Positions 1 through 64,000 of a DNA stretch of 64,000 nucleotides are shown piece after piece. Below the pieces are notes generated by a model. It ran no database searches. It was given only the letters and a program-made list of their open reading frames with translations, and was not told the origin of the DNA. The stretch is from contig NC_080540.1 in assembly GCF_028640845.1 (NCBI RefSeq), positions 156,386,438 through 156,450,437 on the forward strand, read 5' to 3'. The stretch is from Ahaetulla prasina. Its lineage: Eukaryota > Chordata > Lepidosauria > Squamata > Colubridae. The position numbers were made by a program, and so were the translations under genes. Each line of letters begins with the position of its first letter. Position 1 is the stretch's first letter.

Positions 1-432
1 TCTGTTTAGTTAGGGAGAACTATTTTGCTTTTGGAAAATCAGCCTTTTTACATAACTCCTTTCCAATATTCTGTTGGGTTAAAATTGCATGTTACTCATA
101 ATTTATTCCCTTATTATTGTATGCAGTCCTTTGCCTCGCTTTCTCTCTTTAGATTGTGACTTCTGAGTGTAACATTTGAACACTCATCTCTTATTAGAAA
201 TGGAATGCACTAGTATTGTAGATATTCTCTGCCTGCTTTTCTAAAGACTTCTGTTGACAATTAGGATAATCAGATTGCTTGATACGTGTACATAACTCAG
301 TTGATTTTATCTTACACTTTGGTTCAAATATAGGATTAAAAGAAGAGCTTGTACTCATTAAGTGAATATTTCTACCATATTTATACTACATGGGAAATTA
401 AGGATTGTATTTTTTCCCCCTCTGCTATACAG
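1..432 (+). other. PAN2: Presumed 5' intron of PAN2
   Basis: No coding exon or repeat recognised. A polypyrimidine tract and AG at 431-432 end this stretch, so it is read as intron between an off-window non-coding first exon and the ATG exon. Confidence 0.5.
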
Positions 433-445
433 ATAAACATCCACC

Positions 446-715
446 ATGAATTTTGAAGGTCTTGATCCGGCTCTTGCAGAGTATGTTCCTTCCCTACATC
501 CTGCCCTAGATCCCCACCTCAACCCAAGCCTGTTACAGAATGTGGAGCTGGATCCAGAGGGAGTCCCTCTGGAAGGCATCGCTGTGCCTGACTCAGTGCA
601 TATCATGGAGGGCATGTATTCTGAACTCCACACTGTTGTTTCAGAAGTGGGTGTACCTGTTTCCTTCTCCCACTTCGACCTACACGAAGAAATGCTCTGG
701 GTTGGAAACCATGGA
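446..715 (+). CDS. PAN2: PAN2 coding exon 1 (residues 1-90)
   Basis: Starts at an ATG in a good context (CCACCATGA) with [13 protein letters not shown], the conserved Pan2 N-terminus. An acceptor AG at 431-432 after a pyrimidine tract puts 13 nt of 5'UTR (433-445) in the same exon, so at least one non-coding exon lies further upstream. Ends at GGA|gtgagt, phase 0. Confidence 0.95.
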
Positions 716-3700
716 GTGAGTAGAGTTTTTTTTTTATTTGTGTGCCAGGTTTGATTAAAATTGATTATATGTTTGAATTAGACCATACACTGAGGAAGGA
801 TGGACTTCAAATTCAAATGAGGACCCAGATTGTTGGGGGCAATAAAGTTGACTTTGTATATAATATACAGATGGATGAAGACTATTGCTTAACACGGTGT
901 AAGCCGCTCTGAGTCCTCGGAGAAGGGCGGGATATAAATGCAAATTAATTTATTTTTTTTAACTTGGTGGCCTTGATGGATGATTTTAGGAAAAGATAGA
1001 ACACAGTCTTTGAAACTGAAACAGATGACTGGTTAGTTACTTTGTGATCTCACTATATTTGACCAAACAGTGACATGTATGTTAGCCAAAGGAAAAATAA
1101 GCTAAGATTAATTGACTTAGCAGACAGTATTACATATTTGAGTAGGTGAAAGAAACAGAAGATTTCATGAGAATAAAAAGGAAACTGGCCCTTTGATTGA
1201 GAAGACAATAAATTGGGCACATTTGGTTTTTTTAAAAAAGTCTCACTCATTGCAGTATCTGCATGTTCAGCCCATTGCTGAAAAAGGCTGATTGACTTGT
1301 CTCTCTCTGTTTTAGGGTCATGCCACTTCTTTCTTTGGTCCAGCCCTGGAACGATATTCTTCCTTCCAGGTACACAGCAGTGATGACATTCGACAGATCC
1401 AAAGCCTAGAAAATGGTGTGCTATTTCTGACCAAAAACAACCTAAAATACATGTCAAGAGGTGGGCTCATAATCTTTGATTACCTGTAAGTACCTTCTAT
1501 TTATGGGAGCTCTTAGATGATTGCAAAATACTTATAGTTTCTTTTAGCCTTTTCTTTATATTTAGCAAGGAGTTTTAGCCTGCTTCCTAAAAACTCTAAT
1601 ATATGGAACTTTGAGAAATGCTTGCCTCTGAGTTTTTAATTGGAGTTGGGGCTTTTTGGAACGCTGACACCTTGAATGTAATTCTTTAAAAAACCTCGTG
1701 CTGAATTGCATTTTCAAGCATGACAGAATTTAAGGCAAATCTAAGTTAAAAGGATGTGCAAACTTTGTAAATCAGGGAACAGAACATTCCCACAAACTAC
1801 TTCAACATTTCGTTACTCTCTGAGCAATGCTAGACTTAGTCTTGGAAATGTGTGCCACCAGAAATGGATTGAGATTTTGTAAATGTATTTATCATATATT
1901 TATTATTACAACTTACGTATCGTTCTATTTCTAGAGCAGCTTGTAGTAGTATAAGATTAAAAACAAAAGTGATTATATAATCATTTTGAAAGAATTCAAG
2001 GATGTTTGACAACAATTTACTCAAAGGTATTTTGTAAGATTGTTACAATAAAAATTAATTTAAAGGAGAAGATAGAAGAGAATAAACTGATAATCAGGCT
2101 GTTTTGGATATGGATTTAAAAATGACAGGCTACAAAAATGATGCTAAGAAAGAAGTTATAAGGACTTGCAAATGAAACTGGCTGATGTTTTAATAGCTAG
2201 AAGAGACACTCAAATAATAAATCTAAAGATTGCCTTGAATGTGTGGATTTCAACTCAGAAAAGTGATTTGGACAAATTTTTTAGAAAAGGAAAACAAATC
2301 AGATTTTGAAAGAAAGAAATATCAAGATTTTTAAAAGCAAAACAAAGTATTATAAAATTAGTTTATTCTATATTATATTATATTATTAATCAAGATTAAA
2401 TTATATTTTTTTTCAAGTAGCTTTTAATAGTTTTTTTCTTGACCAGGAATAAATGATGAGGCTTTAATGATCTGTTTATAGATAAAATAGGACAAGAAGA
2501 ATTTTTGTTTCATGTTTAGAAAATGTGATAAAAAAGGCAAGTGCTTAACTTGTGACAGAATTTCTGAGAGAAGATGAAGAGAAAATGATAAAAAAATTAA
2601 TTTGTGGGATATTATTTGAAGGGATTAAGTATCAAAATTTTCAATACATTGTTGTTTCTGGTGGTTGTTAATGGAATTTTTGTTGACTAAAATTGAATGA
2701 TGAGACTTTAAAGATTTGTTTACAGATATAAGATAAGGAACTAAGAGATTTTTTGGCTTTCTTTTTAGAGAGATTATTGTGTAAAGAAAATGAAAAGAAA
2801 ATGAAATTGATTTATTTGTTTAAGGTTAATACACACACCCACACATAAATTCTGTTAATTTTTAACGCAGTTTTACTGATTAAAATTGAATGATGAGTAT
2901 TATGTCTGATAGATAAAATATAAAATATAGAAGGGATACTTTTGGTTGAAAAATTATTATATTTTTCTTAGCATTGATTTTTTTACCTTTCTGTTTTTAA
3001 AGTTCAATAAAAATTATTATTAAAAATAGATATTTAGGCACTGAATCATGATGTTGGTCTGCCTTGAAACTGCATGTCCTTAGGATAAGACACATTTAGT
3101 AATTCTCCCCACAATTTTTGTCGTAGTCTCACCCTCTTTTTGTTGAGAATGCATCCATTTTATGGAGTTCAGCCTATAGTATACGATTTTTAATATATTA
3201 TAAAAATAGTAAAATATAGTAAAGGTCTACATTGAATTATGATAATGAAGTGAAACAGGAATTAAGTATATTTCCATGATTAAATTAACCAAACATAATA
3301 AATAGTAAACAATCCATATTTATTAATATTTCATATTTCTTAACTGTCCTCTGTACATTCTGGGCAGTGTACATATGGTAAGTATAAATGTCTTTGCAAA
3401 ATCACTTCATTTATTTAGTTTATTGAATTTGGATAATATTCAGTCTTTTTAGAGCAAAAGACTTTTCAAATTTGTTTCCAACTTTATATCAAGAAGCTGT
3501 CTTTCTTTCCAGTTAATCCTCTGTGGTAAACCCCAAATTTGATAAAGCCAAAACTTTTTATAAGACAAGAGATTCTATATTGTAGGAATCATGTAGTTTA
3601 TCATGCAAAGATTCAGAGGGGATTTTGGTCCACAAAATGTTGTTCATTGCTGACTGATGGAAAAGTGTTGTGACCCAGGCCCAAGTTGGTAGTAATAAAC

Positions 3701-6700
3701 TTAGTCCGTGGAAAAACAAATAAACTTTATTTGAACAGCTGGGAATTACTTCATTCCCAGCGTAGTTCAACTCAAAGTAAAACAAATGCCTCCCAACACA
3801 AATTCCTCAGTTATCTCGCAAACCTTGGTCCAATTAGGCAAACTGCTAAAGGCTCTTCCTGGCAAACGTCCAGAAGCCACAAAAACAAAGATGTAGATGA
3901 AGCAGAAGACGCAGCTACAACGCTGTTTTCCAGCAAAGCTCAAACGCCCATGCTGGTCTGTTTTAAGCCTTATGGGAGGAGCCAATCATCTCTTGGCCCT
4001 ACTCCCGAGTTTGTCCTCTCAGTTTGAGCTGCTCTTGCCTTCTGGCAGCTCTTCTCATGCGTGCATTAGGAACAGGCTCCTCCTGTTTCTCTGCCTCACT
4101 ACTATCAGTCTCTGGAGGCTCTGGAGTCTGCACCTCACTTCTCGATGGCCCTGGCCTCACCTCAGCCTCATCGCTGTCCGACTCCATTGCCAGCTCCATA
4201 GACTGCTGGCGGACCACAACAAAAAGACAGAATCTCAGAAGCATGATGTGGGCTTTTTCATTTTATGCTTCTGATGCATTGCATGCCATAGCCAATTATT
4301 TCCTATTTGAAAAATCCCATAGAAACTGTAGCTTAGATTTCACAGTCTGTCTTTTCTCAAGAAGAATAAGGGGCAGGGTCAATATCTGTGATGATGATCA
4401 CAAGCGGTTTTGGGGTTGGTTTTTTTTGGTGATGTAACATTGTCTATATTTACTTAAAAAGGTATAAGAAAATCATGTGTGAATGGAAGATATCAATCAG
4501 ATCTGGCCTCAACTGTTCCCTTTTTCTCCTGAAGCATGGATGAAAATGAGGACATGCACAGCCTTTTACTGACTGACCCTGGCAGTTTGCTTGTTGGAGG
4601 TCTAACCAGCCATGTGATTGAAATAGACCTCAACACAGTGCAGGAAACCCAGAAGGTACCCTCTTGTTTTACTGTGGAATTGATCCCAAGAATCTCAGAT
4701 TGCTGCACAGCGTGGGTTGGTTAGATGCAGGTATTTGGTGAAGGCAAGAAGAGTTTCTATAAAATGTCAATTTCTCCCAGTCTTATAAACAAACTGAGTC
4801 TAAAGCAGAAGAGATACTGCTTAGCTCATGTTAAGAGAGAGAGAGAGAGAGAGAATTCATTGAGAAATACTGTTCCCTCCCAGTGATAATTTTTCAGACA
4901 GTATTGGTTCTTATTATGACCAGTGGGAATACCAGTACTTCTGCTCTCTCTCCCCCAAAGAGGTACTGTTGAAATAAAAATCATGTCGATCACAAGAATT
5001 TTGGGTATATTAAATTAAATTGCATATTTCAAAACAAACGTAATCTGCGTTTCGAGTGTTATAATACAAAATCACAATACAGATATGAAGAGAAGACAAA
5101 AGGGGTCACAATGGTAGTGTAGCAACACCCTTTTCCTGGCAGTCGGTGGATGTTTTGGTTAAAAAGGAACAACGGCTTAAATTTTTCCTGTCCAAGTTTT
5201 TTTTTTTTTTAAACTCCAGCTTATATCTGTATCTCTATCCATTTTAGTATTCGGTGGAAATTCCTGGAGTTACAATTATGAGACAGTCCAACCGTTTCTT
5301 CTTTTGTGGTCACACATCAGGAAAGGTAATATCAACCTCCTTATTTCAACCCCTTGGCTTCCGAGAGCTATAAGCAGCTCTCATATAATCAGTGGTGGTA
5401 TTCAAGTAATTTAACAACCGGTTCTCTGCCCTAATGATTTCTTCCAACAACCAGTTCATCAAACTGCTCCGAAAGTTAACAACCGGTTCTCCCGAAGTGG
5501 TGCGAACTGGCTGAATCCCACCACTGCATATAATATATCTCAGGCTTTTTCATTAGGTTTCCCTGCGTGATCTCCGCACTTTTGCTGTAGAACACGAGTT
5601 CGATGCCTACTCTGGCAGTTTGTCCGATTTTGATGTCCATGGCAATCTGTTGGTGACATGTGGCTTCTCCAGTCGAATGAATGGCCTAGCTTGTGATCGT
5701 TTCCTCAAGGTGTATGATTTACGCATGCTGCGAGCCATTACACCCCTGCAGGTCCATATTGACCCTCTGTTTCTTAAGTTTATTCCTACCTACACATCTC
5801 GCCTGGCCATCATCTCCCAGACAGGCAAGTAGCCAGCTGAATTGTCCTCTGATCTCAAACTTTGATCGCCATTGTGCTGGGACTTTAGAATGCTACTGTA
5901 TTTCATCAAAACGTAATCCTAGAAAATAAGCGAAGTCATGTGGGGAATGTTATGTTAAAAATCCAGAGAGGATTCATTTCTTCTTTTGCTTTCTGTTCCA
6001 GGTCAATGTCAGTTTTGTGAACCTACAGGATTAGCCAATCCTGCTGACATATTTCATGTTAATACAGTGGGGCAGCTAATAATGAGCTTTGATGTGTCAT
6101 CCACCAAACAAGCTATGGTTTTTGGAGACTCGGAAGGCTGTGTCCACTTGTGGGCTGATTCACCTGAGATCATCTTCAACGCCTACTCCCGGGAAACTGA
6201 CTTTGCCTTACCTTGCATTGTGGATACCTTGCCCCACCTTGACTGGAACCAAGATCTCATGCCCTTGTCACTTATACCTGTACCTCTGACCACTGAGTCG
6301 TTGCTGTCTGACTGGCCTGCGGCCAATTTTATCCCCGCACCCAGGTACTTCCTCAACCTAGGAGTGGTAAGAAGAGGATACAAGCTGTGTGAAAGTAGCA
6401 TCGTTTGAGATGGGAATTTTGGTGGGGTTAGCCTCATTGGGGAGCATAGCATTAAAAGGAATGATTAAAGAGATTTTTAAAATGATTGAATGATTGCCTG
6501 TTTTGCAGACGAGCTCCACCTGTTGATCCAGATATCCTTCGGACCATGAAGAAAGTTGGCTTCATTGGATATGCTCCAAACCCCAGGACCAAGCTCCGGA
6601 ATCAGGTAGCAAAATTTGAGACCTGCTCATTTTATGTGGGGGCTATAAGTAAGTAGTATTAATGACTGCCTCATAAGAGCTTGCTGTTTATAGTTAGGTG

Positions 6701-9700
6701 GGGAACCCTACAAATACTACTGAATTAAAGCTCCCAGATTTCCATATCATGGACCACAGTGGCTCGGGTTGTTGAAAATTAGGAATCAGAGACATCTGAT
6801 GTGTAAAGGTCTTTTTCTCTGGTTGAGTCTGGCGTTAACATCATTGCAAAAAGTGTGGCATTGATGTGTGGTTTGGAACCAGATGGAAGGAGAAAGGACC
6901 AGCCATATGGATTTGGGAGTTTGAAGGATTTGTTATTTTCAACTATATCTGGTTGCTTTTGTGCATCTGCTTTGTTTTGGCGTTGTAAAATTTAAAATAG
7001 GGAAAGATAAGTGGACAAACTGAAAGCGAGCCTTTTCCTCTTTTCTGCAGATTCCCTACCGATTAAAGGAGCTTGACAACGAATTTGATAATTTCAGTCA
7101 AGTCCCTGAATCCCCCATAGGAAGAGAAGAGGAACCGCGGATCTATATGGTGGCAAAGAAATACAGGAAGGTGCATTTTTAAGTGCTTCTCAGAATCTTC
7201 CCCTTTTTCTTTAGAGAGAAGTTTAAATATACTCAAGGGTGCAGAGGTAGAAAAAAATTTAAAGCACCTATCTTTTGCACCATACCTTATAAGTCTCAAC
7301 CCCATCTGGGGAAAAAAATGCTGAGCTTCCTTCGTTAGATTATCGCTATTTTTGAGCTGGGGAATAAGAAAAGCTAATGTTGAAACCCATGGGTACTATG
7401 ATAATATCACAAGCATAATGTTAAAACAGGGATTATGATCTGAGAATGTTCTTGAATTAGGATCTTTTTGCAAGGCACTGTAGGGAAGTTTATGTGAAAG
7501 AGAAAATAGTATTGAAGCCCTCTGACTTACACGGTAAGATTGTCACACTAGAACATATTTTTTTTTGGCTTGTCTTATTTAGGTCACAATAAAATATTCC
7601 AAGCTGGGCCTGGAAGATTTTGACTTCAAACATTACAATAAGACCCTCTTTGCTGGTCTTGAGCCCCACATTCCAAACGCTTACTGCAATTGCATGATCC
7701 AGGTAAGCACAGTGTGGTTTCTTATTTGTGACATGCCTATGCAACATTCCTCTTCCTCCTATAATGGTATGTTTTCCGATTGTATCTTTATAGGTTCTTT
7801 ATTTCTTAGAGCCTGTGCGCTGTTTGGTCCAGAATCATTTATGCCAAAAGGAGTTCTGCCTCAGCTGTGAGCTGGGTTTTTTATTCCACATGCTGGATTT
7901 GTCTAGGGGAGACCCTTGTCAGGTAAAGATAAGCATATCTTCATGTTCATCAGATCTTTCCATGATAGGGAGGAGCAAACGGAACCTTTGGCATTTTGAT
8001 CAAAAGTTATTTAGAAGACAACACAAGAAACTTCTTTCAAAATAGTACCAAGTGTAAAAGGTAAAAGGTAAAGGTTCCCCTCGCATTTATGTGCTAGTCG
8101 TTCCTGACTCTAGGGGGCGGTGCTCATCTCCGTTTCAAAGCCGAAGAGCCAGCGCTGTCTGAAGACGTCTCCGTGGTCATGTGGCTGGCATTACTAAACG
8201 CCAAAGGCGCACGGAACACTGTTACCTTCCCACCAAAGGTGGTCCCTATTTTTTCTACTTGCATTTTTTACGTGCTTTTGAACTGCTAGGATGGCAGAAG
8301 CTGGGACAAGTAACGGAAACTCACCCTGTTACGCAGCAGTAGAGATTCAAACCCGCTGAACTGCCAACCTTTCGATCGACAAGCTCAGCGTCTTAGTCAC
8401 TGATCACATCCCCTTATCAAGTGTAGGCATCAAGTGTAGGGTTGTATTAAGTTTTCTGGGCAAGGATGATGATTAATGGCCAGAAATCAAGTTTACCAAG
8501 TTTAGGACCGGATTATTCATCAGTTGGTTTATATTTATTGATAACTGAATATGATGGGACACAGCTGGGAAGAGTCAATTTCATAGAGGCATAGTGTATT
8601 AGAGCAATCCCAGGTGGGAGCTTTCTATCCGGGAACTGCAATTCTTTGACACCTGTCAAGCAGCAGAGCTACAGGACGGAATAGGGATTTATGGCTTCTG
8701 TAACACAAACAATGATAAATGTTAAATTTGTCAAAATGCGAATGTTTCAGGCATGGCAAGTGGTTAGAAGACCACTGCTAGGAGACACCTACACTTGATT
8801 TTCGATATTGGTTTATTTATATGTGGACTTTGCCCATATTTACATTTTCCTTTGTTTTGACTTTGCCAATATTGATTGATTGATTTTAATATTTTGGGGA
8901 TTTTAGCGGGTTTCTTAACACGGGTTTTTTATCTTTTGAATTTTTACCTAATAGTTTTAAGTATACAGCAGTCTAATTAGATTTTTAACTTTGTTATGAT
9001 ATTTTAAATGGTTTTGGATTATTGTCGTTTTACTTGCTGTACACCGCCCTGAGTCTTCGGAGAAGGGCGGTATAAAAATGTGAATAAATAAATAAATAAA
9101 TAAATAAATAATATTTGCATTTACCTCTTAGTCGTCAAGCAATATGATAAAATTTTGGGGCTTGTGCTGTTCATAATTTCAGATGTTTTTCTTTTTTTAA
9201 TCTGATCAATTTTGTAGTTGACCATTTGATCCTGTTCTGTGTGTTGTTGCACCTTTTTATTAATTCACTTAGCATAGTAACATAAGTCTTAAAATTGTAT
9301 ACATACATGCCCTTCATGCTGCTTTCTTTGGGGCTGTGTTCTGCAAAACACAAAAGGAATAAGAAACAGTAAAAATGTGAAATAAGAAAACTAAACATAG
9401 CTAAATCTAATTTATAACATATCATGCACTGTAGCTCTCCGTACCCTTTTTTCCTTGCAAACCACTGTTCCTTCTACCACGTCCATATACTGGCCATTTT
9501 TCGTCAAACTTCTCTGAAAAGAAGATAAAGTTGTCATTGGATAGAGTAGTTTTTCTATCCAATGATAACATTCTCGGTCTTCTTCTCAGTTCATTTGTTC
9601 TTTCTTGATATACATCCTTGAGATGGCCCCCACTCTCACAGAGCAGTGAAGATCTGGATCTTCACCTAAACCTTTGGTAAGGTGAGACACTTTGCTTCAT

Positions 9701-12700
9701 TCCATATGGGCTGTTGTGCTTACCAATTTTTTTTTTAATTGTCAGTTGTTTTTTCGTTACGAGCCACCCAGAATTGTTGAGAATCAGGCAGAATGTACAT
9801 TATTACACATGTGAAATCACAACTACTACTTTTTTAGCTGGTGTGGGTGTTCATACACATCATGTTGTTCCCTAGAACCCAGGATATCAAAATGTATCAG
9901 CGCGGTATATGTGCACATCCAAACAGTGTGGTCTTTTGTAATCAACAGATGGAAATTTTGTCAATGCGTCCAGTATTTTTTGGCACAGTAGTGCCAATAA
10001 GTACTAGCACCACTAGGGCCAGTTTATGCCACAATCTTTCAAATTCGATTGTCAGATCTTGATATTTTGTGATCTTATCTAGGTCTTCTATTATCCTGTA
10101 CTGTTGCCGCATCAATTATTCACAGTTTCTTATTTTCAACCACAGTTAAATCTGGTGCCTTATTAGTCAACACTTTTTTATTTTTTGGTATTTGGAAACC
10201 CTGCACTATTTTCAGGGTTTTGTTTTGTTTTTTTCATTTATATGTTACCACCGATTTTTCATTACTGGCTCATTATAATTTTTACAGATGTTCCAATGAA
10301 TCATTTTAGCAACTGTGTTATGTTGTTTATAATCAGTTTGTGTAATCTTTTTGCATGAACTGATTATGTAGTCTACTGTTTCTTCTGCTTTGCATAATCT
10401 GGTCTTTGAATCATTTGGCAATTTTTCCAATTCTGACCTTGATTGTACTCATTTGAATTGCTTGTTTTTGCAGAGCCAAATTCAAGCCTTCAGCAATATT
10501 CCAGTTGTAATCTATTGTCAGGTTTTATCTTTATCCATTTTCCCCTCAGTCTTTTGTGGGAATTGTCTGTGTAATGTTTATTTGCTAGCATTCTGTTCAC
10601 ATTTTCTCACTCTTTAGATGTATTCTTTACTAATCATATTTTTAACTTACCCATGCTTGATGTTATTCAACTTTAAAATACTCAGAGATTTGCAGACTTC
10701 ATCCTGATGGCTCCTGATTGTTTGGTTCGGCATTTCAGTTCCATTACTGTTTGTGGTTTTACCCCAGTTTATTGCAATTATAGCATACTTCTCTCGGCCA
10801 AATTCCATTCCATAGGTTTTGACAAAGTGCCCATCATGGCTATGGTCCATTAGAGCTTTTGGATAATGGAAGACATCACCCACAGATAGCATTCCTTGCA
10901 AACAGAGATGACATACCATTGCCAGTCAGTTTTGGCCTATTTTGCCTAATTGCATAGGTGCAATTGAAGCCTTGTTTTCTCTCAGGCATGCTAATTATTT
11001 TATGCGAGCAAGGATGTCTAATTTAGAAAGGGTCTGCAAACCAACGTACTGTAGCCTGTGCTCCCATCAATTTGGAAGGACATGTAGTATACTCACACTC
11101 ATCCTAAACTTACTTATTTTCTTTCTCAAAAGACTGTTAAGAAGTCAGTTTGGAGTAATGTTAAGGCATCAGGTTAGAAACTGGGAGACTATGAGTTCTA
11201 GGTCTGCCGGCACAAAGCCAGCTGAGTGACCTTGGGCCAGTCACTCTCTCAATCCTAGGAACCAGACAAGGGCAAACCACTTCCAAAATCTTGCCAAGTA
11301 AATTGCAAGGAGTTGTCCGGGCAGTTGCCAGGAGTCAACATTGACTTGAAGGTATCAAAAAGAAAAAAAAAAGGATCATGTTAACTTTATCCTGAACCAG
11401 TTTTGATTCACTTAAATACTGAGGTCTGCATCAAGTGTAGAAGCAGTGCTGCTTTCTTCTTGTCTCTGTCACTGAATCTTTTTTTTTGGTCTTTGTTCTT
11501 TCTCCTCCCCTCTCCCTTCATCCCCAATTATTCAGTATCACAGTGCAAGTAGTTCTCAAGTTGCTACTAGAATTGAGCCTGGAATTTTGGTCATAAATCA
11601 TTGTGTTCATAAATCAGGTCACTTATATGACTAATCTCAATTTACGACTGTTTCTGCTATGGTCACTAAGTAATCACCATAGTTATAAAGTGAGTCACAT
11701 CATAAAACATAATCCGAATTATCCAGGTGGGGTTTTTTTTTGGCCAGAAAACAGCAAAAATATGTTGCAAAATGTGATTGTGTAGGATGCTGCAACTATT
11801 AACCAGCCAATTGCCAAATTCCCAAAATGCAATCCCATTTTGCCAGAAAACAGCAAAAACATGTTGCAAAATGTGATTGTGTAGAAATCACAGGAGTGCT
11901 GTGGCAGTTGTAACTTCAAGGGCAGGTTGTAGCTAACTTTTTTTGGGGGGTGGGTCATAGATCAAAGATGACCAGTATGGTTGCCTACCATTCTGCAGCT
12001 GGCCTTCTCTTTCCCCTCCAGTTCCCCTGAATTAGTCCCACACTCCTTTGGTTAGCTTGGATTTCATGTCCTTTCCATACAATTCCTAATGTAGGGAGTA
12101 TCAGACCATGCATGCTTACAAGAGAGTGTAGAGAAGGGGTGCTATTCAGCAGTTTCTGACAGGTTCTGGAGAAATTTTGAGTAGTTCGGAGAACTGGCAG
12201 AAAATACCACCTCTGGCTGGCCCCAGAGTGGGGTGGGAATGGAGATTTTGCAATATCCTTCCCCTGGAGTGGGGTGGAAATGGAGATTTTGCAGTATCCT
12301 TCCCCTGCCACACCCACCAAGCCACCCCACGTCCACCAAGCCATGCCCACAGAACCAGTAGTAAAAAATTTTTGAATTCCATCACTGGTGTAGAGGGTTT
12401 TTGAGTGCGGTCTTTCAAGCGCTTATGTTGGTTTAGGAATTACTTATTATTTTGATATGTAATTTTCTCTTGCCTTCCTTTGTCCCAGGGGAGTAATTTT
12501 CTGCGTGCTTTCCGCACCATCCCAGAAGCAGCTGCTTTGGGATTGATCTTGGCTGATTCGGATGAAGCTACAGGGAAGGTGAACTTAGGTCGGTTGATTC
12601 AAAGTTGGAACAGATTCATTCTGACCCAGCTCCACCAGGAGACTCAAGAGCAGGAGGGCCCTCAGGCTTACCGAGGCATTGGGTGCAGGTAATAAGCCCT

Positions 12701-15700
12701 CTACATGGGACAGCTGTTAACTATGATGTACTTGACATGTCTTGTACTTGATCTGCCGTTTGTGCTTCAGGAAAAAAAAAAGTCTTACGGGTCAGAGTTA
12801 TATTTAATAATTATTAATTTAAACTAATAATGTAGCAAAGAAAACTGAGTTGTACAGTATATGCTGATCATAAAATATATCTGCAACTGTCACTTAACAT
12901 TTTCAGTTCTCTTAACAACATCTCTAAATTAGGCTGTTGCCGTGTTTCTCAACCTGAGCAACGTTAAGATGTTAAGATCTTCAAATTCCAGAATTCCCAT
13001 GCTGGCTGAGGAATTCTGGGAGTTGAGGCCCACACATCTTAATGTTGTTGAGGTTGAGAAACACTGGACTATTTCAAAGAAGGTAGTTCGCTCTTGGGGA
13101 GTAACTATTGATGGAGCATCGTATTGAATTAAACTTTAATTGGTCTGAGACTGAGTTATGTGCATCAGTTCAGGGGTGAAATCCAGCAGGTTCTGACAGG
13201 TTCTGGAGAACCGGTAGCGGATATTTTGAGTAGTTCGGAGAACTGGCAAATACCACCTCTGCCTGGCCCCAGTGTGGGGTGGGAATGGAGATTTTGCAAT
13301 ATCCTTCCCCCAGGAGTGGGGAAGGAATGGGGATTTTGCAGTATCCTTCTCCTGCCACGCCCCCCAAGCCACGCCCACAGAACCGGTAGTAAAAAAAAAT
13401 TGGGTTTCACTACTGATGCAGTTAACTTATCCCTTAATTCTTCTAGATGTGTACCTGTCCTGGCTTATTGTTTTGTAGTTCACTCATTAATAGACTTTGA
13501 GATTATAGGGGGGGCAGGGAATGAGCAAAAATCTGTCTGCCCTGGCCTTGTGCTCCTGAATATCGTCTCATTACATTCTCTACTGATCTAGTTGTGTTTC
13601 TTCTAGCAACTTTGGATCTTCTGGGGACTCGGTCATTGGGCAACTTTTCAGCTGTGAAGTGGAGAATTGCAGTATGTGCCGCTGTGGCAAAGAGACGGTC
13701 CGAGTCTCTTCCACTCTCCTCTTTACTCTCTCTTATCCTGAGAACAATGGTATGGAGTTTCAGAAGTAATACCGTATAATGATAGAGTAAACATGGTGTT
13801 GAATGGAACTGGGTTTGTCTTTTCTCAAAACATGGGACAGCAAATGTGACGTGCTTGAGGTTTTACACCGATCTTTTGCGAGTCTTAGTGCCTGAACCCC
13901 TATCTTTTACAGAAAAATTGGATTACAAGTTTTAAAAATATAATAAAAAATATTCCTAGAGCATCAACATTTGTTGTTAGAAAAGTTCTAAGCTATTCTG
14001 TCAGACAGCAGAAAACAGGAAGCAAGACAGTTCAAATAACTACAGATTTATTGCATGCTAACACTCTCTACAAGAATCTGAACTACTAACAGACAACGCA
14101 AATTATGATAGATAAGAGTAATGGAATTCAAGGTGGTCTAGATTTAGATCTCTTGTGGGCACGAAGAGACTTGAGATTAATGATATGCTTGACCTTTCCC
14201 TTGAGCTCATCTCCTACATATTCACTCATTTCACTAACCAAACTTCAAACCATATTTCAGAAATTTAGTTGTTGGAATCTGTTTGGTTGGACCCAAGTTA
14301 AATTCTGAGTAACAAATAGGGGCCCTTCTATTATTTAATTTTTGTAGCAGTTTCTCTCATGTGCTTTGCCATTTTTACCTTATTCCTCAAACCAACCCTG
14401 TTGCTTTTTATAGTGATACTTTTCATTTTACACGAGAAAATATAAATGTGCTGGAGGAAACATACCAAGTTCATGGAATGATTGAAACAAGACTTTTGGT
14501 TTCTCAGTCCCAGGTTTCTAAAGCATAATACAATTGATTGATTGATTGATTGATTGGATAAAATACATTTAGCTTGCATGAGCAAGCAAGACTAGCTTGT
14601 CTGCCCTAATTTAAATAATTTCTACCACAAGAGCCAAGAGCAAGCCAGTTTGATTAAAAATAATTTCTAGATCCAAGAACAAGCCAAATTGATTAAAAAA
14701 TAACATAAGCCACTCTTTCACTGAATTTTAAAATGCATGATGCAAAAAAAAGAAAAGAGTTTGTAAGAAGAATAGGAAGACAAATCTTAAAAGAGTATGT
14801 TTTAATGTGATATGTATACATTAAACAATCATATCAATAACACTGAAGCCATTAATTAACCGTAAGTAGCTTATATTTCCATAGGTTGCTTATATTTTTT
14901 TTAAAAATCGATTTTTTCAAACTGACGTCTTCATTTCTAAAGCATGCCTAACCCTTGTGCAGGGATAGAAGTGAATTGTCTGTATGCTTGATCCTTGTCA
15001 AGTGGGCCTAAAAAAACAATTTGTTACTTGCCTGGATGGTGCTCATAGTGACAAAGTTCAAGATTCCTGAGAAGACAGTTATTGGAACTGGGCTTCTCAA
15101 CTGGTCTAAGCAACTATTTCTTGATACCATCTGCTTTTCTTCAGCAGGGTTCATTTTCTTCCCCATATATCTCAGGCTCATGATGTTTGATATCCTATTC
15201 TAATCTTTGCAGCAATGCAAATACATTCTTTTTGTGCCTCCATCTTTCCCAGATAAAATAATGGATTATGAATTTGCCCAGATATTAAAAAGAAGCATTT
15301 GTCTAGAACAGAACACTCAGGCATGGTGTGAGAACTGCGAGAAGTACCAACCCACAGTAAGTGACGAGGGAAGAAGCATTGGGTAGACGAAGGCATTGTA
15401 GCACTGATACATAGAAAACTTTAGGTATGACATACAGCCATACTGTTGGATTGCTTTGAGAATGAGAATTGTGCATTTGATAGACAGCTGACCAGGCGGA
15501 AGTATGATTACACTATCTATGCAAGATCTATGGTTAATTGATTTTGAAGATAAATATTAAGTAGATAATTTAAAGAAGAAAAGTATTTTCCCCTCTCCCC
15601 TAATTTCAGCTCCTGCTATTAGTTTTTTGTATGAAACAACACTTGTGGAAAGACCAAAATAGGGATCTTTAGACTGATCAGAGCATGCCCATAACTAGGC

Positions 15701-15770
15701 ATTACCAAATAAAGTTACAATTTCAGTATCAAAGATTAAATCTGTGCCATTGCTTCAATATTACACATCA

Positions 15771-15834
<64 letters not shown>

Positions 15835-18800
15835 ATTCTAGGTCCAGACACGCAACATCCGCTGTCTGCCAGATGTGTTAGTCATTAACTGTGAAGTCAA
15901 CAGCTCCAAGGAAGCAGAATTTTGGAAGGTACAAGCTGAGGTAGGGAGATGCACACATATCTTATTTTCTGTTACGATTACAAGCAGTCCCCTCTCAGGT
16001 GGCCTCAAACAATGCATTGTCAAGCAGTTCACCATCTCTGCTTCATGTCCGTTCAAGTTCATCATTGTCATTTGATGACCCCATCATCCCTTGTGGGGTG
16101 GAGTCTGGGCAACTGAATGGAGCTGAGTACCATTCAAGATCCTTACTCCCATTTCTAATGCCTCTAGTTTTACAGGTAGAACCTTAATTAAGATAATCTA
16201 AAATAAAGAAGCCAATTTCCAGTGGACAGTTATGAAGATGTGTTCTGGGAAATGGTATAATCCTCCTTGAAGAGCCAGCAGCTTGGGGAATAAGCCAGAA
16301 GTGCCATTGTTCCACCTACAACAGTGGAAGTGTTGTAGTGTTCCACCTACAACACATTGAGAAGCAGTTAGAGCAGCGGTTCTCAACCTTTATAGTGCTG
16401 CGACCCCTTTAATACAATTCCCCACAATGTGGCGACCCCCAACCATAAAATTATTTTCGTTTTGAATTTATCACGTCTGAAGCCATATTGTCTAGCGATC
16501 TGAACTGCTTGCGATTGATTTGAGGACGGAGGCATTAAAGCGGAGACTCCTCCCCTATTAAGGTTATCGCGCCTGAAGCCAGATTAGTCTAGCGATTGGG
16601 AGTGATTGCAGCTGGCTTGAGAGGGAGACATCAGAGCAAAGATTTCTCTCTTTTTCAATTGATCACGCCTGAAGCTGAATTCAGCTAACGATTTGAAGAG
16701 CCTGCAGCTGGCTTGTGAAATCAACCATTGGAGCACAATTCTTCAACTCGCAAGTATACTTCCCATATTTCTGATGGTCTTAGGTGACCCCTGACAAATT
16801 GTCATTCGACCCCCAACGGGGTCCCGACCCACAGGTTGAGAACGGCTGAGTTAGAGAATATCTCCTATCTTGAACTATCGACATCCACTTGAGTTGGTGG
16901 TAAATGAAAACATTTCAGTGGACATGAAATTTAGATTTCTGTGCTTCAGGTACATCCTTTCTTTGACAGTATGCTTTTAAGAAGAAGATGATGAAGAAGG
17001 GTTGCCTGGAATTCCCCAAAAATAGAGAAATAGCAGTTGGAGAATGGTAAGTACCATTTCTATCCAGGGTATCCCTACTTTTTCTAACAGATGGTCCTGA
17101 CACTACTGTTCCTTAATGATAGATCTTGTTATTAAATACATGACCGCTTCTACCAGGTTCTTAATTACACCAAGACTCATAACTAAGGGGCAGAGAAAAG
17201 ACACTGAAGCAGTAAAATTGCCATTATAGTGCAGATGGGAAAGTGCAGTTATGCACAAAGAATATGGAATTGGCCCATTGTAATAATGGATGATGAAATA
17301 ATTAATACCATTTCTTGCTGAACTAACCAGCCTCCTTTTTTTGGCTGGCAGTATTGGGTGCTTGAGCAAAGAAAAAGCAAATCGGCCCGCTGCTCAGTCC
17401 TGTTCACTGACCATTCCTTCCATCTTTGTGATATCGTTTGGCATTTGCTTTGCTTTCAGGAATGAGTTAGGAATGGCTGAGGGGGGACACTCTTACACCT
17501 CCATTGAAGAGCTAAAGAACATCTGGATCCCTTATTCCATCAAGATGAAGCTCTCCAAGAACAAGGAATTGGAGGTTTACAACTGGGATGAAAGCAGTGA
17601 AGTAAAATATTTCTTGTTTACAAGAAAGTACTTCCTTAAAATACTTTCCTTATACCTGACTTAAATATGAAAAGTTTTCTCGGTATCCTAATTCTTGTGA
17701 ATGCTCCCAGGCCAAGTGATTGTGTTGCGTAGGACCATTGCCCACTTTAAAGAGGGAATGCTTAAATCATCCCAGAAAGAATTTTAGGTATTTAATTTTC
17801 AAAAGCCTCAGCAGGCGAGAACAAGTTTTCATTCCTTCGTTGCTTTTCTAAGCTGCAAACATCGTAAGGTGTAGAGAGAAAGAACTCATCAGGAAGAACC
17901 AAGTTCAGACTATTTGTTTTTTATTTCACCATAAAGATACTAAGGCAGCTTGCAGTTAAAAGCTTGTCAAGCTTTTATCTCCCACGTGGTAATTGGGGCT
18001 ACTTGGACTAATGTGGGAGAAATGGCTATTTAGCCAAAAGGAAGTGATTGGATTATCTTGTTTGCATCCAGTTTTGGTCACCACAATATATATAAAAAAA
18101 AATTGAGACTCTAGAAAAAGTGCAGAAAAAACAATGATGATTAGGGGACTGGAGACTAAAACATATGAAGAACGGTTGCAGGAACTGGTTAGGTCTAGTT
18201 TAATGAAAAGAAGGACTGGGGAGACATGATAACAGTGTTCCAATATCTCAGGGGTTGCCACAAAGAAGAGGGAGTCAAGCTATTCTCCAAAGCACCTGAA
18301 GGCAGGACAAGAAGCAATGGGTGGAAATTAATCAAGGAAAGAAGCAACCTAGAACCAAGGAGAATTTTCCTGACAGTTAGAACAATTAATCAGTGGGACG
18401 GTTCCCCTCCAAAAGTTGTGGGTGCTTCAACATTGGAGGTTTTTAAAAAGAGATTGGACAGCCATTTGTCAGAAATGGTATAGGGTCTCCTGCCTGAGCA
18501 GGGGGTTGGACTAGAAGACCTCTAAAATCCCTTCCAACTCTGTTATCTACACCTGCCTATCTGTCTCTTACATTATTAGGGTGGGGATAGGCAGACTTCA
18601 GGATTGAGGCATCATTTCTTCCATCTGTTCCAGAGCAAGATGGAAAACAGTGGCTCAGGGAACTTTCAAATACATAAAACTAAAGACAGGATACCTTTGA
18701 ATGTAGGCTCTACCCAGGAATCTCATTTCACTTGAGAATTTGTACACAGTACAAAATTCGTATTTGATTTTCTCTGAAACAGTCTTCCTAAAACAACCCA

Positions 18801-21800
18801 GTTTTATGGAGAAATATCATTAGTTGCAATAGGTAATCCGTCTGGGTTAAGTTTACCAATCTGTTGTAAGTCTTCATAAAAATTACCTGTAGATCCAGGA
18901 AGTGCTAAACAGAAGTATTAGACAAGGCTTAGAAATAAAAGGTATGGAAATAAAGAAAAATAAAAATTACAAGCATTTGCAGATGACCTGGTGTTTTTCT
19001 TAGAAGAACCATTAGAAACTGGCCCCAAGCTAATAGGAAAAATAGAAGAATATGGAGAAGTTGCAGGATTGAAAATAAAGAAAGAAAAAATATTAGTTAA
19101 AATATTAGTTAAAAACCTTACAGATAAACAGAAGAATGAATTCATGAAGACGATAGAACTTCAGGTAGTTAAGAAAGTAAAATATTTAGGAATCTATTTA
19201 GCAGCAAGATGTGTAACAATTAAAGAAGATAACTATACAAAGCTAAAGCAACAAATTAAACTGGATTTGGAGAAATGGAAGAATGTACAACTATCAATGT
19301 TAGGAAGAATAGCTACTGTAAAAATGAACATTCTTCCAAAATTGCTCTTTTTGTTTCAAACAATTCCTAAAAAATTAGAAAAAATACTTTGAGGGGCTAA
19401 CTAAAATGATTTTGAAATATATATGGCAAGGGAAAAGAGCAAGAATAAGACTGAAAATGCTACAAGAATCTAAAGAAAATGGGGGTTTTCGGTTGCCAGA
19501 CTGGAAGTTTTACTACAGACTTCTGCACTTACATGGGTGAGAGAGTGGATAAATTTGAGGCATAGAAGGTTATTACTGGAGGGACATGAACTTCAGTTGG
19601 AATGGCATGCCATTCTGTGGTATGGAAAAAATAGAATACACAGATACTTTCAAAGACACTATGTAGGAAACACTCTACTTTTAATATGGGAAAAAGTCAA
19701 AGCAAAAAACTACCATATTTTTCAGAGTATAAGATGCACCTTTTTCCCCCAAAAAAGAAGGTGAAAATCTGGATGTGTCTTATACTCCGAATGTAGCCCC
19801 GCCCAGCTTCTCAAACAGAGGTTTCAGAGACTCAAAAAAGCATCAGAAATGAGGCGTCAGAAAAGAAGCCCCCAAACAGAGCTTCAGAGGCTTTTTTTCA
19901 CCTCTGGGAACAGCTGATTGGGTGTATTCCGGGAGGCCAATCCACCTGCCAATCAGCTTTTTTCTTATTTTCCTCCCCAAAAACTAAGGTGCGTCTTATA
20001 CTCCAGTGCGTTTTATACTCTGAAAAATACAGTATATGAAAATACCAGTCTGGCTTTCCACAATGGAAGCACTTACATATCCAAAGCAGTGGTGGGTTTT
20101 TACCAGTTTGCTCCAGTTCAGGCGAACCAGTAGCGGTGGCGGTGAGAGGTTCCACCAACCCGCCCAGACATCATCACGGTTGCTCTACGCACGTGCAGAA
20201 GGTTCTGCACATGCACAGAAGCACCGTGCACGTACGCGCGCTCACAGTTCCAAAATGGTAGCGAAGGTAAGTGAAACCCGCTACTGATCCAAAGGTTCAT
20301 CAGGTTAAATAGTTTATGTCAACTCATGAAACGGAGAACATGATGAAGGATAAATGAACAAATAAGACAAGTTAGACTCCAAGCTTTGTTCTGCTACACT
20401 GACATAGGATATAACGTTCTGGAAAGGCAAGCATATTGGAGTTGAACTAACTTCAGGAGTACTAAAAATAGTGCACTTTTCCTCTTTGTTTGGGGAGAAT
20501 GTAGTGACATACAGCCATGTTGAACTGTGCTAGAGCCACAGAGAAAACTAGCTCACTTCTGGAACTGCCTTTCTTGTTGCAGTTGGGCATGTTGGAGGAT
20601 CAAGAATCTACGTATGTCTATGACCTCATGGCAACAGTTGTACATATTCTGGATTCCCGGACTGGGGGCAGCCTTGTGGGGCATATCAAAGTTGGAGAGA
20701 CCTACCATCAAAGAAAGGAGGTGAGCCTTTTAATAAAAAGCAGAGCGTCTCGATCTTTCTTTTGGCTCTGTAACGATCAATTCCTATTAAGCGGAAGGGG
20801 GTTAAATGTTTGAGTTAATTGCACCTGCTTGTAAGATATGATTGCAATGCCTGTGATTGTAGATGTTCACTGATTGAACGTCTTTGTATTTAACGCATCA
20901 TAACTTTCTTTTTTTTTTAAAAAAGGGTGTCACACACCAGCAGTGGTATCTTTTTAATGACTTTCTCATTGAACCTGTGGATAAGGTAAGGATATTATGA
21001 TGATTTATATTCTGTTCTCTTGCTTTCTTACATACAACATAAATAGAAATGAATATTTAGTATGACATTATTCATTTTCTATGCTTTTTTTTGAAACTAG
21101 ATAGTGTGGAATTTTATAGAGAGTTTTGGCATAAAATGGAAATCAGAACTGAATAGATTTGAAAGAGCATATCTTTAGAAAGTAGCTTTACATAGATTGG
21201 AGTGTTTCAAGACATATTTCCATGCTAATGAGAATTGATATTTGTTTTAAAGCTTCTGTGAATCTCTGTTTTATTGAATGGCCTAGCTGAGGCATCCTGG
21301 GCTACTTTTTTTTCCTGCAAACAATATTAAGTTGTACACTAAAGATGGTACGTGAAGTGTCTTTTATAGTCAAGTGGACATAAAACAACTTATTTTATTT
21401 GGAGACATGTAATGTTACTACAGAACATACTTATAAGGCATATTTTTAGTAATGTATATGCCTTGTGCCAGGAAATATGCACCAAGATGCTGTGCTTTGC
21501 CCCCACTGAGAAATTTGAGATCTTGTCTTTAGGATCTTAGAATTTACAACCTAGCCAGGGTTTCCCTGAACTGTTTCAGGGATAAACTGGATAAACAAAT
21601 GTGGGTATTGATTCATCCAAGTCACAATTTGTATCCATGCTGAAACTTCCGTGACATTCTGCATTCAAGTTTAAAGAAATTTAGTCAGCACAGACATGCA
21701 CAATTTTAAGTCAACATTTCTTATTTTGGACTATTCCCCCCGCTTCCTCCCCCCCCCCCCCGTTTTAATTAAAAACAGGTCCAGACAGCTTCCAGAATTC

Positions 21801-24800
21801 ATTTCTGATCTGTCTGTTCTCCTACTTCAGTCTGTCTGATTTTTCCTGTCTGCCTTTGGATTTACAGTGTGAGGCTGTACAATTTGACATGACCTGGAAA
21901 GTGCCCGCGATCCTTTATTATGTCCGGAGGAACCTCCACTCCAAGTTCAATTTACACAGTGAGTGCATGTGCACATACAAATGCACTTACAAAAGTAGCA
22001 AGAAATTAGGAGTTGCTATTTCTTAAAACCTGACAACCAGATTCAGCCATGATGATAACCTTTAGTCTCTTATAACCCAGGTATAACCCAGTAATATTAG
22101 GGCAGGAGCTATAACGTCCCTCTACATATGTAAGTATGTAAGAAGGATGACTGCAGGAATTCCTAAACAAGTACTAGGTGATTGTCGTATTTTAACTTAT
22201 TGTAATGACATAGAGGTAGTCCTCGACGTATGACTATAATGGAGCCTGCCCATTGTGGTCCTAAATCGTGATGGTTATAAAACAGGCCACTTACATGACC
22301 AAGCCAATTTTATTATTATTATTATTATTATTTTGCAATGGTTGTAAAGCAAACCAGTTGTTCACTATAGGCCAGTTTTGCTGAAAACCAGAAGTAAAAA
22401 CCAGCAAAAATATCATAAAATGCAGTCACATGACTGGGATGCCACAAACAGCCATAAATGTGGGCCAGTTGCTGAGACCACAAAGTCGTCTGATGTATGT
22501 GTGTGTATGTATGTCTGTTGTAACTTTGGAACTAGGTCATAAGTACCCGCAGGGAGGTCTGTCGCAAATTTGAACAATCACTAAACAACCAGTCATAAGT
22601 TGAGGACTACCTGTACTGAAATCTTTGTTTAGGAACTCCAGGAGCTAGCCCCCTTACTATACAGCTACATATAGAAAGAGATGTTATTGAGTAACTAGCT
22701 TTGAATGTTGTATAATAGGAATAGAGTGTAATTCAAGTGTATGTCATTCCACCATGAGCCCAGTTCATAGATCCCAGTAAGCTACAGTGGTTAGTGAGCA
22801 TACTGAGACCAAATAATATGTTTTTTAAAAAATGTGTTTTATATACCAATTAGGTATAGGAAAAAAGTTTTGTTCGTCCAGAATAAGCAAAAGCATAACT
22901 ATGATTTAATTTAAGCTTGTTTCTCTGGGCCCCCTCATTCTCCTGCCTGAAGAAAATTGCTTTTCATACAACAAAAACAATAATAATACCCCAAATGGAT
23001 AATTCACTTGACATGATGCTCAGTTTGAAAAGCCAGAGATTATATTCAGGTTAATCAAGCCATAGGGCTTAGTTGGGACATTAGACTGCCAATTGGAATG
23101 GCAGAGGGTCCTACCTGCCTTACATAGCACAGTGAAATCTCCTTATCAAGCAAAGCAGATAAACTTTCCTTCCTGCTTCCGCACAAAGATAGCTCTGCCC
23201 ATTTAACAAGTGGGGTATATTAACAAGTAGGGTATATTAACAAGTGGGGTATATTAACAAATGGGGTATAGCTTAGCCTTCAGACAGTTCATTTTTCTTA
23301 TATCCTCACTTGGTTGTTTTTCAGGAACCTATTTTGTACATATTCAGCACATGCACATGAAACCTTCAGTGACCTAGGAGGGGAGGAAAGTTTCTATCCT
23401 TCTTGGAGTGACCTGTGTTCTCATGTTGAACAACCCCAATTTCCTCACTTTCAGCCTTCCTTACAATCATTTGGCACCCACTCCTTGGTCTTTTCCTTAA
23501 TTGCCTTTAATGGCCAAATGGAAATTCCAGCAAGAAGCATCATATAATAGTGTTGTACAGCCGGGAGGAGAAATAGGCTTGCCCTTCTTCAGAGTCAGTG
23601 AGTGTGAGGATGGAATTTTTGAGAGGTGGTCATAAGTTAACACCACAAAGATTGAGACAACAAAGTAAATATGTTTTGCAAGGAAATGCGGTACTCTCAA
23701 GAGGAAGTAAAACAAACTGAGAAATCATCATGAGATGAAAAGGCCCATCAGCATAGACAACAGAGGTCGCGTCAAGGATTGAAAACATTGCTAGCCAAAG
23801 TATTTTTGTTGTGCTGTGAAATAGAAATTGTTGGAAGATATTTAGATGAATGCTGAAGCAGCTATGCAGCTGTTTTTCCACATAAACCAGCATGTCCAGA
23901 TATTTTCTGCAAGGCAGCTGGTCACTTTTTGAGTGTTCTCCATCTTAATTTTAATGTATTTTGAATTGAATTGGCTGTGAATGGATATTATGGATTCCTG
24001 AAACAAGAACACACGTTCTTGTGTGCCATCTAAAATCTATTTGAAATCTATTTGGCATGTTTCTAGAACTGTGTCAACTGATGTGAGTAGCTTCAGGATT
24101 GAGTCACCCTTGTTATGGATCTGTCTTCCTAAAATAAAAATCCTTGTTTTAAATTCCGCTGTTCAGTTCTTCTAAAGAAGTCAGTTCTATGACACTAGAG
24201 ATTTCCTTTTAAGGCCCATTAGGTTTTGAGTGATCCACCGATTCTTAGAAAATAGTATCATCCGTATGAAGTTGTGCTCTTGAGGTTTTCTCTGGGGCAT
24301 CCCCTGACCAAGATGGGATTTCCCTTTTTGTTTGGTTTTTCTGTAAACCGAGTGTAATCTCTGAGTGAGTCAACTGTGATCAAATTTCATTTTCTTTTTC
24401 AAGTCAAGAACCCGATTGAAGCCAGTGTGTTGCTTGCTGAGGCTTCCCTTGCTCGCAAACAGCGCAAATGTCATGCCACTTTCATCCCCCTCATGCTGAG
24501 CGAAATGCCACAGGTTGGAGACTTGGTGGGATTGGATGCTGAGTTTGTGACCCTCAATGAGGTAGGCATCACACATTAGGACAAGAGACAAGATTTCGAT
24601 CACAGGCAGTATCTATTCACCCTTTCATCATCTGCGATAGGAGGAAGCTGAGCTTCGCAGCGACGGAACCAAATCCACGATCAAACCCAGTCAGATGTCA
24701 GTGGCCAGGATCACGTGTGTCCGGGGCCAGGGTCCCAATGAGGGTGTTCCTTTCATTGATGATTACATTTCCACACAAGAACAGGTATGCAACTTCAAAA

Positions 24801-27800
24801 CATATTCCATGGTTTTAAGACCGTGCAAAACAGGGAATAGAGATCTGGAGGAATGATGTTCCACAGAGAAGGAGCCCGGATAGAAAAAGACTTCATGGGA
24901 CCTGACTGTGGAGAGTTGAGACCTCAAATAACCTGGTTCCATGCCATGAAGGGCTTTATAGGTCATCACCAGCATCTTGAATTGCACCTGGAAGTAGACT
25001 GGCAACCAGTGCAGCCCACAGAGCAGAGGTGCGTGACCAAGATATGAGAGACCCCGAGAAGGGCTTCCTGGTCCAGGACCAGGCACACAACACATAGTAT
25101 GTGCAAAGGCACTTAGGGGCATGGCTATCACTTGTTCCTTGAACAGGAGGAGAAAACCGCCCCAAAATTGCACACAGGTTCTTTTTTGGGGTAGCACAAC
25201 CCCACCTAAAACAAAAAGTGGAAAGTCTCAAGAACACCCAAAGTCACTTAGTCTTGCTATGGTTGAGATGAAGCTTGTTATTTCTGTTTTGCTTTGTTTT
25301 TTATACTTGTTTTCTAACATATTCATAGGAATATGTCTTCCTTTTTTCCTATCGGGTAATATATGTTTTTGAATGGGAAGTAGATCCACTCAGTGGCCTG
25401 GAAGATGGGAAGGAACAGGAAGACCCTTCAATACATAATGATTCCATTTTCTTTGTCCTTGTAGGTGGTGGATTATCTTACTCAGTACTCGGGAATAAAG
25501 CCAGGAGATCTGGATGCCAAAATTTCATCCAAACACCTCACAACCCTCAAATCCACCTATTTAAAGCTACGCTTCCTTATAGATGTTGGAGTCAAGTTTG
25601 TGGGCCATGGATTGCAAAAAGACTTCCGGGTTATCAATATCATGGTGACTGTCTCATTATAAAATTTTGATAGATCTCTCTCTCTCTCTCTCCCCCTCCC
25701 TTCCTCCCTCCCTCTCTCTCATTCACAGGTAAAATTCTCATAGTGAGTGAGAATAGAGTATGTGTAAAAAAGGTATAGTAACAGAGATGTAACTGAACAT
25801 GAGTGATATGTGTGAATGACTTAATACCTTAAATTAGATTCCCTGACTCAAATTGTTTTTCCAGTTCTGTAATTCTGTAGGCATTTCCACATAGTCACTT
25901 ATCTTGTGCCTGGAATTATTTGTTTAATTTATATGGCCACCCAACCCACCACCGCAACCCTGGACAGTCAACAACAATGAAACAATAAAAACAACAACAC
26001 AATTCATCATTGGCAGCTTATGTGAAAATCAATGAAACAATAATGGGAGGAGTAGGTTGGAAATTGCACAACTTGGGCCAAGATCCACTGGAAAGAAATG
26101 GTATTCTCTGCACTTCCGGGGGTGGGCGCAAAATATTTTACAGCATTTCCTGTAGTAGAGTAAGAGATGACCCAAGTGAGTTTGGCTTCTCAGGTCCCCC
26201 AGTGCTTGGGGATTCACCAGATAGGATGATCAGTGCAGGCCTCATGTGTGAAAAGGTTGTAGTGGAATGTGTGTGAGAGAGAGAAAAGACAGCACACGTA
26301 GGGAAGGGAGCAAGGCTCTAGGATTACTGATATACTAATAATACTTTTAACTTTTAACTAGGCACAACAGTACATCACAGGGTAAAACCTTTTGAACCAA
26401 AGTACACCATGTGGGCTAATTTAGAATATGTGTCCAAATTCCAGGACCCAGGGAATTGAAATCAGGCCAATTTCATAAAACATTTTATGACAAAAATTAT
26501 CATAAAGTGTTTCATGACATATTACAAAAAGTCACAAAACACGTTGTCAACTAGTAATGTTTGACTGTCCTATACATTTCAACATGGACTACTTTCAAGG
26601 CAGATGCACCTCTGAATATCTTCCTGACTTTTTAAGAACTCTTCAACTACAGTAGAAGCTCTACCACTGTTGAAGTCACTGAGGAATCTAAAATAATTGT
26701 TTGCAGACATGTCTCATTTTCACAGCCTATCTTTGAATATTGTTAGCTTTCTCTCCCAAAAGTGTTTTTTCAAAAGGCAATTGGACTTTCTGGTTTTTCT
26801 TTGAAGATATTTCACTTCTCATCCAAGAAGCTTCTTAGAGCTGAAGGAGCTTCTGCCTGGGTCAGCTCCTGAGCCACTCAGAAATTGCAATCAGACTCTA
26901 CTTTTAATATGGAAAGCAAATATTATTAAATACATCAGGAGTAATCAAAGACATTCAGCTAATTTGCTTTAGCACTTAAACTTATATACCACTTCACAGT
27001 GCTTTACAGCCCTCTCTAAATGGTTTACAGAGTCAGCATATTGCCCCCAACAATCTGGGTCCTCGTTTTACCCACCTCGGAAGGATGGAAGGCTGAGTCA
27101 ACCTTGAGCCTGGTGAGATTTGATCTACCAAACTGCTAGCAGCTGGTGATCAGCAGAAGTAGCATGCAGTACTGTACTCTAACCAATCCGCCACCGCAGC
27201 TCAGTTATATTAATTACCAGATTTAGTTGTTTGTCTTACTTCCTTATCTCCCTTGGAGCAAGTGGACCTTAGGCAAAGTCTGGTTGTGATCTAAGGTTAG
27301 AAGGTCGTGTAGACTGAGATCTCTTTGGGGAATGATTATGTGGTTGTGTGCTAAAAGGCTATACCTGCCTCTTACAGGTTCCCAGAGATCAAGTAATCGA
27401 CACAGTATATTTGTTCCACATGCCCAGGAAGAGGATGATCTCCCTGCGCTTCCTTGCCTGGTATTTTTTGGGTCAGTAAAATAATCCTGCGGCAGTGTTA
27501 AACTGCGCCCCTCTTCCAGTCAGCCAAGCCACCCTCCATGAAAGAATAATATAGTTGCTAAAAAATTCCTCAGGTACAGTTCTCAGGAAGACAATATTGA
27601 TGATAATGTGCAGGAACTGATATCTAAGCAAAATGCAGAATAAGGAGATAACAACTTGGAAACTGCTCAGGCAGACGCCTCCCTAATTCAGTGAACTTTA
27701 AAACGGAGGAGGAGGAGGTGCCGCACAACAGACTTGCACAGTTTTGTTATTAAAGCCCAAATAAAGCAATAAAAATAGTTTTATGTCTTCCCGTGAAGTT

Positions 27801-30376
27801 GATTTCCTGGTCCTGTGTAGTACCTAGTAAGGCTGACTGCCCTCATGAGTTTGACAGTTTCTCAAACCCTGCATTGTAACTGAGAATTTGGTTATAGGGA
27901 ATGGGGGATAGGGAAGGCCTTCCAGATTAGATTAATATTAAACTCTGTCAGTTGAGTTCATTTTCAACCCTGACAAAAATAAATCCTTGTCGCTAACTTT
28001 AGCCTAAAGAGATTTCCTCTTTTCTTGAACCGAAGGAAGTAGGCAAGACAACATTGGCTATGTGTTGGATTTTTCTCTTTTTTTTCTTTTGCGTAGACCT
28101 GAAAATTCAAGGAGAGACTCATGACAGCATTGAAGATGCGCGAACGGCACTTCAGCTGTACCGGAAATACATGGAACTGAGCACTGGAGGCTTGGAACCT
28201 GAGGAGTTCCGGAAGGTGCTGAAGAGCCTCTACGAAAAAGGGAGAAAAATGGATTGGAAGGTCCCTGAACCTGATGGTCAGAGCAGCCCCAAGAGTAAGT
28301 TTCTGTTGCTTGGCTTGCTGAGTGTTAGCATTCAGATAAATGGAAGATTCTGTATCTTGAGAGGAAAAAAATCAAACTCATTGATAAAGGACTGAGGAGA
28401 CAAGGCTTACCAAAAGTGCTTTGAGAGAAAGTGTCGGCTGAATGTGAGCAAGCAATGGGATACCAGGGGTGAAATTCACTTACCTCGCCTACCGGTTTGT
28501 AAATGTGCACCCGCCATCATCTGCACAGGCACAAAACCTTCTGCACTTGTGTGCAGAGGCTTAAAATTGTCACAAAAAAGCGACGTCATGACGTCCGCGT
28601 GGGTAGGCGGAGCCTCCCACAGCCGCCGCTACCGATTCTCCCGAGTCGAATAGAACCGGCTGAATTTCAGCCCTGATACAGCTCCTTAAAAAGCCAGGCC
28701 AATCTTGGCCTGGATTAATGGAAACATGTCCAGATTATGGAAAATAATATTTCATAGAGAAACTGCAGTGAAAGGCTACCAGAATGAAATGTAATAAGTA
28801 ATAAATAGTAAGCCATACAGAGTTACCACACGGTAAGGTGGGTGGCAATTAACTGTAACAAATATACAATAAAAATAAAATAAAATAAAATGACCTGGAA
28901 ATCAAGTCCCATATAGAAGAAGGGAAGGAGTGGCCATCTTTTCACAATAGGAGAAGAGACTTTGCAAGCAGATGTGTGGACAGCTAAATGCTGTAATGTG
29001 CAAAAGAGTATAAGCCCATTTCTTTGCCAAAGTTGAGATTGGAATGAGAACTAACAAACTAAAATGAAAAGAAATTAGATTTAGGCTGAATATGAGGAGG
29101 AAATACCTCATAATAAGAGTTGTTAATCAATGGGACTGTCTAGACCAGGGGTCTCCAACCTTAGTAACTTTAAGCCTGGAGGACTTCAACTCCCAGAATG
29201 CCCCAGCCTGCTTTGCTTTGCTTTGCTGGCTGGGGCATTCTGGGAGTTGAAGTCCGCCAGGCTTAAAGTTGCCAAGGCTGGAGACCCCTGGTCTAGACTC
29301 TAGACCTTGATAGTGAGATGGTTCCCTGTTTCGTTAGGAGATTCCTGCTGTAAACATGGACTTAAGACAGATGAGCTGCAAGGATCTCCCAATTCAGTGG
29401 TTCATTTCAATGGTTCTGTATAAAGATTCTACAAGATTTACAAATGCTTGTAACCACAAGCAGGAGAGTGCATTTTGGCATACAGTAGAACCTCTTGTCA
29501 TGAACGCTTCTGACCACGACTAAATCGGAGTCCGACCAAAAAATTCACAATTTTTTTTTCCCGTGGCCAATTTCCCTTTCCACACCATTTTTTTTCGTAA
29601 GCGCCAAATTTCCAAAATTACATTCGTGTCACAACCAAATCGGTTTGTGATCAAAGTTATGGAATGAATTTTGGTCGTGACCAGAGGTTCTACTGTACCT
29701 CTATTAGCTGTGTTTCAAGTGTGATGGCTACAAATATATGCCTTCGTACCTGCCTTTGAACCTATAAAAGTGTGTATTTTCATACAGAATATTTAAATAC
29801 ATGGATAGTGATTGTATTTATGCCTTCAGTTAGAAAGACCAAGCCTCCAGTCCTTCTAATTTCACCTGCAGAGCAGAAGTTGCTCAAAAGATCCTGGAAA
29901 TTAAAATCTTACAGAGAGTTTGCTTTGCAACAAAGACAAAAAGATGTATTGTTTCCCTGAAAGGCTTCTTAGGCTAACTTTATGCAGATATGAAGCCCTT
30001 AATTTGGCCTGCAGGCTGCATGTTGTCTGCTTCCTTTCCAATTTGGGAGGTTTTAAGGAGCAAGATATCATAGGTGCCCTCCTTCCCCTTCCAAAAGTAA
30101 CTGATTCTGCCTGGTTTGGGGAGCATGCAGCTTGTCCTCCATATACCAAAGGACATCGTACATCTGTACCTTAAGCTTATTACAATCTTCCAGCAGAGAC
30201 TGTTGGCTTTGGGCTTGGTTTCCTTTTGCCCATATTCTGATATCTGGTCCTGGGATGTGACTTTAAATCCTCTCTTAGGTGTAGCCTTGCTTGTTATGGT
30301 TTCTCCATAATTCACAGGACTGTGCTGTCTTTCTTCGGCAGGTGCTGCAGTCTTCTCAAGTGTGTTGTCTCTCTGA
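446..30376 (+). CDS. PAN2: PAN2, poly(A)-nuclease deadenylation complex catalytic subunit (25 coding exons)
   Basis: Pan2, with Pan3, trims mRNA poly(A) tails in the cytoplasm as the first phase of deadenylation. Twenty-five coding exons join in frame: 446-715, 1316-1485, 4535-4655, 5248-5325, 5557-5824, 6002-6344, 6509-6605, 7051-7170, 7583-7702, 7794-7922, 12489-12688, 13607-13749, 15253-15356, 15842-15940, 16970-17046, 17460-17601, 20583-20720, 20926-20985, 21868-21958, 24404-24561, 24641-24784, 25465-25644, 27378-27471, 28097-28294, 30342-30376. They sum to 3579 nt, i.e. 1192 residues plus stop; human PAN2 is about 1200. Domains: WD40 propeller (about 90-400), linker that binds Pan3, USP-like pseudo-hydrolase (about 510-890), RNase D-type exonuclease (about 960-1150). 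Exonuclease residues seen: D968 and E970 in LDAEFV, D1077 in LQKDF, H1124 and D1129 in HDSIED. The USP 'Cys box' reads NAYCNCMIQ (521-529), without the usual catalytic Cys, as expected for this family. All introns are GT-AG except intron 5 (GC-AG). Confidence 0.97.
792..952 (+). mobile_element. SINE tail fragment in PAN2 intron 1
   Basis: Carries the squamate SINE body around GAGGACCCAGATTGTTGGGG and a 3' part reading CCGCTCTGAGTCCTCGGAG followed by GGGCGGGATATAAAT. A near-identical tail recurs at 53168-53290. Confidence 0.65.
1316..1485 (+). CDS. PAN2: PAN2 coding exon 2 (residues 91-147)
   Basis: Reads [19 protein letters not shown] and on through [20 protein letters not shown], the first WD40 blades. 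Acceptor ttttag, donor gtaagt; the last codon is split (phase 2). Confidence 0.95.
2100..3030 (+). repeat. Degenerate A/T-rich repeat array in PAN2 intron 2
   Basis: The motif ATGATGAG recurs at about 2453, 2697 and 2890 with similar downstream sequence (TTTGTTTAYAGATA), so units of roughly 190-245 bp. It ends in CAATAAAAATTATTATT. The same family, inverted, lies at 38815-39365 and 43642-44190. Not classified; the tail looks L1-like. Confidence 0.5.
3666..4221 (-). mobile_element. Solo LTR of an endogenous retrovirus or LTR retrotransposon
   Basis: Bounded by TGTTGTG and CACAACA (TG...CA with 7-bp inverted ends) and flanked by a perfect 5-bp target duplication AAAAG (3661-3665, 4222-4226). 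On the minus strand a TATA-like ATAAGGCTTAAAA precedes an AATAAA signal near the 3' end, giving U3-R-U5 order. No internal gag/pol follows, so this is a solo LTR left by LTR-LTR recombination. An 81-codon frame inside it is not a gene. Confidence 0.85.
4535..4655 (+). CDS. PAN2: PAN2 coding exon 3 (residues 147-187)
   Basis: Begins with the C that completes a Leu codon, then [21 protein letters not shown]40 part. Ends ...VQETQK at donor gtaccc, phase 0. Confidence 0.95.
4834..4853 (+). repeat. (GA)n microsatellite
   Basis: About ten GA units in PAN2 intron 3. The rest of intron 3 (4656-5247) shows nothing recognisable. Confidence 0.9.
5248..5325 (+). CDS. PAN2: PAN2 coding exon 4 (residues 188-213)
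   Basis: Short 26-codon exon, [19 protein letters not shown] to GHTSGK. WD40 part. Its reading frame is too short to stand out alone but joins exons 3 and 5 in phase 0. Confidence 0.95.
5390..5526 (+). mobile_element. hAT-like MITE in PAN2 intron 4
   Basis: Ends CAGTGGTGG...CCACCACTG and perfect 8-bp target duplication CATATAAT (5382-5389, 5527-5534). 137 bp, non-coding; internally it repeats AACAACCGGTTCTC. Confidence 0.93.
5557..5824 (+). CDS. PAN2: PAN2 coding exon 5 (residues 214-303), with a GC donor
   Basis: Reads [20 protein letters not shown] to [12 protein letters not shown]. The WD40 propeller continues. The exon ends ACAG|gcaagt: only this GC donor keeps the frame into exon 6 (G + GT = Gly, then QCQFCEP). 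The nearby gtagcc would bring a stop in exon 6. Confidence 0.94.
5825..6001 (+). other. PAN2: PAN2 intron 5, GC-AG type
   Basis: Donor CAG|GCAAGT, a strong match to the U2-type GC donor consensus. Acceptor tgttccag. It is the only one of the 24 introns in the coding region not starting with GT. Confidence 0.9.
6002..6344 (+). CDS. PAN2: PAN2 coding exon 6 (residues 303-417)
   Basis: Longest coding exon. [20 protein letters not shown] closes the propeller, followed by a Pro/Leu-rich linker that leads into the Pan3-contacting segment. Ends [10 protein letters not shown] with the Arg codon split at donor gtactt. Confidence 0.95.
6509..6605 (+). CDS. PAN2: PAN2 coding exon 7 (residues 417-449)
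   Basis: Reads [20 protein letters not shown], then [13 protein letters not shown]. This is the linker between WD40 and pseudo-hydrolase, the family's PAN3-binding region. Confidence 0.94.
7051..7170 (+). CDS. PAN2: PAN2 coding exon 8 (residues 450-489)
   Basis: Reads [20 protein letters not shown], then [20 protein letters not shown]; 40 codons, phase 0 on both sides. Confidence 0.94.
7583..7702 (+). CDS. PAN2: PAN2 coding exon 9 (residues 490-529), start of USP-like domain
   Basis: [20 protein letters not shown] leads into [16 protein letters not shown]. The last stretch aligns with the ubiquitin-protease Cys box but has Ala where the catalytic Cys would be, as known for Pan2. Confidence 0.95.
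7794..7922 (+). CDS. PAN2: PAN2 coding exon 10 (residues 530-572)
   Basis: [20 protein letters not shown] then [22 protein letters not shown]-like domain. The following intron 10 is the longest in the gene (4566 bp). Confidence 0.95.
8057..8417 (-). mobile_element. tRNA-derived SINE in PAN2 intron 10
   Basis: On the minus strand it has a tRNA-like head (box A-like GCTGAGCTTGTCGATCGAAAG region and a box B-like motif near GTTTGAATC) and a long body ending GGAACCTTTACCTTTTACC. Flanked by CAAGTGTA at 8049-8056 and 8418-8425. Same family as 58012-58362. Confidence 0.8.
9030..9112 (+). mobile_element. LINE/SINE 3' end with (AAAT)n tail
   Basis: CACCGCCCTGAGTCTTCGG followed by AGAAGGGCGGTATAAAAATG and (AAATA)n, the common squamate 3' tail. 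The upstream 8800-9030 is A/T-rich and may be the body of the same element. Confidence 0.6.
9730..10945 (-). mobile_element. RLE-type LINE fragment (R4/Rex6-like)
   Basis: Minus-strand conceptual pieces read [40 protein letters not shown], and further on [20 protein letters not shown]. They match the RT end, zinc knuckle and restriction-like endonuclease region of R4/Rex6-type LINEs. Stops and frameshifts make it dead. Family assignment is from memory of motif style. Confidence 0.7.
11140..11372 (+). mobile_element. Sauria-type SINE
   Basis: Head GTCAGTTTGGAGTAATGTTA with AAGGCATCAGGTTAGAAACT, middle GTGACCTTGGGCCAGTCACT, end AGGAGTCAACATTGACTTGA plus an A-rich tail. The end resembles the BovB LINE tail used by Sauria SINEs. 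Confidence 0.8.
11545..11960 (+). mobile_element. Degraded TA-type MITE with internal 99-bp tandem duplication
   Basis: Starts like the squamate GTAGTCCTCGACTTA family (CAAGTAGTTCTCAAGTTG). Inside, the stretch from 11744 recurs at 11843 (CCAGAAAACAGCAAAAA). Right end unclear. Confidence 0.5.
12134..12387 (+). mobile_element. hAT-like MITE just upstream of PAN2 exon 11
   Basis: Ends AAGGGGTGCTATTC and GAATTCCATCACTG, with perfect 8-bp target duplication GTGTAGAG (12126-12133, 12388-12395). Body of the GGTTCTGGAGAA / GGAGATTTTGCA type, also at 13171, 59424 and 62263. Confidence 0.92.
12489..12688 (+). CDS. PAN2: PAN2 coding exon 11 (residues 573-639)
   Basis: [20 protein letters not shown] to QAYRGIGC, with the next Ser codon split at donor gtaata. 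USP-like domain. Confidence 0.95.
12944..13070 (+). mobile_element. Palindromic hAT-like MITE in PAN2 intron 11
   Basis: Near-palindrome: GTGTTTCTCAACCTGAG at the left mirrors GGTTGAGAAACACTG at the right, around GGAATTCTGGGAGTTGAGG. Flanks are similar but not identical (GGCTGTTG / GACTATTT). Confidence 0.75.
13171..13415 (+). mobile_element. hAT-like MITE in PAN2 intron 11
   Basis: CAGGGGTGAAATCC to GGTTTCACTACTG, same family as 12134-12387. The flanks share only CAGTT of the expected 8 bp. Confidence 0.85.
13607..13749 (+). CDS. PAN2: PAN2 coding exon 12 (residues 639-687)
   Basis: [20 protein letters not shown] then [19 protein letters not shown]. The CxxC-type cysteines resemble the zinc ribbon of USP folds. 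Confidence 0.95.
14530..14550 (+). repeat. (GATT)n microsatellite
   Basis: About five GATT units in PAN2 intron 12 (13750-15252). The rest of this intron shows nothing I recognise. Confidence 0.85.
15253..15356 (+). CDS. PAN2: PAN2 coding exon 13 (residues 687-721)
   Basis: [20 protein letters not shown] then [15 protein letters not shown]. It holds the second CxxC pair (WCENC) of the USP-like domain. Donor gtaagt. Confidence 0.95.
15771..15832 (+). repeat. (TC)n microsatellite forming the exon 14 polypyrimidine tract
   Basis: About 30 TC units with one TTT interruption, ending 9 nt before the acceptor AG of PAN2 exon 14. Confidence 0.95.
15842..15940 (+). CDS. PAN2: PAN2 coding exon 14 (residues 722-754)
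   Basis: [20 protein letters not shown] then [13 protein letters not shown]. Its acceptor is immediately preceded by a (TC)n microsatellite that serves as the pyrimidine tract. Confidence 0.95.
16374..16848 (+). mobile_element. hAT-like MITE with three internal repeats, PAN2 intron 14
   Basis: CAGCGGTTCTCAACC to GGTTGAGAACGGCTG with perfect 8-bp target duplication AGTTAGAG (16366-16373, 16849-16856). Inside, a roughly 100-bp unit recurs three times (ATCACGYCTGAAGCC...TAGCGATTTGAAG-like). Confidence 0.93.
16970..17046 (+). CDS. PAN2: PAN2 coding exon 15 (residues 755-780)
   Basis: [20 protein letters not shown] then IAVGEW, the Trp codon split. This is one of the least conserved, lysine-rich parts of the USP-like domain. 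Phase and both splice sites fit the flanking exons. Confidence 0.9.
17460..17601 (+). CDS. PAN2: PAN2 coding exon 16 (residues 780-827)
   Basis: [35 protein letters not shown] to YNWDESSE. Donor gtaaaa is weak but keeps phase 0 into exon 17. Confidence 0.92.
18120..18545 (+). mobile_element. CR1-like LINE 3' end in PAN2 intron 16
   Basis: Encodes a short C-terminal frame ending [16 protein letters not shown] and then the 3' sequence CAGGGGGTTGGACTAGAAGA. A second copy is at 52235-52490. The CR1-type assignment is tentative. Confidence 0.6.
19713..20032 (+). mobile_element. TA-flanked MITE inserted in the L1
   Basis: Terminal inverted repeats around TATTTTTCAGAGTATAAGA (left) and its mirror at the right, flanked by TA (19711-19712, 20033-20034) as for Tc1/mariner-type insertions. 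320 bp, no transposase. Confidence 0.85.
20087..20286 (+). mobile_element. hAT-like MITE inserted in the L1
   Basis: CAGTGGTGGGTTTTTACC to AAACCCGCTACTG with perfect 8-bp target duplication ATCCAAAG (20079-20086, 20287-20294). 200 bp. Confidence 0.93.
20583..20720 (+). CDS. PAN2: PAN2 coding exon 17 (residues 828-873)
   Basis: [46 protein letters not shown]. End of the USP-like fold. Confidence 0.95.
20926..20985 (+). CDS. PAN2: PAN2 coding exon 18 (residues 874-893)
   Basis: Only 20 codons: [20 protein letters not shown]. It matches the conserved Pan2 stretch; acceptor aaaaag after an oligo-T tract, donor gtaagg. Confidence 0.95.
21868..21958 (+). CDS. PAN2: PAN2 coding exon 19 (residues 894-924)
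   Basis: [20 protein letters not shown] then [10 protein letters not shown], with the Ile codon split at donor gtgagt. Confidence 0.95.
22213..22613 (-). mobile_element. TA-flanked squamate MITE in PAN2 intron 19
   Basis: Ends GAGGTAGTCCTCGACG and GTTGAGGACTACCTG, flanked by TA at 22211-22212 and 22614-22615. Contains a (TTA)n run near 22310-22333. Confidence 0.85.
23203..23270 (+). repeat. 17-bp minisatellite, four copies
   Basis: TTAACAAGTGGGGTATA repeated four times with two substitutions, in PAN2 intron 19. The rest of 22620-24400 shows no recognised feature. Confidence 0.95.
24404..24561 (+). CDS. PAN2: PAN2 coding exon 20 (residues 924-976), exonuclease motif I
   Basis: [20 protein letters not shown] to [17 protein letters not shown]968 and E970 are the first two metal ligands of the DEDDh ribonuclease. 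Confidence 0.96.
24641..24784 (+). CDS. PAN2: PAN2 coding exon 21 (residues 977-1024)
   Basis: [20 protein letters not shown] to [11 protein letters not shown]. Exonuclease domain; very highly conserved. Confidence 0.96.
24800..25090 (-). mobile_element. LINE (L2/CR1-like) RT C-terminal fragment in PAN2 intron 21
   Basis: Minus strand reads [20 protein letters not shown] then [20 protein letters not shown], the conserved C-terminal block after the RT domain in L2/CR1/Jockey-type LINEs. Broken by stops. Confidence 0.75.
25465..25644 (+). CDS. PAN2: PAN2 coding exon 22 (residues 1025-1084), exonuclease motif II
   Basis: [20 protein letters not shown] to [17 protein letters not shown]1077 in LQKDF is the third catalytic acid. 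Confidence 0.96.
25675..25726 (+). repeat. (TC)n/(CCT)n pyrimidine tract after PAN2 exon 22
   Basis: Begins about 30 nt into intron 22 and is followed by a decoy ACAG acceptor-like site at about 25729. It is not used in the inferred transcript. Confidence 0.85.
26968..27202 (-). mobile_element. tRNA-derived SINE in PAN2 intron 22
   Basis: Minus orientation; tail AGCACTTAAACTTATATACC side at 26968, head at the CCGCCACCGCAGCTC side near 27202. It is the SINE that recurs, with its flank, in the inverted copy at 32942-33436. Confidence 0.85.
26968..27458 (+). repeat. Arm A of an inverted duplication (PAN2 intron 22 - exon 23)
   Basis: This stretch of SINE, intron and the first 81 nt of exon 23 is repeated as its reverse complement at 32942-33436. 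The non-SINE part (about 245 bp) shows roughly five substitutions and two small indels by eye. Confidence 0.93.
27378..27471 (+). CDS. PAN2: PAN2 coding exon 23 (residues 1085-1116)
   Basis: [20 protein letters not shown] then [11 protein letters not shown], with the Asp codon split. The first 81 nt of this exon recur in inverted orientation downstream of the gene (32942-33022 region) with an in-frame stop. Confidence 0.96.
28097..28294 (+). CDS. PAN2: PAN2 coding exon 24 (residues 1116-1182), exonuclease motif III
   Basis: [20 protein letters not shown] to [16 protein letters not shown]1124 and D1129 complete the DEDDh active site. Confidence 0.96.
28464..28675 (+). mobile_element. MITE in PAN2 intron 24
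   Basis: Ends CAGGGGTGAAATTCA and TGAATTTCAGCCCTG. Flanking ATAC occurs on both sides (28460-28463, 28676-28679) but no 8-bp duplication is visible. Body contains GCGACGTCATGACGTCCGCG. Confidence 0.8.
29146..29290 (+). mobile_element. Palindromic hAT MITE in PAN2 intron 24
   Basis: Nearly perfect foldback: CAGGGGTCTCCAACCTT... mirrored by ...GGAGACCCCTG around a TGCTTTGCTTTGC loop. Target duplication GTCTAGAC (29138-29145, 29291-29298) fits the hAT-type NTCTAGAN consensus. Confidence 0.95.
29483..29695 (+). mobile_element. TA-flanked MITE in PAN2 intron 24
   Basis: CAGTAGAACCTCTTG to AGAGGTTCTACTG, flanked by TA (29481-29482, 29696-29697). 213 bp, non-coding. Confidence 0.88.
30342..30376 (+). 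CDS. PAN2: PAN2 coding exon 25 (last 11 residues and stop)
   Basis: [11 protein letters not shown] then TGA at 30374-30376, the conserved Pan2 C-terminus. Acceptor cggcag after ctttcttc; the Ser codon is split with exon 24. Confidence 0.93.
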
Positions 30377-31297
30377 TTCACGCAACCTTATGATTCCCAA
30401 TGTCCCTTGAAAAGAGGACCCTTCCAAGTCTGCTCCCCAGAATATGGATATCAACGGACTGAAAGATAGTGTGGGTGTATAAGGCAGGAAGGCACTATAA
30501 TTAATGCATGGTCAACATGAATTCTTTTGGGTTTGCCAATAAGTCTCTTGGATCTCAGGTCACATTTTAAACAACCATGGCCAAGAGAGTACATGAAACA
30601 GTTTTGGTGCAGGCCACAGAGGATCACACTTCCTTTCAGAGACTACGTGCATTCACAGAGTAGATACACGGTGCAGCATCTGTTAAATGTTTAGGGATTA
30701 GGCTGTTCTTGATCAAAAGATGGTGAGAAGCAACTGATGAAGTGTTTCAAGATTCTTTCTACAGGTGTCAACGTTGTTAGTAGAGCTTGCAGGAGGCACC
30801 TGTGCTCTCGTCTAGCTGGGAGTTGCTCCTAAAAAATATCCAGAGCTGGACTCTTACTGTCATGGAAGTTTCATGGCTTTTAATCTTTTCTGTATGTAAA
30901 TTGTTATCAAGGTTACATAAAGACTCTATAAAAATGTTGGTGCTTCTAATGCTATTTTGGAATCCAGCCTTTTGTTTGCTTTTTGTCCTGTTAATTCACA
31001 GTCATCCCATGTTGTTTCATCATCTTGTTAAGCATAATCAGAGTAGCATTAATGTATATCCCAGTTTTAATTCAGTGGAATTGGACCTGCAGGTGGACAA
31101 GTCACCCGAGTAAGGTTTTATTAGATAATCTTACATCAAGGTTGATCAACCCCTTTTATACAACCTAAACTTTAGAAGAATGAAGTTTATGCGAATCTAT
31201 AACAGCATGATTGACAACTGTAATGTTTTGCCAGAGCAAAAAAACATTTTTTATGTCAGGAATATCAAATAAAATTTAAAAATGGTTTAAAAATAAA
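30377..31297 (+). other. PAN2: Probable PAN2 3'UTR with poly(A) signals
   Basis: Non-repetitive sequence after the stop codon. The first good AATAAA hexamers lie at 31268-31273 and 31292-31297 in an A/T-rich context, so the 3'UTR may be about 0.9 kb. The true cleavage site cannot be read from sequence alone. Confidence 0.5.
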
Positions 31298-31679
31298 AGT
31301 ATGGTAAACACCAACTAAGCTTTCAGCAACCTAAAAAACTATCCATTCTCAGGAAGAATATCCTCTAGAAGATAACCAAACATTTCATCTAGCCAAATGG
31401 GTAATTTGGAGAAGAAGCTGGATGGTAATGTAAAATTCAAAAATTATAGCTGATGTTTATCCTACAGAAAAGTTTGTACCCCAATCTCCTTCATCTTTCA
31501 GCAGTTTTTGATGCCCCGGCTTCAAGGTTTAGGAGCAAAAGGCCCCGTGTTCCATTGGTTTTCCTTCTTCCTCTGGGGCCAGTCCCAATCAGTGAGGGGT
31601 GGAGATCTAGCCTAAAAGCCTTCCTTTGTGGGTCCCTCAGGCCTGTTTTCTCTCCTCATTTATCATCTACATGAAGCTA

Positions 31680-32123
31680 CTCGGGTGAAATGCTCTTGGT
31701 TCGGACCGGATCGGCCAATCCAGTAGCGATGGCGGTGTGGTTCAGAGAACCACTAGCAAAAATCCCTGGCACATGCCCACCCAGTCGCCCGGTCGCCTGC
31801 TGCTTCTTTTAAAAAAATGCGTTTAAAAGGTAAAGAAAAAAAGGTTCTGACGATCACAGCTGAGCCATGTGATCAGAGCCTTTTTTTTTTACTTTTAAAA
31901 GCATATTTTACAACCTATTTGGCAGAATAGGTTGTTAAAAAAATACTTTTAAAAGTAAAAAAAAAAAAGATCGCGGGCCACAACTGATCACCTACCCCCG
32001 CGCTGTTCTACTTTCCCCATGCCTCCTTTTGGCATGCACTCCTTTTGCCTCCTTTTGGCATGCTCCACAGCACACATGCACAGGCAGCAAACTAGCAGTA
32101 AGCCGGTTCAGATTTCACCACTG
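31680..32123 (+). mobile_element. hAT-like MITE, relative of E1-E3
   Basis: CTCGGGTGAAATG to GATTTCACCACTG with the same body as the elements at 35187, 40017 and 44840 (TTTTAAAAGCAT / ACAACCTATTTGGC palindromes). No target duplication is visible. Confidence 0.75.
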
Positions 32124-32941
32124 AACTTCAATATGGGATCAGGCATCATCAGCATGCTAGTGATACTTAATAACACATCCCCACACTACTGTATTCAAGT
32201 GATGCTATCAAGTTCTTTGTCCAGGTCTGGAAGTGGTTAGGATCTGGATGGAAAAGATCAGACTTGGGCATAACCTATTGAGCATCAGAGAGCCTGCATG
32301 TGCCTCTTCCGAACATTGTCTTGTTTCCCAGGACTTAAGGGACATTTTAGCCCTCTTTTTAACCACTAAACCAATGGTTCTTGGTTGTTTTCCTTAAAGT
32401 CATCTCCCAGATTCCATACACAACCCAAGGAAGACTGAGTGGCTGTAAATTTGAAGGTTCATCTGCTTTGAGTTCTGGATGGGTTTATCCTCTCCCAGAT
32501 AGAATTGGTGCAAAATTTAAAGGTTTTCCTCTTTGCTCCTGCCGGAAGAAGAGATGGCAGCCATTCATCTTGTGATTATTGCCTTTTTAAAAAAAAGAAA
32601 ATGCAAGGAATCTAATATGCATCTGCTTAGTCATTTAAAAAGGATCTCTGCTTTTTGATACATGAAGCAGCAGTGGCCAGCTAGTTGAAATCCATTTAGC
32701 TGTCATAATTCCTTTCATCATAATAGTCATTTCCAGAACAATCAAATGACTTCTCTCTGTCTTTTTAGTAATTTCTTTCCTGCCTAATTTATTTTCATAA
32801 ATTAATAGCATACAAGAAAGAGTTAGCATATTTGGCATCCTTATTGCTCAATTGCATATCTATAATTAGCAGTACCAAGCCCCCAAGCTAATTGATTGAG
32901 AAACCCAAAGAAACATTCCCCTTAAAAAAAATTTGAGTCAG
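32124..32941. other. Intergenic, nothing recognised
   Basis: A/T-rich unique-looking sequence without gene or repeat signature, up to the breakpoint of the inverted copy. Confidence 0.5.
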
Positions 32942-33436
32942 GGCAAGGAAGCGTAGGGAGATCATCCTCTTCCTGGGCATGTGGAACAAGTATACTGTGT
33001 CGATTACTTGATCTCAGGGAACCTGTAAGAGGCAGGTATAGCCCTTTTAGCACACAACCACATAATCATTCCCCAAAGAGATCTCAGTCTACAAGACCTA
33101 ACCTTAGATCACAACCAGACTTTGCCTAAGGTCCACTTGCTCCAAGGGAGATAAGGAAGCAAGACAAACAACTAAATCTGGTAATTAATATAACTGAGCT
33201 GCGGTGGTGGAGTAGTTAGAGTGCAGTACTGCAGGCTACTTCTGCTGATCACCGGCTGCCAGCAGTTTGGCAGATCGAATCTCACCAGGCTCAAGGTTGA
33301 CTCAGCCTTCCATCCTTCCGAGGTTGGTAAAATGAGGACCCAGATTGTTGGGGAAAATATGCTGACTCTAAATTACTTAGAGAGGGATGTAAAGTACTGT
33401 GAAGTGGTATATAAGTCTAAGTGCTATTGCTATTAG
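32942..33436 (-). pseudogene. Inverted partial copy of PAN2 (intron 22 end and exon 23) plus SINE
   Basis: The reverse complement of 26968-27458. The exon 23 part differs from the real exon at three sites in 81 nt. One turns the Arg codon of VPRDQV into TGA, and the other two are synonymous. The copy stops 13 nt before the exon's end, so it lacks a 5' splice site and cannot be a functional exon. It still contains the intron 22 acceptor (CTCTTACAG) in inverted orientation. The + strand copy continues into a SINE (33196-33436) and ends exactly with the SINE tail. Confidence 0.93.
33196..33436 (+). mobile_element. tRNA-derived SINE at the end of the inverted copy
   Basis: GAGCTGCGGTGGTGGAGTAG head, GAGGACCCAGATTGTTGGGG middle, AAGTCTAAGTGCTATTGC tail. 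Same insertion as 26968-27202, duplicated with its flank. Confidence 0.85.
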
Positions 33437-34130
33437 AACTTTCAATCGTTCCCGTCCCACTCACCTTTTGAGAAGTAAATCTTGCAATCAGTAATCACAT
33501 TATTTTCTTTATTAAAAAGAAAAAAAAATCTGTTTCCACTATCATAAGATACAAGTATTTAGAAGTGAAGGAACTCGAGTATAGATCAAGAGAAGCTTGA
33601 CTGAAATAAAAGCAATGATGCCCCAAGTAGACCAGAAAAGGTATCTACTACAGTTCTGTGTCAAAGGCTGGACTAGAAAGTTCCAAATTAATACCGAAAT
33701 TCCAAGTTCCTAATATAATATTCATCATGCACAGGTGGAAGAAGCTGATGTCCAGGATAGGAAACATCCAGTATCCTAATTTAGTGAAATGTGGTTATGA
33801 ATGCATAGAAAAAACCCCCAATTTTAATTTAGTTTATAATTCCACACACATACACCCCAATTCTTATAGAGAACAGAAAATCTGCAAATGCAGTGGCCTG
33901 CTTCAAGTATTTCCTGGAAATTCCTTCTCAAAAATGTGCTTTAATCAGAGGTTCTCGACTGACATGGATTTGACAAGTTTTTACAGTGGACTAGTGCTAT
34001 GTCCACTGAGTTCAGGGGCACATCGAATACGTTGGCACATATTGGTATTGCCTTTTTCCATGGAGTTTTTAGAATGCAGGAAACCCTGCAAACACTGGGT
34101 CAGTGATAACTTACCATACATCTTTTAAAC
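33437..34130. other. Intergenic, no gene
   Basis: An open frame of about 156 codons (33658-34128) exists, but it has no ATG start, no recognised homology and no codon signal. I treat it as chance. Confidence 0.5.
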
Positions 34131-34244
34131 CATGGGTGTCCAAACTTGACAACTTTAAGACTTGTGGACTTAAGCAAAGCTGGCTGAGGAATTCTGGGAA
34201 TTAAAGTCCACAAGTCTTAAAGTTGCCATGTTTGGACACCCATG
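34131..34244 (+). mobile_element. Palindromic hAT-like MITE
   Basis: CATGGGTGTCCAAAC mirrored by GTTTGGACACCCATG, with flanking 8-mers TTTTAAAC and GTTTAAAC (7 of 8 identical). Confidence 0.88.
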
Positions 34245-34519
34245 GTTTAAACCCTTGAGATTGTCCGCTCAGTCTCTTGTTGCATCTCCAAGTAGAGATG
34301 GGAAAGTCTACTCTGAAACTTTGGAGGGGGGGTGGTGGAAAATCTGCACAGTTGCCATTTCAGATGTTGAACTGCAACTCCAGTAGCTCCAGAAAGTATT
34401 GCCAGCAGTCAGGAATGATACAGCTATAATCCAACACCAGGTCAGCCAAAGGTAGATGGTGAAAAATTAGGGGGTCCAAAGTTCTGTGTCCATATAAGGC
34501 AGCCCCGCATTATTTTTAG

Positions 34520-34796
34520 CCTGTGTTTTTTTTTCATATATATGTTACCACCAATTTTTCATTACTGGCTCATGATAATTTTTACAGATGTTCCAATGAA
34601 TCATTTTAGCAACTGTGTTATGTTGTTTATAATCAATTTGTGTAATCTTTTTGCATGAATTGAGTATGTAGTTTACTGTTTCTTCTACTTTGCATAAACT
34701 GGTCTTTGAATTGTTTGGCAATTTTTCAATTCTGACCTTGATTGTACTCATTTGAATTGCTTGTTTTTGCAAACCTAAATTCAATCCTTCAGCAAT
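34520..34796 (-). mobile_element. RLE-type LINE fragment, second copy
   Basis: Closely matches 10225-10495: minus strand reads ETVNYILNSCKKITQIDYKQ. Same R4/Rex6-like family. Confidence 0.75.
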
Positions 34797-34945
34797 GTGG
34801 CTCCATGGCTAAGACACTGAGCTTGTCAATCAGAAAGGTTGGCAGTTCAGCAGTTCGAATCCCTAGTACAGGTCTCCTGCGTGAGCAAGGGGTTGGACTA
34901 GATGATCTCCAAGGTTCCTTCCAACTCTGTTACTGTTGTTTCAGT
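34797..34945 (+). mobile_element. Short SINE: tRNA-like head fused to CR1-like tail
   Basis: Head GGCTCCATGGCTAAGACACT with box B-like GTTCGAATCCC, then directly GGGGTTGGACTAGATGATCT and CTTCCAACTCTGTTACTG, the same 3' end as the CR1-like copies at 18120 and 52235. Confidence 0.7.
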
Positions 34946-35186
34946 TTTTACACAGGAGAAACAGAGCTGCCCTCCCAGTTGCACTCAACTGTAATATAAA
35001 TAAGCCCAGCAACCCTTTTTTCTTGGCTAGGTCCCCATGACATTACATTCATCTCATTCAAAGCCTGAAAGTGACATTTCTGCAAGTCATGTGTTGAGGT
35101 AGGGGTTCCCCCTTTAACCAATTGGTAGATTGATAAAATGCTTCATTATTCTTCACATTAGAAGCCAAGAGCCAGAGGGACCAAAG

Positions 35187-35600
35187 CAGGGGTGAAATGT
35201 TCCCGGTTTGGACCGGATCACCCGATCCGGTAGCAATGGTGGCGGGTGGTTCAGAGAACCGGTAGCAAAAATCCCTGCCCCCCCCCTGCCCAGCTGAGTC
35301 GCGCAATCATCAGAGGTTGGGGTTTTTTTTTACTTTTATAAGCATTTTTTCTTCGGCCCAAAAAATGCTTTTAAAAGTTTTAAAAAAAAGCCTCTGATGA
35401 TCGTGTGGCTCAGCTGGGATCGTCAGAGGAGCCTTTTAAAAGCATTTTTTTACAACCTCTTCGACCGAAGAGATTGTAGAAAAAATGCTTTTAAAAGTAA
35501 AAAAAAAAAAGTTGGCCACGCCCACCCAGTCACATTACCACCACCACCACCAAACCACACCCACAGAACCGGTAGTAACAAATTTTACATTTCACCCCTG
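35187..35600 (+). mobile_element. hAT MITE E1, left border of the tandem duplication
   Basis: CAGGGGTGAAATG to CATTTCACCCCTG (perfect 13-bp inverted ends), target duplication GACCAAAG on both sides (35179-35186, 35601-35608). Internal foldback around ACAACCTCTTCG / CGAAGAGATTGT flanked by TTTTAAAAGCATTTTTT. 414 bp, non-coding. Confidence 0.96.
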
Positions 35601-35616
35601 GACCAAAGATTGGTAC

Positions 35617-35800
35617 AGGTAGTTCTCAACTTACAACCATTCAAAGTTACAACTGCACTGAAAAAAGTACTTAAAACTAGTCCTCACAATTACTGCCAGT
35701 TGTTATGTGATCAAAATTCAGGCACTTTGCAACTGGTATGAATTTACAATAGTTGCAGCATCCCAGGATAATGTGATCACCATTTACGAACCTTCCCAGG
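35617..35800 (+). mobile_element. Partial TA-type squamate MITE in U1
   Basis: Begins TA then CAGGTAGTTCTCAACTTAC. The 5' half of the family seen complete at 57549-57932. Duplicated at 40444-40627. Confidence 0.75.
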
Positions 35801-35809
35801 GGGCTTCTG

Positions 35810-37220
35810 ATGAGTAAAGTCAGTGGGGGAAAGCCTAATTCACGGGTCTCTGAGGAGGAATGCCAGCAGATAGCCCGAATCTGCAAAAGTGAAGTCAGGA
35901 AAGCCAAGGCCCAGAACGAACAAAGACTTGCAACACAAGTCTGTTGGAAGGAAAAGCCATCCGATTCCGTTCCAAGCTGGGAGAAAGAGACTGGAAACAT
36001 GGAGGCTGATGGGAAAGAAAGGTTTATCGATGAAGCGGAACAACCAAGCACATGGGATTCTGGGCAGCTGACAAAATGGTTGAATGAGTGGATGGATCTT
36101 TATAGGTTTCTGTGACTTTGAAGTTTGGACTGCTCTTGGGGTGGTGCAATGAAGGGGCTTGTGTTCTGAAAGGCTGCTGGGCAATTCCTATTGTGGGGAA
36201 TGGCTTTTCTCCTTTGTTGGATCTTCGATGAGGGGCTGCTTTCTAATTCTACCATTCTGCCTTTGTTAGCTGGAGTTTCAAAATTTCCTGTCTTGAATGG
36301 ATTACCAAATCTGCATTTCTAAAAGCTGGCCGCCTCAGTTTCTGCTTGGGGGCAGGGAGACTGGTACTGGTTGCTGTCTCCCTTAAGATTTTTTTTTAAT
36401 TTCTCCGTTAGGGGAAATATATTATCCTGCCTTTTTAATATTTCTCAAAATATTTCATTCTTCTGGGAAGGGGCTTCCCATAAGTCAAAGATAATTTTTA
36501 AAAAGTTTCTTTCAATATGTAAATAACAAGAAAAAAGTCAAGGAAATGGTAGGTGCACTTAAGAGAGAAGATGGCAAGGAAGTAACAGGCAGCAGAGAGA
36601 AAGCAGAGCTGTTTAACTCAGTCAGTCACCCAATTGACTTTATGCTAAGGTAGGACTAGAACTCACTGTCTCCCAGTTTCTAGCCTGGTGCCTTAACCCA
36701 CTGGCTCTCTAGGAGAAGTACTGTTGAAGCTCATTCTGGGGTTTGCTCCCCATTTTGTCTGCTGATGTCCCGATGGATGCAAGACTGCAAAATCTGAGAA
36801 TATATGTGATATATAGAGATCAGTTTTTATGCAAAAAGAAACGATAGCCCAGTCTACCAAAAACGTAACTGTAAAAGACAGACTAGAAATAAAAATTAAA
36901 ATAAGCAAGAAAATGGATAGAGAACACCCATCTGATCTTGACTGGGAGCTGATGGATTACATCCCAGTTTCTGAAAGAGCTGGCAGATGTTATCTCAGAA
37001 CCAGTGTATCACATCTTTCAAAAATCCTGGAACACCGGGGAATTACCTGAGGATTGAAAAAAAAGCTGAAGTGGTTCCTATCTTCAAAAAAAAAAGGGGG
37101 GGGGGAACAGACCCAGGAAACTACAGATCAGTCAGCCTAATATCGGTACCTGGGAAGATTGTCCCAAACCAAGATGATCCAGTTTCACAAGACCCATTTG
37201 ACACAAACAAATCTAGTATG
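35810..37220 (+). mobile_element. Dead CR1/Jockey-type LINE ORF2 remnant in U1
   Basis: Pieces read ARICKSEVRKAKAQNEQRLA, then MVGALKREDGKEVTGSREKA, and later AEVVPIFKKKRGGGTDPGNY RSVSLISVPGKI. These are consecutive blocks of the linker and RT domain of CR1-like LINEs, with frameshifts and a SINE fragment (36600-36712) between them. Duplicated at 40637-42047. Confidence 0.8.
36600..36712 (-). mobile_element. Sauria-type SINE fragment in U1
   Basis: Minus strand reads GTTAAGGCACCAGGCTAGAA then ACTGGGAGACAGTGAGTTCT. Truncated. Duplicated at 41427-41539. Confidence 0.7.
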
Positions 37221-37684
37221 TGAATTTTAATTCATTTAAGGATCAATGAGGACTTACAATCTATCCTCCAGATGTTTTGATCTATATCAGGGATGTCAAA
37301 CTCGCGGCCCACAGGCCAGATGCGTCACGTGCTGGACAACCCTGTTTTAGCAAAGGGGGGAAAATAGTTGCGATACGTCATGTGATGAAAATGTGACCCC
37401 CCCTGATCTATAACTACCATTTTTTTGGGCCAGCCATAGTCACTGGCTGAGCTAATTGAGAAAATTACAATTTGGATGGCAGCTGTTGAGGAAAATTGCA
37501 TAAATATCCCTCATCTCAAGACCAAGTTAGATATTCTGCAAATTACAGCAGTTTGTGTTTCTTCCATTGTCCAACTGCTGTGATTTCTAACTAAGATCCC
37601 ACCTTTGAAGTGTGTGTTTTCATTTCAAAGTAAATCTATCCGTTAGTAGCAATAGCGGTTTCCTTCCTCGCCTATGATATATAT

Positions 37685-38315
37685 CAGTGATGGCTAACCT
37701 TTTCCAGACCGAGTGCCTGAGGCATGCACGTGTGCGCATGAATGCGTGCATGTGTGCCCGGACCCCCAAAATACAATGCGCACCTGGCCCCATCTCCCCA
37801 CACATGAGTGCATGGCCTCCTACATGCCCCCTGCCCCCCACACATGCGCAAGTGCCTCCCCTGCGTACCCTGCCCACACACATGTGCATGTGCCTCCTCC
37901 CGTACACACCCTCCATGTGCACAGCAAAGACGCAAAGACCAGCTGGCTGGTGGGAAGCGCATGCGCATGCGCAGCAGAGTTGAACTGGGACGACAGCTCA
38001 CGTGCCATCAGAAAGGGCGCTGCATGCCAGACTCTATGGTCTCTTCCCAAAATCCCCAAAGCTTTAACCAAAAACTATCTACTATTGACCTCACCCCATT
38101 CCTAAGAGGTCTGTAAGGGCCGTGCATAAGAGCACCAACGTGCCTAATGTTCCCTTTGATTATATCCAATTTCATATAGTTATTACATACTTATGATTAT
38201 ATATATGCTTATAAATCGTATAGTTATTTCATGCTTATGCTTATATATAATGTGACAAATAAAATAAATAAATAAAATAAATGCCACCTCTGGCATGAGT
38301 GCCGTAAGCTCTCGG
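37685..38315 (+). mobile_element. hAT-like MITE with nested LINE end in U1
   Basis: Starts CAGTGATGGCTAACC after ATATATAT (37677-37684); a degraded right end CTCTCGG at 38315 is followed by ATATATAT (38316-38323). A LINE 3' end (38030-38280) sits inside it, flanked by ATGCCA on both sides. Contains the NRF1-type palindrome TGCGCATGCGCA at 37962-37973. Confidence 0.65.
38030..38280 (+). mobile_element. LINE 3' end nested in the hAT MITE, U1
   Basis: Begins GACTCTATGGTCTCTTCCC and ends TGTGACAAATAAAATAAATA. Encodes the tail of the FSNRVVNAWNALPDSVV-type LINE frame. Target duplication ATGCCA (38024-38029, 38281-38286). Confidence 0.75.
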
Positions 38316-38814
38316 ATATATATTATATACAGTACCTTTGGGAGAGGAGATGCTTGTTTTCTGATATAATAATTATTTATTAGCATTCTGAAGTCTTCCA
38401 AACCTACTGAGTGTGATTAAGAATAGAATCTTGACCTCATTAGAGCTCAGAAGGATTTTTGTAGAAGTAAAGCTAGTGTGGGAATCAACACTCTTCTCCT
38501 TACTGACCACAGGGAGTTTCATTTGCATTTCTGCATGTTTCCCAATACAGGATAACTTAAAGTTACTTCTGAGTAAAGTGAGGTATTTTCTGGAACAAGA
38601 CAAAAAAAAAAACAGTTCAGGAACTATTGTAAGTTAAGAAGCTATTTTTACTTACGGTCAAAATGGAAAGAAAATAATTTAATTAGATACTAGGCTAAGA
38701 TGTAACTATAGGGTTAAATTTATTAAATGTTTTTAGAGCTGTAACTTTAGCAATTCTTAGAAATAAGTTTCTGGAAACATTTGGAAAGGTTAGCCAAATA
38801 ACCCTAACCCTAAC

Positions 38815-39365
38815 TCAAGATCTCTTCTTTCCATATTTCATCTGTAAACAAATAATAAAGCCTCAATGTTTCATTTTAATCAGCAAAAGCCCATTACCAG
38901 AAATAACAATATATGCATTATAGCCTTAAACAAATTGATTTCATATTTGTTTTATTTGTTTATCATTTTCTGTAAAGATATAACAAAAAGGTCTCTTCTA
39001 CCCATATCTCATATCTATATATAAAACTTTAAAACTTTATCATTTAATTAATCAAGAAAAATAATATTAAAATCTACCAGGAACAACATTTTGAAAAGCT
39101 TAATCTTTAATCCCTTCAAATAGTGACTTGTAAAATCATTTCTTATCATTTTCTCTTCATCTTCTCTCAGAAACTCCTTCACAAATTTTACATTTTTTTT
39201 TCAATTTTAATACCGTAACTTATCACTTTCTCTAAAACATACAACAACAGAAAATCTCCCATTTCCATAACTTGCCTATAAGCAAATGTTTAAAGTCTCA
39301 TCATTAAGTCCTGGTCATGAAAAAATCATTAAAATGTCAAACAAAAATTACAAATTTGAACAAAG
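38815..39365 (-). repeat. A/T-rich repeat in U1, same family as PAN2 intron 2
   Basis: Its reverse complement shares TTTCTGAGAGAAGATGAAGA and ATTTGAAGGGATTAA with 2100-3030. Duplicated at 43642-44190. Confidence 0.6.
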
Positions 39366-39379
39366 AAAATAAGAAAATC

Positions 39380-39770
39380 AAAATATGATTGGGCACTCCA
39401 GTGCCCTTGAGCACACATGCCCCCTTAAGGGCCTTTTAAATATGGAGTAAGGTCCACAGAAGTTGTTAGAATTAAAAACTGTGAAAGTTAATGGCTGAGA
39501 CAACTGACTTCGACAATTCTGTTACAAAAATTGAATTGTTCACAATCGAGTTTAGAGCAGTTTATATTAAGTTTAAAGTGATTTTTTGCACGTGTTACAT
39601 TACAATTAAAGGTCTAAAAGTCATTTACAAGTAAAGCATTACTGTGTACAATCTGGATGCAATACTTAAGTCTGATCGCAAGTGTCACAATTCTAAATTA
39701 TCCAAACCAAAAATTTCAAGCCTAGTAGCATAAGGTATTCTATTATGGACAAAATAACGCAAGAACTTTT
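39380..39770 (-). mobile_element. Old LINE 3' region in U1
   Basis: Degraded relative of 51420-51790: shares AAAATTTCAAGCCTAGTAGC-like end and the TAAGGTCCACAG block. Duplicated at 44205-44596. Confidence 0.6.
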
Positions 39771-40016
39771 CTTGTAAATACTTCTGAACTTGCTCAGAGG
39801 TTTTAATGTCTGATAAAGATTCCAGATAGTTTTAATCTTGATCAAATAAGCCAACTCTCTATTCCTACTTTTGCTTTCAAAAGTCTTGATGCAAAGGGAA
39901 AAAAATGAAAAATCCGTTTTTGGGGCATACTTTAAAGAAACAAAATAGTGTCTTAAAAGTTGATTTTTTTTCTTTTTAATCTTTTCTCCGGAAGTCCTTT
40001 ATAACTACAGTATAAC

Positions 40017-40427
40017 CAGGGGTGAAATGCTCCCGGTTCAGACCGGATTGCCTGATTCTATAGCGATGGGGGTGGGTGGTTCGGAGAACTGGTAGCAAAA
40101 ATCCCTCCCCCCACCACCCATGCTCAGCTGAGCTGCACAATCATCAGAGGTGTTTTTTTAAAACTTTTAAAAGCATTTTTTCTTCGGCTGAAAAAATGCT
40201 TTTAAAAGTAAAAAAAAAAGCTTCCGATGACCACGTGGCTCAGTTGGGATCATCAGAACCCTTTAAAAGCATTTTTTTACAACCTCTTCGGCCAAAGAGA
40301 TTGTGGAAAAAATGCTTTTAAAAGTAAAAAAAAAAAAGTTGGCCACGCCCACCCAGTCACATTACCACCACCACCACCAAACCACACCCACAGAACCGGT
40401 AGTAACAAATTTTACATTTCACCCCTG
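40017..40427 (+). mobile_element. hAT MITE E2, chimera at the duplication junction
   Basis: Same family as E1 and E3, but its flanks do not match each other. The left flank is AGTATAAC (as at both sides of E3) and the right flank is GACCAAAG (as at both sides of E1). Its left third reads like E3 (CGGTTCAGACCGGATTGCCT), its right part like E1 (AGAGATTGT, CACCACCACCACCAAACCAC). The switch lies within about 40150-40290. Confidence 0.95.
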
Positions 40428-40636
40428 GACCAAAGATTGGTACAGGTAGTTCTCAACTTACAACCATTCAAAGTTACAACTGCACTGAAAAAAGTACTTA
40501 AAACTAGTCCTCACAATTACTGCCAGTTGTTATGTGATCAAAATTCAGGCACTTTGCAACTGGTATGAATTTACAATAGTTGCAGCATCCCAGGATAATG
40601 TGATCACCATTTACGAACCTTCCCAGGGGGCTTCTG

Positions 40637-42047
40637 ATGAGTAAAGTCAGTGGGGGAAAGCCTAATTCACGGGTCTCTGAGGAGGAATGCCAGCAGATAG
40701 CCCGAATCTGCAAAAGTGAAGTCAGGAAAGCCAAGGCCCAGAACGAACAAAGACTTGCAACACAAGTCTGTTGGAAGGAAAAGCCATCCGATTCCGTTCC
40801 AAGCTGGGAGAAAGAGACTGGAAACATGGAGGCTGATGGGAAAGAAAGGTTTATCGATGAAGCGGAACAACCAAGCACATGGGATTCTGGGCAGCTGACA
40901 AAATGGTTGAATGAGTGGATGGATCTTTATAGGTTTTTGTGACTTTGAAGTTTGGACTGCTCTTGGGGTGGTGCAATGAAGGGGCTTGTGTTCTGAAAGG
41001 CTGCTGGGCAATTCCTATTGTGGCGAATGGCTTTTCTCCTTTGTTGGATCTTCGATGAGGGGCTGCTTTCTAATTCTACCATTCTGCCTTTGTTAGCTGG
41101 AGTTTCAAAATTTCCTGTCTTGAATGGATTACCAAATCTGCATTTCTAAAAGCTGGCCGCCTCAGTTTCTGCTTGGGGGCAGGGAGACTGGTACTGGTTG
41201 CTGTCTCCCTTAAGATTTTTTTTTAATTTCTCCGTTAGGGGAAATATATTATCCTGCCTTTTTAATATTTCTCAAAATATTTCATTCTTCTGGGAAGGGG
41301 CTTCCCATAAGTCAAAGATAATTTTTAAAAAGTTTCTTTCAATATGTAAATAACAAGAAAAAAGTCAAGGAAATGGTAGGTGCACTTAAGAGAGAAGATG
41401 GCAAGGAAGTAACAGGCAGCAGAGAGAAAGCAGAGCTGTTTAACTCAGTCAGTCACCCAATTGACTTTATGCTAAGGTAGGACTAGAACTCACTGTCTCC
41501 CAGTTTCTAGCCTGGTGCCTTAACCCACTGGCTCTCTAGGAGAAGTACTGTTGAAGCTCATTCTGGGGTTTGCTCCCCATTTTGTCTGCTGATGTCCCGA
41601 TGGATGCAAGACTGCAAAATCTGAGAATATATGTGATATATAGAGATCAGTTTTTATGCAAAAAGAAACGATAGCCCAGTCTACCAAAAACGTAACTGTA
41701 AAAGACAGACTAGAAATAAAAATTAAAATAAGCAAGAAAATGGATAGAGAACACCCATCTGATCTTGACTGGGAGCTGATGGATTACATCCCAGTTTCTG
41801 AAAGAGCTGGCAGATGTTATCTCAGAACCAGTGTATCACATCTTTCAAAAATCCTGGAACACCGGGGAATTACCTGAGGATTGAAAAAAAAGCTGAAGTG
41901 GTTCCTATCTTCAAAAAAAAAAGGGGGGGGGGAACAGACCCAGGAAACTACAGATCAGTCAGCCTAATATCGGTACCTGGGAAGATTGTCCCAAACCAAG
42001 ATGATCCAGTTTCACAAGACCCATTTGACACAAACAAATCTAGTATG
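40637..42047 (+). mobile_element. Dead CR1/Jockey-type LINE remnant in U2
   Basis: Copy of 35810-37220, still encoding the same broken frames, so the LINE was already dead before duplication. Confidence 0.8.
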
Positions 42048-42510
42048 TGAATTTTAATTCATTTAAGGATCAATGAGGACTTACAATCTATCCTCCAGAT
42101 GTGTTGATCTATATCAGGGGTGTCAAACTCGCGGCCCACAGGCCAGATGCGTCACGTGCTGGACAACCCTGTTTTAGCAAAGGGGGGAAAATAGTTGCGA
42201 TACGTCATGTGATGAAAACGTGACCCCCTGCTCTATAACTACCATTTTTTTTTGGCCAGCCATAGTCACTGGCTGAGCTAATTGAGAAAATTACAATTTG
42301 GATGGCAGCTGTTGAGGAAAATTGCATAAATGTCCCTCATCTCAAGACCAAGTTAGATATTCTGCAAATTACAGCAGTTTGTGTTTCTTCCATTGTACAA
42401 CTGCTGTGATTTCTAACTAAGATCCCACCTTTGAAGTGTGTGTTTTCATTTCAAAGTAAATCTATCCGTTAGTAGCAATAGCGGTTTCCTTCCTCGCCTA
42501 TGATATATAT

Positions 42511-43142
42511 CAGTGATGGCTAACCTTTTCCAGACCGAGTGCCTGAGGCATGCACGTGTGCGCATGAATGCGTGCATGTGTGCCCGGACCCCCAAAATAC
42601 AATGCGCACCTGGCCCCCATCTCCCCACACATGAGTGCATGGCCTCCTACATGCCCCCTGCCCCCCACACATGCGCAAGTGCCTCCCCTGCGTACCCTGC
42701 CCACACACATGTGCATGTGCCTCCTCCCGTACACACCCTCCATGTGCACAGCAAAGACGCAAAGACCAGCTGGCTGGTGGGAAGCGCATGCGCATGCGCA
42801 GCAGAGTTGAACTGGGACGACAGCTCACGTGCCATCAGAAAGGGCGCTGCATGCCAGACTCTATGGTCTCTTCCCAAAATCCCCAAAGCTTTAACCAAAA
42901 ACTATCTACTATTGACCTCACCCCATTCCTAAGAGGTCTGTAAGGGCCGTGCATAAGAGCACCAACGTGCCTAATGTTCCCTTTGATTATATCCAATTTC
43001 ATATAGTTATTACATACTTATGATTATATATATGCTTATAAATCGTATAGTTATTTCATGCTTATGCTTATATATAATGTGACAAATAAAATAAATAAAT
43101 AAAATAAATGCCACCTCTGGCATGAGTGCCGTAAGCTCTCGG
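42511..43142 (+). mobile_element. hAT-like MITE with nested LINE end in U2
   Basis: Copy of 37685-38315. NRF1-type palindrome at 42789-42800; nested LINE at 42857-43107 between ATGCCA repeats. Confidence 0.65.
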
Positions 43143-44839
43143 ATATATATTATATACAGTACCTTTGGGAGAGGAGATGCTTGTTTTCTGATATAATAAT
43201 TATTTATTAGCATTCTGAAGTCTTCCAAACCTACTGAGTGTGATTAAGAATAGAATCTTGACCTCATTAGAGCTCAGAAGGATTTTTGTAGAAGTAAAGC
43301 TAGTGTGGGAATCAACACTCTTCTCCTTACTGACCACAGGGAGTTTCATTTGCATTTCTGCATGTTTCCCAATATAGGATAACTTAAAGTTACTTCTGAG
43401 TAAAGTGAGGTATTTTCTGGAACAAGACAAAAAAAAAAACAGTTCAGGAACTATTGTAAGTTAAGAAGCTATTTTTACTTACGGTCAAAATGGAAAGAAA
43501 ATAATTTAATTAGATACTAGGCTAAGATGTAACTATAGGGTTAAATTTATTAAATGTTTTTAGAGCTGTAACTTTAGCAATTCTTAGAAATAAGTTTCTG
43601 GAAACATTTGGAAAGGTTAGCCAAATAACCCTAACCCTAACTCAAGATCTCTTCTTTCCATATTTCATCTGTAAACAAATAATAAAGCCTCAATGTTTCA
43701 TTTTAATCAGCAAAAGCCCATTACCAGAAATAACAATATATGCATTATAGCCTTAAACAAATTGATTTCATATTTGTTTTATTTGTTTATCATTTTCTGT
43801 AAAGATATAACAAAAAGGTCTCTTCTACCCATATCTCATATCTATATATAAAACTTTAAAACTTTATCATTTAATTAATCAAGAAAAATAATATTAAAAT
43901 CTACCAGGAACAACATTTTGAAAAGCTTAATCTTTAATCCCTTCAAATAGTGACTTGTAAAATCATTTCTTATCATTTTCTCTTCATCTTCTCTCAGAAA
44001 CTCCTTCACAAATTTTACATTTTTTTTTCAATTTTAATACCGTAACTTATCACTTTCTCTAAAACATACAACAACAGAAAATCTCCCATTTCCATAACTT
44101 GCCTATAAGCAAATGTTTTAAAGTCTCATCATTAAGTCCTGGTCATGAAAAATCATTAAAATGTCAAACAAAATTACAAATTTGAACAAAGAAAATAAGA
44201 AAATCAAAATATGATTGGGCACTCCAGTGCCCTTGAGCACATGCCCCTTAAGGGCCTTTTAAATATGGAGTAAGGTCCACAGAAGTTGTTAGAATTAAAA
44301 ACTGTGAAAGTTAATGGCTGAGACAACTGACTTCGACAATTCTGTTACAAAAATTGAATTGTTCACAATCGAGTTTAGAGCAGTTTATATTAAGTTTAAA
44401 GTGATTTTTTGCACGTGTTACATTACAATTAAAGGTCTAAAAGTCATTTACAAGTAAAGCATAACTGTGTACAATCTGGATGCAATACTTAAGTCTGATC
44501 GCAAGTGTCACAATTCTAAATTATCCAAACCAAAAATTTCAAGCCTAGTAGCATAAGGTATTCTATTATGGACAAAATAACGCAAGAACTTTTCTTGTAA
44601 ATACTTCTGAACTTGCTCAGAGGTTTTAATGTCTGATAAAGATTCCAGATAGTTTTAATCTTGATCAAATAAGCCAACTCTCTATTCCTACTTTTGCTTT
44701 CAAAAGTCTTGATGCAAAGGGAAAAAAATGAAAAATCCGTTTTTGGGGCATACTTTAAAGGAACAAAATAGTGTCTTAAAAGTTGATTTTTTTTCTTTTT
44801 AATCTTTTCTCCGGAAGTCCTTTATAACTACAGTATAAC

Positions 44840-45560
44840 CAGGGGTGAAATGCTCCCGGTTCAGACCGGATTGCCTGATTCTATAGCGATGGCGGCGGGT
44901 GGTTTGGAGAACCGGTAGCAAAAATCCCTGCCCCCCACCCCAGCTGAGCCACGCAATCATCAGAGGTGTTTTTTTAACTTTTAAAAGCATTTTTTCTTCG
45001 GCCAAAAAAATGCTTTTAAAAGTAAAAAAAAGCTTCTGATGATCGAGTGGCTCCGCTGGGATCTTTAGAACCCTTTAAAAGCATTTTTTCTACAACCTCT
45101 TTGGCTGAAGAGGTTGAAAAAAAAAGCTTTTAAAAGGCTCCTCTGGCAATCCCAGCTGAGGCCAAAGAGGTTGTAGAAAAAATGCTTTTAAAAACTTCTG
45201 GCAATCAGGCAACTCAGCTGGGATCATCAGAACCCTTTAAAAGCATATTTTCTACAAACTCTTCAGCCGAAGAGGTTGTAGAAAAAATGCTTTTAAAAGG
45301 TTCTGGCAATCAGGCAACTCAGCTGGGATCATCAGAACCCTTTAAATGCTTTTTTTCCTCTGACAATCCCACCTGAGTTGCCTGATCATCACAGGCTTTT
45401 AAAAACATTTTTTTACAACCTCTTCGGCTCAAGAGGTTGTAGAAAAAATGCTTTTAAAAGTAAAAAAAAAAAAAAGTTGGCCATGCCCACCCAGTCACAT
45501 TACATCTCCCCAAGACACACCCACAGAACCAGTAGTAACAAATTTTACCTTTCACCCCTG
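44840..45560 (+). mobile_element. hAT MITE E3, right border of the tandem duplication, with expanded core
   Basis: CAGGGGTGAAATG to CTTTCACCCCTG, target duplication AGTATAAC on both sides (44832-44839, 45561-45568). At 721 bp it is longer than E1 and E2 because a block of about 100 bp (GGCAACTCAGCTGGGATCAT with the ACAACCTCTT foldback) is repeated about three times (45100-45420). Confidence 0.95.
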
Positions 45561-46457
45561 AGTATAACACATCTGTTTTGCATGTCCAAGGTAAGAAAGC
45601 TGTCCAAGGCAGTCTTCTGAGTTGAAATCCACATATACAAGTCATTGTATACTTATATTATCAGCATGTTCCTTTTAGTCATTAAAACATCGGTCAGTTC
45701 CATTTTAAAGTCCTGTGTCACATCTTTGTCCATACCATTGTTTGCAGTTCCTTTGATGAAGAGAGAAGTCATTTCTTTAAATATATTTTTCTTTATATTT
45801 TCTCTTCTTCCATTTTTTCTCTCTGGACTTTTTTCTTTTTCATAATTTTCTTAGTTTGTATTAGCTTCTTATCTTCCTATTTTAAAATTTTAATAAAAAT
45901 TGTTATAAAAAAGAAAAGAGTTATTCCAGAGGGCTACTGATGAATGATTTGATTCAGGGACTATTTAATTTCATTTGTTGATGTTATTCTTGTTATTCTT
46001 GTTTTTTATTCTTGTTATTCTTTTTTTGGGCTTAGTTTGTATTTGGTTTATGTGGCTTAACAGCTATACAGCACTGAAAGATATATATTTGCAGCAGATG
46101 CAAACAGGTCATAATTTATACCGTATCATCAATAAAAAATTGAAAGGACAGGTAGGACTGAAATTGGTTAAATTCACTTGTTCCTGCTTTAGAAAATGAT
46201 AGAGCACAAAAATCCATAGATGGGATGATTGTCCTCTTTTCTTTGTACTGATTGAATGGTATCAACGTTATTCATCCAGCCATTTCTACTAATATAACAT
46301 GGGCAGAGTTATATTTAGTAGCTCTAGTACCTTCAAGGTCTGTATGATTTCCCAAATATATATAATAATGAAATTCAACATTTTATGCTAGAGCCTTCTA
46401 GGAAGACTTCAAGGTGAATTTGAGCGCTCTATCCCTCTTTAACCAAGTCCGCTTATA
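45561..46457. other. Intergenic; L1-like tail near 45840-45920
   Basis: 45840-45920 reads like an L1 3' end (TTTTAATAAAAATTGTTATA then A-rich). The rest shows nothing recognised. Confidence 0.45.
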
Positions 46458-46784
46458 CAGTGGTGGAATTCAGCTGGTTTGTACCACTTTGGCCAAACCG
46501 GTTATTAAATTGCTGGCTGGCCCCTCCCCTCCCCTCCCCGCCCCTTTCAGAAGTCCCCACGTATCCTGTTTTGGCTCCCAGAAGGCTGCACGGAGGCCTA
46601 CTAGGCCCAAAATGGTGGACGGGGGGGCAGTGCTCCCCCTGCAGCCCATTTTTGCTCCCAGGGGGGTGCAGGAGGCCAAGTGCTGCCTGTCACACATCTC
46701 TGGTCGTGCCCACCATGGCCACGCCCACTCAGTCGGTCATTAGGACAGAGAACTGGTTGTTAAATTATTTGAATTCCACCACTG
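46458..46784 (+). mobile_element. hAT-like MITE
   Basis: CAGTGGTGGAATTCA to GAATTCCACCACTG. Flanking 8-mers CGCTTATA and TCCTTATA share six bases. G/C-rich body (CCCAAAATGGTGGACGGGG). Confidence 0.88.
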
Positions 46785-46968
46785 TCCTTATAGCAGTACC
46801 AAGGAACATGGTCTGAATCTGGCAGTTATCTACAGTCATTGTGACTAGTATTTCAATGTTCTACAAATTTGCCTAGTCCTCCTCAAAATTCTTTTAAGGA
46901 AATAGCTATCCACAAATTGTGTGGCAATCACAACTGTTTGCATTCATTCATTCATTCAACATTCATTC

Positions 46969-47074
46969 AATGAGGACCCAGATTGTTGGGGGCAGTATGC
47001 TGACTCTGTAAATTACTTAGAGAGGGCTGTAAAAACACTGAAGCAGTACATAAGTCTAAGTGCTATTGCTATTC
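46969..47074 (+). mobile_element. SINE tail fragment
   Basis: GAGGACCCAGATTGTTGGGG to AAGTCTAAGTGCTATTGCTA; the 3' half of the SINE family at 33196. A (CATT)n run precedes it. Confidence 0.75.
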
Positions 47075-47337
47075 TTGTCTATACAGCTATTCAAGATCAC
47101 TGGTTAGCAGGACAATACTATATATCACTGTATTTACTGTATATTACATACCTGTGCTATGTAAAAAATAACCATATCAGTGTTAAAGTATCTAATTTGT
47201 GTGCTGCAGTTTGCCTGGAAGTTCTCCAAAGGGTGGCTCATAATTTAGGTTTGAAGAAAGGTATGACTAAATAATAACAAAGCTATGTACTATAGTTCTT
47301 ATCTGCCCCTGTTCTGTCCTATTGCAACTTCATACTA

Positions 47338-47620
47338 TGTTTATTTATTTATTTATTTTATTTATTTATTTTGTCACAACATCATATAAAAAGATTATAT
47401 AGTATATAAACCTATATATGAGTAAATATTAGGAGGTATAAGCATATATATATATATATATAGGAAGAAGAAAAGAAAAACAATAGGACAGGAACGGTAG
47501 GCACATTTGTGCGCTTATGCACACCCCTTATGGTCCTCTTAGGAATGGGGTGAGTATATAATGTTCATAGTAGATATAAAGTTAGATGAATCGCACAGTG
47601 TGAACCTTGGAAATGCTTAA
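47338..47620 (-). mobile_element. LINE 3' end with (AAAT)n tail
   Basis: Minus orientation: tail (TTTA)n at 47338-47383, then TTGTCACAAC; farther in CCTCTTAGGAATGGGGTGAG as in 51420-51790. Contains a (TA)n run at 47441-47462. Confidence 0.75.
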
Positions 47621-48039
47621 TTCAATTATCATCAAAATGCATCTGACTCAGTGTTGAGGCAGGTCCCAATTCCAATTCCCTGGAAAGGATGGGAAAACAC
47701 CTCATTAATGAACATTTGTTTGCTGCCACGTCACTTCCTATTTCGAGGTTTGAGACTTGAGCTAAATTTGGAGCTGAAAAGGCTCCAGGCTGAGGTTCCT
47801 GCAAATTAGGATTTGTAACTTAAATCTGTCACAAATCCCAAATTGCAGACTTTGGGTGTTTTGGAGACCACAAACCTTGTTTAAAACATAGTATTAAAAC
47901 GTAGAGGGGAAATCAAAGATTAACTATAATGCCAGTAAGCAATTGTGTGTTAGCGTGGTTGACATGTTACACAGTATGAACTGTTCAGTTCAGCACAAGG
48001 TGGCAGTACCGTTCCAAATGACTACCATATGATTGTATG

Positions 48040-48360
48040 CCCGTGTTCAGAACATCATATACTTCTTCATATACTACTTCAGCTTTAACCGCAACAATAC
48101 CCGAGCAAATAATAGATACAAACTCAAGGTAAACCGCTCCAAACCTGATTGCAGAAAATACGACTTCAGTAACAGAGTGGTCAATGCCTGGAATGCACTA
48201 CCTGACTCTGTGGTTTCTTCCCCAAACCCCCAAAACTTTAAGCTTAAACTGTCTACTGTTGACCTCACCCCATTCCTAAGAGGTCTGTAAGGGGCGGGCA
48301 TAAATGCACCCACATGCCTACCGTCCCTATCCTAATATTCCTTTTTTGCTTACTTTTTTC
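48040..48360 (+). mobile_element. LINE 3' end encoding an RT C-terminal frame
   Basis: Reads NRYKLKVNRSKPDCRKYDFS, NRVVNAWNALPDSVVSSPNP, then ends FLRGL stop. Typical C-terminal block of CR1/L2-type LINEs. Same family as 38030 and 51245. Confidence 0.8.
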
Positions 48361-48800
48361 ATGTATCCAAATTATTTTTATGTTTATATATCAACAGCGC
48401 TGCCAGCAATGGAGATCCTCCATTGACACAATTGCCTTGCCAATAATGGCCAGCTTTTAATGTCTGTCAAGGATGAATGAATCTGCAGTGAAATTAAAGG
48501 CCGCCGAGCATCAAAAGAGAAACCAGTAAAACCCAGCAAACCTTGTGGCCTCTGAAAGACTAACTATTGCATTGCTGTCTCAGAGTGTGGAGACTGCAAC
48601 CTGATGAAATAAGCAATAGTCCACAAAATCTGCTAGCATAGGAAATTGGTTAGCGTTTAAAGTGCTGCAGGACATTTGTGTTTTGAGGATCAAGGTGCTA
48701 CTTGTGGGATTATTTGAAGGTTAATCTACTTATCCCCAACCATGATCAAATCATGGAATCTCATACAAGGACTCAGAGGTTCTTTTTATTTGGTTAATAA

Positions 48801-48877
48801 AATGTTTTAAATAAAACATTATTTATACAAATAATACAAGGCTGTATGGAATTTTAAATAAAATTCCATACAGCCTT
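48801..48877. repeat. Two adjacent perfect hairpins with the same core
   Basis: 48801-48820: 8-bp arms AATGTTTT/AAAACATT around AAAT. 48838-48877: 18-bp perfect arms AAGGCTGTATGGAATTTT around AAAT. Both contain TTTTAAATAAAA. Confidence 0.95.
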
Positions 48878-48879
48878 GG

Positions 48880-49530
48880 ATCGTATTGCTAGGAACTATC
48901 TCAAGAATAGTTGAGCATTGGGCAACTGATTCTTTTGCCTCATTTTGTTTGCCCTCTTTATAAGCTTCCGTAGAGGGCACTATGGTGATGCAGGGACATT
49001 ACTCAAAGTTTATCTCCTATTTTCTTAGGGTTGTCCATTTATAAAATTGGATTTTTAAGAAAGCCTAAAATGATGTCAGCAACTTTTGCTCTTCGTCGTT
49101 AATTAAGCATCACGGTGAGTTGAATCAGAGACTGCAGGATGCAGAAATAGGACACATAGTCATATGTGACTCTTGGACTATGGATTGCCCACTTCTATTC
49201 TACATCTTCTCTGAATTTTGGACATGCTTTGTTCCAAATCCCCATTTTCTCTGATAAGGGATGGCCGGAATGTGGAGTTGGAATTTGTCTTGAGAATGTT
49301 TGCCCTGGTGAGGAAGAAAAGATTAGGAACGATCTTGTAAGCTTTCCAAATATCTGAAGGGCTTTCAGGTAAGGTAGGATGAGGTAGAGTGATTTTTGTT
49401 GCGCCAGGGCAGGAAAATTTGTGGCAGTTGCAAAGAAACTAAGTTTTACTAAATCAGAGGGGAATACAACAGCCTTATTTGTTAAGTCTTATTCTTATTA
49501 ATTCTTATTCTTATTTGGCTCAAGATGTTA
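48880..49530. other. Intergenic, nothing recognised
   Basis: Unique-looking sequence; no coding signal beyond short chance frames. Confidence 0.45.
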
Positions 49531-49633
49531 TGGATTCTCTATTAAAAGTCCTTAAAGTCAGCAGCTGTGGAATTATGGGATTTTAAGTCCACACTTCTTA
49601 AAGTTGCCAAGTTTGAAAAACATTGTTCTATAG

Positions 49634-49996
49634 TAGTGGTGAATCCTCTTCGGATCGCCACTGGTTCGCTGCCTCCGCGTGCATGGTACGGGCCAAAAGC
49701 ACACTGCGCGCACATGCACAGTACTTACCAAACACACACTTCATGCGGAAAAAGAAGACTTTACTAGGTAAGTAGAAAAGCAAGGAGGGAGAACAGCTGT
49801 GCTATGCGATTTAGCTTCACTAGAAAGCAGGATTTCCTGCTTTCTAGCAAAGCTAAACCGCGCAGCACAGCTGATTTTCAGAAATACCGGTTCAGACAAA
49901 TCAGTGGCATTTTTAACTACCGATTCTTCTGAACCGGTAGTTTTTATCACTAACGATTATCCCGAACCGGAGTAAACCGGTAGCATTTCACCCCTG
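49634..49996 (+). mobile_element. hAT-like MITE
   Basis: TAGTGGTGAATCC to GCATTTCACCCCTG, flanks TTCTATAG and CTCTATAC (6 of 8). Inner hairpin GAAAGCAGGATTTCCTGCTTTC near 49835. Preceded by half of a palindromic MITE (49560-49625). Confidence 0.8.
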
Positions 49997-51240
49997 CTCT
50001 ATACAAAAGAGCACTAAGGTGACCCAGTTTTGAGTTTCCTCCTCACCTTCTTCTGCCTTTCTGGGCTAAGCTGATATTTTTGTAATAGTTGCTACATACT
50101 TTCTTCAAGACTATTGTTATAATCCTCTACCTCAGGAACAGATCTGATTTAGGTTCATAAGCTTATCCCTATTTGCTTATGAATACACACCTGTTTTGAA
50201 TTATTTTCTCATCATAATAATATCTTCAAGGACACTCGCTTGTAAGCTCCACAGAACTAGGATCCTCCATTTGATCTTCTATATGGTGCAGTAACGGAGC
50301 TGCCCATCCAGACTGAGCTATACAGTCCTGTACAGGTTCCAGTCAGACCCTCTGGAGCAGAAGCAGCATTTGCGTCTGCTTCAGTCATCTTCAGCTGAGA
50401 GAGGAACTTAGCTGGAAACCTTCTGGAATCTGAACTTTGCCAAATCGGAATACTCTGTCCTGCCTAGGAATATTTGCTTGATTTGGAAACTTTCATTGGA
50501 GCATAAGGGTTAACTAGAACCCGGTCTTCCATAGTGCACTTTCATTAGCATGGCATTAATGCTATCTTCTTGCTACCTGTGTAAATCCTGCCCATTTATT
50601 TGACCTGGCTGTTGTTATTATAGATGGTAATCTTTTCCTGTGGCTGTCAGGGTCACTGGCTGCTTACCAAACAGTGTGACTGCAATCATCTGGAAGCCAC
50701 TTGTGAGGTTCTCCCTGATTGACCTTATTAATTAGTTGACCACTCATGTAAGAATTGCAATTCGTTTTTACGGATGGCCCAGGGAACAGGATCAGAATTC
50801 CTCATACTGAAAGGGCCATGTTGGTCAGAATGTGTCTCTTGGGTTGAAAGAGTCCACCCATCAAATATGCAGATTGATAACAGAGAGAAACTAAAAGAGG
50901 CACAACAGAAACCTTGAAGGTGTTTGTAATAAAACTCCATTCATTTATAAAAAAAAAGGGAGGGGGCGGAATTACAAGATCAAAATACAGCAAGAGATTT
51001 AAAGCTGCAACCCTCCTATTTCACCTCTCGTATCAGGCAATTGGGGGTTCAAGCAATTAGAATGCAGTCTTTCTGCTTCTTTGTCAGCTAGATTCAATTT
51101 TGCTATGCTTCACCTGCCAGCTAAATATATAAAGGATTTTAAAATGCCAGTAACAGCTGACTTGGACTAGCGGCTCAGGGCTGGCTGAGGAGCAGGGAAA
51201 GATGAATTTTAGCTTGTGGTAGGCATGGAAATCATCTGGA
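49997..51240. other. Intergenic, nothing recognised
   Basis: No gene, no clear repeat. Short A- and G-runs at 50948-50966. Confidence 0.45.
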
Positions 51241-51244
51241 TGAT

Positions 51245-51260
51245 TACAGTTAGTTAGTTG

Positions 51261-51304
<44 letters not shown>

Positions 51305-51790
51305 GTCAAGCATGTATGAGAAAACAAGTATAAGTATGAACATAACATATAAACATATAAGTAAAAACAGGTATAAGTAAATACATAATAAATGAGTACG
51401 AATAAATGGGGACAGTAGGACAGGGACGGTAGGCATGCTCGTGCGCTTATGCACGCCCCTTACAGGCCTCTTAGGAATGGGGTGAGGTCCACGGTAGACA
51501 GTTTAAGGTTAAAGTTTTGGGGGTTTGAGGATGTAACAACAGAGTCAGGTAGTGCATTCCAGGCACTGACCACTCTGTTGCTGAAGTCGTATTTTCTGCA
51601 ATCGAGTTTGGAGCGGTTTACTTTGAGTTTGTATCTGTTGTTTGCTCATGTATTATTGCGGTTGAAGCTGAAGTAGTCATTGACAGGTGAGACATTGTAG
51701 CAGACAGTTTTGTGTACTAAGCTTAGGTCAGACCGTAGGCGGCATAGTTCTAGATTGTCCAGGTCCAAAATTTCAAGCCTGGTGGCATAA
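51245..51790 (-). mobile_element. LINE 3' end with (TAAC)n tail
   Basis: Minus orientation: (TTAG)n run at 51250-51303, then TTTGTCAAGC. The reverse strand encodes the same family frame as 48040-48360 (NRVV/SAFQALTT mirror). About 0.55 kb. Confidence 0.8.
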
Positions 51791-52234
51791 GGTTATGTTA
51801 TGTTATAAATATGTTCTCTCAGCCTTTGGAAGAAGATGCAAGCAACCCTCTTTTGAGAATGTTCCGGAGGAGTTTGGTAGTATCTTTTCAGATAATGAAC
51901 TTTATTAAAAGGAATGTGCTTTTGTTAACAGTAGCTCATTTCATCAGCTCTGATCCAGTTGGAAAAGATCTTTCAGATGTTGAGCTACAGGAAGTCTTTC
52001 CTCTTATGGTGAAAAGCCCCCTAACAGGTGCTGGGCCAAAAGGATGCCAAGTCATGCTGCCTTTCCAGAACTTCTCTTCCTTTTTTTTTAAGGCGGATTC
52101 AAGGACTTAAGGTAGAACCATCAACTAAATGAGAAAATGAGGACTTTTCATAGTGGGACATCCTAAAGACCACCTGATACCAATCTCCCTTGGTCTTTTC
52201 TTTGTAGTGCCAACTCCTCTCAGCAGCACCAAGA

Positions 52235-52490
52235 GCCGGCATAGAATTGAACAAGAAGCAATGAGTGGAAACTGATCAAGGAAAGAAGCAACTTAGAACT
52301 AAGGAGAAATTTCCTGACAGAACAATCAATAAGTGGAACAACTTGCCTGCAGAAGTTGTGAATGCTCCAACACTGGAAATTTTTAAGAAAATGTTGGATA
52401 ACCATCTGACTGAGATGGTGTAGGGTTTCCTGCCTCGGCAGGGGGTTGGACTAGAAGGCCTCCAAGGTCCCTTACAACTCTGTTGTTATA
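52235..52490 (+). mobile_element. CR1-like LINE 3' end
   Basis: AGCAATGAGTGGAAACTGAT, ATTTTTAAGAAAATGTTGGA, GGGGGTTGGACTAGAAGGCC. Same family as 18120-18545. Confidence 0.65.
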
Positions 52491-53167
52491 TTATATTAAG
52501 TTTCTAGCTCTCAAGTAGATTTCGCTAAGAAAAATCCCCCAAGGAGGGACGGAGCAAGGTTTTCAAAGATCAAGAGGTAGCTGTTGATTTTTCCACTGAC
52601 CTTGGACATTCCTGTGCCAAATTACATGGGAAGTAAGGAGGAAAAAAAATGCAGGATGGTGAAACAGCGGGATGGTGTAAGAACTGAGATATGAACCAGG
52701 AAGTGCCTCTTTAAATATCATCTCTTTTGCAAATTCACTGACTAAACTAGCGTTAGGTGAGTTGCCTTCTTTTGGTCTCTTGGGAAGATTGGAGCAGAGG
52801 GAGAATGTTTCATTCTTCTATTCCAGACCTGGCAAGTAGTCCATCAGTGAGACTTTGGGATCTCCGGTACAAAAAGGCCTTCTTACCTTATTTAGAAATG
52901 ACAGAGTTTGAACCTGGGTTTGAACCACATGCCAAAAGAAAAAAGAAAAAAAATTCTGCCACAGTCTAACTCCTACATTGCCTATAATTGTAATCCTCAA
53001 ACAAATTATCGTACTCTTCTTTTAGCCCTGGCATGAAAAATGGCCAAGATAATGGATGTGAAACATTTACAGAATTGTGAAGGAACCATAAGGATCATTG
53101 ACGTTCAGGAAAATCTAGCCTCTAATGTCCTAACCTCTTTTTTAAAATCAGCAACCTCAACCCCCCC

Positions 53168-53308
53168 AGATTATTGGGGGCAATAAGTTGACTTTGTATG
53201 TAATATACAAAGAGGATGAAGACTATTGCTAACATAGTGTAAGCCGCCCTGAGTCTTCGGAGAAGGGCGGGATATAAATGCAAATTAAAATAATAATAAT
53301 AATAATAA
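53168..53308 (+). mobile_element. SINE tail with (AAT)n
   Basis: AGATTATTGGGGGCAATAAG to CCGCCCTGAGTCTTCGGAG, GGGCGGGATATAAATGC, then (AAT)n. Same tail as 792-952. Confidence 0.7.
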
Positions 53309-53558
53309 ATGGACTGTTTCAGTGTTACGATGATCAGGAAAAATGTCCTGATATTTAAATGAAATCAGGATAGCTGCAACTTCTACCTGTTATTCTTGGT
53401 TCTAGTTTCTTTTAGAGAGACATATGCATCTATTGCATATATATTTAGCTTTACAGTATTCATACAGTATAAATATTGCAACTTTTCCGTAAATATACTG
53501 CACATTTACCTTTACCACCGTATATATATATATATATCGTATATTTAGCTTTATTGTA

Positions 53559-53953
53559 CAGATAGTCCTTGATTTACAACAGTTCGTTTAGTGACCATTC
53601 AAAGTTACAACAGCACTGAAAAAAAGTGACTTATGAATGTTTTTCACACTTACAACCGTTGCAGCATCCTTAGGGACATGTGATCAAAATTCAGACGCTT
53701 GGCAACTGATTCATAGTTATGACCATTGCAGTGTCCCAAGATCACATGATCCCCTTTTGCGACCTTCTGACAAGCAAAGTCAACGGGGAAGACAGATTCA
53801 TTTAACAATCTTGTTACTAACTTAACAGCTGCAGTGATTCACTTAACAACCGTGGCAAGAAAAGTCATAAAATGGAGGCCAAACTTACTTAACAAACATC
53901 TTGCTTAACAACATAAATGTTGGGTTCAATTATGGTTGTAAATCGAGGACTTG
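53559..53953 (+). mobile_element. TA-flanked squamate MITE
   Basis: CAGATAGTCCTTGATTTAC to AATCGAGGACTTG, flanked by TA. A (TA)n run at 53521-53537 precedes it. Confidence 0.85.
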
Positions 53954-53959
53954 TATACT

Positions 53960-54870
53960 GTACTTAGCTTTACAGTATTTCCTTTTCTTTAATCTCTTAT
54001 CTTCAATCTCGTTTGCCAACCACTTCCCTTTTTCTGCTCTTAATTGCGACTAGTGCAGACATCCATGGCTACAGCTTCTTCTGTGGAACATTTGGAGAGT
54101 CACAAGTTCCCTGTTCCTGAGACCAAAGCCATTAACAAACCTGGATGGGTAGGTTTGCCACTAAACTGCCTTTGGCTTAAAGTTAGGAGTGAAAATGCTG
54201 TGTTAGTTCCTGACCGTGTTGCCCTGCTTTCAAAATCCTTTGAGGTAGGAAGAAGATGACCATTATTTTGTATTCTGTTTTGTGCCCAGGACATTTTAAT
54301 CCATGATTGGTTGCTTTAATGTAGAAGGAGAAAAAATTGAGATAAAAATGTGGCAACCCAATATTTTCGTTATCAAGAACCAGATAAACTCTTGATTTCC
54401 AAGCTCCTCCCTAGTTCTCCTCAGCTGCCTGCCTCCACATTACCACTCCCAGGTCATCGAGCAGCATTTGAACAGAGCCAGAGCGCCCTTTATCCCTTCC
54501 TGGTGTCAGACAGACAGACTGACAGGCAACCCTTCAAGCCCTGGAAGCAAGAACTTCTGCCATTCTCGGAGGCTGAAACTTCTAAGGTAACTCTCATGGA
54601 GGCCAACTGTAGATAGTGTTCTTTTTCTGGGACCCATTGATGAGAATCTAATCAAGGGCCCTGGGTTTTCTATTCCATGTACAAGATGTTCTACGTTGGA
54701 TAGAATGTCTAGACAGGTTTGTTCCACCCTGAACATATCAGGATTGACAACTCCTAACGATCTCATGGAAGACCCATGGAAGACTTCCATTAAGCTTTTA
54801 TCAGAAGACTTTGGCCTCGGAAGACACTTCTCCCCCAACCCTCATTTTTCATTCTTTCCTGCAGCAACCC
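53960..54870 (+). other. Unexplained segment with exon-like splice signals
   Basis: Non-repetitive. Holds an ATG frame of 28 codons (54065-54148, MATASSVEHLESHKFPVPET onward) ending at a good donor GG|gtaggt. An acceptor at 54288-54289 would add nine codons and a stop. Another donor-like AAG|gtaact follows a longer frame at 54587. No product recognised. Confidence 0.25.
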
Positions 54871-54879
54871 TTACATCTT

Positions 54880-55064
54880 ACCCTCTTATTGGCATCATTA
54901 TTATGATTATTATGACTCTGTTGCTGTGCATGTACACTGAGAGCTTCTGCATCAAAGACAAATTCCTTGTGTGTCTAATCACACTTGGCCAATAAATTCT
55001 ATTCTATTCTATTCTATTCTATTCTATTCTATTCTATTCTATTCTATTCTATTCTATTCTATTC
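54880..55064 (+). mobile_element. CR1 LINE 3' end running into (ATTCT)n
   Basis: TGTACACTGAGAGCTTCTGC, then CACACTTGGCCAATAAATTC and about 13 copies of ATTCT (54996-55064). CR1 ends with such pentamer tails are known as microsatellite-seeding LINEs in snakes. Confidence 0.88.
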
Positions 55065-55516
55065 ATCACAAACAAAAGTCCTGCCTTCCTGGGTCCAACA
55101 AAGCATCTATTTGGCCATTTGGGAAGAAGCAGAACGCAGAAGTAACAAAGTCTGCCCTTGCAGTTTCTTTCTTAACTTCCTTATTATCTTAACGCTTCCC
55201 AGAGGTTCCATTTGCGAAAGAGCAGCCAGAGAGTTGTCTACCTACCTCCTCCCCAACTAATTCAAAGACATTGCAGTCACAAAGAGTTCCCCTATATCAG
55301 GGCCAACATGGCTGGCTGAGGAATTCTGGGAGTCGAAGTCCCCAACTCTTAAAGTTGCCAAGTTTGGAGAACCCTGCAATATGATTGGTGTCCCAGACAT
55401 AATGCAAGACAACATACAACCAATATGAAGCGTGGGCTTCTTTAACATACTACAGTTCATGATGATAAGGTCACAGCACTGAAATACCTTTATTGCAAAT
55501 GAGGCTGTTCAACATT

Positions 55517-56275
55517 AGAATAGAATAGAATAGAATAGAATAGAATAGAACAGAACAGAATAGAATAGAATAGAATAGAATAGAATAGAATAGAATAGAA
55601 TAGAATAGAATTCTTTATTGGCCAAGTGTGATTGGACACACAAGGAATTTGTCTTGGTGTATATGCTCTCAGTGTACATAAGGAGAATAAAATACATTCA
55701 TCAAGAATCATATGATACACCACTTAGTGATAGTCAAGGTTACTAATAAGCTATCAAATCGTACTAGGAAACAAATAAAAACAATATAAATTGAAAGATA
55801 CAAGAAACATAGTTATAGTAATAAGTGGAAAGAGATACTAGTAAGGAACAGAAGAATACATTCTTAGTAAATTATTTGACAGTGTTATGGGAATTAGTTG
55901 TTAAGCAGAGTGATGGCATTCGGGGAAAAATGGTTCCTGTGTCTAGTTGTTCTGGTGTGCAGGGCCCTGAGGGTAGAAGTTGAAACAGTTTATGTCAAGG
56001 ATGTGAGGGGTCTGTAGATATCTTCACTGCCTTCTTTTTGACTCATGCAGTATACAGCTCCTCAATGGAAGGCAGGTTGGTAGCAATTGTTTTTTCTGCA
56101 GTTCTAATTATCTGTTAAAGTCTGTGTTTGTCTTGTTTGGTTGCAGAGCCAAACCAGTTATGGAGGTGCAGATGACAGATTCAATAATTCCTCTGTAGAA
56201 CTGGATCAGCAGTGCTTTGGGCAGTTCGAACTTTTTATTTCCAAGAGACTCAATATCAGTTATGATGCATCAACT
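55517..56275 (-). mobile_element. CR1 LINE 3' end, inverted, with (AGAAT)n
   Basis: (TAGAA)n at 55517-55610, then TTATTGGCCAAGTGTGATTG. The minus strand farther in encodes a CR1 RT C-terminal frame (stretch near 56050-56250 covering the TTRDS/NWFGSATKQDKH-like block). About 0.75 kb. Confidence 0.85.
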
Positions 56276-57138
56276 GGGCTACCTTCCTTATAGTGTGGAA
56301 AAGGCCTATTTGATCTAAGAGACCTGCAAAAAAACTTCCTAGGAGTTACTCTGTGTTCCCAACAGCTGTTGCTTTCCTTTTTAAAGATTCATGTTCAATG
56401 TGACAATTGTTAAGAACCGGCATCTGCAGGCTAGGTGTTGCCAACAGCTTTCTGATCTTCCTTACACACAAAAATATATGAATTTTAATCTGGCTAATAT
56501 GATATAAAATATTTATTTTAATTTAGCTTAGTGTTTGATAAATGGTTAAGTTTCAATACAATAGTCAGTTCCACCTGGAGATCCCTCTGCATTGAGCTGT
56601 TGTTGTTGTTTTTTATTTCAGTGTTATGTATTTACATGAGTATAATAATATCCTGCAACAGGCTCACAACAACATCTTGATATCACTTCAATTGGAGACT
56701 TTTATTCCCACTGTTGCCGGAATGCTAGAAATATCACGAAGGGAGGAGAAATGTTTCCAAACAAATAGAAGAAATAAATCTGCTTGTTCCCAATTTCCAA
56801 GCCTTTTATAAAAACATACCTCTGCAACTAAAAATTGACCTTTAATACATCCTGTTTGGCCACAAACAGAGCTATCTGCATTTTTGGAGTGGCCTGCTGG
56901 GCTGCAAATGAACCATTAACTCCTCCAGATAAACCAATTGGTGGCTTGCAAGACTAGAACAAGCAATATCCCCACCTTTTTAAAAGTTATTGTTTCAAAA
57001 GACACCTTAGAACAGAAAGAACTTGCAGCCTTCCAAATGTTTTTGGACTACAGCTCCCATTGTTTTCTTTATCCATCTACCAAGTTGGCTTGGTATGAAG
57101 AGAACTGCAGCGGGAAGCCATTTCCATGCCTTAAAGCA
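56276..57138. other. Intergenic, nothing recognised
   Basis: A/T-rich; open frames here overlap repeats or lack any homology. Confidence 0.45.
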
Positions 57139-57232
57139 GCGTTTCTCAACCTCTGCAATTTTAAGATGTCTGATGTTTGCTGGGAGTTGAAGTCCATGCC
57201 TATTAAGGCTGCTGAGGTTGAGAAAAATTGCC
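57139..57232 (+). mobile_element. Palindromic hAT-like MITE
   Basis: CAGCGTTTCTCAACCTC mirrored by GAGGTTGAGAAAAATTG; relative of 12944-13070. Confidence 0.7.
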
Positions 57233-57548
57233 TTAAAGGGATAGGAATATATATTGCAAGCTTGTCTGGATCAGAGCAAGTTTCCATCTGGTCCAGCGTA
57301 AATCATGATCAGTCAGATGATTCCAGAAAGCCTGCAGGCAAAACATGGAAACAGGCTACACTGTATCATTTGCTTTCAAAGCAAGCAACTAATATTCAGA
57401 GGTAGAGTGACTGTGAAGCTGGAAGCTCTAATTTAATAGAGCCTTCTTTAAGTTACTGGCAAAAGTTAATACATTTCTCCGTAATCAATATATCTAATCT
57501 CTTTTAAAACATTCACCTCTAAGCAGTAAGTTCCATGATCGGATCATA

Positions 57549-57932
57549 CAGGTAGTCCTTGACTTACAACAGTTCATTGAGTGACTGTTCAAAATTACAA
57601 TGGCACTGAAAAATGTGACTTATGACCGTTGCGAACTGTTGCAACCTCCCCATGGTCACATGATCAAACTTCAGATCCTTGGCAACCGACTCATATTTAT
57701 GAGGGTTGCAGTGTCCTGGGATCACATGACCAGCTTCTGCGACCTTCTGACAAGCAAATTCAATGGGGAATCCAGATTCATGCGATAACCAAGTTACTAA
57801 CTTAACAAATGCATCGATTCACTTAACAACTGTGGCAAAAAGCATTTTTTGGGGCAAAACCCACTTAACAAATGTTTCACTTAGCAACATAAATACGGGG
57901 CTCAAATGTGGTCATAACTCGAGGACTACCTG
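57549..57932 (+). mobile_element. TA-flanked squamate MITE, full copy
   Basis: CAGGTAGTCCTTGACTTAC to CTCGAGGACTACCTG, flanked by TA (57547-57548, 57933-57934). 384 bp, non-coding. Confidence 0.9.
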
Positions 57933-58011
57933 TACAAAGAAATGCTTTATTTCAGCCCCTCTAATCCTACAGCTCTTCAATCAAATAGGTAGCTTCTATG
58001 AGCAATTGAAA

Positions 58012-58362
58012 GGGACACGGTGGCTCAGTGGCTAAGACGTTGAGCTTGTCGATCAAAAAAGTCGGCAGTTCAGCAGTTCAAATCCCTAATGCTGCATAAC
58101 AGGGTGAGCTCCAGTTACTTGTCCCAGCTTCTGCCAACCTAGCAGTTCGAAAGCACATAAAAAATGCAAGTAGAAAAATAGGGACCACCTTTGATGGGAA
58201 GGTAACAGCATCCCGTGCGCCTTTGGCGTTTAGTCATTCTGGCCACATGACCACGGAGACGTCTTCAGACAGACCTGGCTCTTCGGCTTTGAAACAGATG
58301 AGCACCGCCCACTAGAGTCGGGAACGATTAGCACATATGTGCGAAGGGAACCTTAACCTTTT
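58012..58362 (+). mobile_element. tRNA-derived SINE, full copy with 15-bp target duplication
   Basis: Head GGTGGCTCAGTGGCTAAGAC with box B-like GTTCAAATCCC, body CACATGACCACGGAGACGTC, end GGAACCTTAACCTTTT. Flanked by TATGAGCAATTGAAA (57997-58011, 58363-58377), the mark of LINE-driven insertion. Confidence 0.93.
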
Positions 58363-58379
58363 TATGAGCAATTGAAAAG

Positions 58380-59423
58380 GGGAAAATATATAAAACAGAC
58401 TCAGCCAAATCGGCTGTCATACAAACAGCTCATTCATATTTATTTGATATGAACTGCCTTTGGAAATGGATGAAGGATTGCAACTTCACTTCTCTAGCCT
58501 GCTATCTACCACGTAAAGTCCTGTTGGCCCTACAGACACACAACCTTGCTGGAACAGTAGCCTTGAATTAACACATCTGGAATCCATTGGCTGAAGGAAG
58601 GCCGTTCTCCCTAGTGGTCAGGAAGCCCTGTATCTGTTGGAAAAACTGAAGGGGTCGCTGTACCCATGGAAAGAGATGCATATTTACATTTTGACTGATT
58701 GCTCAATTCTTTTCCCATTCCTTCTCAGTGGTCCCATTCCTTCTCAGTGGTCCCCAAAAGATATTTGTTCCTACTTATCTCTCTACATTTCTGGGGAGAG
58801 TCCAACAATCCTCTAATGCCCCCAGTTCCCACCTGTTGTTTTGACAGAAGGAGGGGCTAATGCCTGGCAGGCCCACCTACTCTGCTCCAAAATAATCCAC
58901 CCATCCTTCAGGCAGATCCAAACTCAGATATTGTTATTTGCTCTAGAGTTGCTGTTTGACTTGGTGCTCAAGGCAGCCGGAAAAAGCAGGCACCAACCAA
59001 GAGGTGAAATTATCTACGAGCATCTCCTCTGAATCTCCTTTACTCAGATATTCAAAACGGTTGAAGGCTGATCAGCAATTCCAAATTTTATCCTAGCCTG
59101 GGCATCGTGAGAGGGTCAGGTACTTTGATTACATTCTTTAAGTATTTGCTTCAGTGTTTTTATGTTTGCTATGTTTACAACTTTGTAGCTGTTTTTGCTA
59201 GAAGACTCGTGAAATCTCTAGGTCACGGAGATGACAAAGGCTTGTACAAAGTACTGTCTCCTTTATTATTTTGGTTAGTTAAAATTATAGCTATGAAATT
59301 GATGCACGAGGAAAAGGGATCCATTTAAAAACCAGTCTTTACCTCTGCTTTGACTTTGCAATCCAATGTATGCAGGGGCAGTATTGACTTATCTTAACAA
59401 CTGGTTCGCAAATGTGAGCAACC
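58380..59423. other. Intergenic, nothing recognised
   Basis: No gene or repeat signature visible. Confidence 0.4.
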
Positions 59424-59731
59424 CAGTGGTGGGTTTCAAATTTTTTTACTACCGGTTCTGTGGGTATGGCTTGGTGGGCATGGCATGGCTTGGTGGACTT
59501 GCCTTAGTGGGCACAGCAGGGGAAGATTACTGTAAAATCTCCATTCCCACCTCACTCCAGGGGAAGGTTACTGCAAAATCCCAATTTCCTCCTGATCAGC
59601 TGGGACTTGGGAGGCAGAGAATAGATGGGTGCAGGGCCAGTCAGAATTTTTACTACCGGTTCTCTGAACTACTCAAAATTTCCACTATCTGTTCTCCAGA
59701 ACTGGTCAGAACCTGCTGAAACTCACCTCTG
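59424..59731 (-). mobile_element. hAT-like MITE
   Basis: CAGTGGTGGGTTTCAAA to GAAACTCACCTCTG with perfect 8-bp target duplication GAGCAACC (59416-59423, 59732-59739). Reverse-oriented relative of 12134 and 13171. Confidence 0.93.
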
Positions 59732-59739
59732 GAGCAACC

Positions 59740-59898
59740 ACCTCTGCGCATGACACCTCTGCACATGCACAGGACCTTCTGCGCATGCGCAGAGCATAAA
59801 AAAAGGATGTGATGATGTCCGGGCGAGTGGGTGGAGCCTCCCAAGCCCCAGCTACCAGTTCGACCGAACTGGGTACAACCGGCAGAATCCCACCACTG
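59740..59898 (+). mobile_element. Truncated hAT-like MITE carrying an NRF1-type palindrome
   Basis: Right half of a 20087/28464-like element ending CAGAATCCCACCACTG. Contains TGCGCATGCGCA at 59780-59791. Confidence 0.7.
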
Positions 59899-59899
59899 A

Positions 59900-60640
59900 A
59901 TGTATGGCTTCTTATACTACACCAAGCTATGTGATTGTAGTTTCATTTTGGCTTAACATGGTCTGTGAAGGGATCCCATTGAGATGCATAAACCAAATTT
60001 CAGGAAGATGATCTTGTGGGGAGGAACACTCTACAGTTGCAAATTGACCTGCTGCAGGTTAACTAAATACCAGACAGAAGTGTAAATATAGGTCAGCTCA
60101 TATGACCACTTTGAATATAGATGGTCTTGAAAAAAAAATATGTACAAGAAGCAAAATGTTATTTTTACCCTGTTCTCTTATCTAATTTAATAAAGTTACT
60201 TTATTTATTGGAAATATCCTCCTTTCAAAAGTTGAATTCTGTAAACTAGTCATTAATTTTCTATATTAATCAAAAAGAGGCTCAAATCAGAGTCCGTTGA
60301 ATTAGTGACAAACCCCCCCCAATCAGGTCAAAGGAAGTTGGATTTTTAATTTAAAATTAGAGAAATCAGGTCGGTGTAGAGTCACTCTGTGAGACAGGCA
60401 GCACATAAAATTAATAAATAACTAATAATGAATATAAATTTCTAAGTTGCTTAGATTGAAAACTGAAAACGGAGGTGGGGTGCATAAGGATGTTTTAAAG
60501 TCTTATTTTTAAATAGCCAGCTCTTGAAACTCAAATATAAGCAATCGGAATAGATAAGGTGGATTCGACGCTGCCCCTCGGAGTTTCCAAGAGATGTGTC
60601 ATCTCGCCGCGATGCTAGCCATGCCCCCAACACCAGGATA
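59900..60640. other. Intergenic, nothing recognised
   Basis: A/T-rich, no gene signal. Confidence 0.4.
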
Positions 60641-60897
60641 CTTTCAAATCAGCTTCCTGTTACTTGCCCCAGCTCCTGCCCACCTAGCAATTCAAAAGCA
60701 TGCAAATATGAGTAAATAAATAGGTACCACTTCAGTGGGAAGATAACAGTGTTCTGCGCACCTCAGTGTCTAGTCATGCTGACCACATGATGATGGAAAT
60801 GTCTTCAGACAACTCTGGCTCCTTCAGCTAGGAAACGGAGATGAGCACCACCTTTAAAATCAGAAATGACAGGACAGGAGAAACCTTTACCTTTACC
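60641..60897 (+). mobile_element. tRNA-derived SINE, 5'-truncated
   Basis: Body and tail of the 58012 family (CTTGCCCCAGCTCCTGCC to GAAACCTTTACCTTTACC), diverged. Confidence 0.75.
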
Positions 60898-60903
60898 ATT
60901 ATA

Positions 60904-61248
60904 CAAGTAATCCTCGACTTGCAACAGTTCATTTAGTGACCATTCAAAGTTACAACAGCACTGAAAAAACACTTATGACCAATGCGGCATCTCCATGGTC
61001 ACGTGGTCAAAATTTAGACACATCTGACTCATATTTATGACGGTTGCAGTGTGTCCACGTTTTGCGACATTCTGACAAGCAACATCAATGGGGAAAACCA
61101 GATTCACTTAACAACTGTGTTGTTACTAACATAACTACTGCAGTGATTAGTTTAACTGTGGCAAGAAAGGTCGTAAAATATTAGCAAATATTTCACTTAG
61201 CAACAGAAATGTTGGGCTCAATTATGGTCGTAAGTTGAGGACTGCCTA
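60904..61248 (+). mobile_element. TA-flanked squamate MITE
   Basis: CAAGTAATCCTCGACTTGC to GTTGAGGACTGCCTA, flanked by TA. Confidence 0.85.
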
Positions 61249-61698
61249 TACAGCTTGGAAAGGGAGTAGGAGGTATGGAGGAAGCCAAATGTTTCCAGGC
61301 CCAGCCTTGAGGGCCCTCAAGGGCTACCTGTATTTTCCATATGGAGCCTTGGAGAGCTTTTTTAATTGTGGCAGCATAGAAACCAAAAATAGAAAAATTA
61401 TCAAGATTTAGTTACATGCAAACATGGATCAGAACTAGGAGGAAATAATTGAGATGTTTATTGTGCAAGCCCAAAACCTTTGAGAACTTTCAAGGAATCC
61501 TATCAAGAACAGATGCATAGAAGGTCTCTCCTACTGTACTGGTTGAGAAGTTTACGTCCTCTTGCAAGTTCTTCTCTTAGCCAGTCATGGCAAGGATTTC
61601 TCTGTCCTAACAGATGTCAGCAAATAAGGATCTGTGGATAAGTACCACAGTTCTAAGACTGCAATTCTCCTTCAGAGGTTTTTTTCCCCCCCTTTCAG
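61249..61698 (+). other. SLC39A5: Upstream region or intron of SLC39A5
   Basis: Ends in a strong pyrimidine tract and AG (61697-61698), so the ATG exon is preceded by at least one non-coding exon further upstream, not identified. Confidence 0.5.
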
Positions 61699-61713
61699 TG
61701 CAGGCCCCTGTTG

Positions 61714-62135
61714 ATGGACCAGCGGATTCTGAGATTCCCTCTGGCCAGATTCTGCCTGGCTTGGCTCTCCCTGCAGGCCATATGCCATTTTTCCCAGGGT
61801 AAGCCGCATGACTTGCTGGCTGGCAGAGCTGCGGGGCCTCCGCTGGAAGACGCCACCCAAGAGCACGGTTACTACCTGCAGCAGTTGTTTGGGCAGTATG
61901 GTGAGAACGGCACTTTGTCCTTCGAGGGCCTGACCCGCCTCCTGCTAAGCCTGGGGCTGGGGAAAGTGCAGGTGGTAGAGATTGAACACGAGGAACTGGG
62001 ACACGGTCATGTCTCCCATCTGGATATCCTTGAGGTCCAGGAGAACAAGCACCTGCACTCCCACTCAGCGCTGGACCACATCGGCAAGACAGAGCACGGG
62101 GCCGAGACTCAAGTGGAGAGTATCACCGCCACCAG
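61714..62135 (+). CDS. SLC39A5: SLC39A5 coding exon 1 (residues 1-141)
   Basis: 422 nt, of which the last two start an Arg codon. Exon boundary at 61699 (acceptor tttcag) gives 15 nt of 5'UTR. Donor CCAG|gtgggc. Confidence 0.9.
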
Positions 62136-64000
62136 GTGGGCATATTTTAAAGACTGGAAACATCCAGCGGGCAAAAATGGCCGCCCTGGGGAGGGCTTGT
62201 CCATTCATAAAACAGCTTTCCAAGTGAGCATGGACAGTCCCCAAAGATCCATTTGTTGGAAGCAGTGGTGAAATTCAATTTTTTTTACTACCGGTTCTGT
62301 GGGGGTGGTGTGGTGTGGCTTGGTGAGCATGGCTTGGTGGGCATGGCAGGGGAAGGATACTGCAAAATCCCCATTCCCTCCCCACTCCTGGGGAAAGAAT
62401 ATTGCAAAATCTCCATTCCTACCCCATTCTGGGACCAACCAGAGGTGGTATTTGCCGGTTCTCCGATCTATTCAAAATTTCTGTTACCGCTTCTCCAGAA
62501 CCTGTCAGAACCTGCTGAATAGCACCCCCGGTCAGAAGGTAAATAGGAGCGTTCCCCCCACACACACTCCCCGTAGCCTTTCCAGAGGATTTCAGGGTAC
62601 CTTTACCTTGTTGTTCTGGGCAGGCTGGATGTACTTCCAAACAAAGCAAATCCGGACCTTGTTTGTTTGCTAAGAATACCTCTGTGGCACCCAGAGATAA
62701 ATCAAGCTGATGCTAAGGGCTGGTTCTTTGTTTCCCGCTGCTATATTTATTCTCCAGGAAAGAATCTGAAGAAAATGTTAAAGTCAGGTGGGGCAGAGAC
62801 CCAACCTGGCAAGTGCCAAGCGAGGTCTGTGACAAATTAGCCACCCTGGTTCTACAGCGTGAGGGAAAGATACTTCCGTCTGTACACAAAGGAAAATTGC
62901 CAGCGCATATTTCCATTGAAGAATGAATTAATTAAAGCATGGTGTTTGTTACGCTCTTGATTGGCAGCTAACATCTTGCACATCTAAGCCCGAGCAAAAT
63001 AAACATATTGCTAGCCTCAGCGTTCTGATCTTGCTGAACCAGGCAACCTGCTGAAATGGGGCTGTTGAAATATTTCTTGTCTTTCAAGAAGCCGAAAGCT
63101 AGCAATGATAGGCCTGCTTCAACCACTGAAAGAGAAAAAAGGAAACGAAGCAGCAGCTCTTCTCTGTCAGCCATCAGTTCAAACAATTTGGGCTAACATT
63201 ACATTGGGAGGAGAGAGATAAATTCAAAAAAGATAGAGGTAGTCCTCATTTAGCAACCCCAACTGGAACTGGCAACTCAGTCATTAACCAAAGCAGTCAC
63301 TAAACAAAACTGCTACCGTACTTATGATCTTATTTCAGTGTTCTTTTGCTTTGCAGACCCAGTCTATAGTCTGTAAATGAGCGAACAGGTCACAAGGTTA
63401 TATTTTCATCACCATTGCTAACTGCCAAAGCTGCTGTGCCGCAGTCTAAGCGAGGACCCCATATATATTATTTGGTTAAATTTTATAATAATTAAGAAAT
63501 GTCATGAAAGGAATGCAATGCACTGATTCTGCTTTCGACTAGGAAATCCCACCCTCATTCACTAACTCTTAGTCCAAACTACCCCACAGGATTGTTGTGA
63601 GGAAAAACAGAAAGAGGGAGATTTATGTACACCCTGATGAACTCCAGGTATAAAAGTGAGGTATACATTGAAAATAATAATTATCTTCAAACCTGCAGCT
63701 TTGTGTATTTTAGTTCTATTTCTCCTTCTGATTATTCTCAGGGAGATTTAGTTAGCCTTACGGTATCAAATGGTTTCTTCACGTTTCAGTGAAATCTTTC
63801 CCTGTTGAGTTGATGATGATTTCACGTGTCCTTCAGGCCAGGATTCTCTCTGCTGGAGCCCGAACTCCATACCTCAGTGTCTCCTACCTTCCATGAGGCC
63901 AGCCATGACCTCAAGCCCAGCTTTGGGCAAGGCCGAGAGAAACCTGTCAAGGAAAAAGAGGAAAATGTTTTCATGTCTCCCCACGGACATTCTAAGCTGA
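61714..64000 (+). CDS. SLC39A5: SLC39A5 (ZIP5), LIV-1 family zinc importer, 5' part
   Basis: ZIP transporters of the LIV-1 branch bring Zn2+ into the cytosol; ZIP5 acts mainly at the basolateral membrane of gut and pancreas epithelia. Two coding exons are visible, 61714-62135 and 63837-64000, joined in frame through a split Arg codon; the gene runs off the window. The protein starts at ATG 61714 (MDQRILRFPLARFCLAWLSL, a signal peptide with hydrophobic core 8-25). It then shows HGYYLQQLFGQYGENGTLS (51-69), very close to the mammalian ZIP5 ectodomain, an N-glycosylation site NGT (65-67), and a His-rich stretch (92-129). The transmembrane metal-transport domain is off-window. A TTG three bases upstream in frame is not the start. 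Intron 1 carries two MITEs. Confidence 0.9.
62263..62530 (-). mobile_element. hAT-like MITE in SLC39A5 intron 1
   Basis: CAGTGGTGAAATTCA to GAATAGCACCCCCG; flanking GTTGGAAG and GTCAGAAG share six of eight bases. Relative of 13171 and 59424. Confidence 0.85.
63236..63461 (+). mobile_element. Degraded TA-type MITE in SLC39A5 intron 1
   Basis: GAGGTAGTCCTCATTTAGC to CTAAGCGAGGACCCC, next to TA on both sides; shortened and diverged. Confidence 0.65.
63837..64000 (+). CDS. SLC39A5: SLC39A5 coding exon 2 (residues 141-195, runs off window)
   Basis: After acceptor tccttcag the frame reads PGFSLLEPELHTSVSPTFHE, ASHDLKPSFGQGREK and stays open to the end. This is a variable ectodomain part; support comes from phase and splice sites. 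Confidence 0.75.

Follow-up and report, generated by a model that had tools for sequence, protein, structure and literature searches.

What kind of exchange could give a transposable element a left target site belonging to one neighbour and a right one belonging to the other? The question is raised by a stretch of 64,000 nucleotides from the snake Ahaetulla prasina (hereafter the window), in which three related elements, E1, E2 and E3, alternate with two copies of an interval, U. The original prediction read E2 as the mark of a single unequal crossover in which E3 recombined with E1. The features on which the answer depends are the following.

35179-35186, forward strand: left target-site copy of E1, GACCAAAG
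35187-35600, forward strand: E1, a short-type hAT-like non-autonomous element of 414 bp
35601-40016, forward strand: U1, the first copy of the duplicated interval, starting with GACCAAAG (35601-35608) and ending with AGTATAAC (40009-40016)
37276-37571, forward strand: stretch of U1 with 7 of the 14 U1/U2 substitutions
40017-40427, forward strand: E2, 411 bp, in three parts
40017-40069, forward strand: left part of E2, 53 bases identical to E3; edge at 40060-40069 (element position 44-53) within 2 log units
40070-40305, forward strand: core of E2, 236 bases, unlike present E1 and E3, with the behaviour of a family copy independent of both; right edge at 40294-40328 (element position 278-312) within 2 log units
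40306-40427, forward strand: right part of E2, 122 bases identical to E1
40428-44839, forward strand: U2, the second copy of the interval, starting with GACCAAAG (40428-40435) and ending with AGTATAAC (44832-44839)
44840-45560, forward strand: E3, a long-type element of the E1/E2 family with an expanded interior, 721 bp
45561-45568, forward strand: right target-site copy of E3, AGTATAAC

GACCAAAG stands on both sides of E1 and AGTATAAC on both sides of E3, whereas the left flank of E2 is AGTATAAC and its right flank GACCAAAG. This pattern had been predicted, and every position of it is confirmed: in the window, GACCAAAG lies at 35179, 35601 and 40428 and at one other place, 54121, and AGTATAAC at 40009, 44832 and 45561. 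The two flanks of E2 agree with each other at 2 of 8 positions, and each reproduces that of a neighbour exactly. In a control sample of 38 further family members from the same genome (E2 and E1 left out), the 8-base flanks are identical in 19, agree at 6 or more of the 8 positions in 33, and agree at fewer than 6 in five, two of these apparently through a shifted end. With 33 of 38 copies at 6/8 or better, mismatched flanks are unusual. Judged from the sequence, the exact match of the E2 flanks to both neighbours is not chance, and, given the swapped target sites, it is nearly certain which elements took part in the exchange. In Drosophila, chimeric transposons with exchanged target-site duplications at the Galileo inversion 2z3 are described as proof of ectopic recombination (PMC2775673). 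E2, with one target site from each neighbour, is alike in being a chimeric transposon with swapped sites. It differs in that the Galileo case is an inversion between opposite-facing copies with the exchange within 141 bp, whereas here same-facing copies bound a tandem duplication and the core of the hybrid is unlike either parent.

All three elements end in the common terminal repeat CAGGGGTGAAAT/ATTTCACCCCTG, apart from a single mismatch in E3, at its 3' end. They have the short terminal inverted repeats of a hAT-type MITE and belong to one many-copy family, and the control flanks above show its 8-bp target-site duplication. The superfamily is presumably hAT, a name that we take from the target-site length and the end sequence. 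E1 and E3 are about 84-87% identical, and their longest perfect run is 37 bases. E3 represents a long form whose interior contains repeated blocks, partly inverted. A rough motif test divides 88 distinct copies into 44 long and 44 short ones; between the two groups no site up to position 289 differs in frequency by 0.3 or more, and one site, at 290, does. A scan of the window against Rfam at gathering scores returned 0 matches. Copies of the family also accompany duplicated sequence elsewhere. A second duplicated block tied to it, at C7:93647300-93655700, has two family copies adjacent to each other in its second block and matches itself at block-relative 450-1685 versus 7168-8401 (97.4%) and 6-1134 versus 6066-7184 (94.4%). 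At a locus on C8, a 589-base head-to-tail repeat (482-1069 and 1060-1648, 99.3% identical) holds part of a family element.

Over ~4,400 aligned bases, 14 substitutions and 10 gap columns separate U1 from U2. When 1,717 of the 4,416 bases of U1 were searched against the genome (1.77 Gb, 745 contigs), there were two full-length matches, both at the present locus, among the 40 of 2,623 candidates that were scored. With the borrowed flanks of E2 and the duplicated interval taken together, the layout is naturally explained by an exchange of E3 with E1. The target-site pattern, the three elements and the near-identity of U1 and U2 give good support to a duplication by E3/E1 ectopic exchange, and a tandem duplication of the 4.4-kb U joined through an E3/E1 hybrid is the best reading of the locus. 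That much of the original prediction stands. The substitutions are clustered, 7 of 14 falling within 296 bases (P ~0.001, for a 300-base window chosen after the data were seen), which counts against one recent duplication under a uniform clock. Positions 37290-37409 and their U2 copy, read by eye, probably represent another small element within U, hAT-like but different from E1-E3, which begins CAGGGATGTCAAACTC, finishes near CCCCTG and is flanked by ATCTATAT/ATCTATAA; part of the cluster falls in it.

Transposition of two hAT elements by reversed ends has been shown for maize Ac (PMC3744419), where hAT elements are likewise accompanied by tandem direct duplication, and the same-direction hAT-like elements beside the duplication seen here would fit it. 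As described there, such duplications have no element at one breakpoint, whereas recombination between elements should leave three copies. In maize one endpoint lacks an element and the junction carries a newly made 8-bp target site; here an element is found at both ends of the duplication and between the U copies (E1, E2, E3), and E2 keeps the old AGTATAAC and GACCAAAG. Reversed-ends transposition is therefore rejected, and we consider it hardly credible as the origin of the duplication.

The interior of E2 departs from a simple exchange. In the family alignment, E2 has 0 differences from E3 over its first 53 bases and 0 from E1 over its last 122. The core between them (element positions 54-289 for difference and site counts; 54-278 for the free-divergence fit, allele polarising and 88-copy distances) differs from E1 at 33 of 232 sites (14.0% in the 88-copy comparison) and from E3 at 28 of 223 (12.6% in that comparison), while E1 and E3 differ from each other there at 20 of 222. 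Both edges are sharp, rising from 0 differences to about 12-14%. In a three-way alignment of the core, E2 agrees with E1 only at 7 sites and with E3 only at 9, all three differ at 4, and E1 equals E3 against E2 at 16; the rate between U1 and U2 predicts 0.75 such sites (Poisson P (≥16) ~2e-16). E2 is thus a mosaic, with E3 on its left and E1 on its right as had been proposed, but the likeness is confined to the two outer parts, and the element is three-part rather than a two-part hybrid with a single switch point. E3 identity stops at 40069 and E1 identity begins at 40306, and the predicted exchange interval, 40150-40290, falls within the 236 bases that match neither.

Polarised alleles give the same division. 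The left end (1-53) carries 5 of 5 E3-derived alleles, compared with 0-2 of five in 58 control copies, and the right end (279-411) carries 3 of 3 E1-derived alleles, compared with 0-3 in the controls and all three in 2 of 58. The core (54-278) has only 2 of 12 E3-derived and 2 of 14 E1-derived alleles, within the range of the 58 controls (0-5 of each). As a consequence, the history of E2 is, contrary to what had been supposed, not fully readable, and an exchange point cannot be placed within the core.

These partitions were compared by likelihood, with family column frequencies as background, divergence fixed at the U1/U2 rate, indels ignored and E3 entered as the first 297 and last 177 of its 721 bases. 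The three-part model (E3, background, E1) reaches a log likelihood of −71.3, whereas the best single crossover reaches −182.8, about 111 units worse and below even the model with no special relation at all (−103.9). Allowing only the E3 left part gives −87.2 and only the E1 right part −88.0. The background is favoured for the core in this comparison, since the control copies were selected by resemblance to E2 (38) or, for the next 20, to its core (58). Once divergence is fitted freely, deriving the core from E3 does slightly better than background, by 1.7 log units, which counts against a third copy as the source of the core, and E1 ancestry gains nothing. A sub-tract at 175-208 of the core, tried as E3-derived, scores 5.1 log units, and 12 of 38 control copies score higher, which leaves it weak.

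The control set was enlarged with copies found with E1 and E3 to 88 (97 before contained duplicates were dropped). Of these, 56 lie nearer to the E3 core than the E2 core does, and 76 lie nearer to the E1 core; as measured from the E2 core, 35 copies are nearer than E3 and 50 nearer than E1. Only 6 of the 88 are nearer to the E3 core than E1 is. Taken with the derived-allele counts, these distances give the E2 core no look of a recent descendant of present E1 or E3. It differs from the family majority at 25 of 234 positions (10.7%), farther than any of the cores of 38 sampled copies (5.2-9.9%), and hence does not resemble an averaged repeat. One rare allele, 206T (3 of 88 copies), is common to the E2 core and E3 and counts against a third-copy source.

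An E3/E1 crossover of the simplest kind could be retained if the differences in the core were later point mutations or hypermutation accompanying the crossover. It would account for the exchanged target sites and the duplication of U, and the best single switch, at element position 276 (window 40292), falls near the predicted interval. Its likelihood is nevertheless worse than that of no relation, and, up to position 228, every core allele that departs from the family majority occurs among the 58 other copies, with the exception of 54G. At positions 174 and 218, E2 holds the majority base where E1 and E3 are each derived. Mutation or hypermutation after the duplication is rejected because nearly all the differing alleles up to position 228 occur in other copies and because of the majority bases at 174 and 218. 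A single crossover in 40150-40290 is ruled out by the core differences, the likelihoods and the allele counts, and the general form of this explanation appears very improbable. With a middle that matches neither neighbour, the event is unlike one simple crossover.

A donor for the core was sought in the genome. Besides E2 itself, the query 40075-40330 found nothing above 91% identity among the 40 of 4,717 candidates scored. The E1 core has no other match above 90% (40 of 3,520 scored), and E3 is matched over most of its interior at 78-85%, with partial matches up to 94% (40 of 8,437 scored). A donor surviving from the time of the duplication is expected to be ~99% identical, so this result counts against the third-copy reading and disfavours a recent copy from an element that is still present. 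It likewise disfavours a false join in the assembly, by which two haplotypes would have been placed in tandem inside the repeat. The divergence and clustering of the U1/U2 substitutions would also fit two haplotypes, but a false join implies a core sequence that is found elsewhere. The distance of the core from the family majority is also unlike that of an averaged repeat, the window is free of any N, and both full-length matches to the searched 1,717 bases of U, among the 40 candidates scored, lie here. An artefact of this kind seems improbable to us.

We favour a history in which the duplication arose by E3/E1 ectopic recombination and E2 received its core from a third family copy, either in the same repair or later, and assign it a probability of roughly 0.58. 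The ancestral order would have been E1 - U - E3, one hAT-like MITE family having inserted twice, independently and in the same orientation, 4.4 kb apart. E3 on one chromatid would then have exchanged with E1 on another, leaving U in tandem with a hybrid between its copies that retained the first 53 bases of E3 and the last 122 of E1. The 236-base core may have been copied from a third family member by a template switch or multi-copy strand invasion during that repair; alternatively, a third family member may have converted E2 later by ectopic gene conversion. As single-stranded DNA, E2 is predicted to fold far better than shuffled sequence (z −8.9), which makes breaks or fork stalling in the core plausible. 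We entertain only tentatively the more specific proposal that one germline repair used three copies of this short palindrome-rich MITE, with a break in or near E3 or E1, passage through a third dispersed copy and closure on the other neighbour. If this is true, it would represent multi-copy invasion or template switching between repeats of ~84-87% identity in a vertebrate, with a templated MITE core as the junction.

The main rival is an old duplication. According to it, E3 and E1 recombined when they were young and nearly identical, the core of E2 aged alone, and gene conversion or unequal exchange between the tandem copies later restored the likeness of U1 to U2 and of the adjoining element ends. 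The lack of a close donor for the cores of E1, E2 and E3 (40 candidates scored for each) agrees with this explanation, as do the clustering of the U1/U2 substitutions, the rare 206T common to the core and E3, and the slight preference of the free-divergence fit for E3 ancestry. The family moreover looks star-like up to position 289, where long and short copies show no frequency difference of 0.3 or more, and in such a family a core that had aged by itself would resemble that of E2. The sharp edges of the core are not easily explained by such ageing. Ongoing conversion is expected to reach the outer core, and conversion between copies that have diverged by 12% should be strongly suppressed. We regard the old duplication as the less likely of the two histories. 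As a further option, E2 might be the faithful hybrid and E1 or E3 might have been converted since; such a later change is possible, as the cores of E1 and E3 resemble each other fairly closely, and no donor for it was found either among the 40 candidates scored per core.

The case of E1-E3 belongs to a known kind, and the core that matches neither parent is its puzzling part. At human Alu/Alu chimeras, template switching is discussed as a possible process instead of classical crossover, and the junctions at PLP1 resemble E2 in that short repeats, diverged but perfectly matched over runs of some tens of bases, are joined into a chimera at a copy-number junction (PMC6902434, PMC4352052). One of the PLP1 cases reported there has two chimeras; the core of E2, by contrast, has no traced donor. 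In yeast, multi-invasion-induced rearrangement lets one broken end engage several repeat copies and yields rearrangements with inserted sequence (PMC10499017). It serves as an analogy only, as no break site, secondary rearrangement or donor is seen at E2. Within the reach of our literature search, which drew on parts of the sources, no three-part MITE junction was found, and its absence from print is not thereby proven. A review names CR1 fragments that adjoin viper phospholipase A2 genes as possible substrates of such duplication (PMC8303610).

For the interpretation of similar loci, the finding carries a caution: matching target sites and matching ends alone do not prove a simple crossover. 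With a core that lacks explanation and exchange partners that are nearly certain, E2 constitutes a clean test case. A comparison among related snakes would bear on whether three-copy template switching between short diverged MITEs can produce duplications or whether conversion keeps old tandem duplicates alike.
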